This document shows, one piece after another, positions 1 to 64,000 of a DNA stretch of 64,000 bases. The notes beneath the pieces are model-generated. The model searched no databases and was not told the origin of the DNA. It worked only from the letters and a program-made list of their open reading frames with translations. Each line of letters begins with the position of its first letter. Positions within the stretch are counted from its first letter, which is position 1. The stretch is from Alternaria dauci (lineage: Eukaryota > Ascomycota > Dothideomycetes > Pleosporales > Pleosporaceae). Position numbers and translations under genes: made by a program. The stretch covers positions 744,001 through 808,000 of the forward strand of contig NC_091277.1 in the NCBI RefSeq assembly GCF_042100115.1. The letters run 5' to 3'.

Positions 1-209
1 TCTACGACCCCTCCTTGGAAAGTGCAAATGTGGTTAATTTGCAGCAAGAAGAAGCGGATAGAACGTGGTTGCTTGATGCAGGTTATCAATTACAGAAGAA
101 GGCCGTTGCAAACGGTCTATTTGGCCCGGATATGCACAGTGGTGCAAGGGTGAAGCAAGGTATGCAAAGCGTCATGAAGTCTCGCTATCAGATGAACCTG
201 AGCGGTTGA
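1..209 (+). CDS. 3' end of an unidentified protein (5' truncated by window edge)
   Basis: An open frame runs from base 3 without a stop to the TGA at 207-209, giving about 68 C-terminal residues. The translation is moderately charged (a QQEEADRTW stretch, then LQKKAVANGLFGPD) and ends in NLSG. I do not recognise a family. The segment points toward the gene at 342-2433 on the opposite strand, so the two are convergent with only about 130 bp between stops, typical of this compact genome. No start codon is visible, so the real gene begins upstream of the window. It could also be a chance open frame, since 68 codons is not decisive; the natural amino-acid composition and the convergent arrangement favour a real terminal exon. 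Confidence 0.4.
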   Translation, partial: YDPSLESANVVNLQQEEADRTWLLDAGYQLQKKAVANGLFGPDMHSGARVKQGMQSVMKSRYQMNLSG

Positions 210-341
210 GACTTTGTACAAAAAGACGACCTGGATTTATCTGCGTTACAGTAACGAATCTTTATCACTTTCTCCAATCGCATTCCCCATCAGCAACGAA
301 GAGGTAGAAGATTTGACATGTATTAACACCCGTAGCCTAGA

Positions 342-2433
342 TCAAAAACCGCCATCAAAAACCTCCAACGTTTCAGCCTTCCCTCCAACCGATTTCATAT
401 CCCAAGTATCAGTGAAGCTACCTCTTCCGGGGAACGTTACCATACACCTGAAAACCACATTCTTGGATCTCTTTACCAGCTTGAGTATCAATTGCATCAG
501 CCTACTGGTATCCTTTCTGCGGTCGAAGTTCTCATAGGCCGAAAGGCCATCGATAAAGCAAAAGATGACAGTATCTTTAGCAAGCTGTCTGACGACGGTC
601 TGGAAAAGGTGGAAAGTCGCCTCCATGTCTTCTGCTTGCACTGCATAGTGATCATCAAAAGACAAGAATGACAAGTCTAGACTGGAGCCGTCAATCTTCT
701 TACGCTTTTTAACCTGAGTCAAGAGCTGGGCTGTGAGACTTGCAATCAGTCCCGCTGCATCGGCTCGTGGCTCGCGCCATTGATCTGTGTGTCGACTACA
801 GAAGTAGGTAAGACAGAAGATCTCGTCTGAAACGCTCAACAAATCTGCGGTCTTTGCGCAAACGTGCGAGAGCGGCGAAATAAACTGAGCGGCGTCATTG
901 TTCCCGTTGACCAGCAGAAATCTCGACTGATTTGCAGCCGCCACAAAGTCTCCGAATTCGGAAGAGTGCAGTACCAGTGACGCTCGTTTTTGGAAGTCCT
1001 CGTTTTGGGTAAACCCCAACGCTAGGCAATAGTCGATATCTTCCTGAATTATCTCTAGATCGATGTCAAGTGTTTTCAGTAGTGTCTTCACGGTGATGCT
1101 ATTGCCCGTGCTCATCGATGGTTTGGGGGGAGAAGCATCGCCCACTCCCAGCAAAGGAGTAGTTCCGAAAGTGGAGACAACTATCATGTGTAAGCTTGCG
1201 ATATTTCAACATGCTTTCCAAGACTTACGGCCACCAGTTTTCACGTTGAACTCAGGGTTCGATTGTAAATGGCGCATGAGGTATGTGCAAACTTTCTGCG
1301 CTGTAATCTCCGTGCTCGAATCAATGGCTAGCAGAAGCTCTTCTTTCGAAAGCTCATGACGAAACTTTTCTGGACATTTGGTCAGCATTTCCAAATAAAA
1401 ACAGCTACGGACATCGTACCTCGAGAAGCTCGAAGATCGCTTTTACGGTCCATCTCCGCAATTCTTCGTTGCAGACAGAGATTCGCCTCCTCTCTCAGCT
1501 GCAAAGCCTTAGCCTTCATCTCTTCGATAGCATCAGTGAGCTCTTGTTGATGTGCGCTGCCCTTCATCATCGCCGAGGCACCTCGTCCTTTCATCAGTCA
1601 GTATACAGGTCTGGCAGACATACTTCTTCCGGCTGACTTACTCCACGAGCTTTTGGTGAAAAACTCCACTATTACTCTCAACACTACAAGTATGTTCCTG
1701 CAGAGCTCCGCAGTCTTTTTGACGAGAGCGTCGCTTGAATGAGCCTTGTATATCTCAACGTATGCACTCGCGTGAGACAATGTTTCTGGTATACTGGCTA
1801 GAGCCTCGTATATCGCCTGCTGAGTGCCACTCACGTTTCGAGCGGCCTAGGTTTGTCAATATATGCTAGAGAGGACTCTGAGGCACCTTACCTGTACTCC
1901 TATTATGAAAGCCCCACTAATAGAGGACGTGTAGTCGCCGGCAGGCAAAAGTGCAAGCCAATGCTCGAACACGTCTGACTTATCGCACATTCTTGCGAAA
2001 ATTGTCTTCTTGTAAGAGTCGCTAGCGGTTTGAACCTCCGTAATGACTTGCTTCCAGGTATAGGGTCGTTGTTCTTCATGGGTTCTTTCCGTTACGCTAT
2101 CTTTGCGTCGCGTCTTCTGCTGCAGAGCATCCATTGCCACCAGCAACTTCTGCTTCTCCACAGCTGCATCTCGCCACAGCTCAATCCTGACTGCCCTTTA
2201 GTATAGCAGTCTCTTCATTTTTATTGGATGATACAAGCTTACAGTGAGTTTTCGTGTTGCTCAGCTTCTTCTAGGGAAACGAAACAATCAAACTCGGCAA
2301 CATAACGAGTGTTTTCAGCTAGGCCGATAGAATTCAAGATGAAGTCGGCTGAAGCATTGACGGGAGATAACTTTCGAGCTCTGTTTCGTTCTGATATCTG
2401 AACGTTATCTGTTAAGCTGGGTGTATTTGTCAT
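342..2433 (-). CDS. DUF7708-type / fungal NTPase-like protein with degenerate P-loop
   Basis: Six exons are proposed (2243-2433, 1892-2186, 1642-1846, 1420-1587, 1229-1369, 342-1180). All junctions are GT-AG with matching phase, giving 612 residues. Residues about 60-230 form a helical region of the type called DUF7708, which precedes NTPase domains in fungal STAND-like proteins. A predicted coiled coil (QELTDAIEEMKAKALQLREE) follows. The C-terminal third has the layout of the NTPase module: a strand SRFLLVNGNND where a P-loop is expected, then SPLSHVC, the YFCSRHTD element, and a Walker-B-like strand IFCFIDGLSAYEN. No GxxxxGK[ST] is present, so nucleotide binding is doubtful. The start at 2433 was chosen because no in-frame ATG lies further upstream in the open frame. 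Such proteins are often linked to fungal self/non-self recognition, but nothing here proves that role. Confidence 0.7.
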
Positions 2434-3251
2434 GGTGGCAAGAGCGGTGCGAGTTGAATTCGCAGCAGCAGTCTTTAGGTCGCGCCAAAGTTCGGTTCTT
2501 AACAAACACAGCAAGAAGGCCAAAGCAAAGGAAACTGTGTCCCAGACGACGATATGGAGTTGTTCTCCTTGGTGAAGAGGGTTCTGTAGCTTGCAGATGC
2601 AGGTTCCGCTAGCCAGACTTGATGGAAGGGTACTTTCCTTCGTGCGCCTTGCTGCAAATTGTTTTGACAACGTAAAGTGATGTCAGAACCCTCCTGCTGC
2701 CTATTTACCTCCTTACGCCTTTGCAGGGGGTCGGTTTCACAGCCCCAAGGCAGAGCGCTACTTACTCTACAGGAATGACATCTCTAGGTGGCATGTGAGC
2801 GCAGTGCAAGGGGGCTATCTGGGCATTAGCAGAGGTGCCCTTGGACCCCACCAAGCACGGGTACTAGCTGCACGACAGCACGGTCGAGCCGACCTTGGAA
2901 CGTGGCTTGCAGCCAATTTATGCTGTAAGATGGCTTACCGAAGGCTGTGCTGATGTGTCATACATTTGCGTCACACTTGACATTCCTTGCTGTCTCCGTA
3001 TGCATGCGACTTGTTACGGAACGCCAGATCATCTGCCTTTCGTAGCGTTCATTCGAGAACCATGTCGATCAGGATTCCTCAGCATTCATGCTTGACCGGT
3101 TCCTTAAGCGGCTTCATAAGATCCGGTCTTCTCGTTACTTGTAATTTGGCGCGCTTGCAGTCCCGTATCAGCCAAATAGTACCATAAATTCTTCACTGAA
3201 CAGATCTACCTTCAATTGTTCATAGTGGGCATTGCCATTCCCAAAGTCATT
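2434..3251. promoter_or_regulatory. Divergent intergenic region between DUF7708 and AAA genes
   Basis: This 818-bp gap separates two divergently transcribed genes and must hold both promoters. Several short open frames occur on both strands, but none has a recognisable product or splice support. I see no tRNA, repeat or TATA-like element that stands out. Confidence 0.4.
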
Positions 3252-6200
3252 ATGTCTACTTTAGACTCATCTGCCTCCTACCAGGGCTTCAACAATCGGA
3301 TCTGGGAGCATAACAAATCTAGTAGAATCGATTACAACGAGCAGAGCGGAATCAATGTTCAGCGCCCACCGAGCCCTGGGCATATCGATGAACACCGTAT
3401 TACGATCAACGTAAATCGAGAAGGCGAGCAGCCTGTTCACAGCAATGGGAACAGTGTCGAGTATCGGGAATCAATCTCGGAGCGCAGAAAAGAGGTCAGT
3501 GTACAACACGAGAGGACACAGGACAGACGCTCTCTGGCAGGTACTGTTTATGGGCCTCCGATTGGGGCGCCACCTGGACACTACAAACGACCCGCACCAT
3601 ATGGTATCCCACGGCCACAAATCACCCACATAGGTAGCTCAGCCTTCAAAAAGGGGGTTGTCAACTCTGTCATTGAAGTGCTTTTGGAAGAACCACGGGT
3701 CAGTATCAGTTCCCGTTATAGGAAACGATCGTCGTTCAACAATGATCCAAGTCGCACATCACCATCGAGAGCAATGTCAATTCCAATCGTGCGACAAAAT
3801 CCTAAACGTATTCGCATCCGGTCAGCAAAGCTTCTCAAAACGCTGGAGCATATTGCAGAGAGTTTGGGGTTCAGCTTTCTAACTTCCGGGACAACGTCTC
3901 TTGTAAGTTGATCAAATTACAAGACCTGTCGTGCCAGGCGCCTCCTGCTAACACATATGTGAACTTCTAGGTATTCCAGTACCCGTTCAAGCTGTTCATA
4001 ACCCTCGAGCAGCCTATAAGGGAGAAGCTTGTACAATTGTCCCAAACCGCCCAAGAGAATGATCAAGTCGACGCTTTAAGACCATCCGCAGAATTTCCAT
4101 GCTCCGCGCCTGGAGAGGCGGTTGACATAGAGGTTCTACAGCATCTGAAGTTACTCGAGGAGTTGTTTGATACGGATCTCAAGCCCATGTTTGACATGCG
4201 CCGCGACATCGAAGCGAAAAAACTGACAACCATATCGTACACGGATTTGTGGCATCTTTTCCGTTACGGACAGGAAGCTCGAACGAGTGAGGATGATACG
4301 CAAATATACCGAGTTTTGAGATGGACAGGAGGACGAGAGCCTCTTGCAAAGCATGGCCTGTTGGCAGAGCTACAAGCTCGCGCTGCTCTGGACGCACAAT
4401 CCACGCAAAGAACCGAGAATCGAGGTGAAACTTTCATTGTGGAGGTTGCCAGTTTTGAGTTCGATGGTTTTCATTATGGGCCTGTTCAGAAAACGTTTGT
4501 GATTCGCAAATATGACGGAGAAAAACCCATCACTAGTCTTCCCATCTTCCCGCTGGCCTTCGATCCAGCTCACGAAGAGCTGCGGAAACGACTGATCGAG
4601 CGGGGAAATTTGTACCTCCAGCTGTCGCAAGCCGACCAGGCGTCGCACAAACACTACTGTGGTCTGACACTGGATGAGCCTCAGGAAGAGGTAAGCCCCT
4701 GATCATATTTTTCTTGTTAGCATATTGACATGAGGTTAGATCGACTCTCAGATCATTGTAGACACCAAGATGGCTATGCTTCGATACTATACCACACTCC
4801 CACCAGTTGGGGTGGGTAACCTGGTAGCGCACAACCTCCGCGAAACGTATGAAGAGACTGTCAACCCTACCGTCACCGATGGCGTATGTGCAGAAGACGG
4901 CTGTTGCGATAACGAACTTGTCCACAAAGACTACGGTTGGGACATGCAACACGAAGAGAGGTACATGGAAGATCATAGATTCGACCTTGAGCCGGTGACC
5001 GACCCAAATGATCTTGATGATGACGAGAGACTTCTGTTGCCGCCTTTTGTCTACGGATTCGTTCTACGAAGCCGCAAATGGGCCAAATTTAGCATAGAGT
5101 CTATAAGAGATGTTGAGTATACTAGCGGGTTCGACGACCTGGTGTTGCCCACAGGTCACAAGGAGACGGTCCGCGCTCTAGTTGCTAATCATGCGCGGTC
5201 ACCTGCCCCAAGAGGGAGCGGAGCACAGAATCAGAAGTCGATCGATTTAGTTCGAGGGAAGGGCAAAGGCCTGGTGATTCTGCTACATGGTGCACCCGGT
5301 AAGTGACCCTGTGCAACCACTTTACTACTTCGAGTTTGCTCACTCTCCAACAGGCGTGGGGAAGACTTCTACGGCCGAATGCGTTGCTGATACCACAAAG
5401 AGACCACTCTTTCCGATAACATGCGGAGACATCGGTGATACCGCAGCTGAGGTAGAGACCAACCTTGAGAGTAGTTTCCAGCTTGCGCACAAGTGGGGAT
5501 GTGTGCTCCTATTAGACGAAGCAGACATCTTCCTTCAGAAGCGTGACAAGACAGACATCAAACGTAACTCGATTGTTTCCGTGTTTCTTAGGGCGCTTGA
5601 GTACTACAGCGTAAGTCGCGAACATATAGATCATTCCTAATCATCTCCGAACTGACGTCCGAAATTCAAAGGGTATCTTGTTCCTTACCACGAACCGGGT
5701 GGGCCTGTTTGATCCAGCTTTTCGTTCCCGCATTCACATCAGTCTCTACTATCCCGGGCTTCAAAAGGATGCCACAGTACAAATTTGGAAAATGCACTTG
5801 GCGCGCACTCAAGAGATAAAGGGTGATCAGTTCAAGATCAAGTCGAAGGAGATCCTCAAATTCGCCAAAGAGCATTACATGGAACTCAAGAAAGCTGGCT
5901 CAGGTAGCTGGAATGGAAGGTATGGAGCGTACCTATACTCTCGAGCAAGTATATATAACTAACTACTGAGACAGACAAATTCGTAATGCTTTCCAAACAG
6001 CGATTGCTCTGGCTGAATTTGAAACGTCGGAGAAGAATGAGAAACACGATACCCATCACAAGCAGCATGTTGAACTTTCCCGGGAGCATTTCGCCACTGT
6101 CGCAAAAGCCTCCGCCGAGTTCGACACGTATCTCAAGAGCACACTTGGAGGTCAGACGGAGTCTGATATTGCTAGACTGGAACAAACACGGATGGACGAG

Positions 6201-6446
6201 TATTCTTCATTGAAGTCCAGAGCAGAATCGAATTCAAAGGCGCCAAAAGCTAGAGGAAAGGTTGGGAAAAAAGGAAAGAATTTATCTGACAGCGAAGAGA
6301 GCGACCGAGACTCAGAAGAGAGTGAAAGCAGTGATGAGTCTGAGCAGCAAGAAAAAGGTAGTGATAGTGAGAGCGAGTCTGAGGAAGAAGAACGTATTGT
6401 CGTCAAGTCTTTGAAAGGGAAAAAAGATGGGAAACGACGGAGATGA
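3252..6446 (+). CDS. AAA ATPase with fungal DUF7025-type N-terminal region
   Basis: Six exons are proposed (3252-3902, 3971-4690, 4740-5298, 5354-5610, 5672-5919, 5975-6446), all GT-AG and phase-consistent, giving 968 residues. The start is the ATG at 3252; the frame is open a little upstream but only from a TTG. The first ~600 residues contain the conserved block of this fungal family (DUF7025-like; LPPFVYGFVLRSRKWAKF). The AAA module follows: Walker A HGAPGVGKTS near residue 640, split by intron 3; Walker B CVLLLDEADIFL near 693; sensor 1 LFLTTNR; and the arginine-bearing FRSRIHISLYYP near 748. After the lid element WNGRQIRNAFQTA the tail is acidic and serine-rich with a basic end (KGKKDGKRRR), which looks like a nuclear or chromatin-type tail. 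Substrate and process are unknown; family members are poorly characterised. All ATPase motifs are intact. Confidence 0.88.
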
Positions 6447-6505
6447 TGGGAAACTTTCTTTTGGTTTAGAAGCATTTCATTGTATGATTGTCCCATGAAG
6501 CACGA

Positions 6506-7624
6506 TCAGAATCCGTCGTCGATACCAGACTGTTTCTCAAGTGCTTGCCTCTCGTCACTAAGATCCCAGAACCATGCATGAGACACCCGGTCAGAATCGT
6601 TATGTACTTCTCTGGTGTTCCAAGGTTTGGGTGCCAGAATATAGTGAATATTCTTGACTTTGTCATCCCTCCAAATTTGATCATGTACGCCTTTCCATCG
6701 CAAAGTCTTCAGGGCATTGTAGACGTATGGCAATGCGACCCATCGACCACGGAAGAGGTCAGAAAGCAATGACTGGTCAGCAAAAGCATAGTCAGCGGTT
6801 TGAGGCTGCTGTAATGCGTCTAGGATAAGATCGTATATGGCCTTGCTTGGATTGACAACCTGCAAGCCCCCGTTCATGTACTGCAGCCCAGTCGTGCAAG
6901 GTGACCCGGTTACTTGCGCCAAGTCGGGCTTGTCGTGCTGATGTGTAAAGGCACAATTGGCAGGAATCCTGTCCTCAAGTCAGCGGTTGGTAATTTAGTC
7001 AACACCGAAGGTGTAAGAAGGTATGGTGGCTGAGTGTGTGGGGGCGAAAACATACCAGTCTTGTGGGTAGTGTGACTTCTTCAAAGGATTGCACACGCAT
7101 GCATGTGATGCAGCAAAGACTTTGTTGCCCTTCCCTTCCAATTCCGGCGGATCGAGATCGATGGCCATCAACTCGTCCATGTTCTGCATAACAAGCATAT
7201 CACTATCAAGCTGTACAATCCTCTTGTACTCGGTAAGGCCGTATGGAACCATCTTTGTCCAACAATCATAGAAGCGTGGATCATTGCTGTAGTCGTTGGC
7301 AGCTGTTGGTAACAGGTAAGGAACGTGACGTTTCCGGATACCTCGGCGATCAAGCGCCTCGTGAGCCTCAGCTGGGAGCTCGTCCGTGTATAACACGATG
7401 AGTGGGTAAGCAGATTTGGCACGTTTCAACGAATAGTCGAGAGTCAAGAGTCCTGGAAGGTAGGCTGTATTGGTGAGGAGTGTTGTCCATACTGTCCACA
7501 GTAAGCGGAACGCCGCAGGACACATCGGTGAACGCGCGCGGCTGCTGGATAGGTATCACTCACCCTTCGTGGAGGTTGGGGTCTCATCTTCGGCCGGGGT
7601 GCCGCTGCTGTTTGAAGCTGCCAT
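6506..7624 (-). CDS. Family 8 glycosyltransferase (glycogenin/galactinol-synthase type)
   Basis: Three exons (7564-7624, 7056-7491, 6506-6968) join in phase to 319 residues. The ATG at 7624 gives a short Ser/Thr-rich leader before the Rossmann start KVWTTLLTNTAYLPGLLTL. The metal-binding DxD is QLDSDMLV, followed by FAASHACVCN, a nucleotide-sugar region MNGGLQVVNPS, and the C-terminal HYILAPKPW, which is the HxxxxKPW signature of GT8 enzymes. The length matches single-domain GT8 proteins such as galactinol synthase rather than the longer fungal glycogenins. No signal peptide or membrane segment is seen, so a cytosolic enzyme using a UDP-sugar is likely; the acceptor is unknown. Both introns have clean donors (GTGAGT, GTATGT), and the second interrupts the TGG codon of QDW/IPANC, which splicing restores. 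Confidence 0.88.
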
Positions 7625-8571
7625 CCTGTCAACAAGGAAGATGAGGCTTGGTGATGCCTGTTTGTGTGTGTGTGGAAGCGAGAAGGTTCCAGTTTGCCAT
7701 TCGGATATACAGCTGACAGGAGGGGTATGAATGCCTAAGTCCAGGGTGAGCGATATAACCTCTTACAGTCCCTTCCAATCAAACCATGCAGGTGTGGCGC
7801 TTATGCATCATCTGACCGGTAAAGGGCCACGACGACCCCTATCGTACTTGGCAAATCGCAAATGGGAAATGCCCAGATGGCTGTACATGCAAAATCGCGA
7901 TTCTGTTCACTTCTTCCAAAGGTTTGTTCTCGTGGCGTGCCAAAAGAAGGCATGTAAGCAGCCTTCCGAGCAATGCAACGCGCGCAACACGAAGCCGGGG
8001 AGATTTGGGAGATATAGCAGTAAGAGATCATTCTACGCGTCATTTGAAGGTCAGTGGAACGGGGTTTACTAAAGTTCCACGCAACGATATTATAGCCAAA
8101 GTTGAGTCAAACAAGATGGTGTGGAGGCGGGATCTTGCACTAGTCTTTGCGGCTACCTACAGTACCCGACTCCACCCAAACTGGAAGCGAAAGTAAATGG
8201 CAGAGATGCCCAACCTCTTACGCAGCGTGACAAATAAAAATTCAGCCACAGTCTGCTAGTCCCTGTTTTCATTCGTTTCTCCGGGGTATTGGGGAGGCTG
8301 TGCAAAAGAGCCGCAAATTTTCAGGTACCGCTTGAGACCCCGCGATGGGTATTCACGAAAGACGGCCCGATTCCGACGATGGGTTAAGGTGAAGGATACT
8401 TGTACAGCTCTCTTCCAACCCTGGATCAATCTACTAATAGATGTAGTGATGTCAGTCACGGACTATCCAGAATGTATTGTCAAAAACTCTAAGAGCATCA
8501 ATATCTGGCAGCAGAGGTGAGCGAGTTGAACTCTATTTCATAACTTCCTCGTATCCTTCTCCTGAATACAA
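7625..8571. other. Intergenic stretch, no gene recognised
   Basis: About 950 bp lie between the GT8 start and the stop of the F-box-like gene. It must contain the GT8 promoter. Short open frames of 60-113 codons on both strands have no family resemblance and no consistent splice structure. I see no repeat or RNA gene in it. Confidence 0.35.
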
Positions 8572-9684
8572 TCAGATTTTGATATGCAGAGGCAATGCGC
8601 AGTCCGGTTTTACCAGCATGTCTTTCGCGAATACGATGTTGATCTTTCCATGCGCTGTATTGTACCACTCAACGTTTCCGCTAGAGTTTTCCTTCCGACT
8701 ATGATACCGAGCGTCTTTCCCACTGACATCTTCCCAGCTGGGCATACCCTTATGCCGGATGGCCGTTTTTGATATCCCTTCAAAATAGGAAACTTCGAGA
8801 TGCCAATCGTATCCTGGAGCCTCCTCGGGGGCGTTCGAGGACTGGTGGCCGGAAACAGTCTTCTTCTCGAGCCAGTCTCTGGCGATGAATCCTGGTCGCC
8901 TTCCCTCATGGGAAACCAGACTTTTGGCGACAATTTCAAGCTCCTGCTGAATCGCGGTGTATGCGAGCTCAGCGGACAGCACTTCGTTTTCAGACGTACT
9001 GTCCACTTGTGGTTCAGAGATGACAAACTCAACTCTTCTCAAGCCTGATCTCAGTTTCGTTAGGGTCGTTATGTCAACTGCCGAGCTCTCAGTGATGGTA
9101 CGATAGCGAATCCGGTGGAAAGCGTAAGAGTATGGCATGTTGACCCGTAGTTTGAGGATTTGTAGGTGAACCATCTTAGCTGCAGAGCAGTCTACAATAC
9201 TTCTCAAATATGCCGTGTACGCACTGTATGGATGGAAAGTTATTGCCGGCTGATCCTCAACCGTCCTGTCGGTCTTGTCTACCGTTATGACTGACAAGGC
9301 AGCAACAAGCTGCAAAGAACGCATCCTTGTGAGAGTGAGAACAGATGCCGCTCCGTTCGTGACGTCGGCTTTGTTGGCTTTGCACCAGATCCAACATACG
9401 GAATGCTCGTAGAAGCACTGCATGCCCTCTCTGAGCATTTGGCGGCTTGTAAGTAGCCATGTCGGTAATTTTTGAACCCGTTCACGGTCCCCATGGCTTG
9501 TAGTAGAGATGTGAAACACGCAACCGGCTTCCACGAAACTGTACACCTCTTCGCCGAAACAAAATCGGTAGATCTCGGTACGCAACTCCGCCGGCAACCG
9601 AAAGAAAGGCGAGATATTAGGCTCATTCTTCAATGTTAAAATAAAGGATTCCAATGCTTTGTCCATGACGGTGATGGACCTCAT
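8572..9684 (-). CDS. F-box-like / DUF7730-type fungal protein
   Basis: A single open frame gives 370 residues from the ATG at 9684; a second ATG six codons later (9666) is an alternative. The frame is open further upstream, but only from a GTG and through a hydrophobic stretch that is probably non-coding. Near residue 30 is FFRLPAELRTEIYRFCF, the LPxELRxxIY motif that opens a large family of fungal F-box-like or 2EXR/DUF7730 proteins. The rest contains LPTWLLTSRQMLREG (the second conserved element) and a poorly conserved helical C-terminal half. F-box proteins recruit substrates to SCF ubiquitin ligases, but for this subfamily that role is unproven. These genes are numerous and fast-evolving, which fits the accessory look of the first 10 kb. 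Confidence 0.7.
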   Translation of the reverse strand: MRSITVMDKALESFILTLKNEPNISPFFRLPAELRTEIYRFCFGEEVYSFVEAGCVFHISTTSHGDRERVQKLPTWLLTSRQMLREGMQCFYEHSVCWIWCKANKADVTNGAASVLTLTRMRSLQLVAALSVITVDKTDRTVEDQPAITFHPYSAYTAYLRSIVDCSAAKMVHLQILKLRVNMPYSYAFHRIRYRTITESSAVDITTLTKLRSGLRRVEFVISEPQVDSTSENEVLSAELAYTAIQQELEIVAKSLVSHEGRRPGFIARDWLEKKTVSGHQSSNAPEEAPGYDWHLEVSYFEGISKTAIRHKGMPSWEDVSGKDARYHSRKENSSGNVEWYNTAHGKINIVFAKDMLVKPDCALPLHIKI

Positions 9685-10224
9685 CTTGACTTCTGTGGTG
9701 AGCGAGTAGCAGAAATTCAAGGTCGAGAATACTGCAACACTCACGAGCAAGTGAGAAATAAAAGGAAGCCTACTGGGGGCCAAGCTGTACAAGAGACCGG
9801 TCAGCTGTGGACGGATCAAGTAATGCCACGTGACGATATTTGCTGGGGTGCGCAGGCGCCCGGGAAGCCAACATTGTGCCACAGGTGCAGATTCCTGCAC
9901 CCGTTAGACCTCTCTACGAAAGCAGAAGTTTCCAACCCCCATCAGCATAAAGACACTAGTGTATGGTGGGTTAGTCGCATATGGTTGGGTAGTACTTACC
10001 TAGATAGCCCAGGGTGCCCACGGGCTGCGCGTGTTTGATGTACGGTTCTCACAGCGGTCTCTCATCGTGAATGCATTAGCAGGGCGAGACGCGAAATATG
10101 AACACAGTATCGTTTTAGCACGAACCTATTTTACATACGATTCAACTTTAGAACGCCCAATTGCGCCCCACCCAGTTTTGCGCATCCAGAATGCAGCACC
10201 AGCCAATTCAAGCATGCAAACCGT
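9685..10224. other. Intergenic stretch, no gene recognised
   Basis: This 540-bp region holds the promoter of the F-box-like gene and the 3' flank of BRR2. An upstream extension of the F-box-like frame crosses part of it but lacks an ATG. Nothing else is supported. Confidence 0.35.
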
Positions 10225-13200
10225 TTATTCCTCTTCTTCCTCTTCACTGTCCTCCTCCATACCCTCTGCAGCCTCAACCTCGAAGCTAGGCGCCTGGTCC
10301 ACACCAAGATAGCTATCACTGACCAAGAAGCAAGTCAACTCATGGTGACCCGGCTTCTCGAGCGTGAACTCAAGTACAGTCTCCAACTTCCTCAGAATAG
10401 GCACCTTCTTGATTGCAAGCAGCGTGCGTTCCTTCTGGTCTCCAACAACCAGCCACCAGCTCTCCGTCTTGTCGGCAGGGTAGAACGGTGCGTGGACCTC
10501 CATCTTAGGCTCTTCGTCCTCTTCAATGTTGCGCGTGATGCGCACCTTGAGCTGGGCAGGCGAGTTGGAAGCGATGGATTCAGGATCGACGAGTTCGTGC
10601 TCGATCTCGATGTTGGGGTAGAAGTTATTCGTAAAGTTTGCGATATCGGCGAGTTGGCGTTGGTCGACATTGAGGGCTGAGATGAGCTTCTTGTAATCTG
10701 GATTCTCGTCTTCGTCCATGGCGTTAATGAAGTCGTCAACGTCGTTGATGCCGAACTTTTGCGCTGCCTTGATGGTGTCGGCGTCGAAGTGGGGGATCTG
10801 CTTGAGGGGAGAGTCCTTCTGCCACATTGCTTGGACAACCATTTGAGAGAGCTCCATAGCGGACATTGCATTGAGGTGAGCCTCGGACGACAAAACGTCC
10901 ACACTGGCACTGAGGATGTTGAGAACCTTGCGAAGGACGACTTCTTGGTCCTTGGCCAGATCAATGGGGAGCTGCATGCGTGAGAAGTGAGCCTGGAGAA
11001 GGACGAAAGCCTTGAAATGTGGCGTTTCAAAGTTCGGCTCCTGCATCTTGAAGGGAACGCGGTCGTAGATGCGCTGGAGAATGTGGTCTTCATGCCTGCG
11101 TATTTGGATGTCTTCAAATTCAGTGGCGGCTGTAATGATCTCCAATACACCCTTGAGACTCGTCCTGCCGTTGAGCGACATCATCAGAGTCTGCATGGTG
11201 ATGAACGAGATGTTGTAGTATGCTGCAATCATGCACGGGTTCAGTGGCGTGATAGCATCCTCGTCTTCATCATGCTCAATCAGGTTGGCATCGGTCAGCT
11301 CCTTGAGGGTCTGCTCAACCATATCAGACAGATGTGCGCTTAGTCCCTCGTGCGATGTGTCGTGAAGGTTGTAGTAGCTAGGATTGGCGAGTAGGCGGCG
11401 GTAGAAGTAAGTGTATGTTGACCAATCGACGGCCTCTTGCGTCGATTCGATGGTCTTCGCGCTGATCTCGGCAACGAACGCATCGTGGAGGTAATCCGGC
11501 AGATAACTCTCAATGGGCAGGGCCTCGTTCAGGAACTTCTTGTAGTACTCACGCTTCACCGCAGGGAGCATAAGCACACCCTTTGCTGACTTGTCCAGTC
11601 CTACTCTTCCAGCTTTGCCAAACATCTGCAGGATGTCACTGATCGGGTAGTCGACGTACCGATGTTCCCGGCCTTCGTAGAATTGAGTGCCTTGAACAAC
11701 GACAAGATGAGCACTATTATCAATCTCCCAGCAAGAGTCGCGCGATACAATGAGGACCTGAATAGCACCAACCTTGAACAAATGCTGGACAGCCTTCTTG
11801 TCGAAAGAGTTGAGAGCTTCGTGGAAGTATCCGATACCATGCGACAAGGATGTAGCAAGTGCTTGCTCATTGATCTTTTCAAGGATTGGTTGAATCTCGG
11901 AAACTTCAACATTGAGGAAGCGGTCCTCATTCTCGTCAGCCACACAAGCGTTGAAGAGATCGGCAGCAGAGTTTCGGGCTTGCTTCCGATTCGGAACAAA
12001 GACCATGGCTGGCTTGTCTGGAGACATCTGTGTAATGGCAGAGTAGGTCGGCCTCGCCATAGCCATCATCAAGGATGGGAAATGGGGAATTGTGAAAGAC
12101 TGAATCTTCAACTCTAGCGGTACTGCTCGGACAGCGGGGCTGAAGTTGTAAATTGTGTGCTTAGTCGCACCAATCCATTCGCCAATGTCTCGTGCGTTGG
12201 ACAGAGACACGCTCAACCCGACGATACGGAGCTTGGACTCTAGTTGTGTTGCCATCGCTTGCATGCGAGAGACGACGATCTCGTAGACATGACCGTTGGT
12301 ACCACCAAGCATGTGCAACTCATCAGCAATCAATAGAGCAACAGACTGAACGTTCTTGCGGCGCTGCCACTGCCGAGAGAGTGAGTCCCATTGAGAGGGT
12401 GTGGCCAGAACGAGATCGCCCTTCTCAAGCAACCTGAGGTCTGCAGTGGTTTCGCCGGTGAGCTTGACAATGTCCTTGCCTCCACCGAGACCTGTTAACC
12501 GCTCGTTCCAGTTCTTGTACTGGTTGTCAACCAGCTCTTGGAATGGCGCAAGGTAGATAATGCGGCCTTCGTTGTTGGTAGCCCAGTGTCGTAAGATGGC
12601 GAATTCAGCACAAATAGTCTTGCCGATACCTGCCGATGCACCGATCAGGGTATTGTCATCGGTCGTATACAGGGTGTTGAAAGTCTGTGTCTGGACCTTG
12701 TTGAAGCGCCCAATGTTCTCGTACAATCCCATGTATTCCTTCCTCTTCAGAGCTGAAACAGGCAAAGGCTGCAGATCAAGAACAGGAGTGTGAGCAGGGA
12801 ACTTGGCTGGCAAAATCAGCTTCTGGAAAGAGACAGCAAGCTTGGTCTCGGATGCCATCCATCGGTCGGAGAGAACAGTGATGAAGTAGTTGGGAGGCAT
12901 AGGCTCATCGATGGGCACTGTCACCTCCATCAGATGTTCGTTGGCGTCGCCGTCGGAGTAGTCCCGTCGGAGGATGAAGGTATCGTGAAACAATACTTGC
13001 TCGCCGTCACAGTCTTCGACTAGAATCCAGAATGCTTCCGAGGCGCCATGAAGCTCTGTGTCCCAAACGAAATCAGGTCGAATAGTCAGCTCCAGGCGTA
13101 GCAGCGACCTTGTTACCGGTCGCGGTGTTGCTTCAATCTGGAGGCGTGGGAATTTCTCCACTAAACCACAGACAAGCTTGCCAGCCTTGGGCATTCCCAA

Positions 13201-16200
13201 TAGTTCACCCATGCTAGGTGGATCAAGGCCAAAGTAACTCGACCATCCAACATCGATACGCTCCGCCTTCTGTACGATGTCTCGGGGGCAAGTGGGGAAT
13301 TGGCGAAGAGGCGTCATGGTCGGCCACATACGCTTTTCAGCCATCTTGCACATGTCGAGAGCGAGCTTGGCAACTTGCGACCAGCCCTTTTTGAGGCAGA
13401 TTTCAAAGATGGCACGCAGAATACGTCCAGCGGATTGCGTGACATAGACCAAGTCAGCCATCAGTGCCAATCCTTCAAGCTTGAGACGCGATATATAAGC
13501 TTGAAGAAGAACATTGATCTTGGCTTGTGCTTCTTCGACACCCTCCTTGACCGGAATCGGGACTTTGCCAAGCAACTTCGCAAGCTCGAGCTTCTCATCT
13601 TGACGTACAGGAATGTACTTGAATTCCTCACTGAGAGCGAAGACTCGGAACAGCTCGATAGCACTAATTCCTGGTTGGATGTGCATGTTGTATGTCGCCA
13701 TCGAGTTGTGGGTGATGTAGTAGTGGGAGGCAATCCTTCCAAGCTCGGTTGGGTTGAGCGCACCAGTCTTTCTGTCGTACTTGATAAGACTGCACTTCTC
13801 CAAGACGTGTGCGGCGGCGTGGACGAGATCGACACGTCTTTGCTCCAGTACGGTGTCGTTCTCGTATTCTGGTCCGACCCGATACAGAGCAGGCGATCGA
13901 AGCATTCGGACGAAGAGGTATGTGTAGCCGAGCCAATCCACCGCTTCGTCTCTGCTGCGCACGTTACCAAGAACGACCTCGGCGTTGAGGTTATCTGCGA
14001 GTTTGCTGATAAACTGCGACTCAATAGGCAACTGTTGGTTGAGCAGTGATAGGTAGTACTGAATTTCAGACTGGGTGGTAATGATTATACCCTCTCCGTA
14101 AGTATCGTATTGAGGTCGACCGGCACGACCCAGCATTTGAAGGACATCCTGAGGGCTGAGCTCGACCCAGCTACCCTTTTCAGGGGAGTAGATCTGCGTT
14201 CCCTTAATGATGACGGTATGCGCGGGCAGGTTGACACCCCAAGCCAATGTTGCTGTGCATACGAGAACTTGGATAGAACCATCGGCGAACAGATCTTCTA
14301 CTGTAGTACGATCCGCTCGCGACATACCTGCATGATGGATACCGAAACCGTAAGGCATGACGTCCTTCAGATCTGTATTCTGAACTGACTCAGATTCTTC
14401 TCTCAAGATCTCCCGACTGGCAGCATCTGTCCGAAGAATCTTGCCGATAGACTCTTCTTCGAGTGCCTTGTCACGGATGTACTTGGCAGTCTTCGCAGTT
14501 TCCTTTCGGGAGTGCACGAAGATAAGCATCTGATTACCTTTTCCGCCGACCTGCTCCAGAACCTTGGTATAGCAGACATCGTTCATCGTCTTTAGTTGCT
14601 TGATGGCCTTCTTGTCTGTGACACCGATGAATTCTTGCTTCAACGGACACGGTCGGAAAGTAGCGTCGAAATGGAATAGGCCCTTGTCTGGATCAATGCG
14701 CAGGAAACTCGCAACATCGCGGTAGTTGGGAAGGGTTGCACTCAATCCGACAATGCGCACATGATCTCCAGTCTGTTCACTACGTCGTAGAGTTCTGCTG
14801 ACGATACTCTCAATGACAGGACCACGGTCGTCGTGAAGAAGATGAATTTCGTCGATACAAATCAGGCGAACAAGATTGATGTAGCTGGTGTCGGTAGCTT
14901 TGCGGGTAATGACGTCGTACTTCTCAGGGGTGGTGACGATGATTTGGGTCTCTGCGATCTGCTGCTTGGTGAGTTGGCGGTCACCAGTAAGTTCAGAAAC
15001 CTTGATGCCATATGGCTCCAGACGTTTGCCAAAGTTACCGACTTGCTCAGCGACGAGAGCTTTCAGGGGGGCAATGTAGACGATCTTGAAGTCGTCCAAA
15101 GCAATCTCCCCAGTTGTGGGGTTTCGGTGCTTGCCAATCTCACGGAGCATGGTTAACATTGCAACGTTAGTCTTTCCGGAACCAGTGGGAGCGCAAATCA
15201 GCATATTGCCATCGTCGTTGAACGCTGTGGGAAAGCACTTCGTCTGGATGCGGTTGAGCGACTTCGAGCTACCGAAACCTGGACGCGCCCAGTCTGGTAG
15301 CTCAGAGGTAGGCATCAGAGCTGGCTCGTTAGGGTCGCGCTTCGCTTTTGGTGCAGGCACGTGGATCTCTTCGTAACCCTTGAATTGACGTCGCGTAGAT
15401 CCCTGGGGCAGCTTCACGCTTGCGTTCGTCATGAGATGGTTGCCCTGGTCGAAAACGATGTTGTCGAGATTGACGAGTCGACTGGATGGTTGCAGGCCAC
15501 CTACAATACCTTCCGGTTTCGCATCAGCCATCTCCACGTCGTTTGAGGTCTCTGGAAGACTAATGTCCTTGAGGTTGAACTTCATCTTTCCAGTGCCAGT
15601 CTCAGACCCATCCTCAGCCTTGATACCGGTCTCTCTTGCGCGCAGCTCTTGTAGGATCCGTTGCTGACCTGCAGCCTTCATCTCCCGCTCGACGGCTGTT
15701 CGCTCGTCGTTGTCTTCGGCAGCCCTTCGCCACCTTGTTACCCAGACGATCCTATCGCGGTTGAGAACGAGTTTCGCAACAAGCTCGTGATGTTCATAGT
15801 CGAAGAGGTCCATCAGATCGTTTTCAATCTCTCGGAGCTCCTTCTCCTCGCCATCTTCCGAGACTCCTGCAAGGAACTTGAGCGCGTCCTGGGTCTTCTC
15901 TTGCTGGATATGCGCATCTTCGTATATTTGTCCGATCTGCCGTTGCAGCCAGTACGCATCGATCTCGTGTGCGGGTATAAGCTGATCTGCGCCGTTCTTG
16001 CGATCTGAAGTGACGGTATCGCCTTGTATTATCGTCTCCTCCGTGTCCGCAAAGCCCGCACCTTTTTGGTCCTGGTCTTCTCCAATCTGCTCTACGGGGG
16101 CCTCTGCTTCGTCTTCCTCGTCGGATGTATCGGCATCTCGCACTTCGAACGTTTGAGGCCCGTCATCGTCCTCCTCTTCGTCGTCGAAGACGACGGCTAC

Positions 16201-16866
16201 ACCCTGATTGTCGCCAGCGTCAGCACCATCGCCATCTGCCATCTCCTCATCACCGCCTTCCTCGTCATCTTGCGCATCGTAATCGGTAATCTTCTTGCCA
16301 AGATTCACCAACTCATTAAACTCCTTTGCGCCCATTGACGTGCCAAGAAGATCATCCACCTCCTTCTTCTTGTCAAAGTCCTTCATGGTATCATCCTTGA
16401 GGTATTCGAGGACCGCGTCGGCAGCGCTTCGTGTAGTCGCAGGATCGACATCGCCGAGGGATCTGCTCACGATGGTTGTGATGAGTTCGAAGGTCTGGCG
16501 CGTCGCAGGGGTCCGCGGCTTGTATGTGAGGCCTTCGATATTGAGGTCGGCCGTCGCGATCGCTCCAAAGCCACTGGTGCCATCGTCCCGTTTCCTCTTG
16601 CGCTGCTCTCTCTCAAGAACATCGCCACCCTCATTGAGATTTCCCCGCTCAACGCCAGGGCCCTTGAGCTTCTTTGCCTGCGCATTCGCGCTGTCGCGCG
16701 CTGTGCGTCCTCCCATGTCTTTAATATTGATGCGACCTGCGAGCGATTCGGGATCGCCAGTATGCTCATCTGGCCGACGCGAAATGAGACGCCTGTCGGC
16801 CTGCAGGACCAAGTTGGACATGGCCGCATACTTGTACTGCCCGAGATTATTCTGGTCCTTCGACAT
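10225..16866 (-). CDS. brr2: BRR2, U5 snRNP DExD/H-box RNA helicase
   Basis: A single uninterrupted exon encodes 2213 residues, the expected size for Brr2 (SNRNP200). Brr2 unwinds U4/U6 to activate the spliceosome and works with Prp8 and Snu114 in the U5 snRNP. The acidic N-terminal domain (residues about 1-480) begins MSKDQNNLGQYKYAAMSN. The first helicase cassette has Walker A APTGSGKTN near 560, DEIH near 672, the SAT element GLSATLPN and QMLGRAGRPQYD, followed by a Sec63 unit. The second cassette has GASAGIGKT near 1409 and DELH near 1514, then a degenerate motif VI region (QMFGKAGRVG) and the C-terminal Sec63 unit. This matches the family rule that only the first cassette is catalytically active. 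The protein ends in an acidic EEEEEE tail. Its U5 partner SNU114 lies about 40 kb away. Confidence 0.98.
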   Translation of the reverse strand: MSKDQNNLGQYKYAAMSNLVLQADRRLISRRPDEHTGDPESLAGRINIKDMGGRTARDSANAQAKKLKGPGVERGNLNEGGDVLEREQRKRKRDDGTSGFGAIATADLNIEGLTYKPRTPATRQTFELITTIVSRSLGDVDPATTRSAADAVLEYLKDDTMKDFDKKKEVDDLLGTSMGAKEFNELVNLGKKITDYDAQDDEEGGDEEMADGDGADAGDNQGVAVVFDDEEEDDDGPQTFEVRDADTSDEEDEAEAPVEQIGEDQDQKGAGFADTEETIIQGDTVTSDRKNGADQLIPAHEIDAYWLQRQIGQIYEDAHIQQEKTQDALKFLAGVSEDGEEKELREIENDLMDLFDYEHHELVAKLVLNRDRIVWVTRWRRAAEDNDERTAVEREMKAAGQQRILQELRARETGIKAEDGSETGTGKMKFNLKDISLPETSNDVEMADAKPEGIVGGLQPSSRLVNLDNIVFDQGNHLMTNASVKLPQGSTRRQFKGYEEIHVPAPKAKRDPNEPALMPTSELPDWARPGFGSSKSLNRIQTKCFPTAFNDDGNMLICAPTGSGKTNVAMLTMLREIGKHRNPTTGEIALDDFKIVYIAPLKALVAEQVGNFGKRLEPYGIKVSELTGDRQLTKQQIAETQIIVTTPEKYDVITRKATDTSYINLVRLICIDEIHLLHDDRGPVIESIVSRTLRRSEQTGDHVRIVGLSATLPNYRDVASFLRIDPDKGLFHFDATFRPCPLKQEFIGVTDKKAIKQLKTMNDVCYTKVLEQVGGKGNQMLIFVHSRKETAKTAKYIRDKALEEESIGKILRTDAASREILREESESVQNTDLKDVMPYGFGIHHAGMSRADRTTVEDLFADGSIQVLVCTATLAWGVNLPAHTVIIKGTQIYSPEKGSWVELSPQDVLQMLGRAGRPQYDTYGEGIIITTQSEIQYYLSLLNQQLPIESQFISKLADNLNAEVVLGNVRSRDEAVDWLGYTYLFVRMLRSPALYRVGPEYENDTVLEQRRVDLVHAAAHVLEKCSLIKYDRKTGALNPTELGRIASHYYITHNSMATYNMHIQPGISAIELFRVFALSEEFKYIPVRQDEKLELAKLLGKVPIPVKEGVEEAQAKINVLLQAYISRLKLEGLALMADLVYVTQSAGRILRAIFEICLKKGWSQVAKLALDMCKMAEKRMWPTMTPLRQFPTCPRDIVQKAERIDVGWSSYFGLDPPSMGELLGMPKAGKLVCGLVEKFPRLQIEATPRPVTRSLLRLELTIRPDFVWDTELHGASEAFWILVEDCDGEQVLFHDTFILRRDYSDGDANEHLMEVTVPIDEPMPPNYFITVLSDRWMASETKLAVSFQKLILPAKFPAHTPVLDLQPLPVSALKRKEYMGLYENIGRFNKVQTQTFNTLYTTDDNTLIGASAGIGKTICAEFAILRHWATNNEGRIIYLAPFQELVDNQYKNWNERLTGLGGGKDIVKLTGETTADLRLLEKGDLVLATPSQWDSLSRQWQRRKNVQSVALLIADELHMLGGTNGHVYEIVVSRMQAMATQLESKLRIVGLSVSLSNARDIGEWIGATKHTIYNFSPAVRAVPLELKIQSFTIPHFPSLMMAMARPTYSAITQMSPDKPAMVFVPNRKQARNSAADLFNACVADENEDRFLNVEVSEIQPILEKINEQALATSLSHGIGYFHEALNSFDKKAVQHLFKVGAIQVLIVSRDSCWEIDNSAHLVVVQGTQFYEGREHRYVDYPISDILQMFGKAGRVGLDKSAKGVLMLPAVKREYYKKFLNEALPIESYLPDYLHDAFVAEISAKTIESTQEAVDWSTYTYFYRRLLANPSYYNLHDTSHEGLSAHLSDMVEQTLKELTDANLIEHDEDEDAITPLNPCMIAAYYNISFITMQTLMMSLNGRTSLKGVLEIITAATEFEDIQIRRHEDHILQRIYDRVPFKMQEPNFETPHFKAFVLLQAHFSRMQLPIDLAKDQEVVLRKVLNILSASVDVLSSEAHLNAMSAMELSQMVVQAMWQKDSPLKQIPHFDADTIKAAQKFGINDVDDFINAMDEDENPDYKKLISALNVDQRQLADIANFTNNFYPNIEIEHELVDPESIASNSPAQLKVRITRNIEEDEEPKMEVHAPFYPADKTESWWLVVGDQKERTLLAIKKVPILRKLETVLEFTLEKPGHHELTCFLVSDSYLGVDQAPSFEVEAAEGMEEDSEEEEEE

Positions 16867-17647
16867 GGCTGCGGTGGGTATCGTGGTCTTGCGCTGCTTG
16901 CGCTTCTATTTTCGCCTTCTCCAGTAGGGCGACGTACAAATTACAGGACTTTTGTACAGCGCGCTGTCGTGTCGCCGTGTCCTTTGGTGTAAAGAAAAGA
17001 AAATGGCCGCGCGATTGATACAAGTCGGGCTGTGGACGCGCCCTAAGGTTGGATGGAAGTGAGAGGCAACGGTCCGAGAAAAATGATGGCCCTGAGAGCT
17101 TCCGACAGGCAGCTAGCATGCACGTGCCACCACTGCCGTACCATGAGCCTCTGTTCTCACCTGCGGAAGAGAAGGCCCATCTTTGACGAAAAGCATGTTG
17201 GTGTTTTATTTGTAGGTTTGAATCTTCAACATCGTTCATATCAACGTGATGAAATCTTTAAACACTTTTGAGCCTTTCCGTGACATGGAGAAACACGAGT
17301 CTCTTCGTATCGTAGAAGAGACGCGTTGAATGCTCCCTGATGTTCAACTGGCGCACTCGTCGCTATAGTCGACTCATGCTTCTGGAGAGTTGGGCACCCA
17401 GAGTACTGCGGTCAAGGTGTGGAGGCAGGGAGACACAAAGGTCATCTAGTAACGCCATGTTGCACTCTACAAAGTTGATGACCAGACCTCGAGTCATGGC
17501 GTTCAAGTCTACCACAGCTCGCGTCGACACGCGCCTACTGTTCGCAAACAACTCCTACGCTTATGCTGATATACACCTCGCCCCCATAGGCTTTCGCAAT
17601 GTTGTGATATCGCGTCTCTTCGCACCTGCTACCCCCCTTCAAGCCGT
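16867..17647. promoter_or_regulatory. BRR2 upstream region with a perfect hairpin
   Basis: This 780-bp gap lies between the BRR2 start and the TMA22 stop, both on the minus strand, so it holds the BRR2 promoter and the TMA22 3' flank. Small open frames are unsupported. An 8-bp perfect inverted repeat (17299-17306 with 17315-17322, loop 8 nt) is the only structure I noticed. Confidence 0.4.
17299..17322. repeat. Perfect 8-bp inverted repeat (hairpin)
   Basis: GTCTCTTC is followed by an 8-nt spacer and GAAGAGAC. The stem can extend by about three more pairs after one mismatch. It sits about 330 bp downstream of the TMA22 stop and about 430 bp upstream of the BRR2 start. It may be a 3'-end or promoter element; chance cannot be excluded. 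Confidence 0.5.
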
Positions 17648-18399
17648 TCAACCTCCCTCGGCCTTCTTCTTCTTCTTGTCCTCTACCAATTCGCAGTTGT
17701 CCTCGGGTACCTCGTATTTGTCCACCATAAACTCCAAGATATCGTCGCTCAGATCACCTTGAACGGTAATTTCCTCGCCCCCGCCCGGGATCTTGGTCAC
17801 ACTCGATCCCGTCGCGAACTTCTTGCCAAAGTCCTTGGCAACCTTCTTGATGTCGAGACCAAAGGCTTCCAGACCCTGTACAGCGGTGACGTACTTGCGC
17901 TTGTTGCGTTCTATGCGTTTGATAAGGATCTTGGAGGAGGCGCGTGTCTCGGCTGCTCGTGCTTCGGCGGTCGCGGCTTTGGCGGCTTTCTTCTGTGCGT
18001 CTTTTTCGGCGCGTTTTTGGGCGTCGACGGAGAGCGAAGCCATATTCTGCTGTAGCGCTTCTAGAGGAGTGTTAGCAGCTGCGTCTATCTCCAAGGCGAT
18101 TTCGCATGCTAGGCTTCCTGCCATGCTTCACTGAACGTACCTGCTGAGTACAGCTTCGCGTGCAGATCTGGATGCGCCTCTGCCAGCCATTCTTCACACT
18201 TCTTGGTTGTGCCGCCGAACTCGCAGTACTATAGGATATCCTGATTAGTCACCGACTCTCTCGCAACGTGTCTCGGCGTCATACCTACTTCAGGTGGTAG
18301 ACTGCATACTGCTTCTTGTTAGCCGTTGTCGTGGGATGTATGGTGGAGATACTCGCCTCCGCAGTAGACGACCGGTTTCGGTAACGCGTCGGCTGACAT
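17648..18399 (-). CDS. tma22: TMA22 / DENR-type ribosome recycling factor (SUI1 domain)
   Basis: Four exons (18357-18399, 18289-18308, 18141-18228, 17648-18060) give 187 residues. Tma22, the fungal DENR, works with Tma20 (MCT-1) in recycling 40S subunits and releasing deacylated tRNA. The N-terminal zinc-binding part reads VVYCGVCSLPPEYCEFGG with paired cysteines, as in the family. The C-terminal half is the SUI1/eIF1-like domain (VTAVQGLEAFGLD, GKKFATGSSVTK, GGEEITVQGD) ending in a lysine-rich tail. Intron 1 starts with GC: the donor reads GGAG/GCGAGT and the acceptor is AAGCAG. Using the nearest GT donor instead brings an in-frame stop within a few codons, while the GC donor restores the conserved YCGVCSLPPE. 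Exon 2 is only 20 nt. Introns 2 and 3 are ordinary GT-AG. Confidence 0.93.
18309..18356 (-). other. GC-AG intron 1 of TMA22
   Basis: The intron is 48 nt, begins GCGAGT after an exon ending GGAG and ends GCAG. The exon side matches the strong AG/GC pairing usually needed for GC donors. It directly precedes the 20-nt microexon 18289-18308. Confidence 0.88.
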
Positions 18400-18634
18400 G
18401 TTGTGCGAATGTAGTGTGCTTCAAGCTATCAGGTAGTATGAATAGTTGGAGATAGCTGGGTTGAGTGATGAGACTGGTGTAGACGCGAAAGAGAGAGCTT
18501 AGTGGGGCAAGAATGCGTGGCGGGGTATGCGACGTGAGGCAAGGGTCCTTCAACGCGACTGACTTTCACTGAATGCCCAAAACTCGGACTTGTATTGTGA
18601 CCTTGTGATTGCCAGTATCTATGCAATCGAGCAA

Positions 18635-20452
18635 CTACTTCATCTGGTTCTGCAAGATACGAATCTTTGGCTCCATCCGAATCTCAGCCCAGTATCCTCG
18701 TAATAGGCCATTTCTGAGTAGCTTTTCCAACCCGTGCCATGTTGCGGCAACCTTCGAAGCCCACTTGTCTTGCGACATGACCTTTCCTTCGCTTTTATCC
18801 AAAGGCTCGACCAGCGAGCTGCTCTCATCTCCTGGCTTCAACAATTTGACTCCGCCAAATCCATACACAGTGTGGACTATCTCCCAACTGCCAATCACCT
18901 TCTCTGGTCTCTCAGCAAGAACATAGTCAAACTTGGTCCAGAACATTGGGTCGAGAAGTGCGTCTGGGTCTTCGGTCTTGTCATACGTCCATGTTCTGCT
19001 GTTCAGTGTATTCTGTGCTTCAAGAACATCAAGTATCGTCTGGGGTCCTCTGTGGCTCTCTAGGAAACGCGTGACGCCCGTTTGGCAAGCCAGATTATCA
19101 AAGTATACGCTGAAATGGTTTTTATCCGGATGTACCATCTCTTTATGTAGAGTATGAAGAGCTTCGCCTCCGGGATAGTTGAGGCTGGAGATACCCAATA
19201 TCGCAGTGGACGCAGCGAATGATACTAGAACTGACCCTACCAAGGCCAAACTCAGAGTGCCGTATACGACAGACTTTGATCTGCGAATCCAGATCCAAGC
19301 TGCTCCATCTGCGGCCACTGCAGTCAGACCCGGAATAACGTAGAGGATGAAACGCCATTCTTTATGTGGAAGAAAGCTGTAAATTGCCACAAAGCTGAGT
19401 AGTGGGACGAGCAGATCCAAGCTCCGTCTAGACGTTGACGTGTTCACAATTGCAACTGGAATGCAAAGCAAAAAGGTCGCTGGGTTCAGTAGTAGTCGTG
19501 GCAGTGCGTTTGCAAAGTAGTAATGCCACGGTGATACGCCCCAGTTAGCCGAATGTCCTTGGATGGTGTTGTAATAGAAGCCCGTCCATTCGGGCCAAAG
19601 GGGGAAAGATTGCCAGAAGAAAGAGTCCAAAGGCACAGTGCAGAGAAGGCCAATGACGAGACCACCAATTCCGGCTGGGATGATGACTTTGGTTATGGAG
19701 ATCCTTCGTGTGATGAACAAATAGATGGTGATTGTTCCCACTAAGATTGCCAACTCCGAGCGGAAGACGACGCCCGCGATTGTGAGTAGATACAAGGTCA
19801 GCCGGTAGTATCCCGAGATATTTGGAGTGCTCCATGGTACAGTGTATGCGAGCAACAAGCTTCGTAATGCCAAGTTACCTACATCTATATCAGCCAATAA
19901 GTGCATGCGACACATCATACAGACTTACTGAACACGAAAGCAAACATGTTGGGCAGCGTCCTCGAAGCATAGTAGATAGCATGGAACTGGCTGGCTTGAA
20001 ACAAAGCATACCAAACCCCAGCACTAGTACCAAAAGCTTTCTGTACGCTCCTCCCAAATGCAATGAGCGAGGCCGCATTGAATAGTCCTAGTACTGCCCT
20101 GACTACGCACACATAATCAGCCCCGATCACTTTTCATACAAAATCCTCATATTGACTCACTGAGCAATTGCGCCTGCGCCATATCCCCCAACAGCCCGAC
20201 AAACGGCCTGCTCAACCCACTCAAGACCAGAGCGCCTGCAAATGTCCTTGGCACGCTCCCAGGAAAACTGACATGATCGTAGTTTGACGTCAAGAACTGG
20301 TCAGCATTCTCTGTGGGTATCCCATGCACCAAGATATCGTGTATAGCCTGGATATTGAATGACTCTTCAACTTTCGTGTACGGCGAAACGAACAGGTGTA
20401 CTAGAACGAAAGCCGGTATGAGAAGGAAAAACGGCCATGTTGGGAAAGGCAT
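18635..20452 (-). CDS. alg12: ALG12, dolichyl-P-Man alpha-1,6-mannosyltransferase of the ER
   Basis: Three exons (20161-20452, 19929-20102, 18635-19878) give 569 residues, close to yeast Alg12 (551). The enzyme (family GT22) adds the eighth mannose to the lipid-linked oligosaccharide in the ER lumen, using dolichyl-phosphate mannose. The N-terminus has a membrane segment followed by the family signature PYTKVEESFNIQAIHD, whose acidic residues are conserved in GT22 enzymes. Multiple hydrophobic segments follow, and the HKEWRFI motif (family HKExRF) is near residue 325. Intron 1 is placed so that LLIRAVLGLFN matches the family; moving the acceptor by three bases would delete one residue. It is divergently paired with PFA4, with 225 bp between the starts. 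Confidence 0.95.
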
Positions 20453-20677
20453 GGCATTCGTAAAGCTTACAGAGCATCAGAAGCTCTCCGGGCAAGAGAT
20501 GGGAGTGATGGAGAATTGTGGTTGGGAGATGCGATGGACAATTGGTAAGCTGTTGCTTTTAGGTGATCGTCCAATCACGTGCCTTCGCGATCCACTCGCC
20601 AACCTACACGACGCGAGCCTCCGCATCATCCCGCCCCTTACCACCTCCCATCATTCCACCCAAATGCCACCTGGATA

Positions 20678-22214
20678 ATGGAAATTTCTCAATGTGCTGT
20701 TCCCGCTGTCTACGTCCTGATCTTCTTCCTCGGCTATCCATCACAATGGCTGTTGATGCATCTGGAGCCCGCTCCACTCTCAAAGAATGAGCTCATCGCG
20801 TCGAATGTCATCTTGGTGTTGATCTTAATCACATACACGAAGAGTGTCTTTGTTGATGCAGGGACGATACCGAAAGATTGGGCTGGGAAGCAAGAGTTGG
20901 GTGGGGAAAAAGGGCAGGGAAATGTTGCTGATCTGTCAGGCAAAGAGACCGGAGTAGACGGCACAGGAAAGAGCCGGAAATGGTGTCGAAAGTGCGACGC
21001 TGCAAAACCTCCTCGAGCTCATCACTGTAAGGAATGTAAAAGGTAGGTTTTCATCTTCTATCTCGCTTCGAGATTCATAATCTGCTGCATCTCGAACGGA
21101 CCCAATCTACCACGTAGCGACATGGTAATCGTCACCTCGGCACCAACAGACTACCCAAAAACACCAATAAGCCTGGCTGACAACTACCAGATGCATACCC
21201 AAAATGGACCACCACTGCCCTTGGACAAACAACTGCGTCAGCCACACGACGTTCCCCCACTTCATCCGTTTCCTCTTCTATACTACAATAGGACTCTCGC
21301 TCCTCCAGTCATTCCTCTTCACTCGCCTCTCTCATATATGGTCCAATCTAGACATGCCCTCCTACCTCGGCCCCTCCCCCTTCCAACTAGGCCACCTATT
21401 CGCCGTCCTAATAACAAACTCAATCACCCTCTTCGTCCTAGGCGTCCTCCTGCTCCGAAACATCTGGTGCCTCGCCATCAACCAAACAACAATCGAAGGC
21501 TGGGAAATCGAACGTCACAAGACCCTCCTACGCCGTGCTCGCCAATACGGCGGCTACCTTACCACCCCAGAAGGCACCAAGATGCGGATCCGGAAGCAAG
21601 AGTTCCCGTACGATATCGGCATCTGGTCCAACATTGTACAGGGCATGAACTCGAGGAACCCAATCAACTGGCTTAACCCTTTTGCTGCTACACCCATTTT
21701 GACGAGTGGACTGAGTTTTGAGACGAATGGCTTTGAGGATGAGGGTACGGTTTGGCCGCCCCCGGACCCGGATCGGGCGTACAGAAGGAATGCGACGGCA
21801 GTCAATGCGGATGCGTTTCGGTATGCGGAGTCGGAGTTGAATGCAGAGGATACGGTGGCTGCTTTCAAGGCGAGGCAGGCGGAGGATGCGGTGAGGAGAA
21901 GGAGACCTTATGCCGAAGCGGTGGATAGAGATGAGGATGATGGTGAATTGAGGAGAAGTGAAGAGGACTTTGCATACGGAGATGATGCGAGTGACGACGC
22001 TGTGGACGAAGAAGAAGAAGAAGAGTCTGAGAGGAGCAAAGGTGGCAAGGGGAGAGAAGGTGAGGCAGCGTGGCGAAATTCAGAGGGCGAACGATTAAAG
22101 GACTTTGGGGTGGATGAAGATGTGGAGTTCTATGACGAGCAAGACGACGACTTGCCATTGAGCGAACTTATTGCTCGAAGAAAGGCCGCAGCCGCAGCCA
22201 CCGACAGTCACTGA
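20678..22214 (+). CDS. pfa4: PFA4, DHHC palmitoyltransferase
   Basis: Two exons (20678-21042, 21191-22214) give 462 residues. The protein starts MEISQCAVPAVYVL, with two membrane segments before the cysteine-rich domain (WCRKCDAAKPPRAHHC, then RCIPKMDHHCPWTNNC), and has two more after it. The catalytic DHHC is at about residues 128-131. Pfa4 is the ER S-acyltransferase that palmitoylates chitin synthase Chs3 in yeast. The 148-bp intron interrupts the cysteine-rich domain and is about three times longer than the other introns here; its removal recreates an Arg codon and the CIPKMDHHC core. The C-terminal third is long, acidic and low in complexity (a run of Glu near residue 400), typical of the filamentous-fungal form. 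Confidence 0.94.
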
Positions 22215-22695
22215 AAGGGCGAACACATGACATCAACATCACTCCCATACGTGCACGGCAATGCGTCGCGAAAAAGATGGTATTGTGTCCCAGAATATAA
22301 TGAATGTTGTGAAGCTCGTGTGAGCAAGAATAAAGATCTAGACCAGTAATCCAGTGAAGAGCAAGAATCGAAAAGGTATCGCGGTTGCCCATGTGTGTCC
22401 TGTCCTACTCCAGCCGATCGTCGTCCTTTTCGTAGCAAGATCCTTGGGTGAGATCCAGCAATAGATTGGTGTACATCCGTTCCACGCCTCAAAACCTTAA
22501 ACATGTTCCTCCGACTGTGAGCGACAGTAACGCGTTTGTGACAATCTGACCATAACAATGGTATCAATGTTCCCATCTCTTCTTCACCCATTTGAGATCT
22601 TCTTCCTTTCCGATGGTCCGTGCGCAGTACAATTGCTCTGTGCAATATCTGCTCCATTCTTCTGGTTCCGGGATGACCATCGGAGCCCGAATCGA
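22215..22695. other. Convergent 3' region between PFA4 and HAP3
   Basis: This stretch of 481 bp lies between two stops. A long minus-strand open frame crosses it in a frame other than HAP3, but it is a shadow without family resemblance. I see no RNA gene or repeat. Confidence 0.4.
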
Positions 22696-23740
22696 CTAGT
22701 AATCGTTCCCGTTTCCGTTGTGGACCGTGTATCCAAAGGCGGTGCCGTCTTCGGCCATTTCGGAGTCGCCGCTCAGTACATGCTGTTGACTCTCTGGGCC
22801 TGCGGGCCCGCCGGACCCGGATGAACCGAACTGCCCAGTGGGTGGCTTGTTCTGATTTGCGAGGAGGGTCTCGTACCACCAATCAATACCAATAGTTCAG
22901 ATAAACGTTTCGGCCAAATAGTAGGCAACAAAAGAAGGACAGAAGGGGGGCTAAGAAAAGTTGGCAGCTTACTTCGCGATACCTGGATAGGTAGATTTTG
23001 AGGGCTTCCGAGTAGTTCTCGAAGCCGAGTGAAGTCATGGCAAACAGGATATCCTCCCCGTTGACCGTCTTGCGCTTTTCCTGCTGGCATTTTTCGGATG
23101 CTAGCGAGACAGTCAGCTGGTGTATCAAACAGGCTCAGAGGAAGATATACCCTCGCTGGTGATGAACGAGATGAACTCGCTCACGCACTCCTGCATGCAT
23201 TCTTTGGCTTCTTTGGCTATCTTGGCATTGTCGGGGAGCGCCATCTTCATGATTCGGGCGACTGGAGCAAAATTACGTATGTTAGCATCGGAAGCGGTAC
23301 TGTTATTTGTGTTTGTGCTCTTTGGCGTAGACAGTGGCGGAGAAATGGACGAGTGTGGAGAAGAGGACGACATTCCGTTGGCTGCACGCCGGCCGTTTTC
23401 CAGGCACACAGAGACGCTGAGTGGCTTGCGGCAGGTACAGCCTTCGGTGATTCGACGCAGAGATGCGCGAGTGGAGGAATTGTCGGCATCCAGAGACGCC
23501 CGTTGGAGCAATCTGTCGACGTGCAGGCTGGAGCGAAACCGAGCGCAAATCAAAGGAGCGGGAAGCGGCAAGGGAAATAGACGTACCATTGGCGATTGGA
23601 AGCCATCGGTCCTGCTCCTTGACCTCGAATTCGTAACCTATCTGAGCTGTGTTCTCCTCTGTGTTCCTGTCCATGGGCTGTTCTTCGTCAGGCGACTGGG
23701 CTGGTTCCACACCCTCCTGTTTTGGGGGAGAGGCCGACAT
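22696..23740 (-). CDS. hap3: HAP3 / NF-YB subunit of the CCAAT-binding complex
   Basis: Four exons (23587-23740, 23151-23261, 22973-23100, 22696-22869) give 188 residues. The histone-fold core is unmistakable: [51 protein letters not shown], and [19 protein letters not shown]. With Hap2 and Hap5 (and HapX in fungi) it binds CCAAT boxes and controls respiration, iron and redox genes. The N-terminal ~40 residues are acidic and low complexity; the C-terminal tail is Gly/Ser/Gln-rich and ends GNGNDY. The last acceptor is uncertain: ACGAG/ACC was used, but the AAATCAG 18 nt further on is also in frame and would drop six residues. Intron 1, of 325 bp, is by far the longest in the window. Confidence 0.95.
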
Positions 23741-25617
23741 ATTATCGGTTGCCTGCCTGGGAGCGTATGCGCTGGCGACTGTTCCGTTGGCGACCACGTC
23801 ACTGGGAGAGACGACGGCACAACTTGGCGGCCGAGTATGCAACCTGCGGTCAGTGGTGTAACGAGAGGGCTGGCGAGCGAAGGGGTTAGTGGCATGCAGC
23901 AGGCAGCATGGGATGCAGCTAACGTACGTGGGGAGCGGCGACAGCGGAGGGCACGGCGCAAGGGAGCGTCGTGTGAACGACTACGACTCGTCGTGACGCC
24001 GGGGGCTGCTTGCGCTGCTGGCGTTACACGTGCAATGGAGCTGGCGGGAGCGAGCAGCGGCGCGCGATGGTGGCAGGGCAGACGCGACGGCGATCGGGGC
24101 AGTTGCGACACAGCGTGATGTTTGTGTATGACGGTCGGCGGCACGATATCGTGTGCGACGCGGGCGATTCACTGGCCGTGTCGTGAGAGTAGCGGTGGGA
24201 CGATATGCAGGTGAGAGTGGCAGCTAGCAGGCCGTGGGCCGGGTTGGATCAAGGGCGTTATTCGGGCGCAGTTTGGGCCTGAGTGTTGGCAATGGCGACT
24301 TGACGTCGCGACGTTGGAGCGATGAATGACGCGCCTACCAATAGGAGCGCAAGGAGAAGATGGGGGGAGGATGGAGCTTGGACGGGCGATAGCGCGTTGG
24401 TGCGTGGAGAGATGGTGGATTTGGCATTTACGACTGCGAGCGAATCGAATTTGGGGCACAGGGAGAAACTCGGCCGCCCGCAACCAATCCCGGCCCGTGC
24501 CGACCGAACCATGCGAGACTTTCTCGAGCATTCCTTTCGCAGCACAGCAGAAACAGCAACAGCAGCGACATCCAACCTCGACCTCATCCTCGGACCATCT
24601 ATCTCAACGCTCTTACAAGACATGTCCTGTGAACATTCGGACCGGTCGCATCATCGGCATACCGTCTGTTTGGAACCCTGCCTACTGCAGACCCCCTCAG
24701 GCTAGCTGGCGATCCTGTATGCGAGTCGCATCAGCAACTATCATTCGGCAGCCCTACCAACACCACCCCACGTCCGACATCTCTGCCGCGTCGTCACCAC
24801 TGCAGCCACAGATGACATTCGACATTGAATTTCTGTCGTTGAGACCTCCTCCTGGCATCATCCCAGCTGTCGCCGACGTCAGTCTTCGTCCCTGTTTGTT
24901 GGGCCCTTGTACACGTTCCCTACAGCCTTGCTCCAGCGTCACTGAGCCAACACATGCGATGACGGTCAAACCAGCCACTAACGACTCAACCCCCCGACCG
25001 TTCGTCATGCTCTGTGAAGACTTTGCCGGTAGCCTATAAGCTACGTGTCCGATTTCATGGGTGAGATGGTGCAGATCAGTGCGTCGGTTTGAGTAGGAGC
25101 CGACTGGACAACGCATCTTGCAGAAACCCCTGGGTTTGGGAGCACGTGCCGAGACAACGGCCGAGTCCTAGATTCGTCACTGTGGTAAGCCCTTACGTAG
25201 TTGGGATTTTGTGGGGCTCTTCAGATTGCATATGGACATTATTGGCACAACAGCAGCTGAGTGCCCATCTATTCGTATCTGTTGTGGCTGGTTTAATCGT
25301 GTAATTCATTCTCTCGCATAATTGTGTGAGTTGTACTACACGATTCATATAGGCCTTGTTCACCGGTAAGCCTTCACTTGCCGTCAAGAGGCTACCATTC
25401 TGCTGTGGCATGCTGTGCAAGGTCGAAACATGGAGAGACCCAATTACGGCCGTAGATCCCGTCATGAAGCACACAAGACTCTCACGGCCATTCTGCATTT
25501 ATCCCAGTTCCATTACCAGAGATATCGCCGTCGTACTCGTCTGCATCATCTCATGTGGCTCCCAGCGTATGCCGTGTGCCCGTCCTGTCAAAAGGTCGTT
25601 GCATGACTAGTGCCCTT
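23741..25617. promoter_or_regulatory. Long HAP3 upstream region with two CCAAT boxes
   Basis: Nearly 1.9 kb lies between the HAP3 start and the prefoldin stop, the longest gene-free stretch in the window. The part next to HAP3 is GC-rich and the more distant part is AT-balanced. Open frames up to 332 codons are overlaps or shadows with no family resemblance. CCAAT sequences occur on the plus strand at 24338-24342 and 24484-24488, about 600 and 745 bp upstream of the HAP3 ATG. No RNA gene was seen. Confidence 0.35.
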
Positions 25618-26325
25618 TTATTGTCCCGGTTGTTGGACGACTTGGACATTGTTCTTCTTCTGTAGCGGCAGAATTAGTCGTGTGACCTCAAAATAGAAGC
25701 CCATGTCAGGATTCAAGCGCACTGGAGACGTACCTTCCACTTCTCCATCTCATCTTGCTTTGACTTGTACTGCTTGACTAACTCTTCCAGTGCCTGCTTC
25801 AGACCATCTGAATTGGTCTGTAGGATCGGCACCACGTCCTTGACCGTTCGTTCAGTCAAGACACCGTTGATCATGCGGAAGCATTTCCGGTCTCCTGGCA
25901 GTGGTTGCAGCGTCTCCAAGACAAGTCTGGTGTTTGTCAGTATTTCCTATGTTGTCACGGGGATATGGAGCGGTGTGGTAGCACTGGAAGGACCAAGTCA
26001 TGGAGTGATGCAAGGCTGGCGCAAGGGAGAAGCGGTGTAAGAAGGTTTGCGAGATATTGCGTAGCGTGGCTTCATACTCGTGATGAGGTCTAAACTTACT
26101 TGTGTTCTTCAGTCTCTTGTTCGATATCGCCAATCTTTGAGGCAATCGTTTGAAGTGTGTTCTTTGCATACAATCAGTTTGCGTAGTCCACTAGAGTACC
26201 ATCTTTCCTGACCTTGTAGTTTTGATATGTTGTTTGGAGCTCTGTTTCCAGGTCAGCAAGTCCGACAGGATCGACTATTGCCACTATGTACCTTGCTGCT
26301 TCTTCAGCTGTTGTTGAGACGCCAT
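25618..26325 (-). CDS. gim4: Prefoldin subunit 2 (PFD2/GIM4)
   Basis: Five exons (26292-26325, 26213-26241, 26100-26161, 25734-25926, 25618-25659) give 119 residues, close to the 111 of yeast Gim4. Prefoldin is the hexameric cytosolic chaperone that hands unfolded actin and tubulin to CCT. This is a beta-type subunit: an N-terminal helix (LQTTYQNYKNTLQTIASKIG), the beta-hairpin region DRKCFRMINGVLTERTV, and a C-terminal helix ending EMEKWKKKNNVQVVQQ. Exon 2 is only 29 nt and exon 5 only 42 nt. All introns are GT-AG in phase (donors GTACAT, GTCAGG, GTAAGT, GTACGT). The gene is divergent from CMC2. Confidence 0.94.
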
Positions 26326-26714
26326 ATTGACAATGCGATTTTTTGATGTGTACTCTGGGAGGAGCACGTCGACGGCGGTTGCGGGGAACTCGGAGGAGAA
26401 AGAAGATTCTTGACTCAATGCGTGGTACACACGCCAAAAGAGGAAAGAAACAGGTGAGGTTCAGCGAAGAGTAAAAGAACGCGACACGAGTAGAATAGAG
26501 TTCCCACACCAGTCTCGAGAGTTACGATATGAAGTGGCTTCCGCGTGAAGGCGTGCGCGCTCGGACGTACTTCACGAGATCTTCAATGATTCGTCGGCAA
26601 CTTCGACATCCCCAAGATCCCGCTCCGACTCAGTCCACCAGCACAACTTCATAGAGGACTCTCCAACATCCTAGTCAACTATCCTCGCAAAAAACAAAGC
26701 CTGCGCGCACTCAC
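26326..26714. promoter_or_regulatory. Bidirectional promoter region, PFD2 / CMC2
   Basis: 389 bp separate the two divergent starts. No TATA-like box or repeat was identified. The leader before CMC2 is pyrimidine/CA-rich with an ACA directly before the ATG, a favourable fungal start context. Confidence 0.45.
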
Positions 26715-27022
26715 AATGCATCCCCATCTCCACACCGAAGAAGTTCAAAAGAGTGCGCCACCCCTCCCTCTTTGCCAATCCTACGCCCGGCCTTTCTAAC
26801 ACCTGCCCACCAGACTGCGCAGATGTCGTCGCAGCGCTAGAAGAATGCCACAACCGCGGTTTCCTCTGGAAAGTGACAGGGAACTGCACCGATGCGAAAT
26901 ACAAAGTCAACATGTGCCTGCGCGGGCTAAGACTCGAGAAGACACGGGCGAATCGCGAGGCGGCCAAGGAGAAGAGGGAGAGGATACAGAAGGTGTGGAA
27001 GGAGTTGGACGAGAACAAATGA
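26715..27022 (+). CDS. cmc2: CMC2-type twin CX9C mitochondrial protein
   Basis: Two exons (26715-26751, 26814-27022) give 81 residues. The start MHPHLHTEE is the hallmark N-terminus of the Cmc2 family. Two CX9C motifs follow: CADVVAALEEC and CTDAKYKVNMC, which form the coiled-coil-helix fold oxidised by Mia40 in the intermembrane space. Cmc2 is needed for cytochrome c oxidase biogenesis. The C-terminus is a charged helix (AAKEKRERIQKVW). The 62-bp intron has a weak donor (AAAGA/GTGCGC) but a clear CTAAC branch site and CACCAG acceptor; joining restores VQKNCADVV as in relatives. Reading straight through without splicing would lose either the N-terminus or the first cysteine. Confidence 0.9.
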
Positions 27023-27280
27023 GCATGAGAAAGGAGAAAAGATGTGCGAAGGAGGTATTGTGCGCTTGTCCAGAGCGCACTGCGAGGAAGAGGAATTGCA
27101 TATGGATGGGAGTTTACGGATGCGATCATCAGAGAGCTTTCAGGCTTTTGTATTATATCACGGCAGTCATCAGGCGTTTCGGGAGCACTCAAACGCATTC
27201 ATGGATGATGATGATAATATTACTGCACAGGTAGCCCAGCATTTCCCTGCTAGAGCTACAAACTGCAACTCGAATAAACG

Positions 27281-28672
27281 CTACTCAATATCAGACTCAT
27301 CGCCAGACCTACCAGCGACTGGTGTAGTGCCGGCCAAGGGCGTTGTACCCAAACTGTCCAATCCCCTCTCCATGATCAAGCGGCCTCCTTCAACGCCGCT
27401 CGCCGGCAGCGCAGGAAGCCCTGACTCCTGGCGTAACTTTTCATACTCGTCGCCTGTTTTCTGCAGTTGCTCCTGGAGATACTTTTTCCGCTCTTCAATC
27501 CTGACCCTGTCGTCCCTGAGATCTTGCAGCTTCTGTAAGATCAAGTCCTTCCTCTGCTGCTTTGTCTGCATGTCGATTGTGAGGCCTTCGAGAACCTCGT
27601 CTAGGTCTGGCAGGGGCGTGATGCGCGGAGGGGTCTTGGTGCCGTCGTCCTCGTCTTCGATCTTCTGGCCGTACCGTCCAGCGCGTGCTTGGGCTGCTGC
27701 GAAAGCGGTGTTTCTCTCTTCTTCCGAGTCCTCTGTCCCATCGTCTCCTGAAGTACCCTCAGCGTCATTGATGAGTTCTGCCATCTCCGCGCGCCGTCTT
27801 CGTTGCGCTTCCCTTTCTGACTTGCGACCGAGCGCGATCTTGCCATCTTCAACAAAGTCGTCAAAGCCCTCTGCTATATCCTCATCCTCGTGTATCAGAC
27901 GCGTCTCTGCATATTTGTCCTTTGGCCGGAGAGAGATCTCATCCCTGTGTTGCCTGAACTCGTCCTCTCCCTGGTCGTCAGACGCCCATGCGCGATCCTC
28001 ATCGTCTAGAGCGTTCTCCTCGAGGGCCAAACGTCTTCTGCGCGCCTTCTTCTCCCGAATCTCAGCTTCTGTGGGGATTGCGGATGGCGTCTCGAGCGAA
28101 GCGCTAGGGCCAAATTTGGATGCGATGTCGAGGGCTGGCGTCTCTTCTTGGTCGTCGGCAGACAAATTCAAGTCCCGAGGTGTGGATGGCGTTGAATTGC
28201 GCAGCTCTGCTATGTAATCCTTGCTATATTCGGTTGGTCGCGCGGCTTCTGGTACGAGGGGCGAACGTGCTCGCAGTTGCGCACTCTTCTCCAGGGCTAT
28301 GCGACTGAGATTCGCTTTTTTCGGGGTTGAAACGGCTGCGTCGCTCGAGTCGGTGCCATCGGTTGCGTCTCCGCTTGGGCCAAAAGACACCCGTATGGAT
28401 GAGCGCTTCTTCGCTTTACCAATCGTTGGCCGCTTGACGACTACAAGGCCAGTTAGTACAAAGCCACCTGAGTCGCCAGCTTTCAGGTTGGCCTGGAGAC
28501 ATTCGCTGTGAGTTTCCCCAACGTCAGAAAGGCCGGCAATTGCGATGATTCGTGACTAACCTGTCGGCTTCTGTACTTCACTCTGCGAGTTGTTTGCGCT
28601 ATCGGCGGTGGATTCGTCGTCGTCGTAGCTGCCAATCTTGCGCGCGACACGTGTAGAACTGGATCGCTTCAT
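27281..28672 (-). CDS. ntr2: NTR2-type (GCFC-like) spliceosome disassembly factor
   Basis: Two exons (28561-28672, 27281-28440) give 423 residues. The basic N-terminus (MKRSSSTRVARKIGSY) leads to VKRPTIGKAKKRSSIRVSFG, then the core motif PTEAEIREKKARRRRLA. That motif is shared by the NTR2 / GC-rich-sequence-binding-factor group that assists Prp43 in dismantling the spliceosome. Acidic stretches and a coiled-coil segment (LILQKLQDLRDDRVRIEERK) occupy the C-terminal half. The intron is GT-AG with a CTAAC branch site. The protein is shorter than full GCFC-domain proteins such as PAXBP1, which argues for NTR2 rather than those. It is divergent from SmG with a 277-bp shared promoter, so two splicing genes may be co-regulated. 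Confidence 0.8.
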
Positions 28673-28949
28673 GGTAAGGACTGTTATGCAGGAAGTCTCT
28701 CTATCACACGGAAATCAGAGGTATGGTGTGGAAGAGATGCATTCCCACGCACATGTCGTGGCTGCCGCCTACGCACGGGCCCTCCGCAAAATCCCATGGA
28801 GCTATCCCACCACCACGCGCAACGCTGCTCTTGCTAACACCACGCGCGTCTTTAGCTCACCAACGATCAACACTGGCAAAGTAACTTGAAGTCGTCACCA
28901 GAAACTCGTACCGACAGATCCAAGCTCAAAACAGATTATACCCGCCAAG

Positions 28950-29355
28950 ATGCCTCAAGCACAGCCGGAACTCAAGAAGGCAAGTCCACAACGCCGACAT
29001 GTACCTACAGATGCTAACCTTGAAAAGTACCTCGAGAAGCGCGTTCTTGTTCAGCTCAATGGTAGTCGCAAGGTCATGGGAATCCTTCGTGGATACGATG
29101 TATGTATCTCCACTTCACACCGCTTGTAGACTCAGCTAACGTTGCGCAGGTCTACCTGAACATTGTACTCGACGAGGCGCTAGAAGAGAAAGCTGGCGGC
29201 GAGAAGGTGCGCATCGGCATGGTCGTTATCCGAGGAAACGCCGTGGTCATGCTTGAAGTATGCAGTCCCAAGTCGAGAAGGGATACAAGTAAAAGCTAAC
29301 CAAATCGCAGGCGCTTGACCGCATCAACCAGGATGTACCCAAGATCGGACGATAA
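28950..29355 (+). CDS. SNRPG: SmG, core snRNP Sm protein G
   Basis: Four exons (28950-28979, 29028-29099, 29150-29257, 29311-29355) give 84 residues, the size of SmG. The Sm1 motif is YLEKRVLVQLNGSRKVMG with GILRGYD, and Sm2 is VVIRGNAVVMLEALD, where the RGN triplet contacts the RNA. SmG is one of seven Sm proteins that ring the U-rich site of U1, U2, U4 and U5 snRNAs. Intron 1 is a 48-nt GC-AG intron: the donor reads AAG/GCAAGT, a textbook GC donor, with CTAAC and an AAAAG acceptor. No GT donor nearby gives a workable intron, because the only phase-compatible one would leave 27 nt. Introns 2 and 3 are ordinary GT-AG. Confidence 0.95.
28980..29027 (+). other. GC-AG intron 1 of SmG
   Basis: 48 nt, GCAAGT donor after exon AAG, CTAAC branch site at about 29014-29018, acceptor AAAAG. 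Its removal joins the conserved ELKK to YLEKRV. Confidence 0.88.
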
Positions 29356-29817
29356 AAGACGAGATGCGCAAGCGACGAGTAACACGGCATTTGTGGTACA
29401 CGGAACGACGACAAGAGCGAGGCAGATGGCAGAATCAAGGCATTGCAAGGCGCATGGGCGTTTAAGGCGCGAACACTTACGGGTATGCCTCATCGGGCCC
29501 CTTTTTTACGCCTGCTCATCCAGAGCACTACAATCACGGAGGACATCTTGCGAAATATGTGTTGACATTTTCAAATTTACAGGACAATATTGTACCCATA
29601 CAATACCAGCTTTGGGCAACTTTCTGGGACAAAGATGGGCTTGGATCTCGATAAAAGAACCTGGTAGAGAAAAGTGCAAAGCAGCCCGGCCATTTCTATC
29701 TCCAGAGTCAGAGAAATCAACAAACCGCCTTTACAGCTCCCAGATGACGTTATTTTAAGACAGCTCTAGCGCATTTGATATTGATTCGCTGATGCATAGC
29801 TCACACAGATCATAGGA
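29356..29817. other. Convergent 3' region between SmG and the kinase-like gene
   Basis: 462 bp between two stops, AT-rich near the right end. No gene, repeat or RNA recognised; a 147-codon plus-strand frame overlaps the SmG tail and lacks any family resemblance. Confidence 0.4.
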
Positions 29818-31109
29818 TTATAACTTGGCCTTCTCTTCCTGCCCGCTCTTCAACTCCTGCACGAGTCCCCATGCAATCTCCGCAAAGGGCTTCATCATGG
29901 CGGCATACGTCTGCGCCTGCGTGCTACTCGCTTGCCTCAATGCATACCGTGCCGCAATTCCTTGCGAGATGATGGCACTCCTATACGTGCTAAACGCGTC
30001 GCCCCAGGTAAGGTCAGGTCTTGGGTCCCAGCCGGCGACTTCCGAGTACCACGCAACTAGCTGATCGCGAGTAGGCAACCCGGGTGTAGCTCCAGGCCGG
30101 AAGTTCTCGTCCGCGCGCCCAATGGTCTTGGCGATTTCATTCGATGCCGTCGTATAGGGCGCAAGAAAGTTGTTCAGATCAGAGAGCGGGTGTCCAATGG
30201 TGCTCATTTCCCAGTCCAAGATACCAATCACCCTGGGTTCGGTCTTGTGAAAGATGAGATTATCGATCTTGTAGTCGCCGTGGACAAGGGTTGCGCGGTC
30301 TCTTGGCTGTGTCTTTGGGTCGCTGAAGAAGGCCACCATGTCGTCCTGGTGTGGTATCTTTCCTACAGGTTCACCAGTCTCCTTGTCTTTGGCGGAAGCT
30401 TGCGACTGGGAGATTGTGTTGAAGGTTGCGATTTGGCGGTTGTAGAAACTAGAGTTCTTGCCATACGATGAAAGGTTTACAGAAGATGGAGATATGCGGT
30501 GGAATTTCCCGAGCGTGATTATTGCAGAGTGCCACCTGAGGGTATTGTTTAGCACAGTGTTCTGTTTCTACATGATTTTGAGGGGTTCTTACATGCTTGT
30601 TCGCTCCTCGGGTGTTACGTCTGGGATTACGAAATCCTCAAAGATGCGCCCGTCGAGGAAGTCCATAATGTAGAAGTCGGTGCCGATGACGGCTTGGTCT
30701 TGACAGAGACATAGTGCGCGCGGAACAGGGACATCGGTGTTTTCCAGTGCGTGAATGATTCTGTACTCGCGATCGACTTTGTGCGCTGTCTACATAGCTT
30801 CAAGTTAGCTTACGATGACAGCCTTCTCGAGTAGAGAGCCTCATCATACCTTGGACAAGAGCTGACCCGGAGGCTTCTTCCTCAAAACGTATTTCTTTCC
30901 ATCCTTATCGGTCAACTGATACGTCGGATTTGATTGTCCGTGACCAAACTACGCCATCAGTTAGCTCTTGTTTCCCAACAAGGTACCCAACTGTTCTGGG
31001 ACAGACGCACCTGCTTCACGTCCAGCGGGACTTTGATCTCGGGTACATTTGCAGCGACATAGCGCTCCAACGAGGCGATGTCAATGGGTTGTCGTACGTT
31101 GCCGGCCAT
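29818..31109 (-). CDS. ACAD10/11-type aminoglycoside-phosphotransferase-like kinase
   Basis: Four exons (31011-31109, 30850-30948, 30593-30789, 29818-30535) give 370 residues. The N-lobe has [17 protein letters not shown] and [12 protein letters not shown], with the ATP-binding Lys. The catalytic loop is [14 protein letters not shown] and the metal-binding element is GILDWEMS, as in the APH/ChoK fold. The PPGQLL and [14 protein letters not shown] elements are typical of the kinase domain that is fused to acyl-CoA dehydrogenase in animal ACAD10/11. Here the domain stands alone, as is usual in fungi. The ACAD10/11 kinases are linked to phosphorylation of 4-hydroxy fatty acyl-CoAs; whether this homologue does the same is inference. 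No targeting signal is obvious, and the C-terminus ends KAKL. Confidence 0.88.
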
Positions 31110-32181
31110 GTTGAAAGCACCTGTTGAGTAGACATGGCATGGGCGCGCCAGCGGTGATGTAGTTGGCGCGGTTGACCATGACCGAAGCGTGAGCCGAGGC
31201 AATTGTGGAGATGCGCTCCGTCGGCCGGTCGGGAATGCCTGCGACTCCGCGTTCACCTGAATCGTCAGAGAGACGTGGAACAATTGTCTTGGAAGACTGA
31301 GGTCCTCTCCGCTTTACAATTTGCGTGACTTTGGCCTTTGCGGTCATCAAGCTTAATGACGTTCAATCGCGTTGTTCCACTTGCAGCTAAGGCCCCGACT
31401 GTTGCCCACTGCATTTGTTTTGATATTTCTCATCTGTCTAGACTTCATCACAAATCATGCCCAGATATGCGGCTGCCAGAACTTCTGACTGCCTTCCCCG
31501 CTTCTGCTCGTCCTCACGTGCCCACGCGTTCAATGCGCAAGGTCCAGTCTCCTTGCGCCAGCGAGCAAGGACACGGTTTGCGCCGGAGACTAACTACGCG
31601 ATTTGCTTGTGCTTTTGTGGCTTCGAGCGAGAAGAGACATGGTCTGCATGCTAATAACACTGATATAATGCTAGGATGGTTGGACGAGGTGGCTGAAATG
31701 TAAGAGTCAATTCACTTGATGAAACCTGCTACGCTTGGGACAGCCAGTAGCATTGTCGAGTATGCAGATGACAATCTCATCGTACTGGGGCGCAGAACCG
31801 TTAGTATGGTGTCGTGGGTATTGAATCGTCTTGCTTTTGGTCGTTTTCAATACGTGGGTGATCTGCACGCTACCGTCGCGTACTCCGTTCTTTGCACGAC
31901 CGTTCATGACAGCTTTGACGACACTTGAACAGTGCGAGAGGACGAGAAGACACGAGAGTGTGGTGGACGGCCGGGTTGTTGAGGGAAGAGAGGGAAGGCT
32001 CCCCTGACGTGAGGGTTACGATGGATTGGGTAACGATCGGTTAATTAGGTCATGTCATGCTCCTCCGTCGCCGCTACGTTGGCAGTCCAACCCCTGCCGT
32101 GGCCCTCGACCAAAACAAACACCGTCCTACTTGCCCTGTGACACTCCAAACAGGTCGGCCCTGTCAAACGAGCCATCCGGT
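31110..32181. promoter_or_regulatory. Divergent intergenic region between kinase-like and CLIP-170 genes
   Basis: 1072 bp with both promoters. Open frames up to 121 codons on the plus strand show no family resemblance. No TATA box, repeat or RNA gene stands out. Confidence 0.35.
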
Positions 32182-34594
32182 ATGGCGTACCCGCACACTC
32201 CCAGGCGTCTTGGAGCGCGCCCTGCTCTCCATCCCACTGCCTCGTCGCCCAACCTTTCGTTAAACGCCAGCAAAAACATCGCACGGCAAGCATCCCTATC
32301 CGCATTAGTAGGCGCCGGAAGCTCGCCATCAAACAGGATGGGTGCAGACGGCAAGGACATCGACGTCGGCGACACGGTCGACGTGCCCGGCGGCATGGTC
32401 GGTGTCGTCAAGTTTGTTGGCAGCATTCGCGGCAAACAGGGCGTCTTCGCCGGAGTCGAACTGAACCGTGAGTATGCAGCGCGGGGCAAGAACGACGGCG
32501 CAGTCGACGGGTACGCATACACAACGCTCGACATGTGCGCGCGCATGCTAATGTCTCTGCAGCACACAGTACTTCGATACCTCCGTCCCTGGCTCTGGCA
32601 TCTTCCTGCCCGTCCATCGCGCACAGAAACGCATCTCGGCCGACTCGTCGGACTTCGCACCAGAGCCTACCACGCCCTTGTACCACAACAACTTCAGCCT
32701 CTCGACCATGGAGAAGCCCAACTTCAGTCCAGACACGCCGTCCATGCCAAAGCCAAAGTTCTCGCAATCGCTCGGGCCTGGCTCCCGTGCGCCCAGTCCC
32801 AAGAGGGTGGCTTCAGCAATGCGACCCCCATTCAGACCTGAATCTCCCTACCGCCAGAAGCCCAGTCTTGGTGCAACGCCTGCCAGGAGCGGCGGACTCA
32901 CACCCTCTGGCTTCTCCAAGAGCGCAATCGGTGCGCCACCAAGATTCGCAAGTCCAGCCCCTCCTCGCTACGCCAGTCCTGTGCCCAGGGCTGCTCCTCC
33001 ACCAAAGCCACGGACACCCGGCCCGCAACGACCCTACTCGCGAAGCAGTTCTCGTCTCGGCCACCAAGACACTATTGACGAGGACAACGAGACGACGCCA
33101 GTGGGCGCAGCGCGAACCAGCAATGATTCCATGGCCAGCTACAAGCACCGTCGGCCGGGCTCTAGGCTAGGCTCGTCTCCGAGTGAAGAAGTGCAGCGAC
33201 TCCAGGCCCAGTTGGAACAAAAGGAGAAGCAGCTTCAGGAGCAGGCTGCGTCGCTGAGCGAGATGGAAGCGAGTTTGACTGAAATCCAGAGTCTGATACC
33301 TGAGGACGGAATGGACTTGGGTTCGGCCCATGGCAGCAACGAGCCGACTGATGTAGCGCAACTACGAGCACTTCTCAGAGAGAAGAACGATAAGATCGCC
33401 ATGCTCACATCCGAGTTCGACGCGCATCGATCCGACTTCCGAAGTACAATTGATACCCTCGAGCTGGCGAGCACCGAAACTGAGCGCGTCTACGAAAAGA
33501 AGGTCGAGGAGCTACAAGAAGAGCTACGCGAATATGCATCCCGTAGTGAGGATGTCGAGACTGTAGCAATGCAGCTGAAGCAACTGGAAGAACTTGTACA
33601 GGAGTTGGAAGAAGGCCTAGAAGACGCGCGTAGGGGTGAAGCAGAGGCTAGAGGCGAAGTCGAGTTCCTGCGTGGAGAAGTCGAGCGAGGCAGATCCGAA
33701 CTGCGCCGCGAGCGCGAAAAGGCCGCTGCTGCTCTCAAGGGGGCTGGCGCTGTGCTCGAGGCGCCTCAAACCCCAGGACAAAGGGAGGTCGAGCAGCGCG
33801 ACGACGAGATCCGCGGTCTGAAGGCCATCATACATTCATTGAGCTCTGGAGGAGGAGATGACCGGCGCTCACCTTTATCGCGGCAAAACTCGTCTGTAGA
33901 TGCCGAAGAGCTCCAGACCGCGAAAGCGAACGCAGAGCGTCTCGAGCGCGAAAAAGAGGAACTCCGCGCACTAGTAGAGCGCAAAGCCTACCGGGAAGAA
34001 GAGCTAGAACGTGAGCTCGAGAAGCTGAAAGCCCAACTAGGCCTCGCAGAGCAACGGGAGAGCGTAATTAGCAACGGCATGTCAGAGCACACCGCCATAC
34101 CAGAAAAGCCGTCAGAGCGAGACTCCAAAGACACTATTGTTAACTGGAGGGAACCGCCTCAGCACCTTGGCCGCGATGCGCCTCCTGCGCTCTCCGTAAT
34201 GCCAGAATCCGATGGCCGCTCCTCCGCCAACAGCAGCCTCCTCTGGTGCGAGATCTGCGAAACAGGCGGCCACGACATTCTGAACTGCTCCGCTATGGGC
34301 GGTGATAGTTCGTACCACAAGGAAGACGGTCTGCGCAACGGCAAAGACGTTGTCATCGAAGGCCTCCGCGGCCTGTCCGTCTCGTCTGATCGCGCCCGTC
34401 CTCCTGCTCTTAGCCCATCGAAACCACCCGGCAGCGCGCCCACAGCCCCTCTTCCCACTCCTTCGTTCACTACCTCAAACTCTGATCTCGTGCCACCCAA
34501 GGGTGCAGCTATCGCTGATCCAGATAAGTGGTGTGCATTGTGCGAGAGCGAGGGACACGATGTTACGGCCTGCCCAAATGAAGACGCCTTTTAG
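32182..34594 (+). CDS. bik1: CLIP-170/Bik1/Tip1-type microtubule plus-end protein
   Basis: Two exons (32182-32510, 32563-34594) give 786 residues. The N-terminal CAP-Gly domain (about 58-128) reads IDVGDTVDVPGG, GSIRGKQGVFAGVEL, GKNDGAVDG and, after the 52-bp intron, TQYFDTSVPGSGIFLP; GKNDG is the EEY-binding signature. A basic Ser/Pro-rich linker follows, then a long coiled coil (about 315-610), then two CCHC zinc knuckles, WCEICETGGHDILNC near 670 and WCALCESEGHDVTAC near 765. This is the exact order of CLIP-170: microtubule-tip binding, dimerisation, then binding of dynactin or LIS1. A possible GTGAGT donor at 32468 was not used because the uninterrupted sequence NREYAARGKNDG matches the family. 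A third knuckle lies in frame beyond the TAG stop. Confidence 0.93.
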
Positions 34595-34693
34595 AACGAG
34601 GGTGCAGGTATCGCGGATGTGGATGGCTGGTGTCCACTGTGTAAGATCAGGGAACATGTTGTCATTGAGTGTCCGTCCCTAGTTGGACTCTAA
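34595..34693 (+). pseudogene. In-frame third zinc knuckle beyond the CLIP-170 stop codon
   Basis: After the TAG at 34592-34594 the same frame stays open for 32 codons to a TAA. It encodes GIADVDGWCPLCKIREHVV and then IEC, which keeps the W-C-x2-C-x4-H-x4-C spacing of the two knuckles upstream. The stretch before it (EGAGIADVDGW) also mirrors KGAAIADPDKW before knuckle 2, so this is a tandem duplicate. Either a nonsense change has cut off a third knuckle or some ribosomes read through the TAG. Confidence 0.75.
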
Positions 34694-35231
34694 CGTGAAG
34701 GTGTCAAGGGGAAGTACTGGAGAGAGAGAGCATGTGCCGTCTCTATTTCCGCGTTATTCGTCATTATGCGCATGATATCCCCATGATTGAGTCATTTCGA
34801 ATCTGTTCCTCGTTAGCAAACGTATGATGGTAGCGACATGGGCTCTCTAAACTATCTCATACGCATATATAATATCACAATCTTCCACTTCACTTGGCCA
34901 GGCTTTTGGACTCTGATTAGTGTAAACAAAGAATTTCGTGTTTCTCGAATCCTATCTTTGAAGTACCACCTGAGTAACATGTTCCCTGAAGATAATTATA
35001 GAGTTATGCGTTCCAACTTTGATAGAAAAAAACTCCCAACAACGCATTCCTCCAGGTAATATTTCTAAAGACAGGTACAACCTTCGAGTGAAAAGGCTTC
35101 TTTGCGGTGTGGTATCAATCACAGACTGGTTGATCAACTACTTATACACAAATAGCTCCTATTTTCCCCAAGATAAACAATACGCCCGAAGAAGAGAACT
35201 CCCTAATTATGCATGCATAGCGCGTCTCCCA
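34694..35231. other. Convergent AT-rich region between CLIP-170 and KRE33
   Basis: 538 bp between two stops, clearly more AT-rich than its surroundings in the middle (34840-35200). No gene, RNA or repeat recognised. Confidence 0.4.
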
Positions 35232-38200
35232 TCAAGCCTTCTTACCAGACTTGTGCTTCTTACTCTTCTTAGCAGCGCCTTCCTTGAACTTCTCAGCCTC
35301 CTTGTATGCCTCCTCAACCGCCTCGCCGACTTTCCTCTTCTTTTCGCCTGTCTTGACAGCGACAGTCATGCTACCCGCTCCGCCCTCTTTAGTCGCGTTT
35401 TGAATAGCGCGTTCGGCTTCTTCCCAGTCAGCGGCTCCGGCGCCGATTTCGTATCTGGTGGGTAACAAGGTTAGCGATGCGTATGGGAGAAGATAAGGGT
35501 CTGATATGGTGGGCTTACTTATGCAGAGGTAAAGCATCAATCATGCTTCTTTGTCTTTCCTTATCCTCGGCCAGGAACTCATCCCCACCTTCCCTAAGCT
35601 CCTCCTGTAGATCCTTCTCAAGAGGCATGAAGCGGTGGGCGTCGTCGGCGCCCTCGCCATTAGCGGGTTTGTCTTCTACTTCCATAGCGTCGGGCATAGT
35701 CTCCTCAACAGCACCTTCTACTATGCTGCGGAATGCTGTGGCAGCCTTTCGTACAATCTTGACGAACATGGCCATCAGCTGGCTGGAGTTGAGGTTGAGT
35801 TCCTTTTCTAGATCAGAGAACTCTTTGCGTTGCAGACCAATGGCAAGGAGTAGCGCCGTCTGAACACCGCTAAGCTTGACCTGGCCCTTGAGACGGCCGG
35901 TGAAGTAGAGAGTGGCGATGGGGGGCAACATGTCCAGAATGACGTGGTAGTCGAGCATGTTGTTCGCGTAAGAGTCTAGACGCTTGAGATCGAAAGGTGT
36001 GAAGAGGGCGTCCAATTCGGCTTTGCTAATAGGTTTCGCGGCGAGATCGGCATCTAGCTTAGATCCCGCTGACGCAGACTCTTCTATTGAAAGAGAGGTA
36101 ATCGCAGGGAATGATCGGAATTGGTATGACAGAAGGGAGAGGAAGCGCTTCTGGAAGTCCTTGGCGAAAGCAGCAACCCAGCTTCCGTCCGACGAAGTAG
36201 TCTCGAGCGAACGCAGCATAATGCACGTGTGTTCTCCGGTAAGATCGTTGGGTGTTTGCCTGAGGTAAACCGGTACGAAAGACGCGCGTTTCCAGAACTT
36301 GTGTAGTTGAGATGTAAGGCCATACGAGACACCAACATAGTCGAGCTTTGGTGACCTAAGCTCTTGTAGTCGGGCAAACAGCGGTGGCATCTCGTTAGCT
36401 TCCCGAATCTTGACGTTATCCTTGAGGAGCGACTCATTCTCCAAATCTTCCTCTGTCACTCTGCGCATTTGTTCCACCTCTTGGGGCTCGGTCTCTGACA
36501 AGCTGGCAAGCTTTCCATCGTAGAAGTCTACAAGAAGCTGCAGCGCTTTTGAACCGTATCCCATGTTGACATACTCTGGATTGGTTGCTATCCGCACGAT
36601 ACGAGCTCCGGAAAGACTGGCGAAGTTTTCATCTTGGAATTGCTGTGAAACGATCCAGGGAATGAGATCACCGCCCGCACGTTGTCCTCTACTCAGACTG
36701 TTCAACACGCTCTCCCTGCTAATTTGACCTTCAAGGGCTACTTGAATGACGCAGAGAGGTTCAGGAAGCTTGTTCTCCTCCGTAGGTCCAGTAAGTACAA
36801 AGAGCTGATGTGCAGGCGCATCTGACATGAGCTGGAGGTCGTTGGGCGTGTTCTTGTAGTGACTAGCTACGTACAGGGCCATCATCTTCTGGAGGAATTT
36901 TTCAGCAGCAGGGTTGTAGGAGAAGAGGGTATCGCGATTGACGTGAAGGAGCTGGCATTTGTCCGGGTGAGGGCATCCTTGGGTGGTCGACCTTCGGGGT
37001 AGTGTTGCATCAAGACATAGAAGATCGTTCATCCACCGTTCGACAGAATCGCCTTGGGCATATCGAATAGGTTCTGACAGTGTAATTTCGCGGAGGGATC
37101 GGCCAGTCATAGATGTCTCAGTGCCATCCTTTGTTTCTTTTCCAGTCGAACGGTCTACTACGTGAGTCGAGCCATTGCTACCCTTACCTCGCGACTGCTC
37201 GCGAAGTTGTTGTATAAGCTTCAAGGAGAGGGAGCGACCAGTTCCTTCGTATCCGTTGATGGTCGAGGCCATAAAAACAAGATATGGACCCATGAGTTTC
37301 CGTACAAGTGGAAGAGGGATTGCCGCGGCCTCATCAATTACCAGGAGTTCCGCTTGTCCAAGGACGTGCGAGTCTTCGGGTCTGATATATTGGATGACTT
37401 GTCGGTGTTGGCGGTGTAACTCGATTCTTACGATGGCTTTGTTCTGATCCGGCTGTGTAGACTGCATGATAGTGTAATCTTGATGGTCTGCGTAGTTGAG
37501 GGAATCGAATCCTTTGAGAATGAACTCGAAGAGTGTCTTCAAGTTCTCCGGGCTGGGCGATGTGATGTAAATGTTGCTGTATCCATGCGCTACTGCTGCT
37601 GCGACTGCAACACCCAAGGCTGCTGATTTTCCACGTCCACGAGCCGCGGTCAGCGTTACGGTGCTTCGAAGCGTCTTCTCCACAATGGCCTCCACAAATG
37701 TCAGCAACGCCTTCGCTTGGTCCACGGTCTTTGCGAGCTTGACCAAGTCTCCTGTTGGAGGTGAGTCTGCTAACGACTCTTTGATCTCGGCCAACTCTTT
37801 CGCCTTCGGTGTCTTGCCCTCCAACTCTGCGTCTGGTGGCGGCAGCGGCTTAACATGCTTCCCGCCTGAGATGGGAAGCACGTTAAGCTCATCATCGACG
37901 ACCAAGCAACTGTCGCACTTTCCAAGTGACAGCAAAAAGCGCTCGTTGAATCGCGCTACCACGTCGCTGTGAGCCTCGGTCCTATATCTTGAATGAATGT
38001 CCATGGACATTGTGTATAGCTGCTTCAAGCTGCTCATGCCCTTCAACAGCAATATGACCAATCCTCCGCCTTCGACCGTCTCTATTGTTCTTGCGAGTAG
38101 GTTTGGCGTAAGCGCTTCGAAGTCTTGCAGGATACACATGCCGTATGTGTTACCCAGAATCTTCTCGGTTTCCTTGTAGTAAACATATCGGATATTCTGC

Positions 38201-38499
38201 GTCGAGACGAATAGTTCGAATGGGTCTTCGGTATCGACGTCGCGGATCCCACGCTTGATTTCGTTCTTGATCTTCTTCTCGCGCTTTTTGCGGTGACTCG
38301 AGAATCCTAGCAGCTTGTTCTTGTATGCCCACAGCACCGACTTGTTCAACTTGACGTCCACGTTGAGGAGGATGTGGTAGAGGTTGACAATGACGTCCTT
38401 TTGGCGATCGCCGACTACGACAAAGAAGCTACGCTTCTTCTCCTGGGCGCCATTGCGAATCAGGGCCGGTATACGGGAGTCGATAGCTTTCTTCGGCAT
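35232..38499 (-). CDS. kre33: KRE33/NAT10, RNA cytidine acetyltransferase
   Basis: Two exons (35519-38499, 35232-35454) give 1067 residues, near yeast Kre33 (1056). The enzyme makes N4-acetylcytidine in 18S rRNA and, with an adaptor, in tRNA-Ser and tRNA-Leu; it is nucleolar and needs ATP. The start MPKKAIDSRIPALIRNG matches the family; the frame is open upstream but without another ATG. Seen in order: the DUF1726-type N-terminal domain, an RNA-helicase-like module with Walker A TAARGRGKSAALG near 283 and the Walker-B-like LLVIDEAAAIPLP, the GNAT domain with ARIVRIATNPEYVNMGYG near 633, and a tRNA-binding C-terminal domain. The C-terminus is a lysine-rich tail (KKSKKHKSGKK), suited to nucleolar location. 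The single intron near the 3' end joins ALPLHK to YEIGAG. Confidence 0.97.
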
Positions 38500-38904
38500 G
38501 TTGAGAGCTCCGCGGGCGTTGCCGCCTCTTGTTCGATAACGAGCGGGTTTGGGGTGGCGCAAGCAATCTGTCGACAGTACTCGGGTCGCGAAAGAGTGTC
38601 AGGTAAGTTCAAGGGCGGCGGCTTGCGTGGCCCTTATTGTGGTGGGTGATGGGCTGCGTAGTGAGGAAAAGTTCTGGTCGTCGCGAGCCGCCCGAGAAAA
38701 TAATCCAGGGATCTCTTATCGATAGCATCAACGCGCTACCTCCAAGCGCAGCGCGTACGAGAACCATGACACTAACATTTCAACTACAAGTACAAAATCT
38801 CATCCCACCAAACACTGGCACGAGTGATCGCATATTCGACAACGAGATATGTCATTAATTCACATACAACATGTTGTATTGTGAGCGGTGGCTATCGAAA
38901 AACA
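38500..38904. promoter_or_regulatory. KRE33 upstream region and DPP-V 3' flank
   Basis: 405 bp. Nothing beyond short unsupported frames; the KRE33 leader is GC-rich next to the ATG. Confidence 0.35.
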
Positions 38905-41276
38905 TTACTCCCTGTCGATAGCCTTTCGGGCCTCTGTGTACTTCTCCAATCCGACATGCTCATTGATCCAATCCAGTACAACTTTATGCCACACGAGCCC
39001 ATTCTCAGGCTTCAACACCCAATGGTTCTCATCTGGGAACGTCAAGAACTGACTTTCTACGCCTTTGCACTGCAGCACGTTGAATGCCGCCAAGCCCTCA
39101 CTTATTGTCAGCCTGTAGTCCAATTCGCTGTGGATTACCAGGTGTGGCGTGGCCCAGTTTTCCGTGAACCTAGACGGGTCCCACTGCAGAGGTGAAGGTA
39201 CCAAGTCAGCGCACGTCTCACTTGAATTTCGGACAGTTATGACTTACCTTGGCCCAATTTTCAGGGTTGTTCCAGAGGGTGCCTTTGATATCGTGGAAAG
39301 GAAAGTACAACTCTTCAGATGCCATCTGACCGGACATGCTAAAAACACCATCGTGGGTTACCAACGCTTTGAACTCGCGGCCGAGAGGGTGTCCTTGAAT
39401 CCAGTTCATCATATACCCGCCATAGGAGGCACCTAGGGCAACGGCGCGTTTTGTGTCGACGTAACCGACGTTCTGTTTGATGTACTCGAAGCCTAGCACA
39501 AGATCTTCGTACGGCAGACCACCCCATTGACCCTGAATGGCATCTGTAAAGGCTTGGCCGTAAGATGTGCCTGGAATAGCATGTCAGTGTGCGACTCAGT
39601 AGAACATGTACTCTGGATTCACTTACTTCCAGTAGGATTCGGGCAAATGACAACGTAGCCTTGCTCTGCGAATACGGCGGGGTTCCACCGCGTACTCCAA
39701 CCATCAGTCCACGCACCTTGTGGTCCGCCATGAATGAGGTAGGCGAGTGGATATGTTTTCTCGGACGAGAAGTTGCTGGGCTTTACAACCCAAGCATGGA
39801 CCTTGGTGCCGGATGCAGCACCTTCCCAATGGATCTCGTCGATCTGATGGCGCGACAGACCAAACATAGAACCAGAACGCGTGTTCGAACAAATGTATTT
39901 GGTTGTCAGATGGTCCGGATCCGAGTCATAAGGCCTGTCGTCAATAGGAAGATCGTAAACGGCTGCATCGCTGTTTTGAGTGCTTAGAGGGACAAGAGAA
40001 TACAGGGAGTTCTCAATCAAGCTGGTCGAATTCACGAGAATGTCGCCGTTCTTGAGCACCTTTGCAGAGCCGATCGTTCCTCCCCTTACGAGTAGCGATG
40101 GCAGAGGCTCCTTCTCTCCGCCTGATTTCGGGGGCCCGGCGCTGTACAGGTTTCCCCGACCATGCGCCTCCGCGGTAAAGTAAAGCCGCCAGTCGTCAGG
40201 GCTCCAAGCTATAGACTGTGGGCTTCGGTCCCACTTGCCCTTACCATCCTCAGAACCGTAGAGCAGTGTCACTTGCGACGGTTTCTTGTAATCGTGGATA
40301 ATGAACGGCTGGTTCTTGTCGGACTCATACCCATCAGTCTTCATGGAAAGGAACGCGATCATACCGCACGAGTTTGACCAGACTGGAGACGTGCTGGCAC
40401 CCTCAAAGCCCTCAATGGTAGCCTTTTGGATTTCTGGCATGTCTTTCGAGTGGAGATCATCCCAGAAGCTGTCAGATGCGCAAACATAAATGTTGGTCTT
40501 GGTGTGCGTTGCGGGGTTCAAATCAGGATCCTTTGATGTGAACACGAGACCGTACTTGGATATGTCGAAGTGGTCTTTTCCGCCAAAGGGTTCGATTGGT
40601 GACTCCAGCTTCGTTCCCTTCAGCGCATTCGTTGGGGGATGTCCAAGCTCGAAAACATGAGACTCTTCCAGTTTCTTCTGCTGAAGCTTGCCGAGCCATA
40701 TCGCGTTCCGATTTTCCGTCACGTAGTGATCCCAGTGGCGAACAAACCCAGACTTGTACAGCTTGCCTGACGAGTGTGGCTTCCCGGTCTTTTCCGGATT
40801 GAAAAGTGTGCCATCTGGCTTGGCTTTACCGACTACGGCAAAACCGAAAATGCCGTCACCGAGCGGATAAATTTTGAAGTCGCTCACCGGTCCTTGGATT
40901 GTACCAGCAGTGTGTTTGCTAGAGTATCGTTAGCTAGCGTACACTTGAGACGATGGCACGGATCATACCTCTTCTCGAAGTTGTCTGGTGATCCGACGAC
41001 GATGTTTGTAGTGCCATCGTCATTCGACTTCAGTAGTAATATAGTCTCGTCATCTAGCCACGTAGGTTCGCTGAAGGATGCATTATCTGTGACCAGGCTG
41101 GTTTGCTGGCTTGCTGAATCCAGAACACGGATCTCAGATTTCTTTGCATGCTCGGAGAAGCTGTACGTCGAGACTGAATACAAGATCCGTGATGCGTTGG
41201 AATTTGGAACGCCTTCAGAACGGCGCGGTGCTTCCAGGAGCACCTCGGGTGTGAATTTGCTGGCTCTGATCGTCAT
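38905..41276 (-). CDS. Prolyl-oligopeptidase family (S9) dipeptidyl-peptidase V-like enzyme
   Basis: Four exons (40969-41276, 39627-40918, 39248-39570, 38905-39183) give 733 residues, the usual DPP-V length. The N-terminal two-thirds are the beta-propeller. The alpha/beta-hydrolase domain holds the catalytic Ser in GASYGGYM near 582, the Asp in SELDYRL near 665 and the His in DENHWV near 695. Unlike the secreted DPP5 antigens of Aspergillus and dermatophytes, the start MTIRASKFTPEVLLEA has no signal peptide, so a cytosolic peptidase that trims dipeptides from peptides is more likely. Intron 1 has a weaker fit than the others (join KS/KHTAGTIQGP) but the phase is right. Introns 2 and 3 are clear, each with GTAAGT. 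Confidence 0.9.
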
Positions 41277-42006
41277 ACTGGTACGGGCCTTAGGAGAAGA
41301 TGCCTCTAAAAGATGTCAGCTGAATCTCTGAGATAAAACGTTTCTTATTCCCAGATCCTGAGCCATTTTGTTGAGCTCACTATGCAGCTACAGGGTGTTT
41401 GGATGCGATGAACTTCAGAAGCGGTGTAGCCCTAGCTCCAGGCCGACGAGCATGTATCCAGACTCGATGTTAAGCAAGAACAGACTTATCGTATCATCAA
41501 TCAGATAACTGGTTGACGACTGCGAGTAGCCTTTGTTCATTGTCCAATGCATCTTGCTGTCGAGCTCCATAGGTATTCCCAAAGAGATAACGACCTAGGG
41601 CGCGCGCCACGTATGAAGGAACATCTGGACCGGTAAGGGAGATTCAAGATAGCGACGTACCGTGTCAGAGATTTTCTGAAAGACTTGACGATAATTCTAC
41701 GCGACTGATGGGTGGTTGTATAAGATGTGAAGCAATGGTTCCACGAGGGAGCACCGTGGTAAATGTCGCGGAATGGACCTACGCGGATGTGGTTGGTCGA
41801 TCCCCTCACGCCAACCACCCGGCCGGCTAGCGGCGTTCTTTGTGTCATCACTCACCGACGTTTGCATTGCCCCGCCTATGATATCTGTGCGACGTCGAGC
41901 GGTTCCGATCGCTTGGTAGAGCGAAGCCGAGCGCACCGTGGCAAACAAATCATTATATATACTATGCTTTTTCAAAAAAGCTTAAAAACAAGTCCAGGGA
42001 CAAAAA
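41277..42006. promoter_or_regulatory. Upstream region of DPP-V-like gene and tRNA gene
   Basis: 730 bp without a recognised protein gene. An AT-rich segment (41950-42006) precedes the tRNA gene and contains TATATATA at 41954-41961, about 46 bp upstream of it. Confidence 0.4.
41954..41961 (+). promoter_or_regulatory. TATA-like element upstream of the tRNA gene
   Basis: TATATATA about 46 bp before the first base of the tRNA gene. Upstream TATA elements assist Pol III initiation on tRNA genes in several fungi such as fission yeast; that use here is inference. Confidence 0.4.
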
Positions 42007-42042
42007 AGTCCTGTGGCGCAGTGGTAGCGCGCCGTTCTTATA

Positions 42043-42077
42043 AGATTCGTCAGACTCTTATGACCTCATCTAAGGTT
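42043..42077 (+). other. Proposed canonical anticodon-loop tRNA intron
   Basis: A 35-nt segment after A37, the standard site cut by tRNA endonuclease. The boundaries are inferred from the requirement that the 3' strand pair with CCGTT. The U-U at the top of the anticodon stem leaves some doubt. Confidence 0.55.
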
Positions 42078-42099
42078 ATGCGGATGCCGTGGGTTCGAA

Positions 42100-42155
42100 G
42101 TACGTGATATGCATGATCCCAGTGATCCGATTGTCTTTACTAACAATTCTTCCAG
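42100..42155 (+). other. Spliceosome-type intron inside the tRNA T-loop
   Basis: 56 nt starting GTACGT, with TACTAAC at 42138-42144 and ending TTCCAG. The branch A is 12 nt from the intron end, as in this genome's mRNA introns. Precise removal yields a complete T-arm and acceptor stem, so the borders are fixed by the tRNA fold independently of the splice signals. Confidence 0.75.
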
Positions 42156-42184
42156 CCCCACCAGGACTAGAGATTCTTCTCATC

Positions 42185-42189
42185 TTTTT
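42185..42189 (+). terminator. Pol III T-run terminator after the tRNA gene
   Basis: TTTTT 16 nt downstream of the discriminator base, followed by another TTTT at 42194-42197. This is the expected position and type of a Pol III terminator. Confidence 0.6.
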
Positions 42190-42271
42190 GCTCTTTTGTG
42201 TGCCTGCAATGAATGTTCCTACCTCGCTCACCTCTGGAGGAGCTGTCTTTTTGTCGGCGGAGCTGTCCCTG

Positions 42272-42341
42272 CACAATATTCTAAACTATCGACCCGCTTG
42301 TTAAGACTCTACACATCCCGCCATGGGGGGAGAATATTGTG
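42272..42341. repeat. 11-bp perfect inverted repeat
   Basis: CACAATATTCT at 42272-42282 and AGAATATTGTG at 42331-42341, separated by 48 bp. One G-T and one T-A pair can extend the outer end. No flanking target-site duplication was evident. Confidence 0.6.
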
Positions 42342-42984
42342 TAAGCTGATAGATATTCTTTGGGTTCGTGTTCGGAAGAAGAAGTCAGGCGTAGGAGTAC
42401 AAAGCGACAGCAGAGCTGGATGTGTTATCATCTCGATATATGCGAGTATTGCGACTGCTGACGCCGAAGAACTATCTAGCTAACAGCCATATTTGGGTAT
42501 ATAGACGTGATTAGCTGCAATATCACAAGGAGTCACGCCTCCATCGCATCTTCCAGCTTTACAGACCAAATTTTCCTTTTTATGAAAACGGCGTCATAGT
42601 GATCATTGTCTTTGAAGGCATCTTGTGTGAGTTGAGCGCTATGTTGGCAGGAGGAAATAGATAGAAAAGCTTCTATGTAGGGAGTTATGTGCTCAGATGT
42701 AGTGACACAATGAAGTATAAATTCGGGCCTAGTGAAGTCCAAACTCTGCGATCGAAGCGTGGTACATTGAAGAGGATACCGTAATGATCTATTAGAATAT
42801 TCCGGAGAAAAGAAGACTCGCTATCCCAAACCAGCAAAACACACCATGGTATACGCTACGCCGTCATTATGTACCCCGGGCCGCAACCCAACCAGTCAAA
42901 TACGTATTCATAATCTCATTACCAACCAGCGTCTAGCCAGACGCCAATTGCATTAAAACCAGCCAAAGCATTCCCTAATGCTCA

Positions 42985-45900
42985 TTACCTCCAAATTTGC
43001 CACTTCTTCTTGCGCTTCGGTACAACAAAGCTGTCCTGACTCATCTTCTGCTCTTGCCCACTTTGGCTCCTCTCATCCTCATCGGCGCTATCGAAGCTGT
43101 CTTCTTCGTCTTCGTATCTACCTCCGCCGAGGTAATTTGCCCCGACACCAGCGTTGCCGTTGCGTTGCGGGTAGGCAGGGTAGGAAGAGGTACGGTCGTA
43201 ACCGCTTCGTTGTGGCTGTGCAGCGTAGTCTGCACGTTGAACTGGTTTCTCAGTATACTCTGGATCTACGACATGTCTGGGCGCTATGGCAGGGTGAGTC
43301 TTCCCATCCCGACCACCGCTAGTGAAGTAGTCACCACCTGCCGTGTCTTGTCTGGCCTGAAGGCCTCCTCCGTCTCGTGAGTAAGGTGAGTTCGGGCCGG
43401 CGCCAACGATCGCTGGATGTGGCGGGTACGATTCGCGCTTCGCTTTCTTTTGAGAAGGTGTATGAGCAAGGACATGAGCATCATGCTCCCAGTTCTTGTC
43501 CTGCGAGTGTTGGTTCAAAATACCACCCATTGACCTTCTCTGCACTTTCGGCGTTGCCTCTGGAGCAGGTGCGGGCATTTGTGACTTGTGAGACGAATTA
43601 TAGGTAGGCTGCTTGCGAGTGGAGGCGGAGCGGGATGGCACCACTGTCGTTTGGGTCGTAGGCTGGGTAGTGGAAGGAGGTACCGGCTGGCTGACGTGCC
43701 GTTTTGCGGCTACATTTTCCCATGCAAAGGCCCTGGACGAAGTACCTGCAGCTGCATCCATGCTTCGCCGTCCATAACTTTCTGGGGCGAGGTCGCGAGG
43801 GGTTCCATTCGTCTGGGTCGGAGCAACATTTGCAGCTGTGTTAGCGTGAAAGCCTGAACTGAGACGGGTGTCACGGGCAACAGGGACAGTGGGAACGATG
43901 GGAGCTGTGGGAGCTGTGGGAGCAGTGAGTGCAGACTCAGAATCACGCCTCTTGCCAGACCCAAAACCCGGCATTATCCGAGGCCCGACTTTGTACTTTT
44001 GCTCTGTGCGCTCTGCTTCGTCTTCGCTCGAAATCTCTCCGAGTTCACTTCCGCTTTCGCTGCCCGAAATGGAGTTTCCATCGTCGCCAATTGTGCCCTT
44101 GCGCTTGCCACCGAAGGCGCCGAAGAAACCGCGCGACTTGACCCTTTCTTTCTCGACAACGCCGTCCTCAGGCTCGACATAGGTAAGGGCTGGTACTAGG
44201 AGTCTGTATGGTGTTGTAATACCCGCAGGGTCGTGCTGTGATACTTCGACGTTGAGACAAATGTCGAGACCACCTTCGAGATTGATGAATTGACCGTGGT
44301 GCTGCGCACTCTTCTTAGTGAGTACACTCGGACGACGGTGGAAGTTGGATGGTCTATCCTGCGACAAACTCTGCCGACTTAGGGGAGGTGTTGCACTCTC
44401 GGATGTGTCTGGACGGGCGACGTCGACCGATGCACGGCGACGGAAGAGTGATGTCAAAGAGTTGCGTCGTGAACGAGTGGGTCTCTCTGGCTCGGATCGA
44501 TCAGGCGAGAATGACGACTGTGGTTGATGGTGGCCAATTTGCTCATCGTCGGCAACAGCATATGCAGGGTTGTTGCGATAAGACAGAGGCGGGCCACGGC
44601 CTCTTACTGAAGGTCTTCTCTGCTGACCACTAAGTCTTCTCACCAACTGTCCTGGCGCAAAGTTGGACATTGATCTTCCCATGCTCGGTCCATTCTTTGG
44701 AGTCGAGGGCGGCGATGGTGTCCCTGGTGGTGAAGAGCCCGGCGTGTACTCTCTAATGCTGCACCAGTTTCGGTGGGGCAGCAGATGAGTGTTGTTTCTC
44801 TTCTTACCGTCAACGCCATGAGTGAACAGGGGTATCATGTCTTCATCTGTTTCCGAATCGAGGTGATGTACCTTGTTGCGCTTGTTGATGATATCTGCCA
44901 TCATGTCTGGAGGCGGTGTGTTGACGATAGCCGAAGAGATAACATTTGGCATATATCTGTGATCCTTGTCCTTGGGGATATTCAGCTTCTTGTTGCTGTA
45001 GAACTGACCAACGGCTGCTAGATGGACGTCACCACCCAGTATGGTCACGCGCACAGATTTGGTCGAAGCAATGTGCTGTAGCTCCTTGATAAACCAGTTG
45101 CGCTCTTCCTTGTGGTGCTTGGCTGTCCAATGGTCATCTAGATCATCCAATATCTCTACGCCTCCATCGAACTTGTTGATAAAGTTGCCCAACATCCCCG
45201 CACGACCAAGAGCCTTGAGAGGATCCATAAGCCTGCTCGTAAGTATGTTCTCGAGGAAGTTCAGGCGAGGGTAGGCGATAGGCACACCAAGAAGCACGAT
45301 CAAGTGCTTGGTCTCACCCTTGATAATCTCATCTTCCAGACGGTCGAAGATGATGTCGTAGGAGTCCTCGGTGAGAATCTCGTCGCGTTGTCGCTCCGTA
45401 CGGCAATCGAGACCGAGGAAGGCTACCTGTCGGCCAAGCTGCATGAAGACGCTTCGGGAGCGCTCTTTGATGTATGGACCTGGGTTTTTTCCAAGTAGCC
45501 ACGACGGTTCGGTCTTGTCGGTTTCGGCGGGGACTGATTGATGTTGGAAGAGCATATAGTACTTAAAAGCGATAGCACCGACACCGGTAAATACTGGTGT
45601 TTGCATGAAGTGATGGGGATATGATCCGAAGCCGTCGATGATGTCGTGGTCATCCCAGATATTCACCATCGGGATCTGCGAGTTAGCCATGCCGAATAAG
45701 CCCTGCGAGAACCACATTGCATATCGGTCGAGGTAAAACTGCTCAAGCTCGTTTTGCATCTCCTCGGAGAATGGCTGGTGGTGCTTGTGCAGCGGGTTCC
45801 TGTTTTCGGTCCATTGCCTGAATAAGGTCGTCTCCCTCATTGCAGCATCGTTGTAGATCTGATCACCTCCACCGATCATTACATGGAATGGACGGGTCTG

Positions 45901-48309
45901 GTGCGTGTTCAGTACATCGCGCCACAGCGGATCTGGACCAGAGAATTGGTTCGAGTCAACGGTGGCCGAGAAACCGTTACAGCTATGGAACATGATGTTC
46001 ATGGACTCTCCTTTAGCTGGAACCCAGAACCCGATGGCAGGGCCTTGGTTGATCTTGTACGCGATACGTGTCTGGCTACTGCCAAGTTCGACTTCGATAT
46101 TGAAGCGCCAGAAGGTCACACCTCGCTCAGCGTACAAGCGAACGCCCGGAAAATCGCGGACCTTGCCCAGCTTCTCACCATCCTTCTTGTGAATGCGGGT
46201 AGACTTAGCGCCTGGTCCGTTGCTTGTGCTTCGGGTTCGAGAAAACAAGCCAGTATCGTCTTCGATTCGCGACAAGTCCTCATTCTCTGCGAGTTCATCT
46301 ACTGGCTTGACGTACAGCGACTCGCCAGTACGTGACATTTTGATCTGACCTTCGATGGGGTCGACATAGGATGGGTCCAAATGATCCTGACTGATTTCTT
46401 CTGGCGGAGGAGGAAGTATGTCCATTGGCTGCTTGAACAACCTTAGTGTCGGTGGCTTAGAGTATGAAGAAGAGGCATCGACAGTCACGATCATGATGCT
46501 GCCTCGCCAGATCTCACGTTCCCTCCCTGGCACACTACGATCTCTCCGGAGACCGGTGTAGCGTAAGAGCGGCCCACACTTCAAGTACAATGGTGGGTTG
46601 AAAGCAGTTGGTATGGGAGTGTCGTCAACATAGCCATCGTATGTTGGCTCGGCATATCCACTGGAACGTCTTCGTCGAGAGGCTTTGCTTTCTTCCCACC
46701 ACGCTTTGTTGCCACTGTTGGCTTTGACTGGAGCATCCAGATCCAGATCATCCGCAGTCAAAAGACCGATCGGTGCACTTCTCCATTCCTCAAGCATAGG
46801 AGCGGGGGTGTATGTCCTCTCTGGCTCATGGTGACGGCTGAGCCGGCGATGTTGTTTTACTTCGGGATCATGCTGTTCGAGATCTGACTCGGACTCGGAG
46901 AACATGACACTCTTGCGGTTGGTTTGAGGAACAGGTGGGATCTGGACAGTCCTAGGAACAGGAGGAATCTTGCGTGGTAGTTGCTGGCTTCCACCTTCTC
47001 GTGGTGATCCCTTGTAGTCGATAGAATCTTGCTGCATTTCCATCGGTGCAGCCATGATTCCTCGGCTGTCTCCTCGTCGCTGGGCTCTCCTTTTCTCCGA
47101 ACGAGATAAATCAGACGATATTGAAGTATCCTGGACGCCCATCAGACCAAGTCCAGAGGGATTGGCTACAGGCTTCCTAGGTACATTCTGTGAAGGGAGT
47201 GTACTTCGATCGCTGAAGCTACCGCCTCCCCGTGAACCTGCCGGTTCTTTACCCTTCAGGCTGCTACTACGCGGAACGGCAACGTCGGTGTGCGGTACCT
47301 GCTGATAGCCCGTGGGAACGGCTTGCGCCTTCTGCATCGTTATTGGCTGAGCAGATTGAACTGCTCCACCTTGCGCGTCTTCGGGATGCCATGGCTCGCT
47401 GAGGTCATAGGCATAACCGTCGTCTGATTCCAAGTCGCTCATGGGCGGGGACATGGGCGGAGACATGGGTTTGTCCTGTACCGGCATGGAAACCTGGCGC
47501 CTGCCGTTGTTTCCTGGAGCTGAGGCACTGGACTTTTCCGGTATGGGTACAGACACGACTCGTTGTTTCTGTGTCGCTTCTTGTAGCTTCTGCGCCGCTT
47601 CATGCTGTTTCTGTGCAGCTTCTCGCGCCCGTCTTTCCCGCATCTCGGCTTCGGCCTTTTCTTGAGCAGCCAGTTCCGCCTCGAGAATCCTTGCTCTCCT
47701 TTCTTCTTTGCTGATGTCATCTAGTTTTCCCTCCAGCTTCTGAAGAGGCGATCGATCGGGCACAGAGGGTCTGCGCGAAGAGCCGCGTCGTTCGACGGTT
47801 CCTGCCAAGGGTTCGACCGGGGCGTATGGAGGAGACCGCAGCTCGTACAGTCTGTTGGCAGCTGTCTGAATAGTCGCTTGCTGTCTGCTCGGGTTCAGTT
47901 GGATAGCTGGGTCTCGCGATCGACCGGAGCTGGAGCGCGCAGGCACTCTGACGCCTTTGGCGTATGGATCCCTGTATGAAGAGGGTGGGGCACGAGGGAC
48001 TTCTGGTGCAGCCGGCACAGATTCGCTCATGGCGCCTGTCGTTGGGGGCGGTATATGCCTGCTGTTCCGCCGCCTATGCCCGCTCCCAATGGTGACATTG
48101 CCGTTCAAGGGCACAGTTGCGACAGGCCGCGCAGTGTTGCTGGGTACGGTATTCGACATCTCGGGCTCTGGTGGAGATGCGCCTGCGGGTTGCGCATCGG
48201 CTGGGCGGCGATAGGAATTGCGCTTTTGTGGATTGGCGTTTGGGATCTTGACGAGAGTAGGATTGACGGTTTGCGTTGTGTAGGAGCCGCTGTTCCTATT
48301 GTTCTCCAT
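42985..48309 (-). CDS. Very large PhoD-type metallophosphatase with disordered arms
   Basis: One uninterrupted frame encodes 1774 residues from the ATG at 48309. Residues about 1-570 are low-complexity, basic and Ser/Pro-rich, with a coiled-coil stretch (EERRARILEAELAAQEKAEA). The PhoD-like phosphatase domain occupies about 580-1180: FHVMIGGGDQIYND near 806, NIWDDHDIIDGFG near 883, FLGLDCRTERQ, and ILGGDVHLAAVG near 1088. These supply the Asp, Asn and His ligands of a binuclear metal centre, and all are intact. The C-terminal ~500 residues are again disordered, with acidic and polybasic blocks, ending KRKKKWQIWR. Fungal members of this PhoD subgroup are conserved but their substrate is not established. 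No signal peptide or membrane segment was found, unlike secreted bacterial PhoD. Divergent from KEX2. Confidence 0.88.
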   Translation of the reverse strand: MENNRNSGSYTTQTVNPTLVKIPNANPQKRNSYRRPADAQPAGASPPEPEMSNTVPSNTARPVATVPLNGNVTIGSGHRRRNSRHIPPPTTGAMSESVPAAPEVPRAPPSSYRDPYAKGVRVPARSSSGRSRDPAIQLNPSRQQATIQTAANRLYELRSPPYAPVEPLAGTVERRGSSRRPSVPDRSPLQKLEGKLDDISKEERRARILEAELAAQEKAEAEMRERRAREAAQKQHEAAQKLQEATQKQRVVSVPIPEKSSASAPGNNGRRQVSMPVQDKPMSPPMSPPMSDLESDDGYAYDLSEPWHPEDAQGGAVQSAQPITMQKAQAVPTGYQQVPHTDVAVPRSSSLKGKEPAGSRGGGSFSDRSTLPSQNVPRKPVANPSGLGLMGVQDTSISSDLSRSEKRRAQRRGDSRGIMAAPMEMQQDSIDYKGSPREGGSQQLPRKIPPVPRTVQIPPVPQTNRKSVMFSESESDLEQHDPEVKQHRRLSRHHEPERTYTPAPMLEEWRSAPIGLLTADDLDLDAPVKANSGNKAWWEESKASRRRRSSGYAEPTYDGYVDDTPIPTAFNPPLYLKCGPLLRYTGLRRDRSVPGREREIWRGSIMIVTVDASSSYSKPPTLRLFKQPMDILPPPPEEISQDHLDPSYVDPIEGQIKMSRTGESLYVKPVDELAENEDLSRIEDDTGLFSRTRSTSNGPGAKSTRIHKKDGEKLGKVRDFPGVRLYAERGVTFWRFNIEVELGSSQTRIAYKINQGPAIGFWVPAKGESMNIMFHSCNGFSATVDSNQFSGPDPLWRDVLNTHQTRPFHVMIGGGDQIYNDAAMRETTLFRQWTENRNPLHKHHQPFSEEMQNELEQFYLDRYAMWFSQGLFGMANSQIPMVNIWDDHDIIDGFGSYPHHFMQTPVFTGVGAIAFKYYMLFQHQSVPAETDKTEPSWLLGKNPGPYIKERSRSVFMQLGRQVAFLGLDCRTERQRDEILTEDSYDIIFDRLEDEIIKGETKHLIVLLGVPIAYPRLNFLENILTSRLMDPLKALGRAGMLGNFINKFDGGVEILDDLDDHWTAKHHKEERNWFIKELQHIASTKSVRVTILGGDVHLAAVGQFYSNKKLNIPKDKDHRYMPNVISSAIVNTPPPDMMADIINKRNKVHHLDSETDEDMIPLFTHGVDGKKRNNTHLLPHRNWCSIREYTPGSSPPGTPSPPSTPKNGPSMGRSMSNFAPGQLVRRLSGQQRRPSVRGRGPPLSYRNNPAYAVADDEQIGHHQPQSSFSPDRSEPERPTRSRRNSLTSLFRRRASVDVARPDTSESATPPLSRQSLSQDRPSNFHRRPSVLTKKSAQHHGQFINLEGGLDICLNVEVSQHDPAGITTPYRLLVPALTYVEPEDGVVEKERVKSRGFFGAFGGKRKGTIGDDGNSISGSESGSELGEISSEDEAERTEQKYKVGPRIMPGFGSGKRRDSESALTAPTAPTAPIVPTVPVARDTRLSSGFHANTAANVAPTQTNGTPRDLAPESYGRRSMDAAAGTSSRAFAWENVAAKRHVSQPVPPSTTQPTTQTTVVPSRSASTRKQPTYNSSHKSQMPAPAPEATPKVQRRSMGGILNQHSQDKNWEHDAHVLAHTPSQKKAKRESYPPHPAIVGAGPNSPYSRDGGGLQARQDTAGGDYFTSGGRDGKTHPAIAPRHVVDPEYTEKPVQRADYAAQPQRSGYDRTSSYPAYPQRNGNAGVGANYLGGGRYEDEEDSFDSADEDERSQSGQEQKMSQDSFVVPKRKKKWQIWR

Positions 48310-49237
48310 GATGCGCCGAGATCATGGGATCAGTGGTGGCGGTAGTGGTAGTGATGAGGCAGGCAGGCGGGGCGTACCGCCGTCCTGTGAGAGATGGGAC
48401 GAGACTAGGTCGGGCGCATCGATGTAGCTAGGTTGCACTGTGACGCGGAAATTTAGAGGGGCGCTCAATTGCAGTCCTTTGTCGTGGTGACTGCCTAGGA
48501 ATGTCGAATGCGAGTGCGGAGATGCGGCGGAGGCGTGCTGGGATGTGCAAACGGGCGACGGTGAAGATCTCAAGGTGCTACGGGGCGCAATGACGGCGAT
48601 GTGTCGCGGGGAATTAAGACGAGACTATATGCAAGGGAATAGGAAGAGCGGTACGGATGCAGGGAAGAAGCAGTTATCCATGGCCAGCGCATGTCAGAAA
48701 GGTGGTGGCGGGCGCGGTAAAGGTGGCTGGGTGGTTGACTGCGACATGTTGGACTGGACAAGCATCCTCCACACAGCTCGCACACCCACGCCAGGGCAGG
48801 CGCGGCCACTAGGGCCACAAGGGGAAGGCGCCCTCGGGGGATCTCAGGCTGGCATGGGAAGAAGCCACGGTCGGCTTGCGGGAAGTCAAACATTAACGTT
48901 TCACACACACCTTGCAGACGTGACCAGAGTGACTGCAGGTGAATTCTTCCTCCTCTCTACTGCCCTTGCATTGCACTGCATTCTTCACCCCGGCGCACAT
49001 CACGCGCCGCGCGCATACGGACTTGTCTATTCTAGCACCCTTTCGTCGTAATCAGTTTCCTCAATAAGCTCAATACGCCGACCCGTTCAACTCGCCGAAC
49101 CACAGTATCCTCACCACCCACCCACACTTCTCTCGCCGCGCGGGAAGACGGTCGCCTCTTGCCCGGGCACATCCTACGACTCTTCACGATACATGACCGC
49201 AGCCGGCTGCACGTAATATCCTCCAGGCATCTTCGCC
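48310..49237. promoter_or_regulatory. Divergent promoter region, PhoD-type gene / KEX2
   Basis: 928 bp between two starts. A 168-codon plus-strand frame crosses it but has no family resemblance and is probably chance. The KEX2 leader is CA/CT-rich (49060-49150). No RNA gene or repeat was seen. Confidence 0.4.
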
Positions 49238-51751
49238 ATGCGCATTCACCTTTGGAGCCTGCTCGCTGTGGCAACACTTGCTGCAGCAGGAGGAAAGCAC
49301 CTGCCACCTCGCAACTACTCGAGCCACGACTACTATGCCATTCACCTTTCCCCGTCTGCATCGCCCTCGGACATCGCTGCGCACCTTGGCCTCACGTACG
49401 AGGGCCCATTCGGGACGCTTGAGGACCACCATGTCTTCAAGGCCCCTAAACACGAAAACGACATCGTCAACGACGCACAACAAGAACTGAAGAGGCGGCG
49501 GCGGAAACGAGAAGTTGGCCTCGAGTACCATCTTCTTGACAACGTCCGCTTTACTCAAAAGCAGAAGATCAAGCCGCGCCACTGGAAGCGCAGCGTGATA
49601 CCAGATCGGCCAGAACGAGCCGCCCCGCCCGTCACGCCTGCTATTCAAGCTCAGCGGGAAGTCGCGGCCAAGCTGCAAATCAAGGACCCCATCTTCGAGG
49701 AGCAATGGCACATCTTCAACGTGAAGACGCCCGGCAACGACATAAATGTTACTGGTGTGTGGACGCAAGGCATTACTGGTAAAGGCGTCACTGCATGTGT
49801 TGTTGACGATGGTCTCGACTACACAAGCAACGACCTCAAGGACAACTTCTTTGCTGAAGGCTCGCACGATTACAACGACCACGAAGACCTGCCTACCCCG
49901 AAGCTCTCTGACGACCGACACGGTACACGATGCGCCGGAGAAATCGCTGCAGGAAGGAACGACGCCTGTGGTGTTGGACTTGCCTACGATGCTAAAATCT
50001 CAGGTGTGCGCATCCTCTCGGGAGATATCACAGATCTTGACGAGGCGCTTGCGATAAACTACGAGATGCAGAAGAACGACATCTACTCGTGCTCCTGGGG
50101 TCCTCCAGACGATGGTAAGACCATGCAGGCTCCAGGCATTCTCATTGAAAAGGCCATGGTCACTGCTGTCCAGCAGGGTCGCGGCGGAAAGGGATCCATC
50201 TATGTTTTTGCGGCGGGCAATGGCGCTGCGAGCGACGACAACTGCAACTTTGACGGCTACACCAACAGCATCTACAGCATAACCGTTGGCGCCATCGACC
50301 AGAACAACGGACACCCATACTACTCCGAGGCCTGCTCGGCACAGCTAGTCGTGACATACAGCAGCGGCGGCGGCGATGCCATCCACACAACAGATGTTGG
50401 CGCAAACAAGTGCACCAACCAGCACGGAGGTACATCGGCTGCCGGACCCATCGGTGTAGGAGTATTCGTCCTCGCGCTTCAGGCTCGTCCTGAGTTGACA
50501 TGGCGTGACATGCAATGGCTTGCTGTCATGACAGCTGTCCCCTTTGATACACCCAGTGACTGGACCAAGACCACAATCGACCGCATGTACAGCCATCAAT
50601 TCGGTTATGGAAAGCTGGATGCGTATGCAATCGTTGAGAAGGCGAAGGAATGGGAGCTCGTCAAGCCCCAGGCTTGGTTCTACTCCCCCTGGATGCACGT
50701 GAAAAAGGCGATCCCCGAAGGCAACCAAGGCCTCGCCAGTGTCTTTGAAGTCAAAGAAGAGATGCTCAACAAGGCCAACTTTGCCCGTGTTGAGCACATC
50801 ACTCTCACCATGAACGTGGAGCACACGCGCCGCGGCGACCTCGCTGTCGAACTCCGATCTCCAAGCGGCATGGTCTCGCATCTCTCCACCGCACGCCAAG
50901 GCGACGAGGCACCATACGGTTACATTGACTGGACGTTCATGTCCGTTGCTCACTGGGGTGAAGACGCCATCGGCAACTGGACCGTCATCGTCAAAGATGT
51001 CAAATCCGGTAACGCTAAGACTGGTACTTTTACCGACTGGAAGCTCCGTCTCTGGGGCGAATGCATCGATGCCTCCAAAGCCAAACTCCGCCCCATCCCT
51101 GACGAACACGACGACGACGATCACGACAAGATTGACGATCACCCGGCGCATACTACTAGTGTTACCATACCCCCTGGTACCACACCTACTATAACATCTA
51201 TCCCCGATGACCACCCCGATCGTCCCGTGAACCAGAAACCCTCTCAAACTTCGGCTAACAGTGGTGTACAGACGACGGCTTCGGCAACTGCAAGCGCAAG
51301 TGCCACGGCGTCTGCTGCTCCACCTGAAAACTTCCTCCCCAACCCCTTCCCCTCCTTCGGTGTGTCGAAGCGGACGCAAATTTGGATCTATGGTGCTCTT
51401 GCTTTGATCATTGTTTTCGTCGCTGGTCTTTGTACCTATCTCTTTATTGCTAGACGCAAGCGCATGAAGGACTCGCGTGATGCCTACGAATTCGAGGTGC
51501 TGGACGACAACGAAGATAGGGACGACGCGGGCTTGCTTTCTGGTGCTGCCGGCCGGAAGAAACGCGCCAAGAGGGGTGGAGAGTTGTACGATGCTTTTGC
51601 TGGCGAGTCTGATGAGGACTTGCTGAGTGATGATGAGGGCGATGAGGGCCCATATCGGGACCAGGATAAGTATAACGAGAAGTATGCACAGGATGAGAGC
51701 GAAGAGGAGGGTAGTGGTAGCGGAGCGAGCTCGGCGGGCAAGAGACAGTAG
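49238..51751 (+). CDS. kex2: KEX2, Golgi proprotein convertase (kexin)
   Basis: A single exon encodes 837 residues. A signal peptide (MRIHLWSLLAVATLAAAGG) precedes the propeptide, which contains basic cleavage sites (RRRRKR near 85-93, WKRS near 110). The subtilisin domain has the triad Asp in CVVDDGLDY near 190, His in DRHGTRCAGE near 228 and Ser in HGGTSAAGP near 399, with the oxyanion Asn in AAGNGA near 326. A P domain follows, then an acidic and Ser/Thr-rich stalk, one membrane segment (about 716-738, WIYGALALIIVFVAGL) and an acidic cytosolic tail with DAYEFEV. Kexin cleaves after KR/RR in the late Golgi to mature secreted proteins. All catalytic residues are present. Confidence 0.97.
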   Translation: MRIHLWSLLAVATLAAAGGKHLPPRNYSSHDYYAIHLSPSASPSDIAAHLGLTYEGPFGTLEDHHVFKAPKHENDIVNDAQQELKRRRRKREVGLEYHLLDNVRFTQKQKIKPRHWKRSVIPDRPERAAPPVTPAIQAQREVAAKLQIKDPIFEEQWHIFNVKTPGNDINVTGVWTQGITGKGVTACVVDDGLDYTSNDLKDNFFAEGSHDYNDHEDLPTPKLSDDRHGTRCAGEIAAGRNDACGVGLAYDAKISGVRILSGDITDLDEALAINYEMQKNDIYSCSWGPPDDGKTMQAPGILIEKAMVTAVQQGRGGKGSIYVFAAGNGAASDDNCNFDGYTNSIYSITVGAIDQNNGHPYYSEACSAQLVVTYSSGGGDAIHTTDVGANKCTNQHGGTSAAGPIGVGVFVLALQARPELTWRDMQWLAVMTAVPFDTPSDWTKTTIDRMYSHQFGYGKLDAYAIVEKAKEWELVKPQAWFYSPWMHVKKAIPEGNQGLASVFEVKEEMLNKANFARVEHITLTMNVEHTRRGDLAVELRSPSGMVSHLSTARQGDEAPYGYIDWTFMSVAHWGEDAIGNWTVIVKDVKSGNAKTGTFTDWKLRLWGECIDASKAKLRPIPDEHDDDDHDKIDDHPAHTTSVTIPPGTTPTITSIPDDHPDRPVNQKPSQTSANSGVQTTASATASASATASAAPPENFLPNPFPSFGVSKRTQIWIYGALALIIVFVAGLCTYLFIARRKRMKDSRDAYEFEVLDDNEDRDDAGLLSGAAGRKKRAKRGGELYDAFAGESDEDLLSDDEGDEGPYRDQDKYNEKYAQDESEEEGSGSGASSAGKRQ

Positions 51752-51982
51752 GAATGTCTTCATCTCTAGCGTGTGGGTTTTTTGTAGAATGGTTTATGCG
51801 AATCAAATCATTGGGCGGCGTCTATTTTTGCTTAAGAAAACGCGTTTCCTGACCGTTGCTTTAGTGAAGCCCACTAAAGTACATGCGCAAGGAAGCTGAC
51901 TGTTATCAGACAGACCAAGATAGATTACGAGAAATCGGGGGTATCATATTTGCGCGAATAACTTTTCCCAAACTTGAAGAAT

Positions 51983-53197
51983 CTAAGCAACCTTCCTCCC
52001 TACATTGCCTACTCCCCTTCCGACAACGCTAACGACGATTTCTTCTCTCTCACCACCTGCCTCCCTGAAGCCCCATGCGCTGCCTCCAAAGACCTTTGAA
52101 TCCCGTGCAAGTTGTATAATCTCCTCGCTGCCTAGAATGTCCTTGCCCAGCGCTACTCTTCCTACATCCTCGCTACCCATGGCCATGAGCATGAGAACGG
52201 TGGGCGCAGCTACATTCTCCACACAGCCTCCTTGCGATATCTTCTCGAGAAGCTGGTATGCGCATTGCTTGCCGATTTCGTCTGCCGGAACACCGCCATC
52301 AGGCGGTGAGCATACGTCGGCCGAGTATATGCATCCCGTACTGGTCTCTGCGACCAGACTGATTCCAAATCCCACTGCGCCCTTCACTTTTCCGCTAGAA
52401 TGGCCCTTGGCAGATGTTGGTATCAGAGGTGCGGCGCTTGCGTCTGAGAAGATGTACGTATCCGGGACGAATTTGTTGAGAATGCCTCTTGCAGTAAAGG
52501 TCATGCGCTCGTTGTTGCTTTTAGGGACCTCGACACAGTACGCCACACCTCTTATCTTCTTGACTCTTCCGGGGTTCAGCAGATGCAGTGTCTTTGGTAG
52601 ACGAACCTGGTGGTTAAAGACCAGTTGTACCTCTCCGCCCGCTCCCTTTCCTCCCGCAGGCGCAGAAGAGCGCTTGAGGATACGCAACTCGATATTTCGC
52701 TCGATGGCAAAGTTCTTATACAGCGGCAGGATAGCCGTACGAACGGTGTCTGCAGAGATGTCGCCAGCAATGGTGGACGCTGTGACACAGCCCTCGCCGT
52801 AAAAGACAACATTCATGTTTCCCTTGCTGAAGGGCGCGAGAACGCACAGGGGAACCAGCCACCAGCTCACACCCCTCTTTCTGCACTCTGCTGGTATCTC
52901 ATGCCTGATTACGCCTCCGCTGGCTCCCAGCCCCTCGGCGCTTCCGGTGATCAGACCAGGTCTGTAAACCAGTGTCGTACCCGTCATGCTGAATTGAATC
53001 TGGGAACCGTTCGTTACCGAATCAAGCAGTCGGATGAAGTTTGTCTCATGGCGCGTTAGGCCTGGTGTGGTTGAGGAAGAGCGAATTTGCGATATGCGAA
53101 CGGGTCGGCCGGTGAGTGTCGCCAAGAGGAGGCGCGAGATCATGTGCCGATGACCGGTGAAGTTCAAGGGCTGCTGCAGCGCTTCGTCGAGAGCCAT
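51983..53197 (-). CDS. rcl1: RCL1, RNA 3'-phosphate cyclase-like 18S rRNA processing factor
   Basis: One exon gives 404 residues from the ATG at 53197; the frame stays open upstream but only from a non-ATG codon. Matches to Rcl1: LATLTGRPVRISQIRS, FIRLLDSVTNGSQIQ, TGTTLVYRPG, LAPFSKGNMNVVFYG, RGVAYCVEV, and the C-terminal GRVALGKDI with EEIVVSVVGRG. Rcl1 is the catalytically inactive relative of RNA cyclase that binds Bms1 and takes part in early 18S rRNA processing in the nucleolus. The LAPFSK and SVTNGS wording favours Rcl1 over the true cyclase RtcA. An insertion of a few residues (SSAPAGGKGAGGEV) is compatible with fungal forms. Divergent from RTC4 across 282 bp. Confidence 0.92.
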   Translation of the reverse strand: MALDEALQQPLNFTGHRHMISRLLLATLTGRPVRISQIRSSSTTPGLTRHETNFIRLLDSVTNGSQIQFSMTGTTLVYRPGLITGSAEGLGASGGVIRHEIPAECRKRGVSWWLVPLCVLAPFSKGNMNVVFYGEGCVTASTIAGDISADTVRTAILPLYKNFAIERNIELRILKRSSAPAGGKGAGGEVQLVFNHQVRLPKTLHLLNPGRVKKIRGVAYCVEVPKSNNERMTFTARGILNKFVPDTYIFSDASAAPLIPTSAKGHSSGKVKGAVGFGISLVAETSTGCIYSADVCSPPDGGVPADEIGKQCAYQLLEKISQGGCVENVAAPTVLMLMAMGSEDVGRVALGKDILGSEEIIQLARDSKVFGGSAWGFREAGGEREEIVVSVVGRGVGNVGRKVA

Positions 53198-53479
53198 CGT
53201 GGGGGTGCGTTTGGGGTTTTGTGGTGTTTGGGGGAGGTTGCGACGGAATTGGATTGCCCATGGAACTTTTTTTGGCGGAGCTCGGGCGGTATCGATAAGG
53301 CTACCGCAGTAGCGCGAACGCCGTGTTCGCGTCGTGGAACATCGGCAGGCGCGTTGCATGAACTCGAGGTCGACTCCTCTCCTGCAGGATCCCGCCTTCA
53401 CGCGCGGCAACATCGCCTGTTCTTCGACAGGGGTTTATGCCTTTGCATTTTGTTCCAATTACGTTATTAACGCGCGGCA

Positions 53480-55144
53480 ATGCCGATACTGAGTAGGCAG
53501 ACGCCTAAATTGTTAACAAAGATTGGTGGAAAGCGCCATGCGGGCGCAGACGATCACGAAGAACCGATACCCAAGAGACGAGCGAAGGGTGAGACCGCCC
53601 CGGTAACGAAGCAGCATGAAATCGATGTCAACGCCGAACCCTTGTCTTCCGACGATGAATTACACGCTCCCCCACCGCGACCGGTTCAGCCCTCGAAACC
53701 TAGTAAACCAACGCCGAAAAGCGCCCTAGACACTCTAAGAGGACCACCAAGAAGGTCTGGCAAGAAGGCGCTTGAGATAATCCGTCCACCTGCAAGAGGG
53801 GCGTATCAGAATGGTCAAGCGCACAAAACGACCGGAGGGTTCGACGATAATAGGGAACACACACCCGCGTCTTCCGCGGGATCATCCAGCGACAGTCCAA
53901 TCAAATGGGGCATTGAACACGTTTCTCAGAAGAAGAACGCAAATTCCAAAGGCTATGGCTCCAAGACCAAGAACATACATGCACCGCCTCCGAAAAAGTT
54001 TGGCAAGGCAGCGTCAAAGACTACTGTGCAGATGTACGGATCGAAAAATAAATTGCGCAATGCCATGTCACAAGCCGGTGCTGAGAGCGACGGAAGCACA
54101 TCTGGCTTAGACGACGAAGAGCTCTTTGCGCTCCCCAAAGACAGTGACAGACAACAAGAGATGAACGATCTAGGACTACGTGAAGTTGAAAAGAAAGCAA
54201 AGGGTACAAAACCTAAGAGCAGCAATGCTGCACCTATTGCATTCGACGACGACGAGCTGGACAGAGAACTAGGGACCAAGCCAAAGAGCCCCAAGTCGCT
54301 AAAGGCAGAAAAGGCCGCCAGAACCGCCCACCTCATGAACCAGCTTAGTAGTTGGAAGGAAAATCAGGAACCACCGTCTTCGCAACCAAACTCCAGCGCA
54401 CCACAAGAAGCTCTCGACGACATCAATAGCTACATGAGCAAACTTGAGCCAGTAGAAGAGGAGGGCTCGCGATGCCTGCTATGTTCAAAGCTCGTTGAGC
54501 AGGAGGATTACTGGGACTTCTGGACAGGCAAGGAGAAAACAGTTAAAAACAAGACTGCATTCTGCCATGCGCATAAGAAGAAGTCAGCACACAAGGAATA
54601 CACCGAAAAGGGGTATCCAGACATTGACTGGAAAGCACTTCCCAGGCGAATACGCAGACACAAGACGACTCTATCACAGATACTAAACAACAATCAGTCG
54701 AGTATACACAGAGATCGTTACGAACCGTTGGCTCTGACAGGAAAAGCCGCCGCTGTACCCTCAAGGCGAACAGATCTGGCAGAAGACGTACAAGAAGAGC
54801 TTGAATCGTACGCTCTTGACGAGAAAGCCGTCTACCCAGGCTACTATGGTTCCCACGGTCGTCGCGTTATCACAGAGAGCGTCATGGATACTCTAAAGAA
54901 CGAGATGAAGAACTGCAAAGATCGCGTTGTGCAAGCATCTGGCATCGCGGCCTTTGTACAAGCTGTAATGGTTCCGGAGGCAGCAATCCTGCTGATCATG
55001 GATGATTGTGCAGTGAACAGGGAAGAGGCGGATGAGATTAGGGAAAACACGTACGATATGGGTCTCTTGCTCAATGAGGAGATTGAGGACGAGCTCGAAA
55101 GACAGGACGACAGTGATGATGAGAATGAGTATCAGTACAGGTAA
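53480..55144 (+). CDS. rtc4: RTC4-domain protein
   Basis: One exon gives 554 residues. The first ~300 are basic and disordered with nuclear-localisation-like runs (PKRRAK near 35). The C-terminal ~230 residues fit the RTC4 domain: paired cysteines and histidine (SRCLLCSKLVEQ, TAFCHAHKKK), then GYPDIDWKALPRRI, a helical part, PGYYGSHGRRVITESV and ASGIAAFVQAVMVPE. Yeast Rtc4 was named from a genetic link to telomere capping and its molecular role is unknown. The protein ends in an acidic tail. The stop TAA overlaps the ATG of a short open frame by one base (TAATG). Confidence 0.85.
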   Translation: MPILSRQTPKLLTKIGGKRHAGADDHEEPIPKRRAKGETAPVTKQHEIDVNAEPLSSDDELHAPPPRPVQPSKPSKPTPKSALDTLRGPPRRSGKKALEIIRPPARGAYQNGQAHKTTGGFDDNREHTPASSAGSSSDSPIKWGIEHVSQKKNANSKGYGSKTKNIHAPPPKKFGKAASKTTVQMYGSKNKLRNAMSQAGAESDGSTSGLDDEELFALPKDSDRQQEMNDLGLREVEKKAKGTKPKSSNAAPIAFDDDELDRELGTKPKSPKSLKAEKAARTAHLMNQLSSWKENQEPPSSQPNSSAPQEALDDINSYMSKLEPVEEEGSRCLLCSKLVEQEDYWDFWTGKEKTVKNKTAFCHAHKKKSAHKEYTEKGYPDIDWKALPRRIRRHKTTLSQILNNNQSSIHRDRYEPLALTGKAAAVPSRRTDLAEDVQEELESYALDEKAVYPGYYGSHGRRVITESVMDTLKNEMKNCKDRVVQASGIAAFVQAVMVPEAAILLIMDDCAVNREEADEIRENTYDMGLLLNEEIEDELERQDDSDDENEYQYR

Positions 55145-56284
55145 TGGGAGGTGAAGATCTTGGGTCTCGCCAGGTTTGTTTGCCAGCGTTGTTCTTTTAT
55201 GCGCTTTGCGTATCGTTTTGCGTTTTCGTTGGCTTCGGCCATATATTGCTGCGTGTTTTGATACCCAATACTACGCCCATGCCGCTTGCATTGCGGATGG
55301 TTCATTCTGCTGCACCCTACCACGCTTTTATACTCTCACGGTGAGTATTTCCTCTCTACATGTCACTCTATAGCCTCAAGCGACCACTACCTTCTCTCAT
55401 TCGCAGGCAGTTCTCGCGATCGTGGTCTTCAGGATCGCTGTTCGAGTACCTCGCCAGTGAGCCCGAGATCCTAAAATCCTACACACATGCAAGCATTCTG
55501 CTACATTTCATGTATGTCTCTTTTTGATCTCATTCGCCATCGATACACATGACTAGCAGAACGCATCGCTTGGCATCGTGTCTTCTATCCACACGACACC
55601 TTCGTATGGCGTCTTGGCATCTCTCTCAAAAAAAAACGCCCAGCTGCGACATAACGCGTCGCTCTGTCTCAAAATCTACTGAGGTCCGCTTATGTCTGTG
55701 CTCTACATGCGCTACCTTGTTGTTGTTTTCGACATTGCCTTTAGTTCTCCGAGACCGGAGAGAGTATAACGGGTACACCCGACTTTGCCGTGGAGCCAGC
55801 GTCAGATGGTGACGGCAGAATTTTGATGTCGGATGAGTTAATTTCCAGATATGTTTTTGACAGAGTGTAGAGCTGAATTCGGGAATGTCAGGTCGCTTCT
55901 GCTGTTTGGCCCGAGAGAAGCAGATGAGATAACAAGCCATAGCATATCGCTGGTTGGGTCTGGAAGAAAAAGGCTAGCGAACGACGTAGTCTCTCCGTCA
56001 TGGAGATTTTGGTTGAAAGCATGCAGAAAGTCGTGATATTGGGTGCTTCAATATTAAACCATAAAGAATGTTGTGACAAGAGAGAGAGTAATGCAAGTTA
56101 ACAGAAATATTCATACATGCATAGCGAACTGCATTCATAGTGACATGCGACGGGTATATTTCATTTCGACTCACCAACCGCTTTCATGAGCACATCTCCA
56201 ATATGCTCTCCCTATATGCTTTTGCATCTTCCAATTTGCGCCGTTTCCTTTTTGACTCCAATAGTATGCTATACAATCCATCAT
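55145..56284. other. Convergent region RTC4 / SNU114 with splice-like signals
   Basis: 1140 bp between two stops. A frame from the ATG at 55144 stays open to 55340. There a GTGAGT donor and a TTCGCAG acceptor (55406) would join it in phase to a second open segment ending at 55527, about 106 residues with one hydrophobic stretch. No family was recognised. It may be a small gene, a spliced 3' UTR or chance. The rest is AT-rich and empty. Confidence 0.25.
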
Positions 56285-59200
56285 CTACCCATCGAGCGCT
56301 CCACTCTCCTTGAGAGAATGGAAGAGCTCCGGCTCCAGGAATTTGCTAATTGTAACGTCCTCTGCGAGACCCTTCCTCCTTCGTGTCTTGAGTACGAAAT
56401 CGCGTGCTAGTTGTTGTGCGGTTGCGGGTTCAAGCGGTCGGGTTGTGATTTCTTTGTCGAGAGGGTCGCCAGGGACGATGGACCAGCGGTCGAAGACGAG
56501 GGAGAGAGAGACTTGTCCTTGTGTGTGGATCTACATAAGTTAGCATATGCTATGATAGCAAGCAACCGGAACAGAAGGTATGTACGTACCCTAAGATCGG
56601 TCTCGAAACCGAAAGAATCGATGACCGGGATAAGACCACGAACATTGTAGAGAGGAGTACCGGCAATGGGTCCGTCCTGCAGGACGTGTCCTCTCCTCCG
56701 TGCAAGGACTGTGTACAAACTACTCTTGGTGTCTGCAGGGCCGGTCATGCTGCAAGAGTATACCGGCTCCATCAGCCTGGGAGTTGCCATTAGGAAACTT
56801 GAGTAACATGCTCGCCGACTCGTGGGGATGATCTGACCACCTCCACGGAATATGGCTTCTGGTGCAAGGTCGACATCCGTGATGCGGAACTTTGTGTTGC
56901 GAATGGGCTCCTCGCAGAGCGGACCTTCACGGGTAGCCCAGCTGAAACCCTGTCGAATCGTGTCCCGGACTGAACGCAGAGTCTTGCCGTCGACCTCTCC
57001 AGGAATCGTGTCGTTTTGTAGGATGTTGGCACCCATGTCGTCAGGGCCGAAAGCCCAGATGTTGCGCGAGGCGAGCAAGTCATATCCGTAGTTGTCTTGA
57101 AAGAACTTTCCAACAACCTTGACGGGGTCCTTGATGTTGACCTTTCCAGCTTCGATGTCTTCGGCAATACCTGGGTCCAGCGGCTCAGCAATCATAGTAA
57201 GCTTATTCTTCTTGTTTGGTGTGAGCGCATAGCACTTGATAGCGGACATCTCGACAACCGTCTCGCAGAACCTTGTAACGGGATCGGACACCTTGATCTC
57301 CATGTCAGCATATAGCCGCCGTAGGTCATGCAAGACACAGTCCATGTAAAGTTCGCCGGTACCGAGAACGACATGCTCTCCTGACTCTTCGACCTTGGTT
57401 GTGATGAGCGGGTATGACTTGTTGATCTTGCGCAGACCGTCGAGCATCTTTGGTAGTTCGGAGGGGTTTATGGGTTCGACGGCGACCTTGAATACGGACT
57501 CGAAAAAGTGGCGGATGGGTCGGAAAATGTAAGCGTCTTCGTCATCGGGAAGTTTGGTGGATACAATAGTCGCCGTCTTGACGATCGAGTTGTCGACACC
57601 ACCAAGCAACACCCAGTTACCTGCCGGGACACCGCTGACGGGAATGTTGTATCTTGATTGCGCGATCCATGTGTCTGTCACCGTGGCGACAATCATATCT
57701 TCCTCATCTTCGATTGTGTAGCCTTCTCCAAGAACACGCACCGACTGCGGCGAAGTTGCGGTACCGCTCATTACACGGCCTAGTGCGGTGAATGATTTCG
57801 CATCTGTCGCGTTGAAGAGCTTCGTAACATGTACGACTAGAGGCCCGTTCTGATCGCACTTCTGCATGGCTTCGGCGGTCTTCGTATCCAGAGGTCCAGT
57901 GTAGTGCCTTTGTAGTAGTCGCTGCGCTCCCTGTTCAGGCGATGGAACATGTTGGGTGATCATGTCGACGAATCCCAGGGACGGACCGAAGTACTGCTGG
58001 CATACCAGACGCATCAACTCTTTCGCGTCTGTCTTGTATTCAGATGGCTTCAATCGGATGCCTAATGTGTCGAGCGTCTCCTTGAGGTCGTCCGGGCTCT
58101 GGCTTAGCGTGTGCGAGTAGATCTTGTAGACAGGCTCCAGGATCCAATGCACAAAGGAGCGCTGTGAGGCCTCCTCCTGTCGCTTGCGACTGAACTTGCG
58201 GCTTCCGGGGTTATAATAGATGTCGCCCCAAAGGCGCATGGCGAATTTGTCAATGTCCAGACCCTTCATTGGAACGCCAAATCCTGGCAGCTTGGATGGT
58301 CCAGGATAGAAGTCGGAGTACATCTTTGCGAAGGACTGGATGGTGAAGCACCAGCGCATGCTGGAGCAAGCGAAAGCGACGTTGCCTTTCTCAGGGCTTA
58401 CCCGTCTGCTCTCGCCGCGGCCTGGAATGGTGTTCTCGATGACGGTGTTGACTTCCTCGATAACGTGCTTGATCTTGAAGTATGCATCGCTGGGCGGCAG
58501 CTTGAGTTCGAGGATCAAGCGGTCCATCTTGTTGACCACCAGTGTGAGGGGCAGATCTTCCAGCACGGCGTGCTTTATGACTTGCTCCGTGTTGACCTGC
58601 ACGCCCTCGACTACATCCACGACCAAGACTACTCCATCGACGAGGCGCAATGAGGCGGCAACTTCGTCGGCGAAGTTTACGTGTCCAGGGGTATCGAGAA
58701 TGTTGACGAGATGCGACTTCAACTTTGTGTTCTGGAGGACGAGGCTCATGGGCGCAGCCTTGATGGAGAGGCCCCGTTCGCGTTCGAGCACGTGTACGTC
58801 GGTGTAGCGCAGTTGTTCCTCGCGCTTCTTGCCCCTCTTGTAGTCGAGGCGATCTTGAATGTCGTGTGTCTCCATGACCAGCATGTCCATGAAAGCGGTC
58901 TTTCCATGGTGCAGGTGTCCAGCGATGGCGATGTTTCGTATCTGGTCGGGAAAGTTCATCAAATCCGTCAGGAGCTCTCGTGAGTGGTGGACCGGAGGCA
59001 GGTCTGTCTCTTGAACGGTGAACTTCTTCTGCACCACTGGCGCAATTACAGGCTGGGCCAGCGACTGCGTGTCTTCCTCCTGCACCAGCACCTCGACATC
59101 TGGGCCGTAGACGTCAGAGGCGGAAGGGTAGTACTGCTTGTCTTCGTGGAGGATGACGGCGTTGGACGGGCCCTCGTCGACCTCCATGAGCTGCTGGTCA

Positions 59201-59378
59201 TTCCTGTCGGCGTCGTCATCGTCGTCGTCGAGGACATAGGCGTCGGCTGCCTCGCCGGTGCTCTGGACATCGTCATCGGACCCGGCCTCGCCGATGAAAT
59301 TTCCAAACCTGTGGCACGTCAGTCGCGTGGAATTTGTGCAGCGATTGGGGGCACTCACTCGTCGTAGAGGTCGTCCAT
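56285..59378 (-). CDS. snu114: SNU114, U5 snRNP GTPase (EFTUD2)
   Basis: Three exons (59359-59378, 56590-59308, 56285-56530) give 994 residues. Snu114 is the EF-2-like GTPase that controls Brr2 during spliceosome activation and disassembly. The first exon is only 20 nt (MDDLYDE), and the family start MDDLYDEFGNFIG is restored by splicing. After an acidic N-terminal domain come the GTPase motifs: G1 GHLHHGKT near 137, G3 DTPGHVNF and G4 NKMD. The EF-2-like domains II-V follow. The last exon adds VSLSLVFDRWSIVPGDPLDK and ends SLKESGALDG. Reading through intron 2 instead would give an unrelated Ser-rich tail, so the splice is well supported. Its partner BRR2 is in the same window. Divergent from ERG10 (274 bp). 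Confidence 0.97.
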
Positions 59379-59652
59379 GGTGGCGGTAGGGGTGGGTATA
59401 TGCGCGGTGGTGATGCGCGTCGAGCTCAAAGCTATCGCAAAAGTTCAGAGCGTGGCTCCGCGGGCTAGCGCTAGGCGGTGAGGGCGGAGGCGACGCAGGG
59501 ACGAGTTCTCACTACCCTGGGCGCCGTTGTCGCGCCCGGCTAAACTTCAAAAACATGTCCTTGCTGAAGTCGGGGCTTTTATTTAAAGACACGCCTGTAT
59601 ATCTCGTCTGCCCCCCTCCAATTGCCCTCCTGCACCTTTCCAGATAGCCAAC

Positions 59653-61111
<1,459 letters not shown>

Positions 61112-61969
61112 TTGTTGTCCCGTTAGATTAATGACGACGCGCAATGCCAGATATGAATGAAGATAATTACACGTGCACCATGGGCCACATCTCTGCATCC
61201 ACCTCGAACAAGCATATATATACCTCTCCAGAATTGTGTTGATCGTCTTGGACGACTCATTGGTCGAGTAGTTGGTTTCAGACTAGTGGAACGCTGCGCT
61301 CGCTTCGGAAGCGCTACAACCAGCACGCGGCATTGGCCAGCAACCGCTCTCTTCATCCCACCCTCGACCATCACGCGTTTCATCGCCTTGACAGCAAATC
61401 ACAGTTCGGCAACCGCGACAAATGCCTCAGGCAGTCAATAGTGCCCCTAGTGCCCGCCACATATCCACCAGCATGTGCGCTTCTGTCCGTTTCAAGCGCC
61501 TCAGTCCGTTTGCCAACGGGCCATCCGTCCCATTTCTCATGAAACGACCCATGTTTGGTCAGGAATCTGGACAGCCTTGCCAGCGCTATCGACTCCCCAT
61601 CATACGGGCCTGACTGGTTCCTGCAGGTCCCCCCCAATGTTGCTAACCGAAAATAAACTGGGTCCGTCTATAATTCCCATCATGTTGAAACGAAGCCCGA
61701 TGTGCCTAACGGGAGATGTACACTCACCCGCACTCGTCTAGTCAGTAGACGAGGCCCTTGGGGCGAATTGATGGTTGCCATGTTCGGGACGTTGGTGCGG
61801 CTCTGTTCTAGGCCTGCATATATAGGTAGGTCGTCCCTTTGCGACCACCTCGGGCTTGGTTACATCGCCATCTCGTACTGTCGTCTCTTCAGTTCTTGTG
61901 TCTTTTTTCACGCGTCTAGTACGCAGTCATTCATTACTATCTTCTTCTTCACTTTTCAGCGTCTTGACG
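61112..61969. promoter_or_regulatory. ERG10 3' flank and GH16 promoter
   Basis: 858 bp. TATATA at 61819-61824 lies 146 bp upstream of the GH16 ATG, a plausible TATA box for a regulated secreted enzyme. A pyrimidine run ending TTTTCAG (61950-61959) just before the ATG could be the acceptor of a 5'-UTR intron. No gene recognised. Confidence 0.4.
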
Positions 61970-63871
61970 ATGCGTTTCTCCACACTCACTTCGGCTGCGG
62001 CCTTTTTCCAACTGAGCATAGCTGGCTATGTTCTCGAGGACGACTACATGACGGACTTTTACGGGGCCTTTGACTTCTTTACCGGACCCGACCCGACAGA
62101 GGGTTTTGTACAGTATGTCGATGAAGCTACGGCAAGACAGACCAACCTTATCAACTCGTCTACCTCGGCGATCTCATGGGGCGTAGACACACAGAACCAG
62201 ACACCAGAAGGAAGGCCTAGCATTCGTATTGAGAGCAAGAAGACATACGATAGTGGGCTGATCGTGGTGGATGTCGCCCACATGCCCTTTGGCTGTGGTA
62301 CGTGGCCGGCGTAAGTAGACTCGACTTGATATACAGTTACATAACTGACGCACCATAGCTTCTGGACCACCGGTCCTAACTGGCCAAAGAACGGCGAAAT
62401 CGACATCATCGAAGGCGTCAACGACCAGACGAACAATGGCATGACCCTTCACACAGGCCCGGGTTGCCAGATTGGCGAAGACACCACCCAGTTTGCCGGT
62501 TCGGTAACCACAGGAAACTGCGATGTTGCTGCCGAGGGTCAGTTAAAGAACGCAGGATGCTCCATCGAACACCCATCAACCAAGAGCTACGGTGCAGGCT
62601 TGAACGCCATCGGCGGAGGTGTATACGCCACCCAATGGACTGCCGAAGCCATTAGCGTCTACTTCTTCCCACGCGACTCTATCCCGGAAGATGTTCTCGG
62701 TGACAGCCCAGATCCCAGTGGCTGGGGTAAGCCAGCTGCCAAGTTCGCCGGTGCTTGCGACATTGAGAACACATTCAAGCAGCAGCAGATCGTTTTTGAC
62801 ACTACGTTTTGTGGACAGTGGGCGGGCAGCGCTAGTGTGTGGAACGCCACGGGCAGTTCTTGCAGCAAGAAGGCATCGACGTGCGAGGAATGGGTACGAG
62901 ATAACCCAGAGGCTTTTACCGAGGCATACTGGACCGTCAATTCGCTCAAGGTGTACCAAGACGACGGTGGCTACGGCGCTGTCCCTCAGCCCTCCTCTGT
63001 GCCCGAGCAGAGCAGTGCTGCTTATATCCCTCAATCTTCTTCAGTGCCCGAGCAGAGTAGTACTGTCTCTGCCCCTCAGTCTTCTTCAGTATCCGAGCAG
63101 AGCAGTGCCGCATACGCCCCCCTACCAGTTCCATCGGAGACGCCAGCTGTGTCTTCTGGCCTTCCTGTGGAACCCGGATACCCTGCAGTCCCGACTTCGC
63201 TCATCACTCCTTCGGCGTCCGGCATCTTTGCACCAATCCCAACAAGCGAGACACTTTCTGTGGCTCCCTCTGCGATACCCAGTGCCCCAGTCGCATCGCC
63301 TCCTGCCGACGACGCTTCTCCCAGCATTCCCCCTGAATCTCCAAGCCCAATCGTTGCACCGACTACACAGGTCAATGCACCAGCTCCGGCACCAACAAAC
63401 AACGGTCCTATGTCCGGTTTTCAGTGGCCCAAAGCTGGAGCAGGTAGCGGCGATGAACCTTCGAATGAGACGCCGCCTTCGACAACAACTGCCGCGTCGC
63501 TTCCTGAGGGTACCAACACTCCGACCCAAAACTCGAGTGGCGCAGTGGCCGCTCCTAGTACAGTGCAAAGCATCGCTCAACCTTCCAGTGTACCCGCTGT
63601 ATCTCAAGCGCCCGCCGTGCCTGCTCCAGCGCCCACCGACGCTGTCAACGCCCCTCCAGTGGACGCAGTCGTCCCAGCAGACCCCGCCGCTCCTACTGTC
63701 ACAGATACCGTTCAGGCTGTGCACACAGTTTATGAGACAGTTTATGCCACTGTCACCGCTGATATTCCCGCCGCGACGCCGGCGCCTGCTGCCGCGGCCA
63801 GAAATGCACGCATGGCAAGACATGTCAGGGAGCACAGGCAGAGGCTCACGAGGCACCACGCAAGGCACTGA
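61970..63871 (+). CDS. Secreted GH16 endo-1,3(4)-beta-glucanase-like protein with Ser/Pro-rich tail
   Basis: Two exons (61970-62310, 62359-63871) give 617 residues. A signal peptide (MRFSTLTSAAAFFQLSIAG) precedes the GH16 domain (about 20-320). The active site is GEIDIIEG near 126-133, with the ExDxxE nucleophile and acid/base; FWTTGPNWP lies just before it, as in the fungal GH16 group acting on mixed-linked or 1,3-beta-glucans. The second half is a Ser/Pro/Ala-rich region that is probably O-glycosylated. It begins with three 15-residue repeats (62984-63118) and ends in an Arg/His-rich tail (ARHVREHRQRLTRHHARH) in place of a GPI-anchor signal. The 48-bp intron lies seven codons before the catalytic site, and splicing restores TWPAFWTTG. 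Likely works at the cell wall or on external glucans. Confidence 0.93.
62984..63118 (+). repeat. Three 45-bp in-frame repeats in the GH16 linker
   Basis: Each unit encodes 15 residues of the pattern PQxSSVxEQSSxxxx (units at 62984, 63029 and 63074). DNA identity between units is moderate, so the duplication is not very recent. Confidence 0.85.
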
Positions 63872-64000
63872 GCGGTGCTTGGCGGACGATGACAATGGTT
63901 TGGCTCGTCACACTGGTTGCTGACTTGCTGGTTTGGGTGGTTGGATACGGCGCACATATACCCCGAGTTTCTTTGTATATATCTTTTGAGCATTGGCAGC
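63872..64000. other. GH16 3' flank to window end
   Basis: Only 129 bp; nothing recognised beyond the likely 3' untranslated region. Confidence 0.4.

Follow-up and report, generated by a model that had tools for sequence, protein, structure and literature searches.

A tRNA-Ile(UAU) gene of Alternaria dauci appears to carry, besides the canonical intron of its anticodon loop, a spliceosomal intron in its T-loop. The gene lies in the window, by which we mean the whole 64,000-nt stretch of DNA that was analyzed, and no fewer than five further tRNA genes in this genome are interrupted in a like manner. We put the probability at roughly 0.8 that the insert is a U2-type intron within a tRNA gene transcribed by RNA polymerase III (Pol III) and that it is removed by the spliceosome.

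The canonical intron and the T-loop insert of the tRNA-Ile(UAU) gene

The sequence-only reading had placed a tRNA gene with a spliceosomal-looking T-loop intron at 42007..42169, and its coordinates and letters proved exact. The extent of the gene was taken from the sequence and from ARAGORN run on the joined gene, which also reports the intron of the anticodon loop, as i(37,35).

42007..42169, plus strand: tRNA-Ile(UAU) gene with two introns, from acceptor base 1 to the discriminator A73
42007..42042, plus strand: exon 1, with the 5' strand of the acceptor stem, the D arm, and the anticodon stem and loop up to A37 (anticodon TAT)
42043..42077, plus strand: canonical 37/38 intron, 35 nt
42078..42099, plus strand: exon 2, with base 38, the 3' strand of the anticodon stem, the variable loop, the 5' strand of the T stem, and T-loop bases 54 to 59 (TTCGAA)
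42100..42155, plus strand: insert of the spliceosomal-intron type, 56 nt, separating T-loop bases 59 and 60
42100..42105, plus strand: GTACGT, resembling a 5' splice site
42138..42144, plus strand: TACTAAC branch site, with 42143 as candidate branch A
42153..42155, plus strand: CAG, resembling a 3' splice site
42156..42169, plus strand: exon 3, with base 60, the 3' strands of the T stem and acceptor stem, and the discriminator A

With positions 42100 to 42155 in place, none of the 5 T-stem pairs can form, while in the gene joined without them the acceptor stem pairs 7/7, the T stem pairs 5/5, and the TTCRA sequence is matched at 5/5 bases. The claim that the fold demands the loss of this segment thus held, as did the motifs named for it, namely the GTACGT start, the TACTAAC, the CCAG end, and a distance of 12 nt from the branch A to the last base of the insert. 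The true 42099/42156 junction scores the same as two neighboring excision frames that also give the window gene a perfect T arm. Given the joined gene, ARAGORN reports tRNA-Ile(tat); it finds no tRNA in the uncut stretch or anywhere across the entire window; an Rfam search of the window likewise returned nothing that reached the gathering score, as expected for a split gene. The 3' part of the 37/38 intron is able to pair with the anticodon loop (helix TCTTA/TAAGG). The anticodon stem has one blemish, a T31:T39 mismatch.

No second tRNA-Ile(UAU) gene emerged from the genome (34.9 Mb, 10 contigs) when it was searched with a 301-base query or with the joined 72-mer at E values up to 10, the best candidates being scored. 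A pattern of the D arm and anticodon allowing up to 3 mismatches matched 224 places, and no other tRNA-Ile(UAU) was found among the 100 matches listed. We examined as DNA the 20 places with at most 2 mismatches, one of which is the window gene; at the other 19 the only tRNA, as judged by a tRNA model or ARAGORN, is a known Arg-UCU gene. We therefore rejected the idea that the gene is an isolated pseudogene backed by a better copy somewhere in the genome, and the existence of other tRNA-Ile(UAU) genes, which the sequence-only reading had linked to a dead copy, found no support within the limits of these searches. The cognate codon is in use: three stop-to-stop open reading frames (ORFs) of the window contain 22 ATA codons out of 3,244. 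The T-loop intron itself has no similar copy in the genome at E values up to 10, and an introner-type repeat was rejected on this ground. A search for relatives gave no matches among viral contigs (viral_contigs), and its single match in genome_contigs, on a Mycobacterium contig, is about what chance would produce with 19 fixed bases and 257 Gb of sequence. As a separate observation, the exact 20-mer AGTAGCGCCTTATACTTATA occurs at 13 or more places on contigs C1, C4, C6, C8, C9, and C10 and is probably a dispersed repeat.

Interrupted tRNA genes across the genome

Searching the genome with the Rfam tRNA model gave 60 listed places, drawn from the best 63 of 931 candidates. Seventeen of these (L002, L003, L009-L011, L016, L019-L024, L038, L040, L044, L057, and L059) are tRNA genes of mitochondrial type clustered near the end of contig C3 (C3:3344209-3399162, at 3.34 to 3.40 Mb). 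This cluster looks like mitochondrial DNA that has either been inserted in a chromosome contig or been joined to one. The remaining 43 places were read. An A-box pattern added further genes, the DNA being read for 30 of its 56 places. In all we read 52 distinct nuclear tRNA genes (48 plus four tRNA-Leu genes called by ARAGORN), a partial and nonrandom census made up of the best scorers and of matches to one type of D arm. Among the genes read is a tRNA-Ser, L037 (C7:1601287), with the apparent remains of another tRNA 3' half within 70 bases upstream.

Six of the 52 genes have an insert outside position 37/38, 51 to 56 nt long:

tRNA-Ile(UAU), the window gene: insert at 59/60, 56 nt
tRNA-Arg(CCU), L058 on C5: insert at 53/54, 51 nt
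tRNA-Ile(AAU), L060 on C1: insert at 52/53, 55 nt
tRNA-Thr(UGU), L061 at C1:4371930: insert at 11/12 in the D stem, 52 nt
tRNA-Arg(UCG), two genes, L093 and L095 on C1: inserts at 53/54, 51 and 52 nt

Cutting at GT..AG restores the cloverleaf stems in every one of the six, and the joined genes all have an acceptor stem paired 7/7, a T stem paired 5/5, and TTCRA at 5/5; in Thr-UGU these three features are present in the uncut gene as well, and it is the D stem that excision restores. After joining, only two cloverleaf pairs are missing: Ile-UAU has the mismatch T31:T39, and Thr-UGU, like its sister gene, has A13:A22. A perfect T arm results from 2 different excisions each in Arg-CCU and in both Arg-UCG genes and from 11 in Ile-AAU, and in each of these genes exactly one such excision is a GT..AG segment with a branch site. 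The recurrence in five further genes is the stronger control.

ARAGORN recognized none of the four loci given to it with their natural flanks (Ile-UAU, Arg-CCU, Ile-AAU, and Thr-UGU). Placed uncut between artificial flanks, five of the six genes again gave nothing and L093 was wrongly called tRNA-Glu, while all six joined genes were called as tRNAs, with the wrong anticodon for the two Arg-UCG genes, an error probably due to the 37/38 introns that they contain. When a covariance model was trained on the tRNAs of this genome, it found L061, L093, and L095, none of them in the training set, at 35.6, 42.1, and 36.3 bits. Minimum-energy folds of the joined sequences were cloverleaves for Thr-UGU and Arg-UCG only; that of Ile-AAU was a cloverleaf with a shifted T stem, and those of Ile-UAU and Arg-CCU were not cloverleaves. 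The z score was -1.59 for Ile-UAU, whose centroid lies nearer the cloverleaf, and ranged from -0.31 to -2.15 across the joined genes. Unmodified tRNAs often misfold in energy predictions, and we therefore give these folds little weight in either direction.

All six inserts begin with GT[AG]NG[TC], contain CTAA[CT] with the branch A 10 to 13 nt from the end, and end in AG; each thus has the signals by which we recognize a U2-type intron (a GTRNGY 5' site, a YTNAY branch site 6 to 25 nt before the end, and a 3' AG). When the bases of each insert were shuffled, at most 1 in 20,000 shuffles retained the 5' site, the branch site, and the 3' AG together, and a chance match was rejected on the basis of the shuffles and of the recurrence in six genes. 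The catalytic cores of self-splicing group I and group II introns take up hundreds of nucleotides, a size that inserts of only 51 to 56 nt do not reach. The likeness to the surrounding mRNA introns that had been claimed for the window insert was borne out to the extent that the 26 candidate mRNA introns found in the window (14 on the plus and 12 on the minus strand) look alike, with lengths of 48 to 88 nt; these candidates are purely mechanical, some overlap one another, and two overlap the insert at 42100-42155 itself. Two of them lie in a neighboring series of minus-strand ORFs:

39571..39626, minus strand: candidate mRNA intron of 56 nt, GTAAGT..CTGAC..CCAG
39184..39247, minus strand: second candidate mRNA intron, 64 nt

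Taken together, the results support reading the window insert as a spliceosomal-type intron in a tRNA T-loop.

Sequence comparisons between related genes suggest constraint on the joined product. The exons of the two Arg-UCG genes are identical over 85/85 bases, with the 37/38 intron counted in, while their T-arm introns are 67% alike and their flanks look unrelated by eye. Of the 52 aligned intron columns 17 differ, and none of these differences falls in the 14 core splice columns, which were chosen by us (hypergeometric P of 0.0013). The joined Ile-AAU gene differs from its uninterrupted sisters L017 and L018 at 4 of 74 bases, and the changes, C50:G64 to A:U and A52:U62 to G:C, are two compensated T-stem pairs that each span the insert. 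Arg-CCU has changed on both sides of six pairs relative to its sister L034; two of these pairs belong to the T stem, and 42/42 cells are paired. Shuffling provides only a modest control of these pair counts: the Ile-AAU score, which is based on 4 distinct rows and ignores where the changes are placed, is reached in 31 of 500 shuffles, and the value observed for Arg-CCU in 9 of 500. Selection acting on the joined product would be expected to yield identical exons, a drifting intron, and compensated pairs.

Transcription signals and competing explanations

We compared the genes with the A box and B box consensus (B box GWTCRANNC). The signals at the window gene are the following:

41954..41961, plus strand: TATA-like run TATATATA, 53 nt upstream of the gene
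42014..42024, plus strand: A box TGGCGCAGTGG, intact
42092..42099, plus strand: beginning of the B box, GGTTCGAA; the insert takes away the closing C of the box
42185..42189, plus strand: TTTTT, a likely Pol III terminator, starting 16 nt behind the gene

The B box of Ile-UAU is absent from the DNA and present once the gene is joined; it is intact in the DNA of the other five genes. The A box is likewise intact in five of six, being broken by the insert in Thr-UGU. Where the insert lies at 53/54, the final G of the intron itself serves as the first base of the B box. Both Ile-UAU and Thr-UGU retain their other box together with a TATA-like run 45 to 53 nt upstream, and under a slightly looser rule such runs occur within 70 nt upstream of 25 of the 41 nuclear tRNA genes called by ARAGORN; L060 and L095 are without one. 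Directly after the TTTTT of the window gene comes GC, an arrangement shared by many of the tRNA genes inspected. A first TTTT lies 1 to 38 nt downstream in all six genes and none of the six inserts contains one; the tRNA-Ile(UAU) gene has no internal TTTT at all, while both Arg-UCG genes have one in the anticodon arm, which is awkward for Pol III. The boxes, TATA-like runs, and T runs are consistent with Pol III transcription, short of proof. Elsewhere in the genome, both tRNA-Ala(UGC) genes, L049 (C6:402753) and L054 (C1:3095319), have TTTTT in their 37/38 introns, a run that should halt Pol III inside the gene.

It counts against the main reading that uncapped Pol III transcripts in general make poor substrates for the spliceosome. 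Three other explanations of the inserts deserve weighing. We regard it as highly improbable that these are ectopic endonuclease introns, which the tRNA splicing endonuclease would remove by cutting at relaxed structural sites within the D and T arms. Precedent for such sites exists, since 59/60 and 50/51 are junction sites in permuted tRNAs of Cyanidioschyzon merolae and many ectopic introns of Guillardia are without a defined bulge-helix-bulge motif (BHB), according to PMC3978253. Our inserts, at 11/12, 52/53, 53/54 (three genes), and 59/60, all lie off the 37/38 position, to which cleavage by the yeast enzyme is strictly confined according to PMC4033280. The sequence-only reading had named a BHB at the insert borders as the mark of an endonuclease intron, and our scan, a test of low sensitivity, found a strict one in 0 of 6. 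One weak relaxed candidate with flanking helices was found in Thr-UGU, and four of the six inserts have candidates that consist of a central helix alone, with none flanking it. This negative result is itself weak, because among ordinary 37/38 introns the same scan passed only 1 of 4 with both flanking helices, and that one, in the rows listed, only by relaxed bulges. The strongest argument against an endonuclease is the presence and survival of the three spliceosomal signals: GTRNGY, TACTAAC, and AG would serve it no purpose, yet all six inserts retain them and they are spared in the drifting Arg-UCG pair.

It is unlikely, though less remote than an endonuclease origin, that the genes are dead copies, killed by introns of spliceosomal type and compensated by other tRNAs, such as a tRNA-Ile(IAU) reading AUA. 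Uninterrupted sister genes exist for Ile-AAU, Arg-CCU, and Thr-UGU, so that their interrupted copies could be dispensable; the T31:T39 mismatch of Ile-UAU would suit a dead gene, and were that gene dead a tRNA-Ile(AAU) with inosine at position 34 might read AUA. The two Thr-UGU genes found mirror each other, L061 having the D-arm insert and no 37/38 intron and L114/L124 (C2:292163) the reverse. Dead genes would be expected to decay, yet the Arg-UCG exons are identical while the intron drifts (an identity that recent gene conversion could fake), the splice motifs are retained in all six genes, and T-stem pairs are compensated across the insert. Neither for Ile-UAU nor for Arg-UCG did we find an uninterrupted gene, L093 and L095 being the only two Arg-UCG genes found. 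We hold it about equally improbable that Pol II reads through these loci, so that the tRNA lies within a longer capped transcript, is spliced there, and is then excised. Access to the spliceosome would then be ordinary and the TTTT in the Arg-UCG anticodon arms harmless, but the window locus lies between a minus-strand ORF with its 3' end at 42985 and minus-strand ORFs beginning near 41315, no convincing plus-strand host gene appears among mechanical ORFs of at least 90 aa, and the A box and the TTTTT starting 16 nt behind the gene fit Pol III.

Known systems and the proposed pathway

Canonical eukaryotic tRNA introns, which lie at 37/38 and are handled by the Sen endonuclease and a Trl1-type ligase, are likewise removable introns of nuclear tRNA genes, and one of them is present in the same Ile-UAU gene; the inserts described here differ in lying in the T or D arm, in having GT..TACTAAC..AG signals, and in not pairing with the anticodon loop. 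Ectopic D-arm and T-arm introns, as well as genes with several introns, are described from C. merolae and the nucleomorph of Guillardia theta in PMC3978253, and reviews of disrupted tRNA genes (PMC3978253 and PMC4033280) treat these introns as endonuclease substrates. The two systems share D-arm and T-arm sites with ours, with 59/60 junctions there in permuted genes; they have BHB or undefined motifs, whereas the inserts of A. dauci have spliceosome signals and no BHB was found at them.

Spliceosomal introns in structured RNAs have precedents among fungi. They are known from the rDNA of lichen and other ascomycetes, and a 57-bp lichen rDNA intron was removed from Pol I transcripts in yeast, according to PMC8527467. 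These too are short spliceosomal introns in a structured noncoding RNA not made by Pol II, the host being rRNA and the polymerase Pol I there, and tRNA and Pol III here. An mRNA-type intron in an snRNA gene, that of the U2 of Rhodotorula hasegawae, is cited in PMC2586383; introns of snRNA genes are likewise spliceosomal introns in small RNAs, the host RNA in our case being a tRNA. In the present genome the U6 gene is uninterrupted, in a full copy that was read (L087) and in an equal-scoring twin (L088), and a general habit of interrupting Pol III genes was rejected on this account. A 61-base 3' piece of U6 with a T run (L089, C1:5437718-5437778) lies about 230 bases from the full gene L088 (C1:5438006-5438105), on the opposite strand. 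U6 snRNA, a Pol III product, has mRNA-type introns in some fungi, and spliceosomal introns in ascomycete rDNA were reportedly described by Bhattacharya et al. in 2000. Among the matches listed from the open-licence full-text literature, we found no account of nuclear tRNA genes with spliceosomal introns. We class the inserts as introns of a known kind in a new class of host RNA.

To return to removal by the spliceosome, we envisage that Pol III would transcribe the tRNA-Ile(UAU) gene from its A box, upstream TATA, and remaining B box and stop at the TTTTT. The spliceosome would handle the pre-tRNA like a short fungal pre-mRNA, with U1 at GTACGT, a lariat formed at 42143, and a cut after the CAG at 42155. 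Removal of the T-arm or D-arm intron would take place in the nucleus, before the tRNA endonuclease acts; the T arm and the L-shaped body would form only after this excision, the ends would then be trimmed, and the tRNA splicing endonuclease and ligase would afterwards take out the 37/38 intron of those tRNAs that possess it. The tRNA genes of this genome may have gained their spliceosomal introns in four or five separate events. We consider it likely, with somewhat less assurance than the main reading, that the spliceosome is a regular tRNA-maturation enzyme in this lineage, that the introns were gained separately in sites that leave the Pol III promoter mostly intact, and that decoding by tRNA-Ile(UAU) needs two unrelated splicing machineries in series.

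In teaching, tRNA introns and spliceosomal introns are kept apart, each kind with enzymes of its own, and here one pre-tRNA seems to need both. The ARAGORN results suggest that standard tRNA finders miss such genes. The finding brings three questions within reach of testing: whether uncapped transcripts of Pol III are routine substrates of the spliceosome, how introns are gained in genes that have no reading frame to respect but are under constraint at almost every base, and whether splicing can limit the decoding of a codon. With several tRNA genes carrying what look like mRNA-type introns, the spliceosome is probably needed to make some tRNAs, and, if this is true, the supply of tRNA would be coupled to spliceosome activity.
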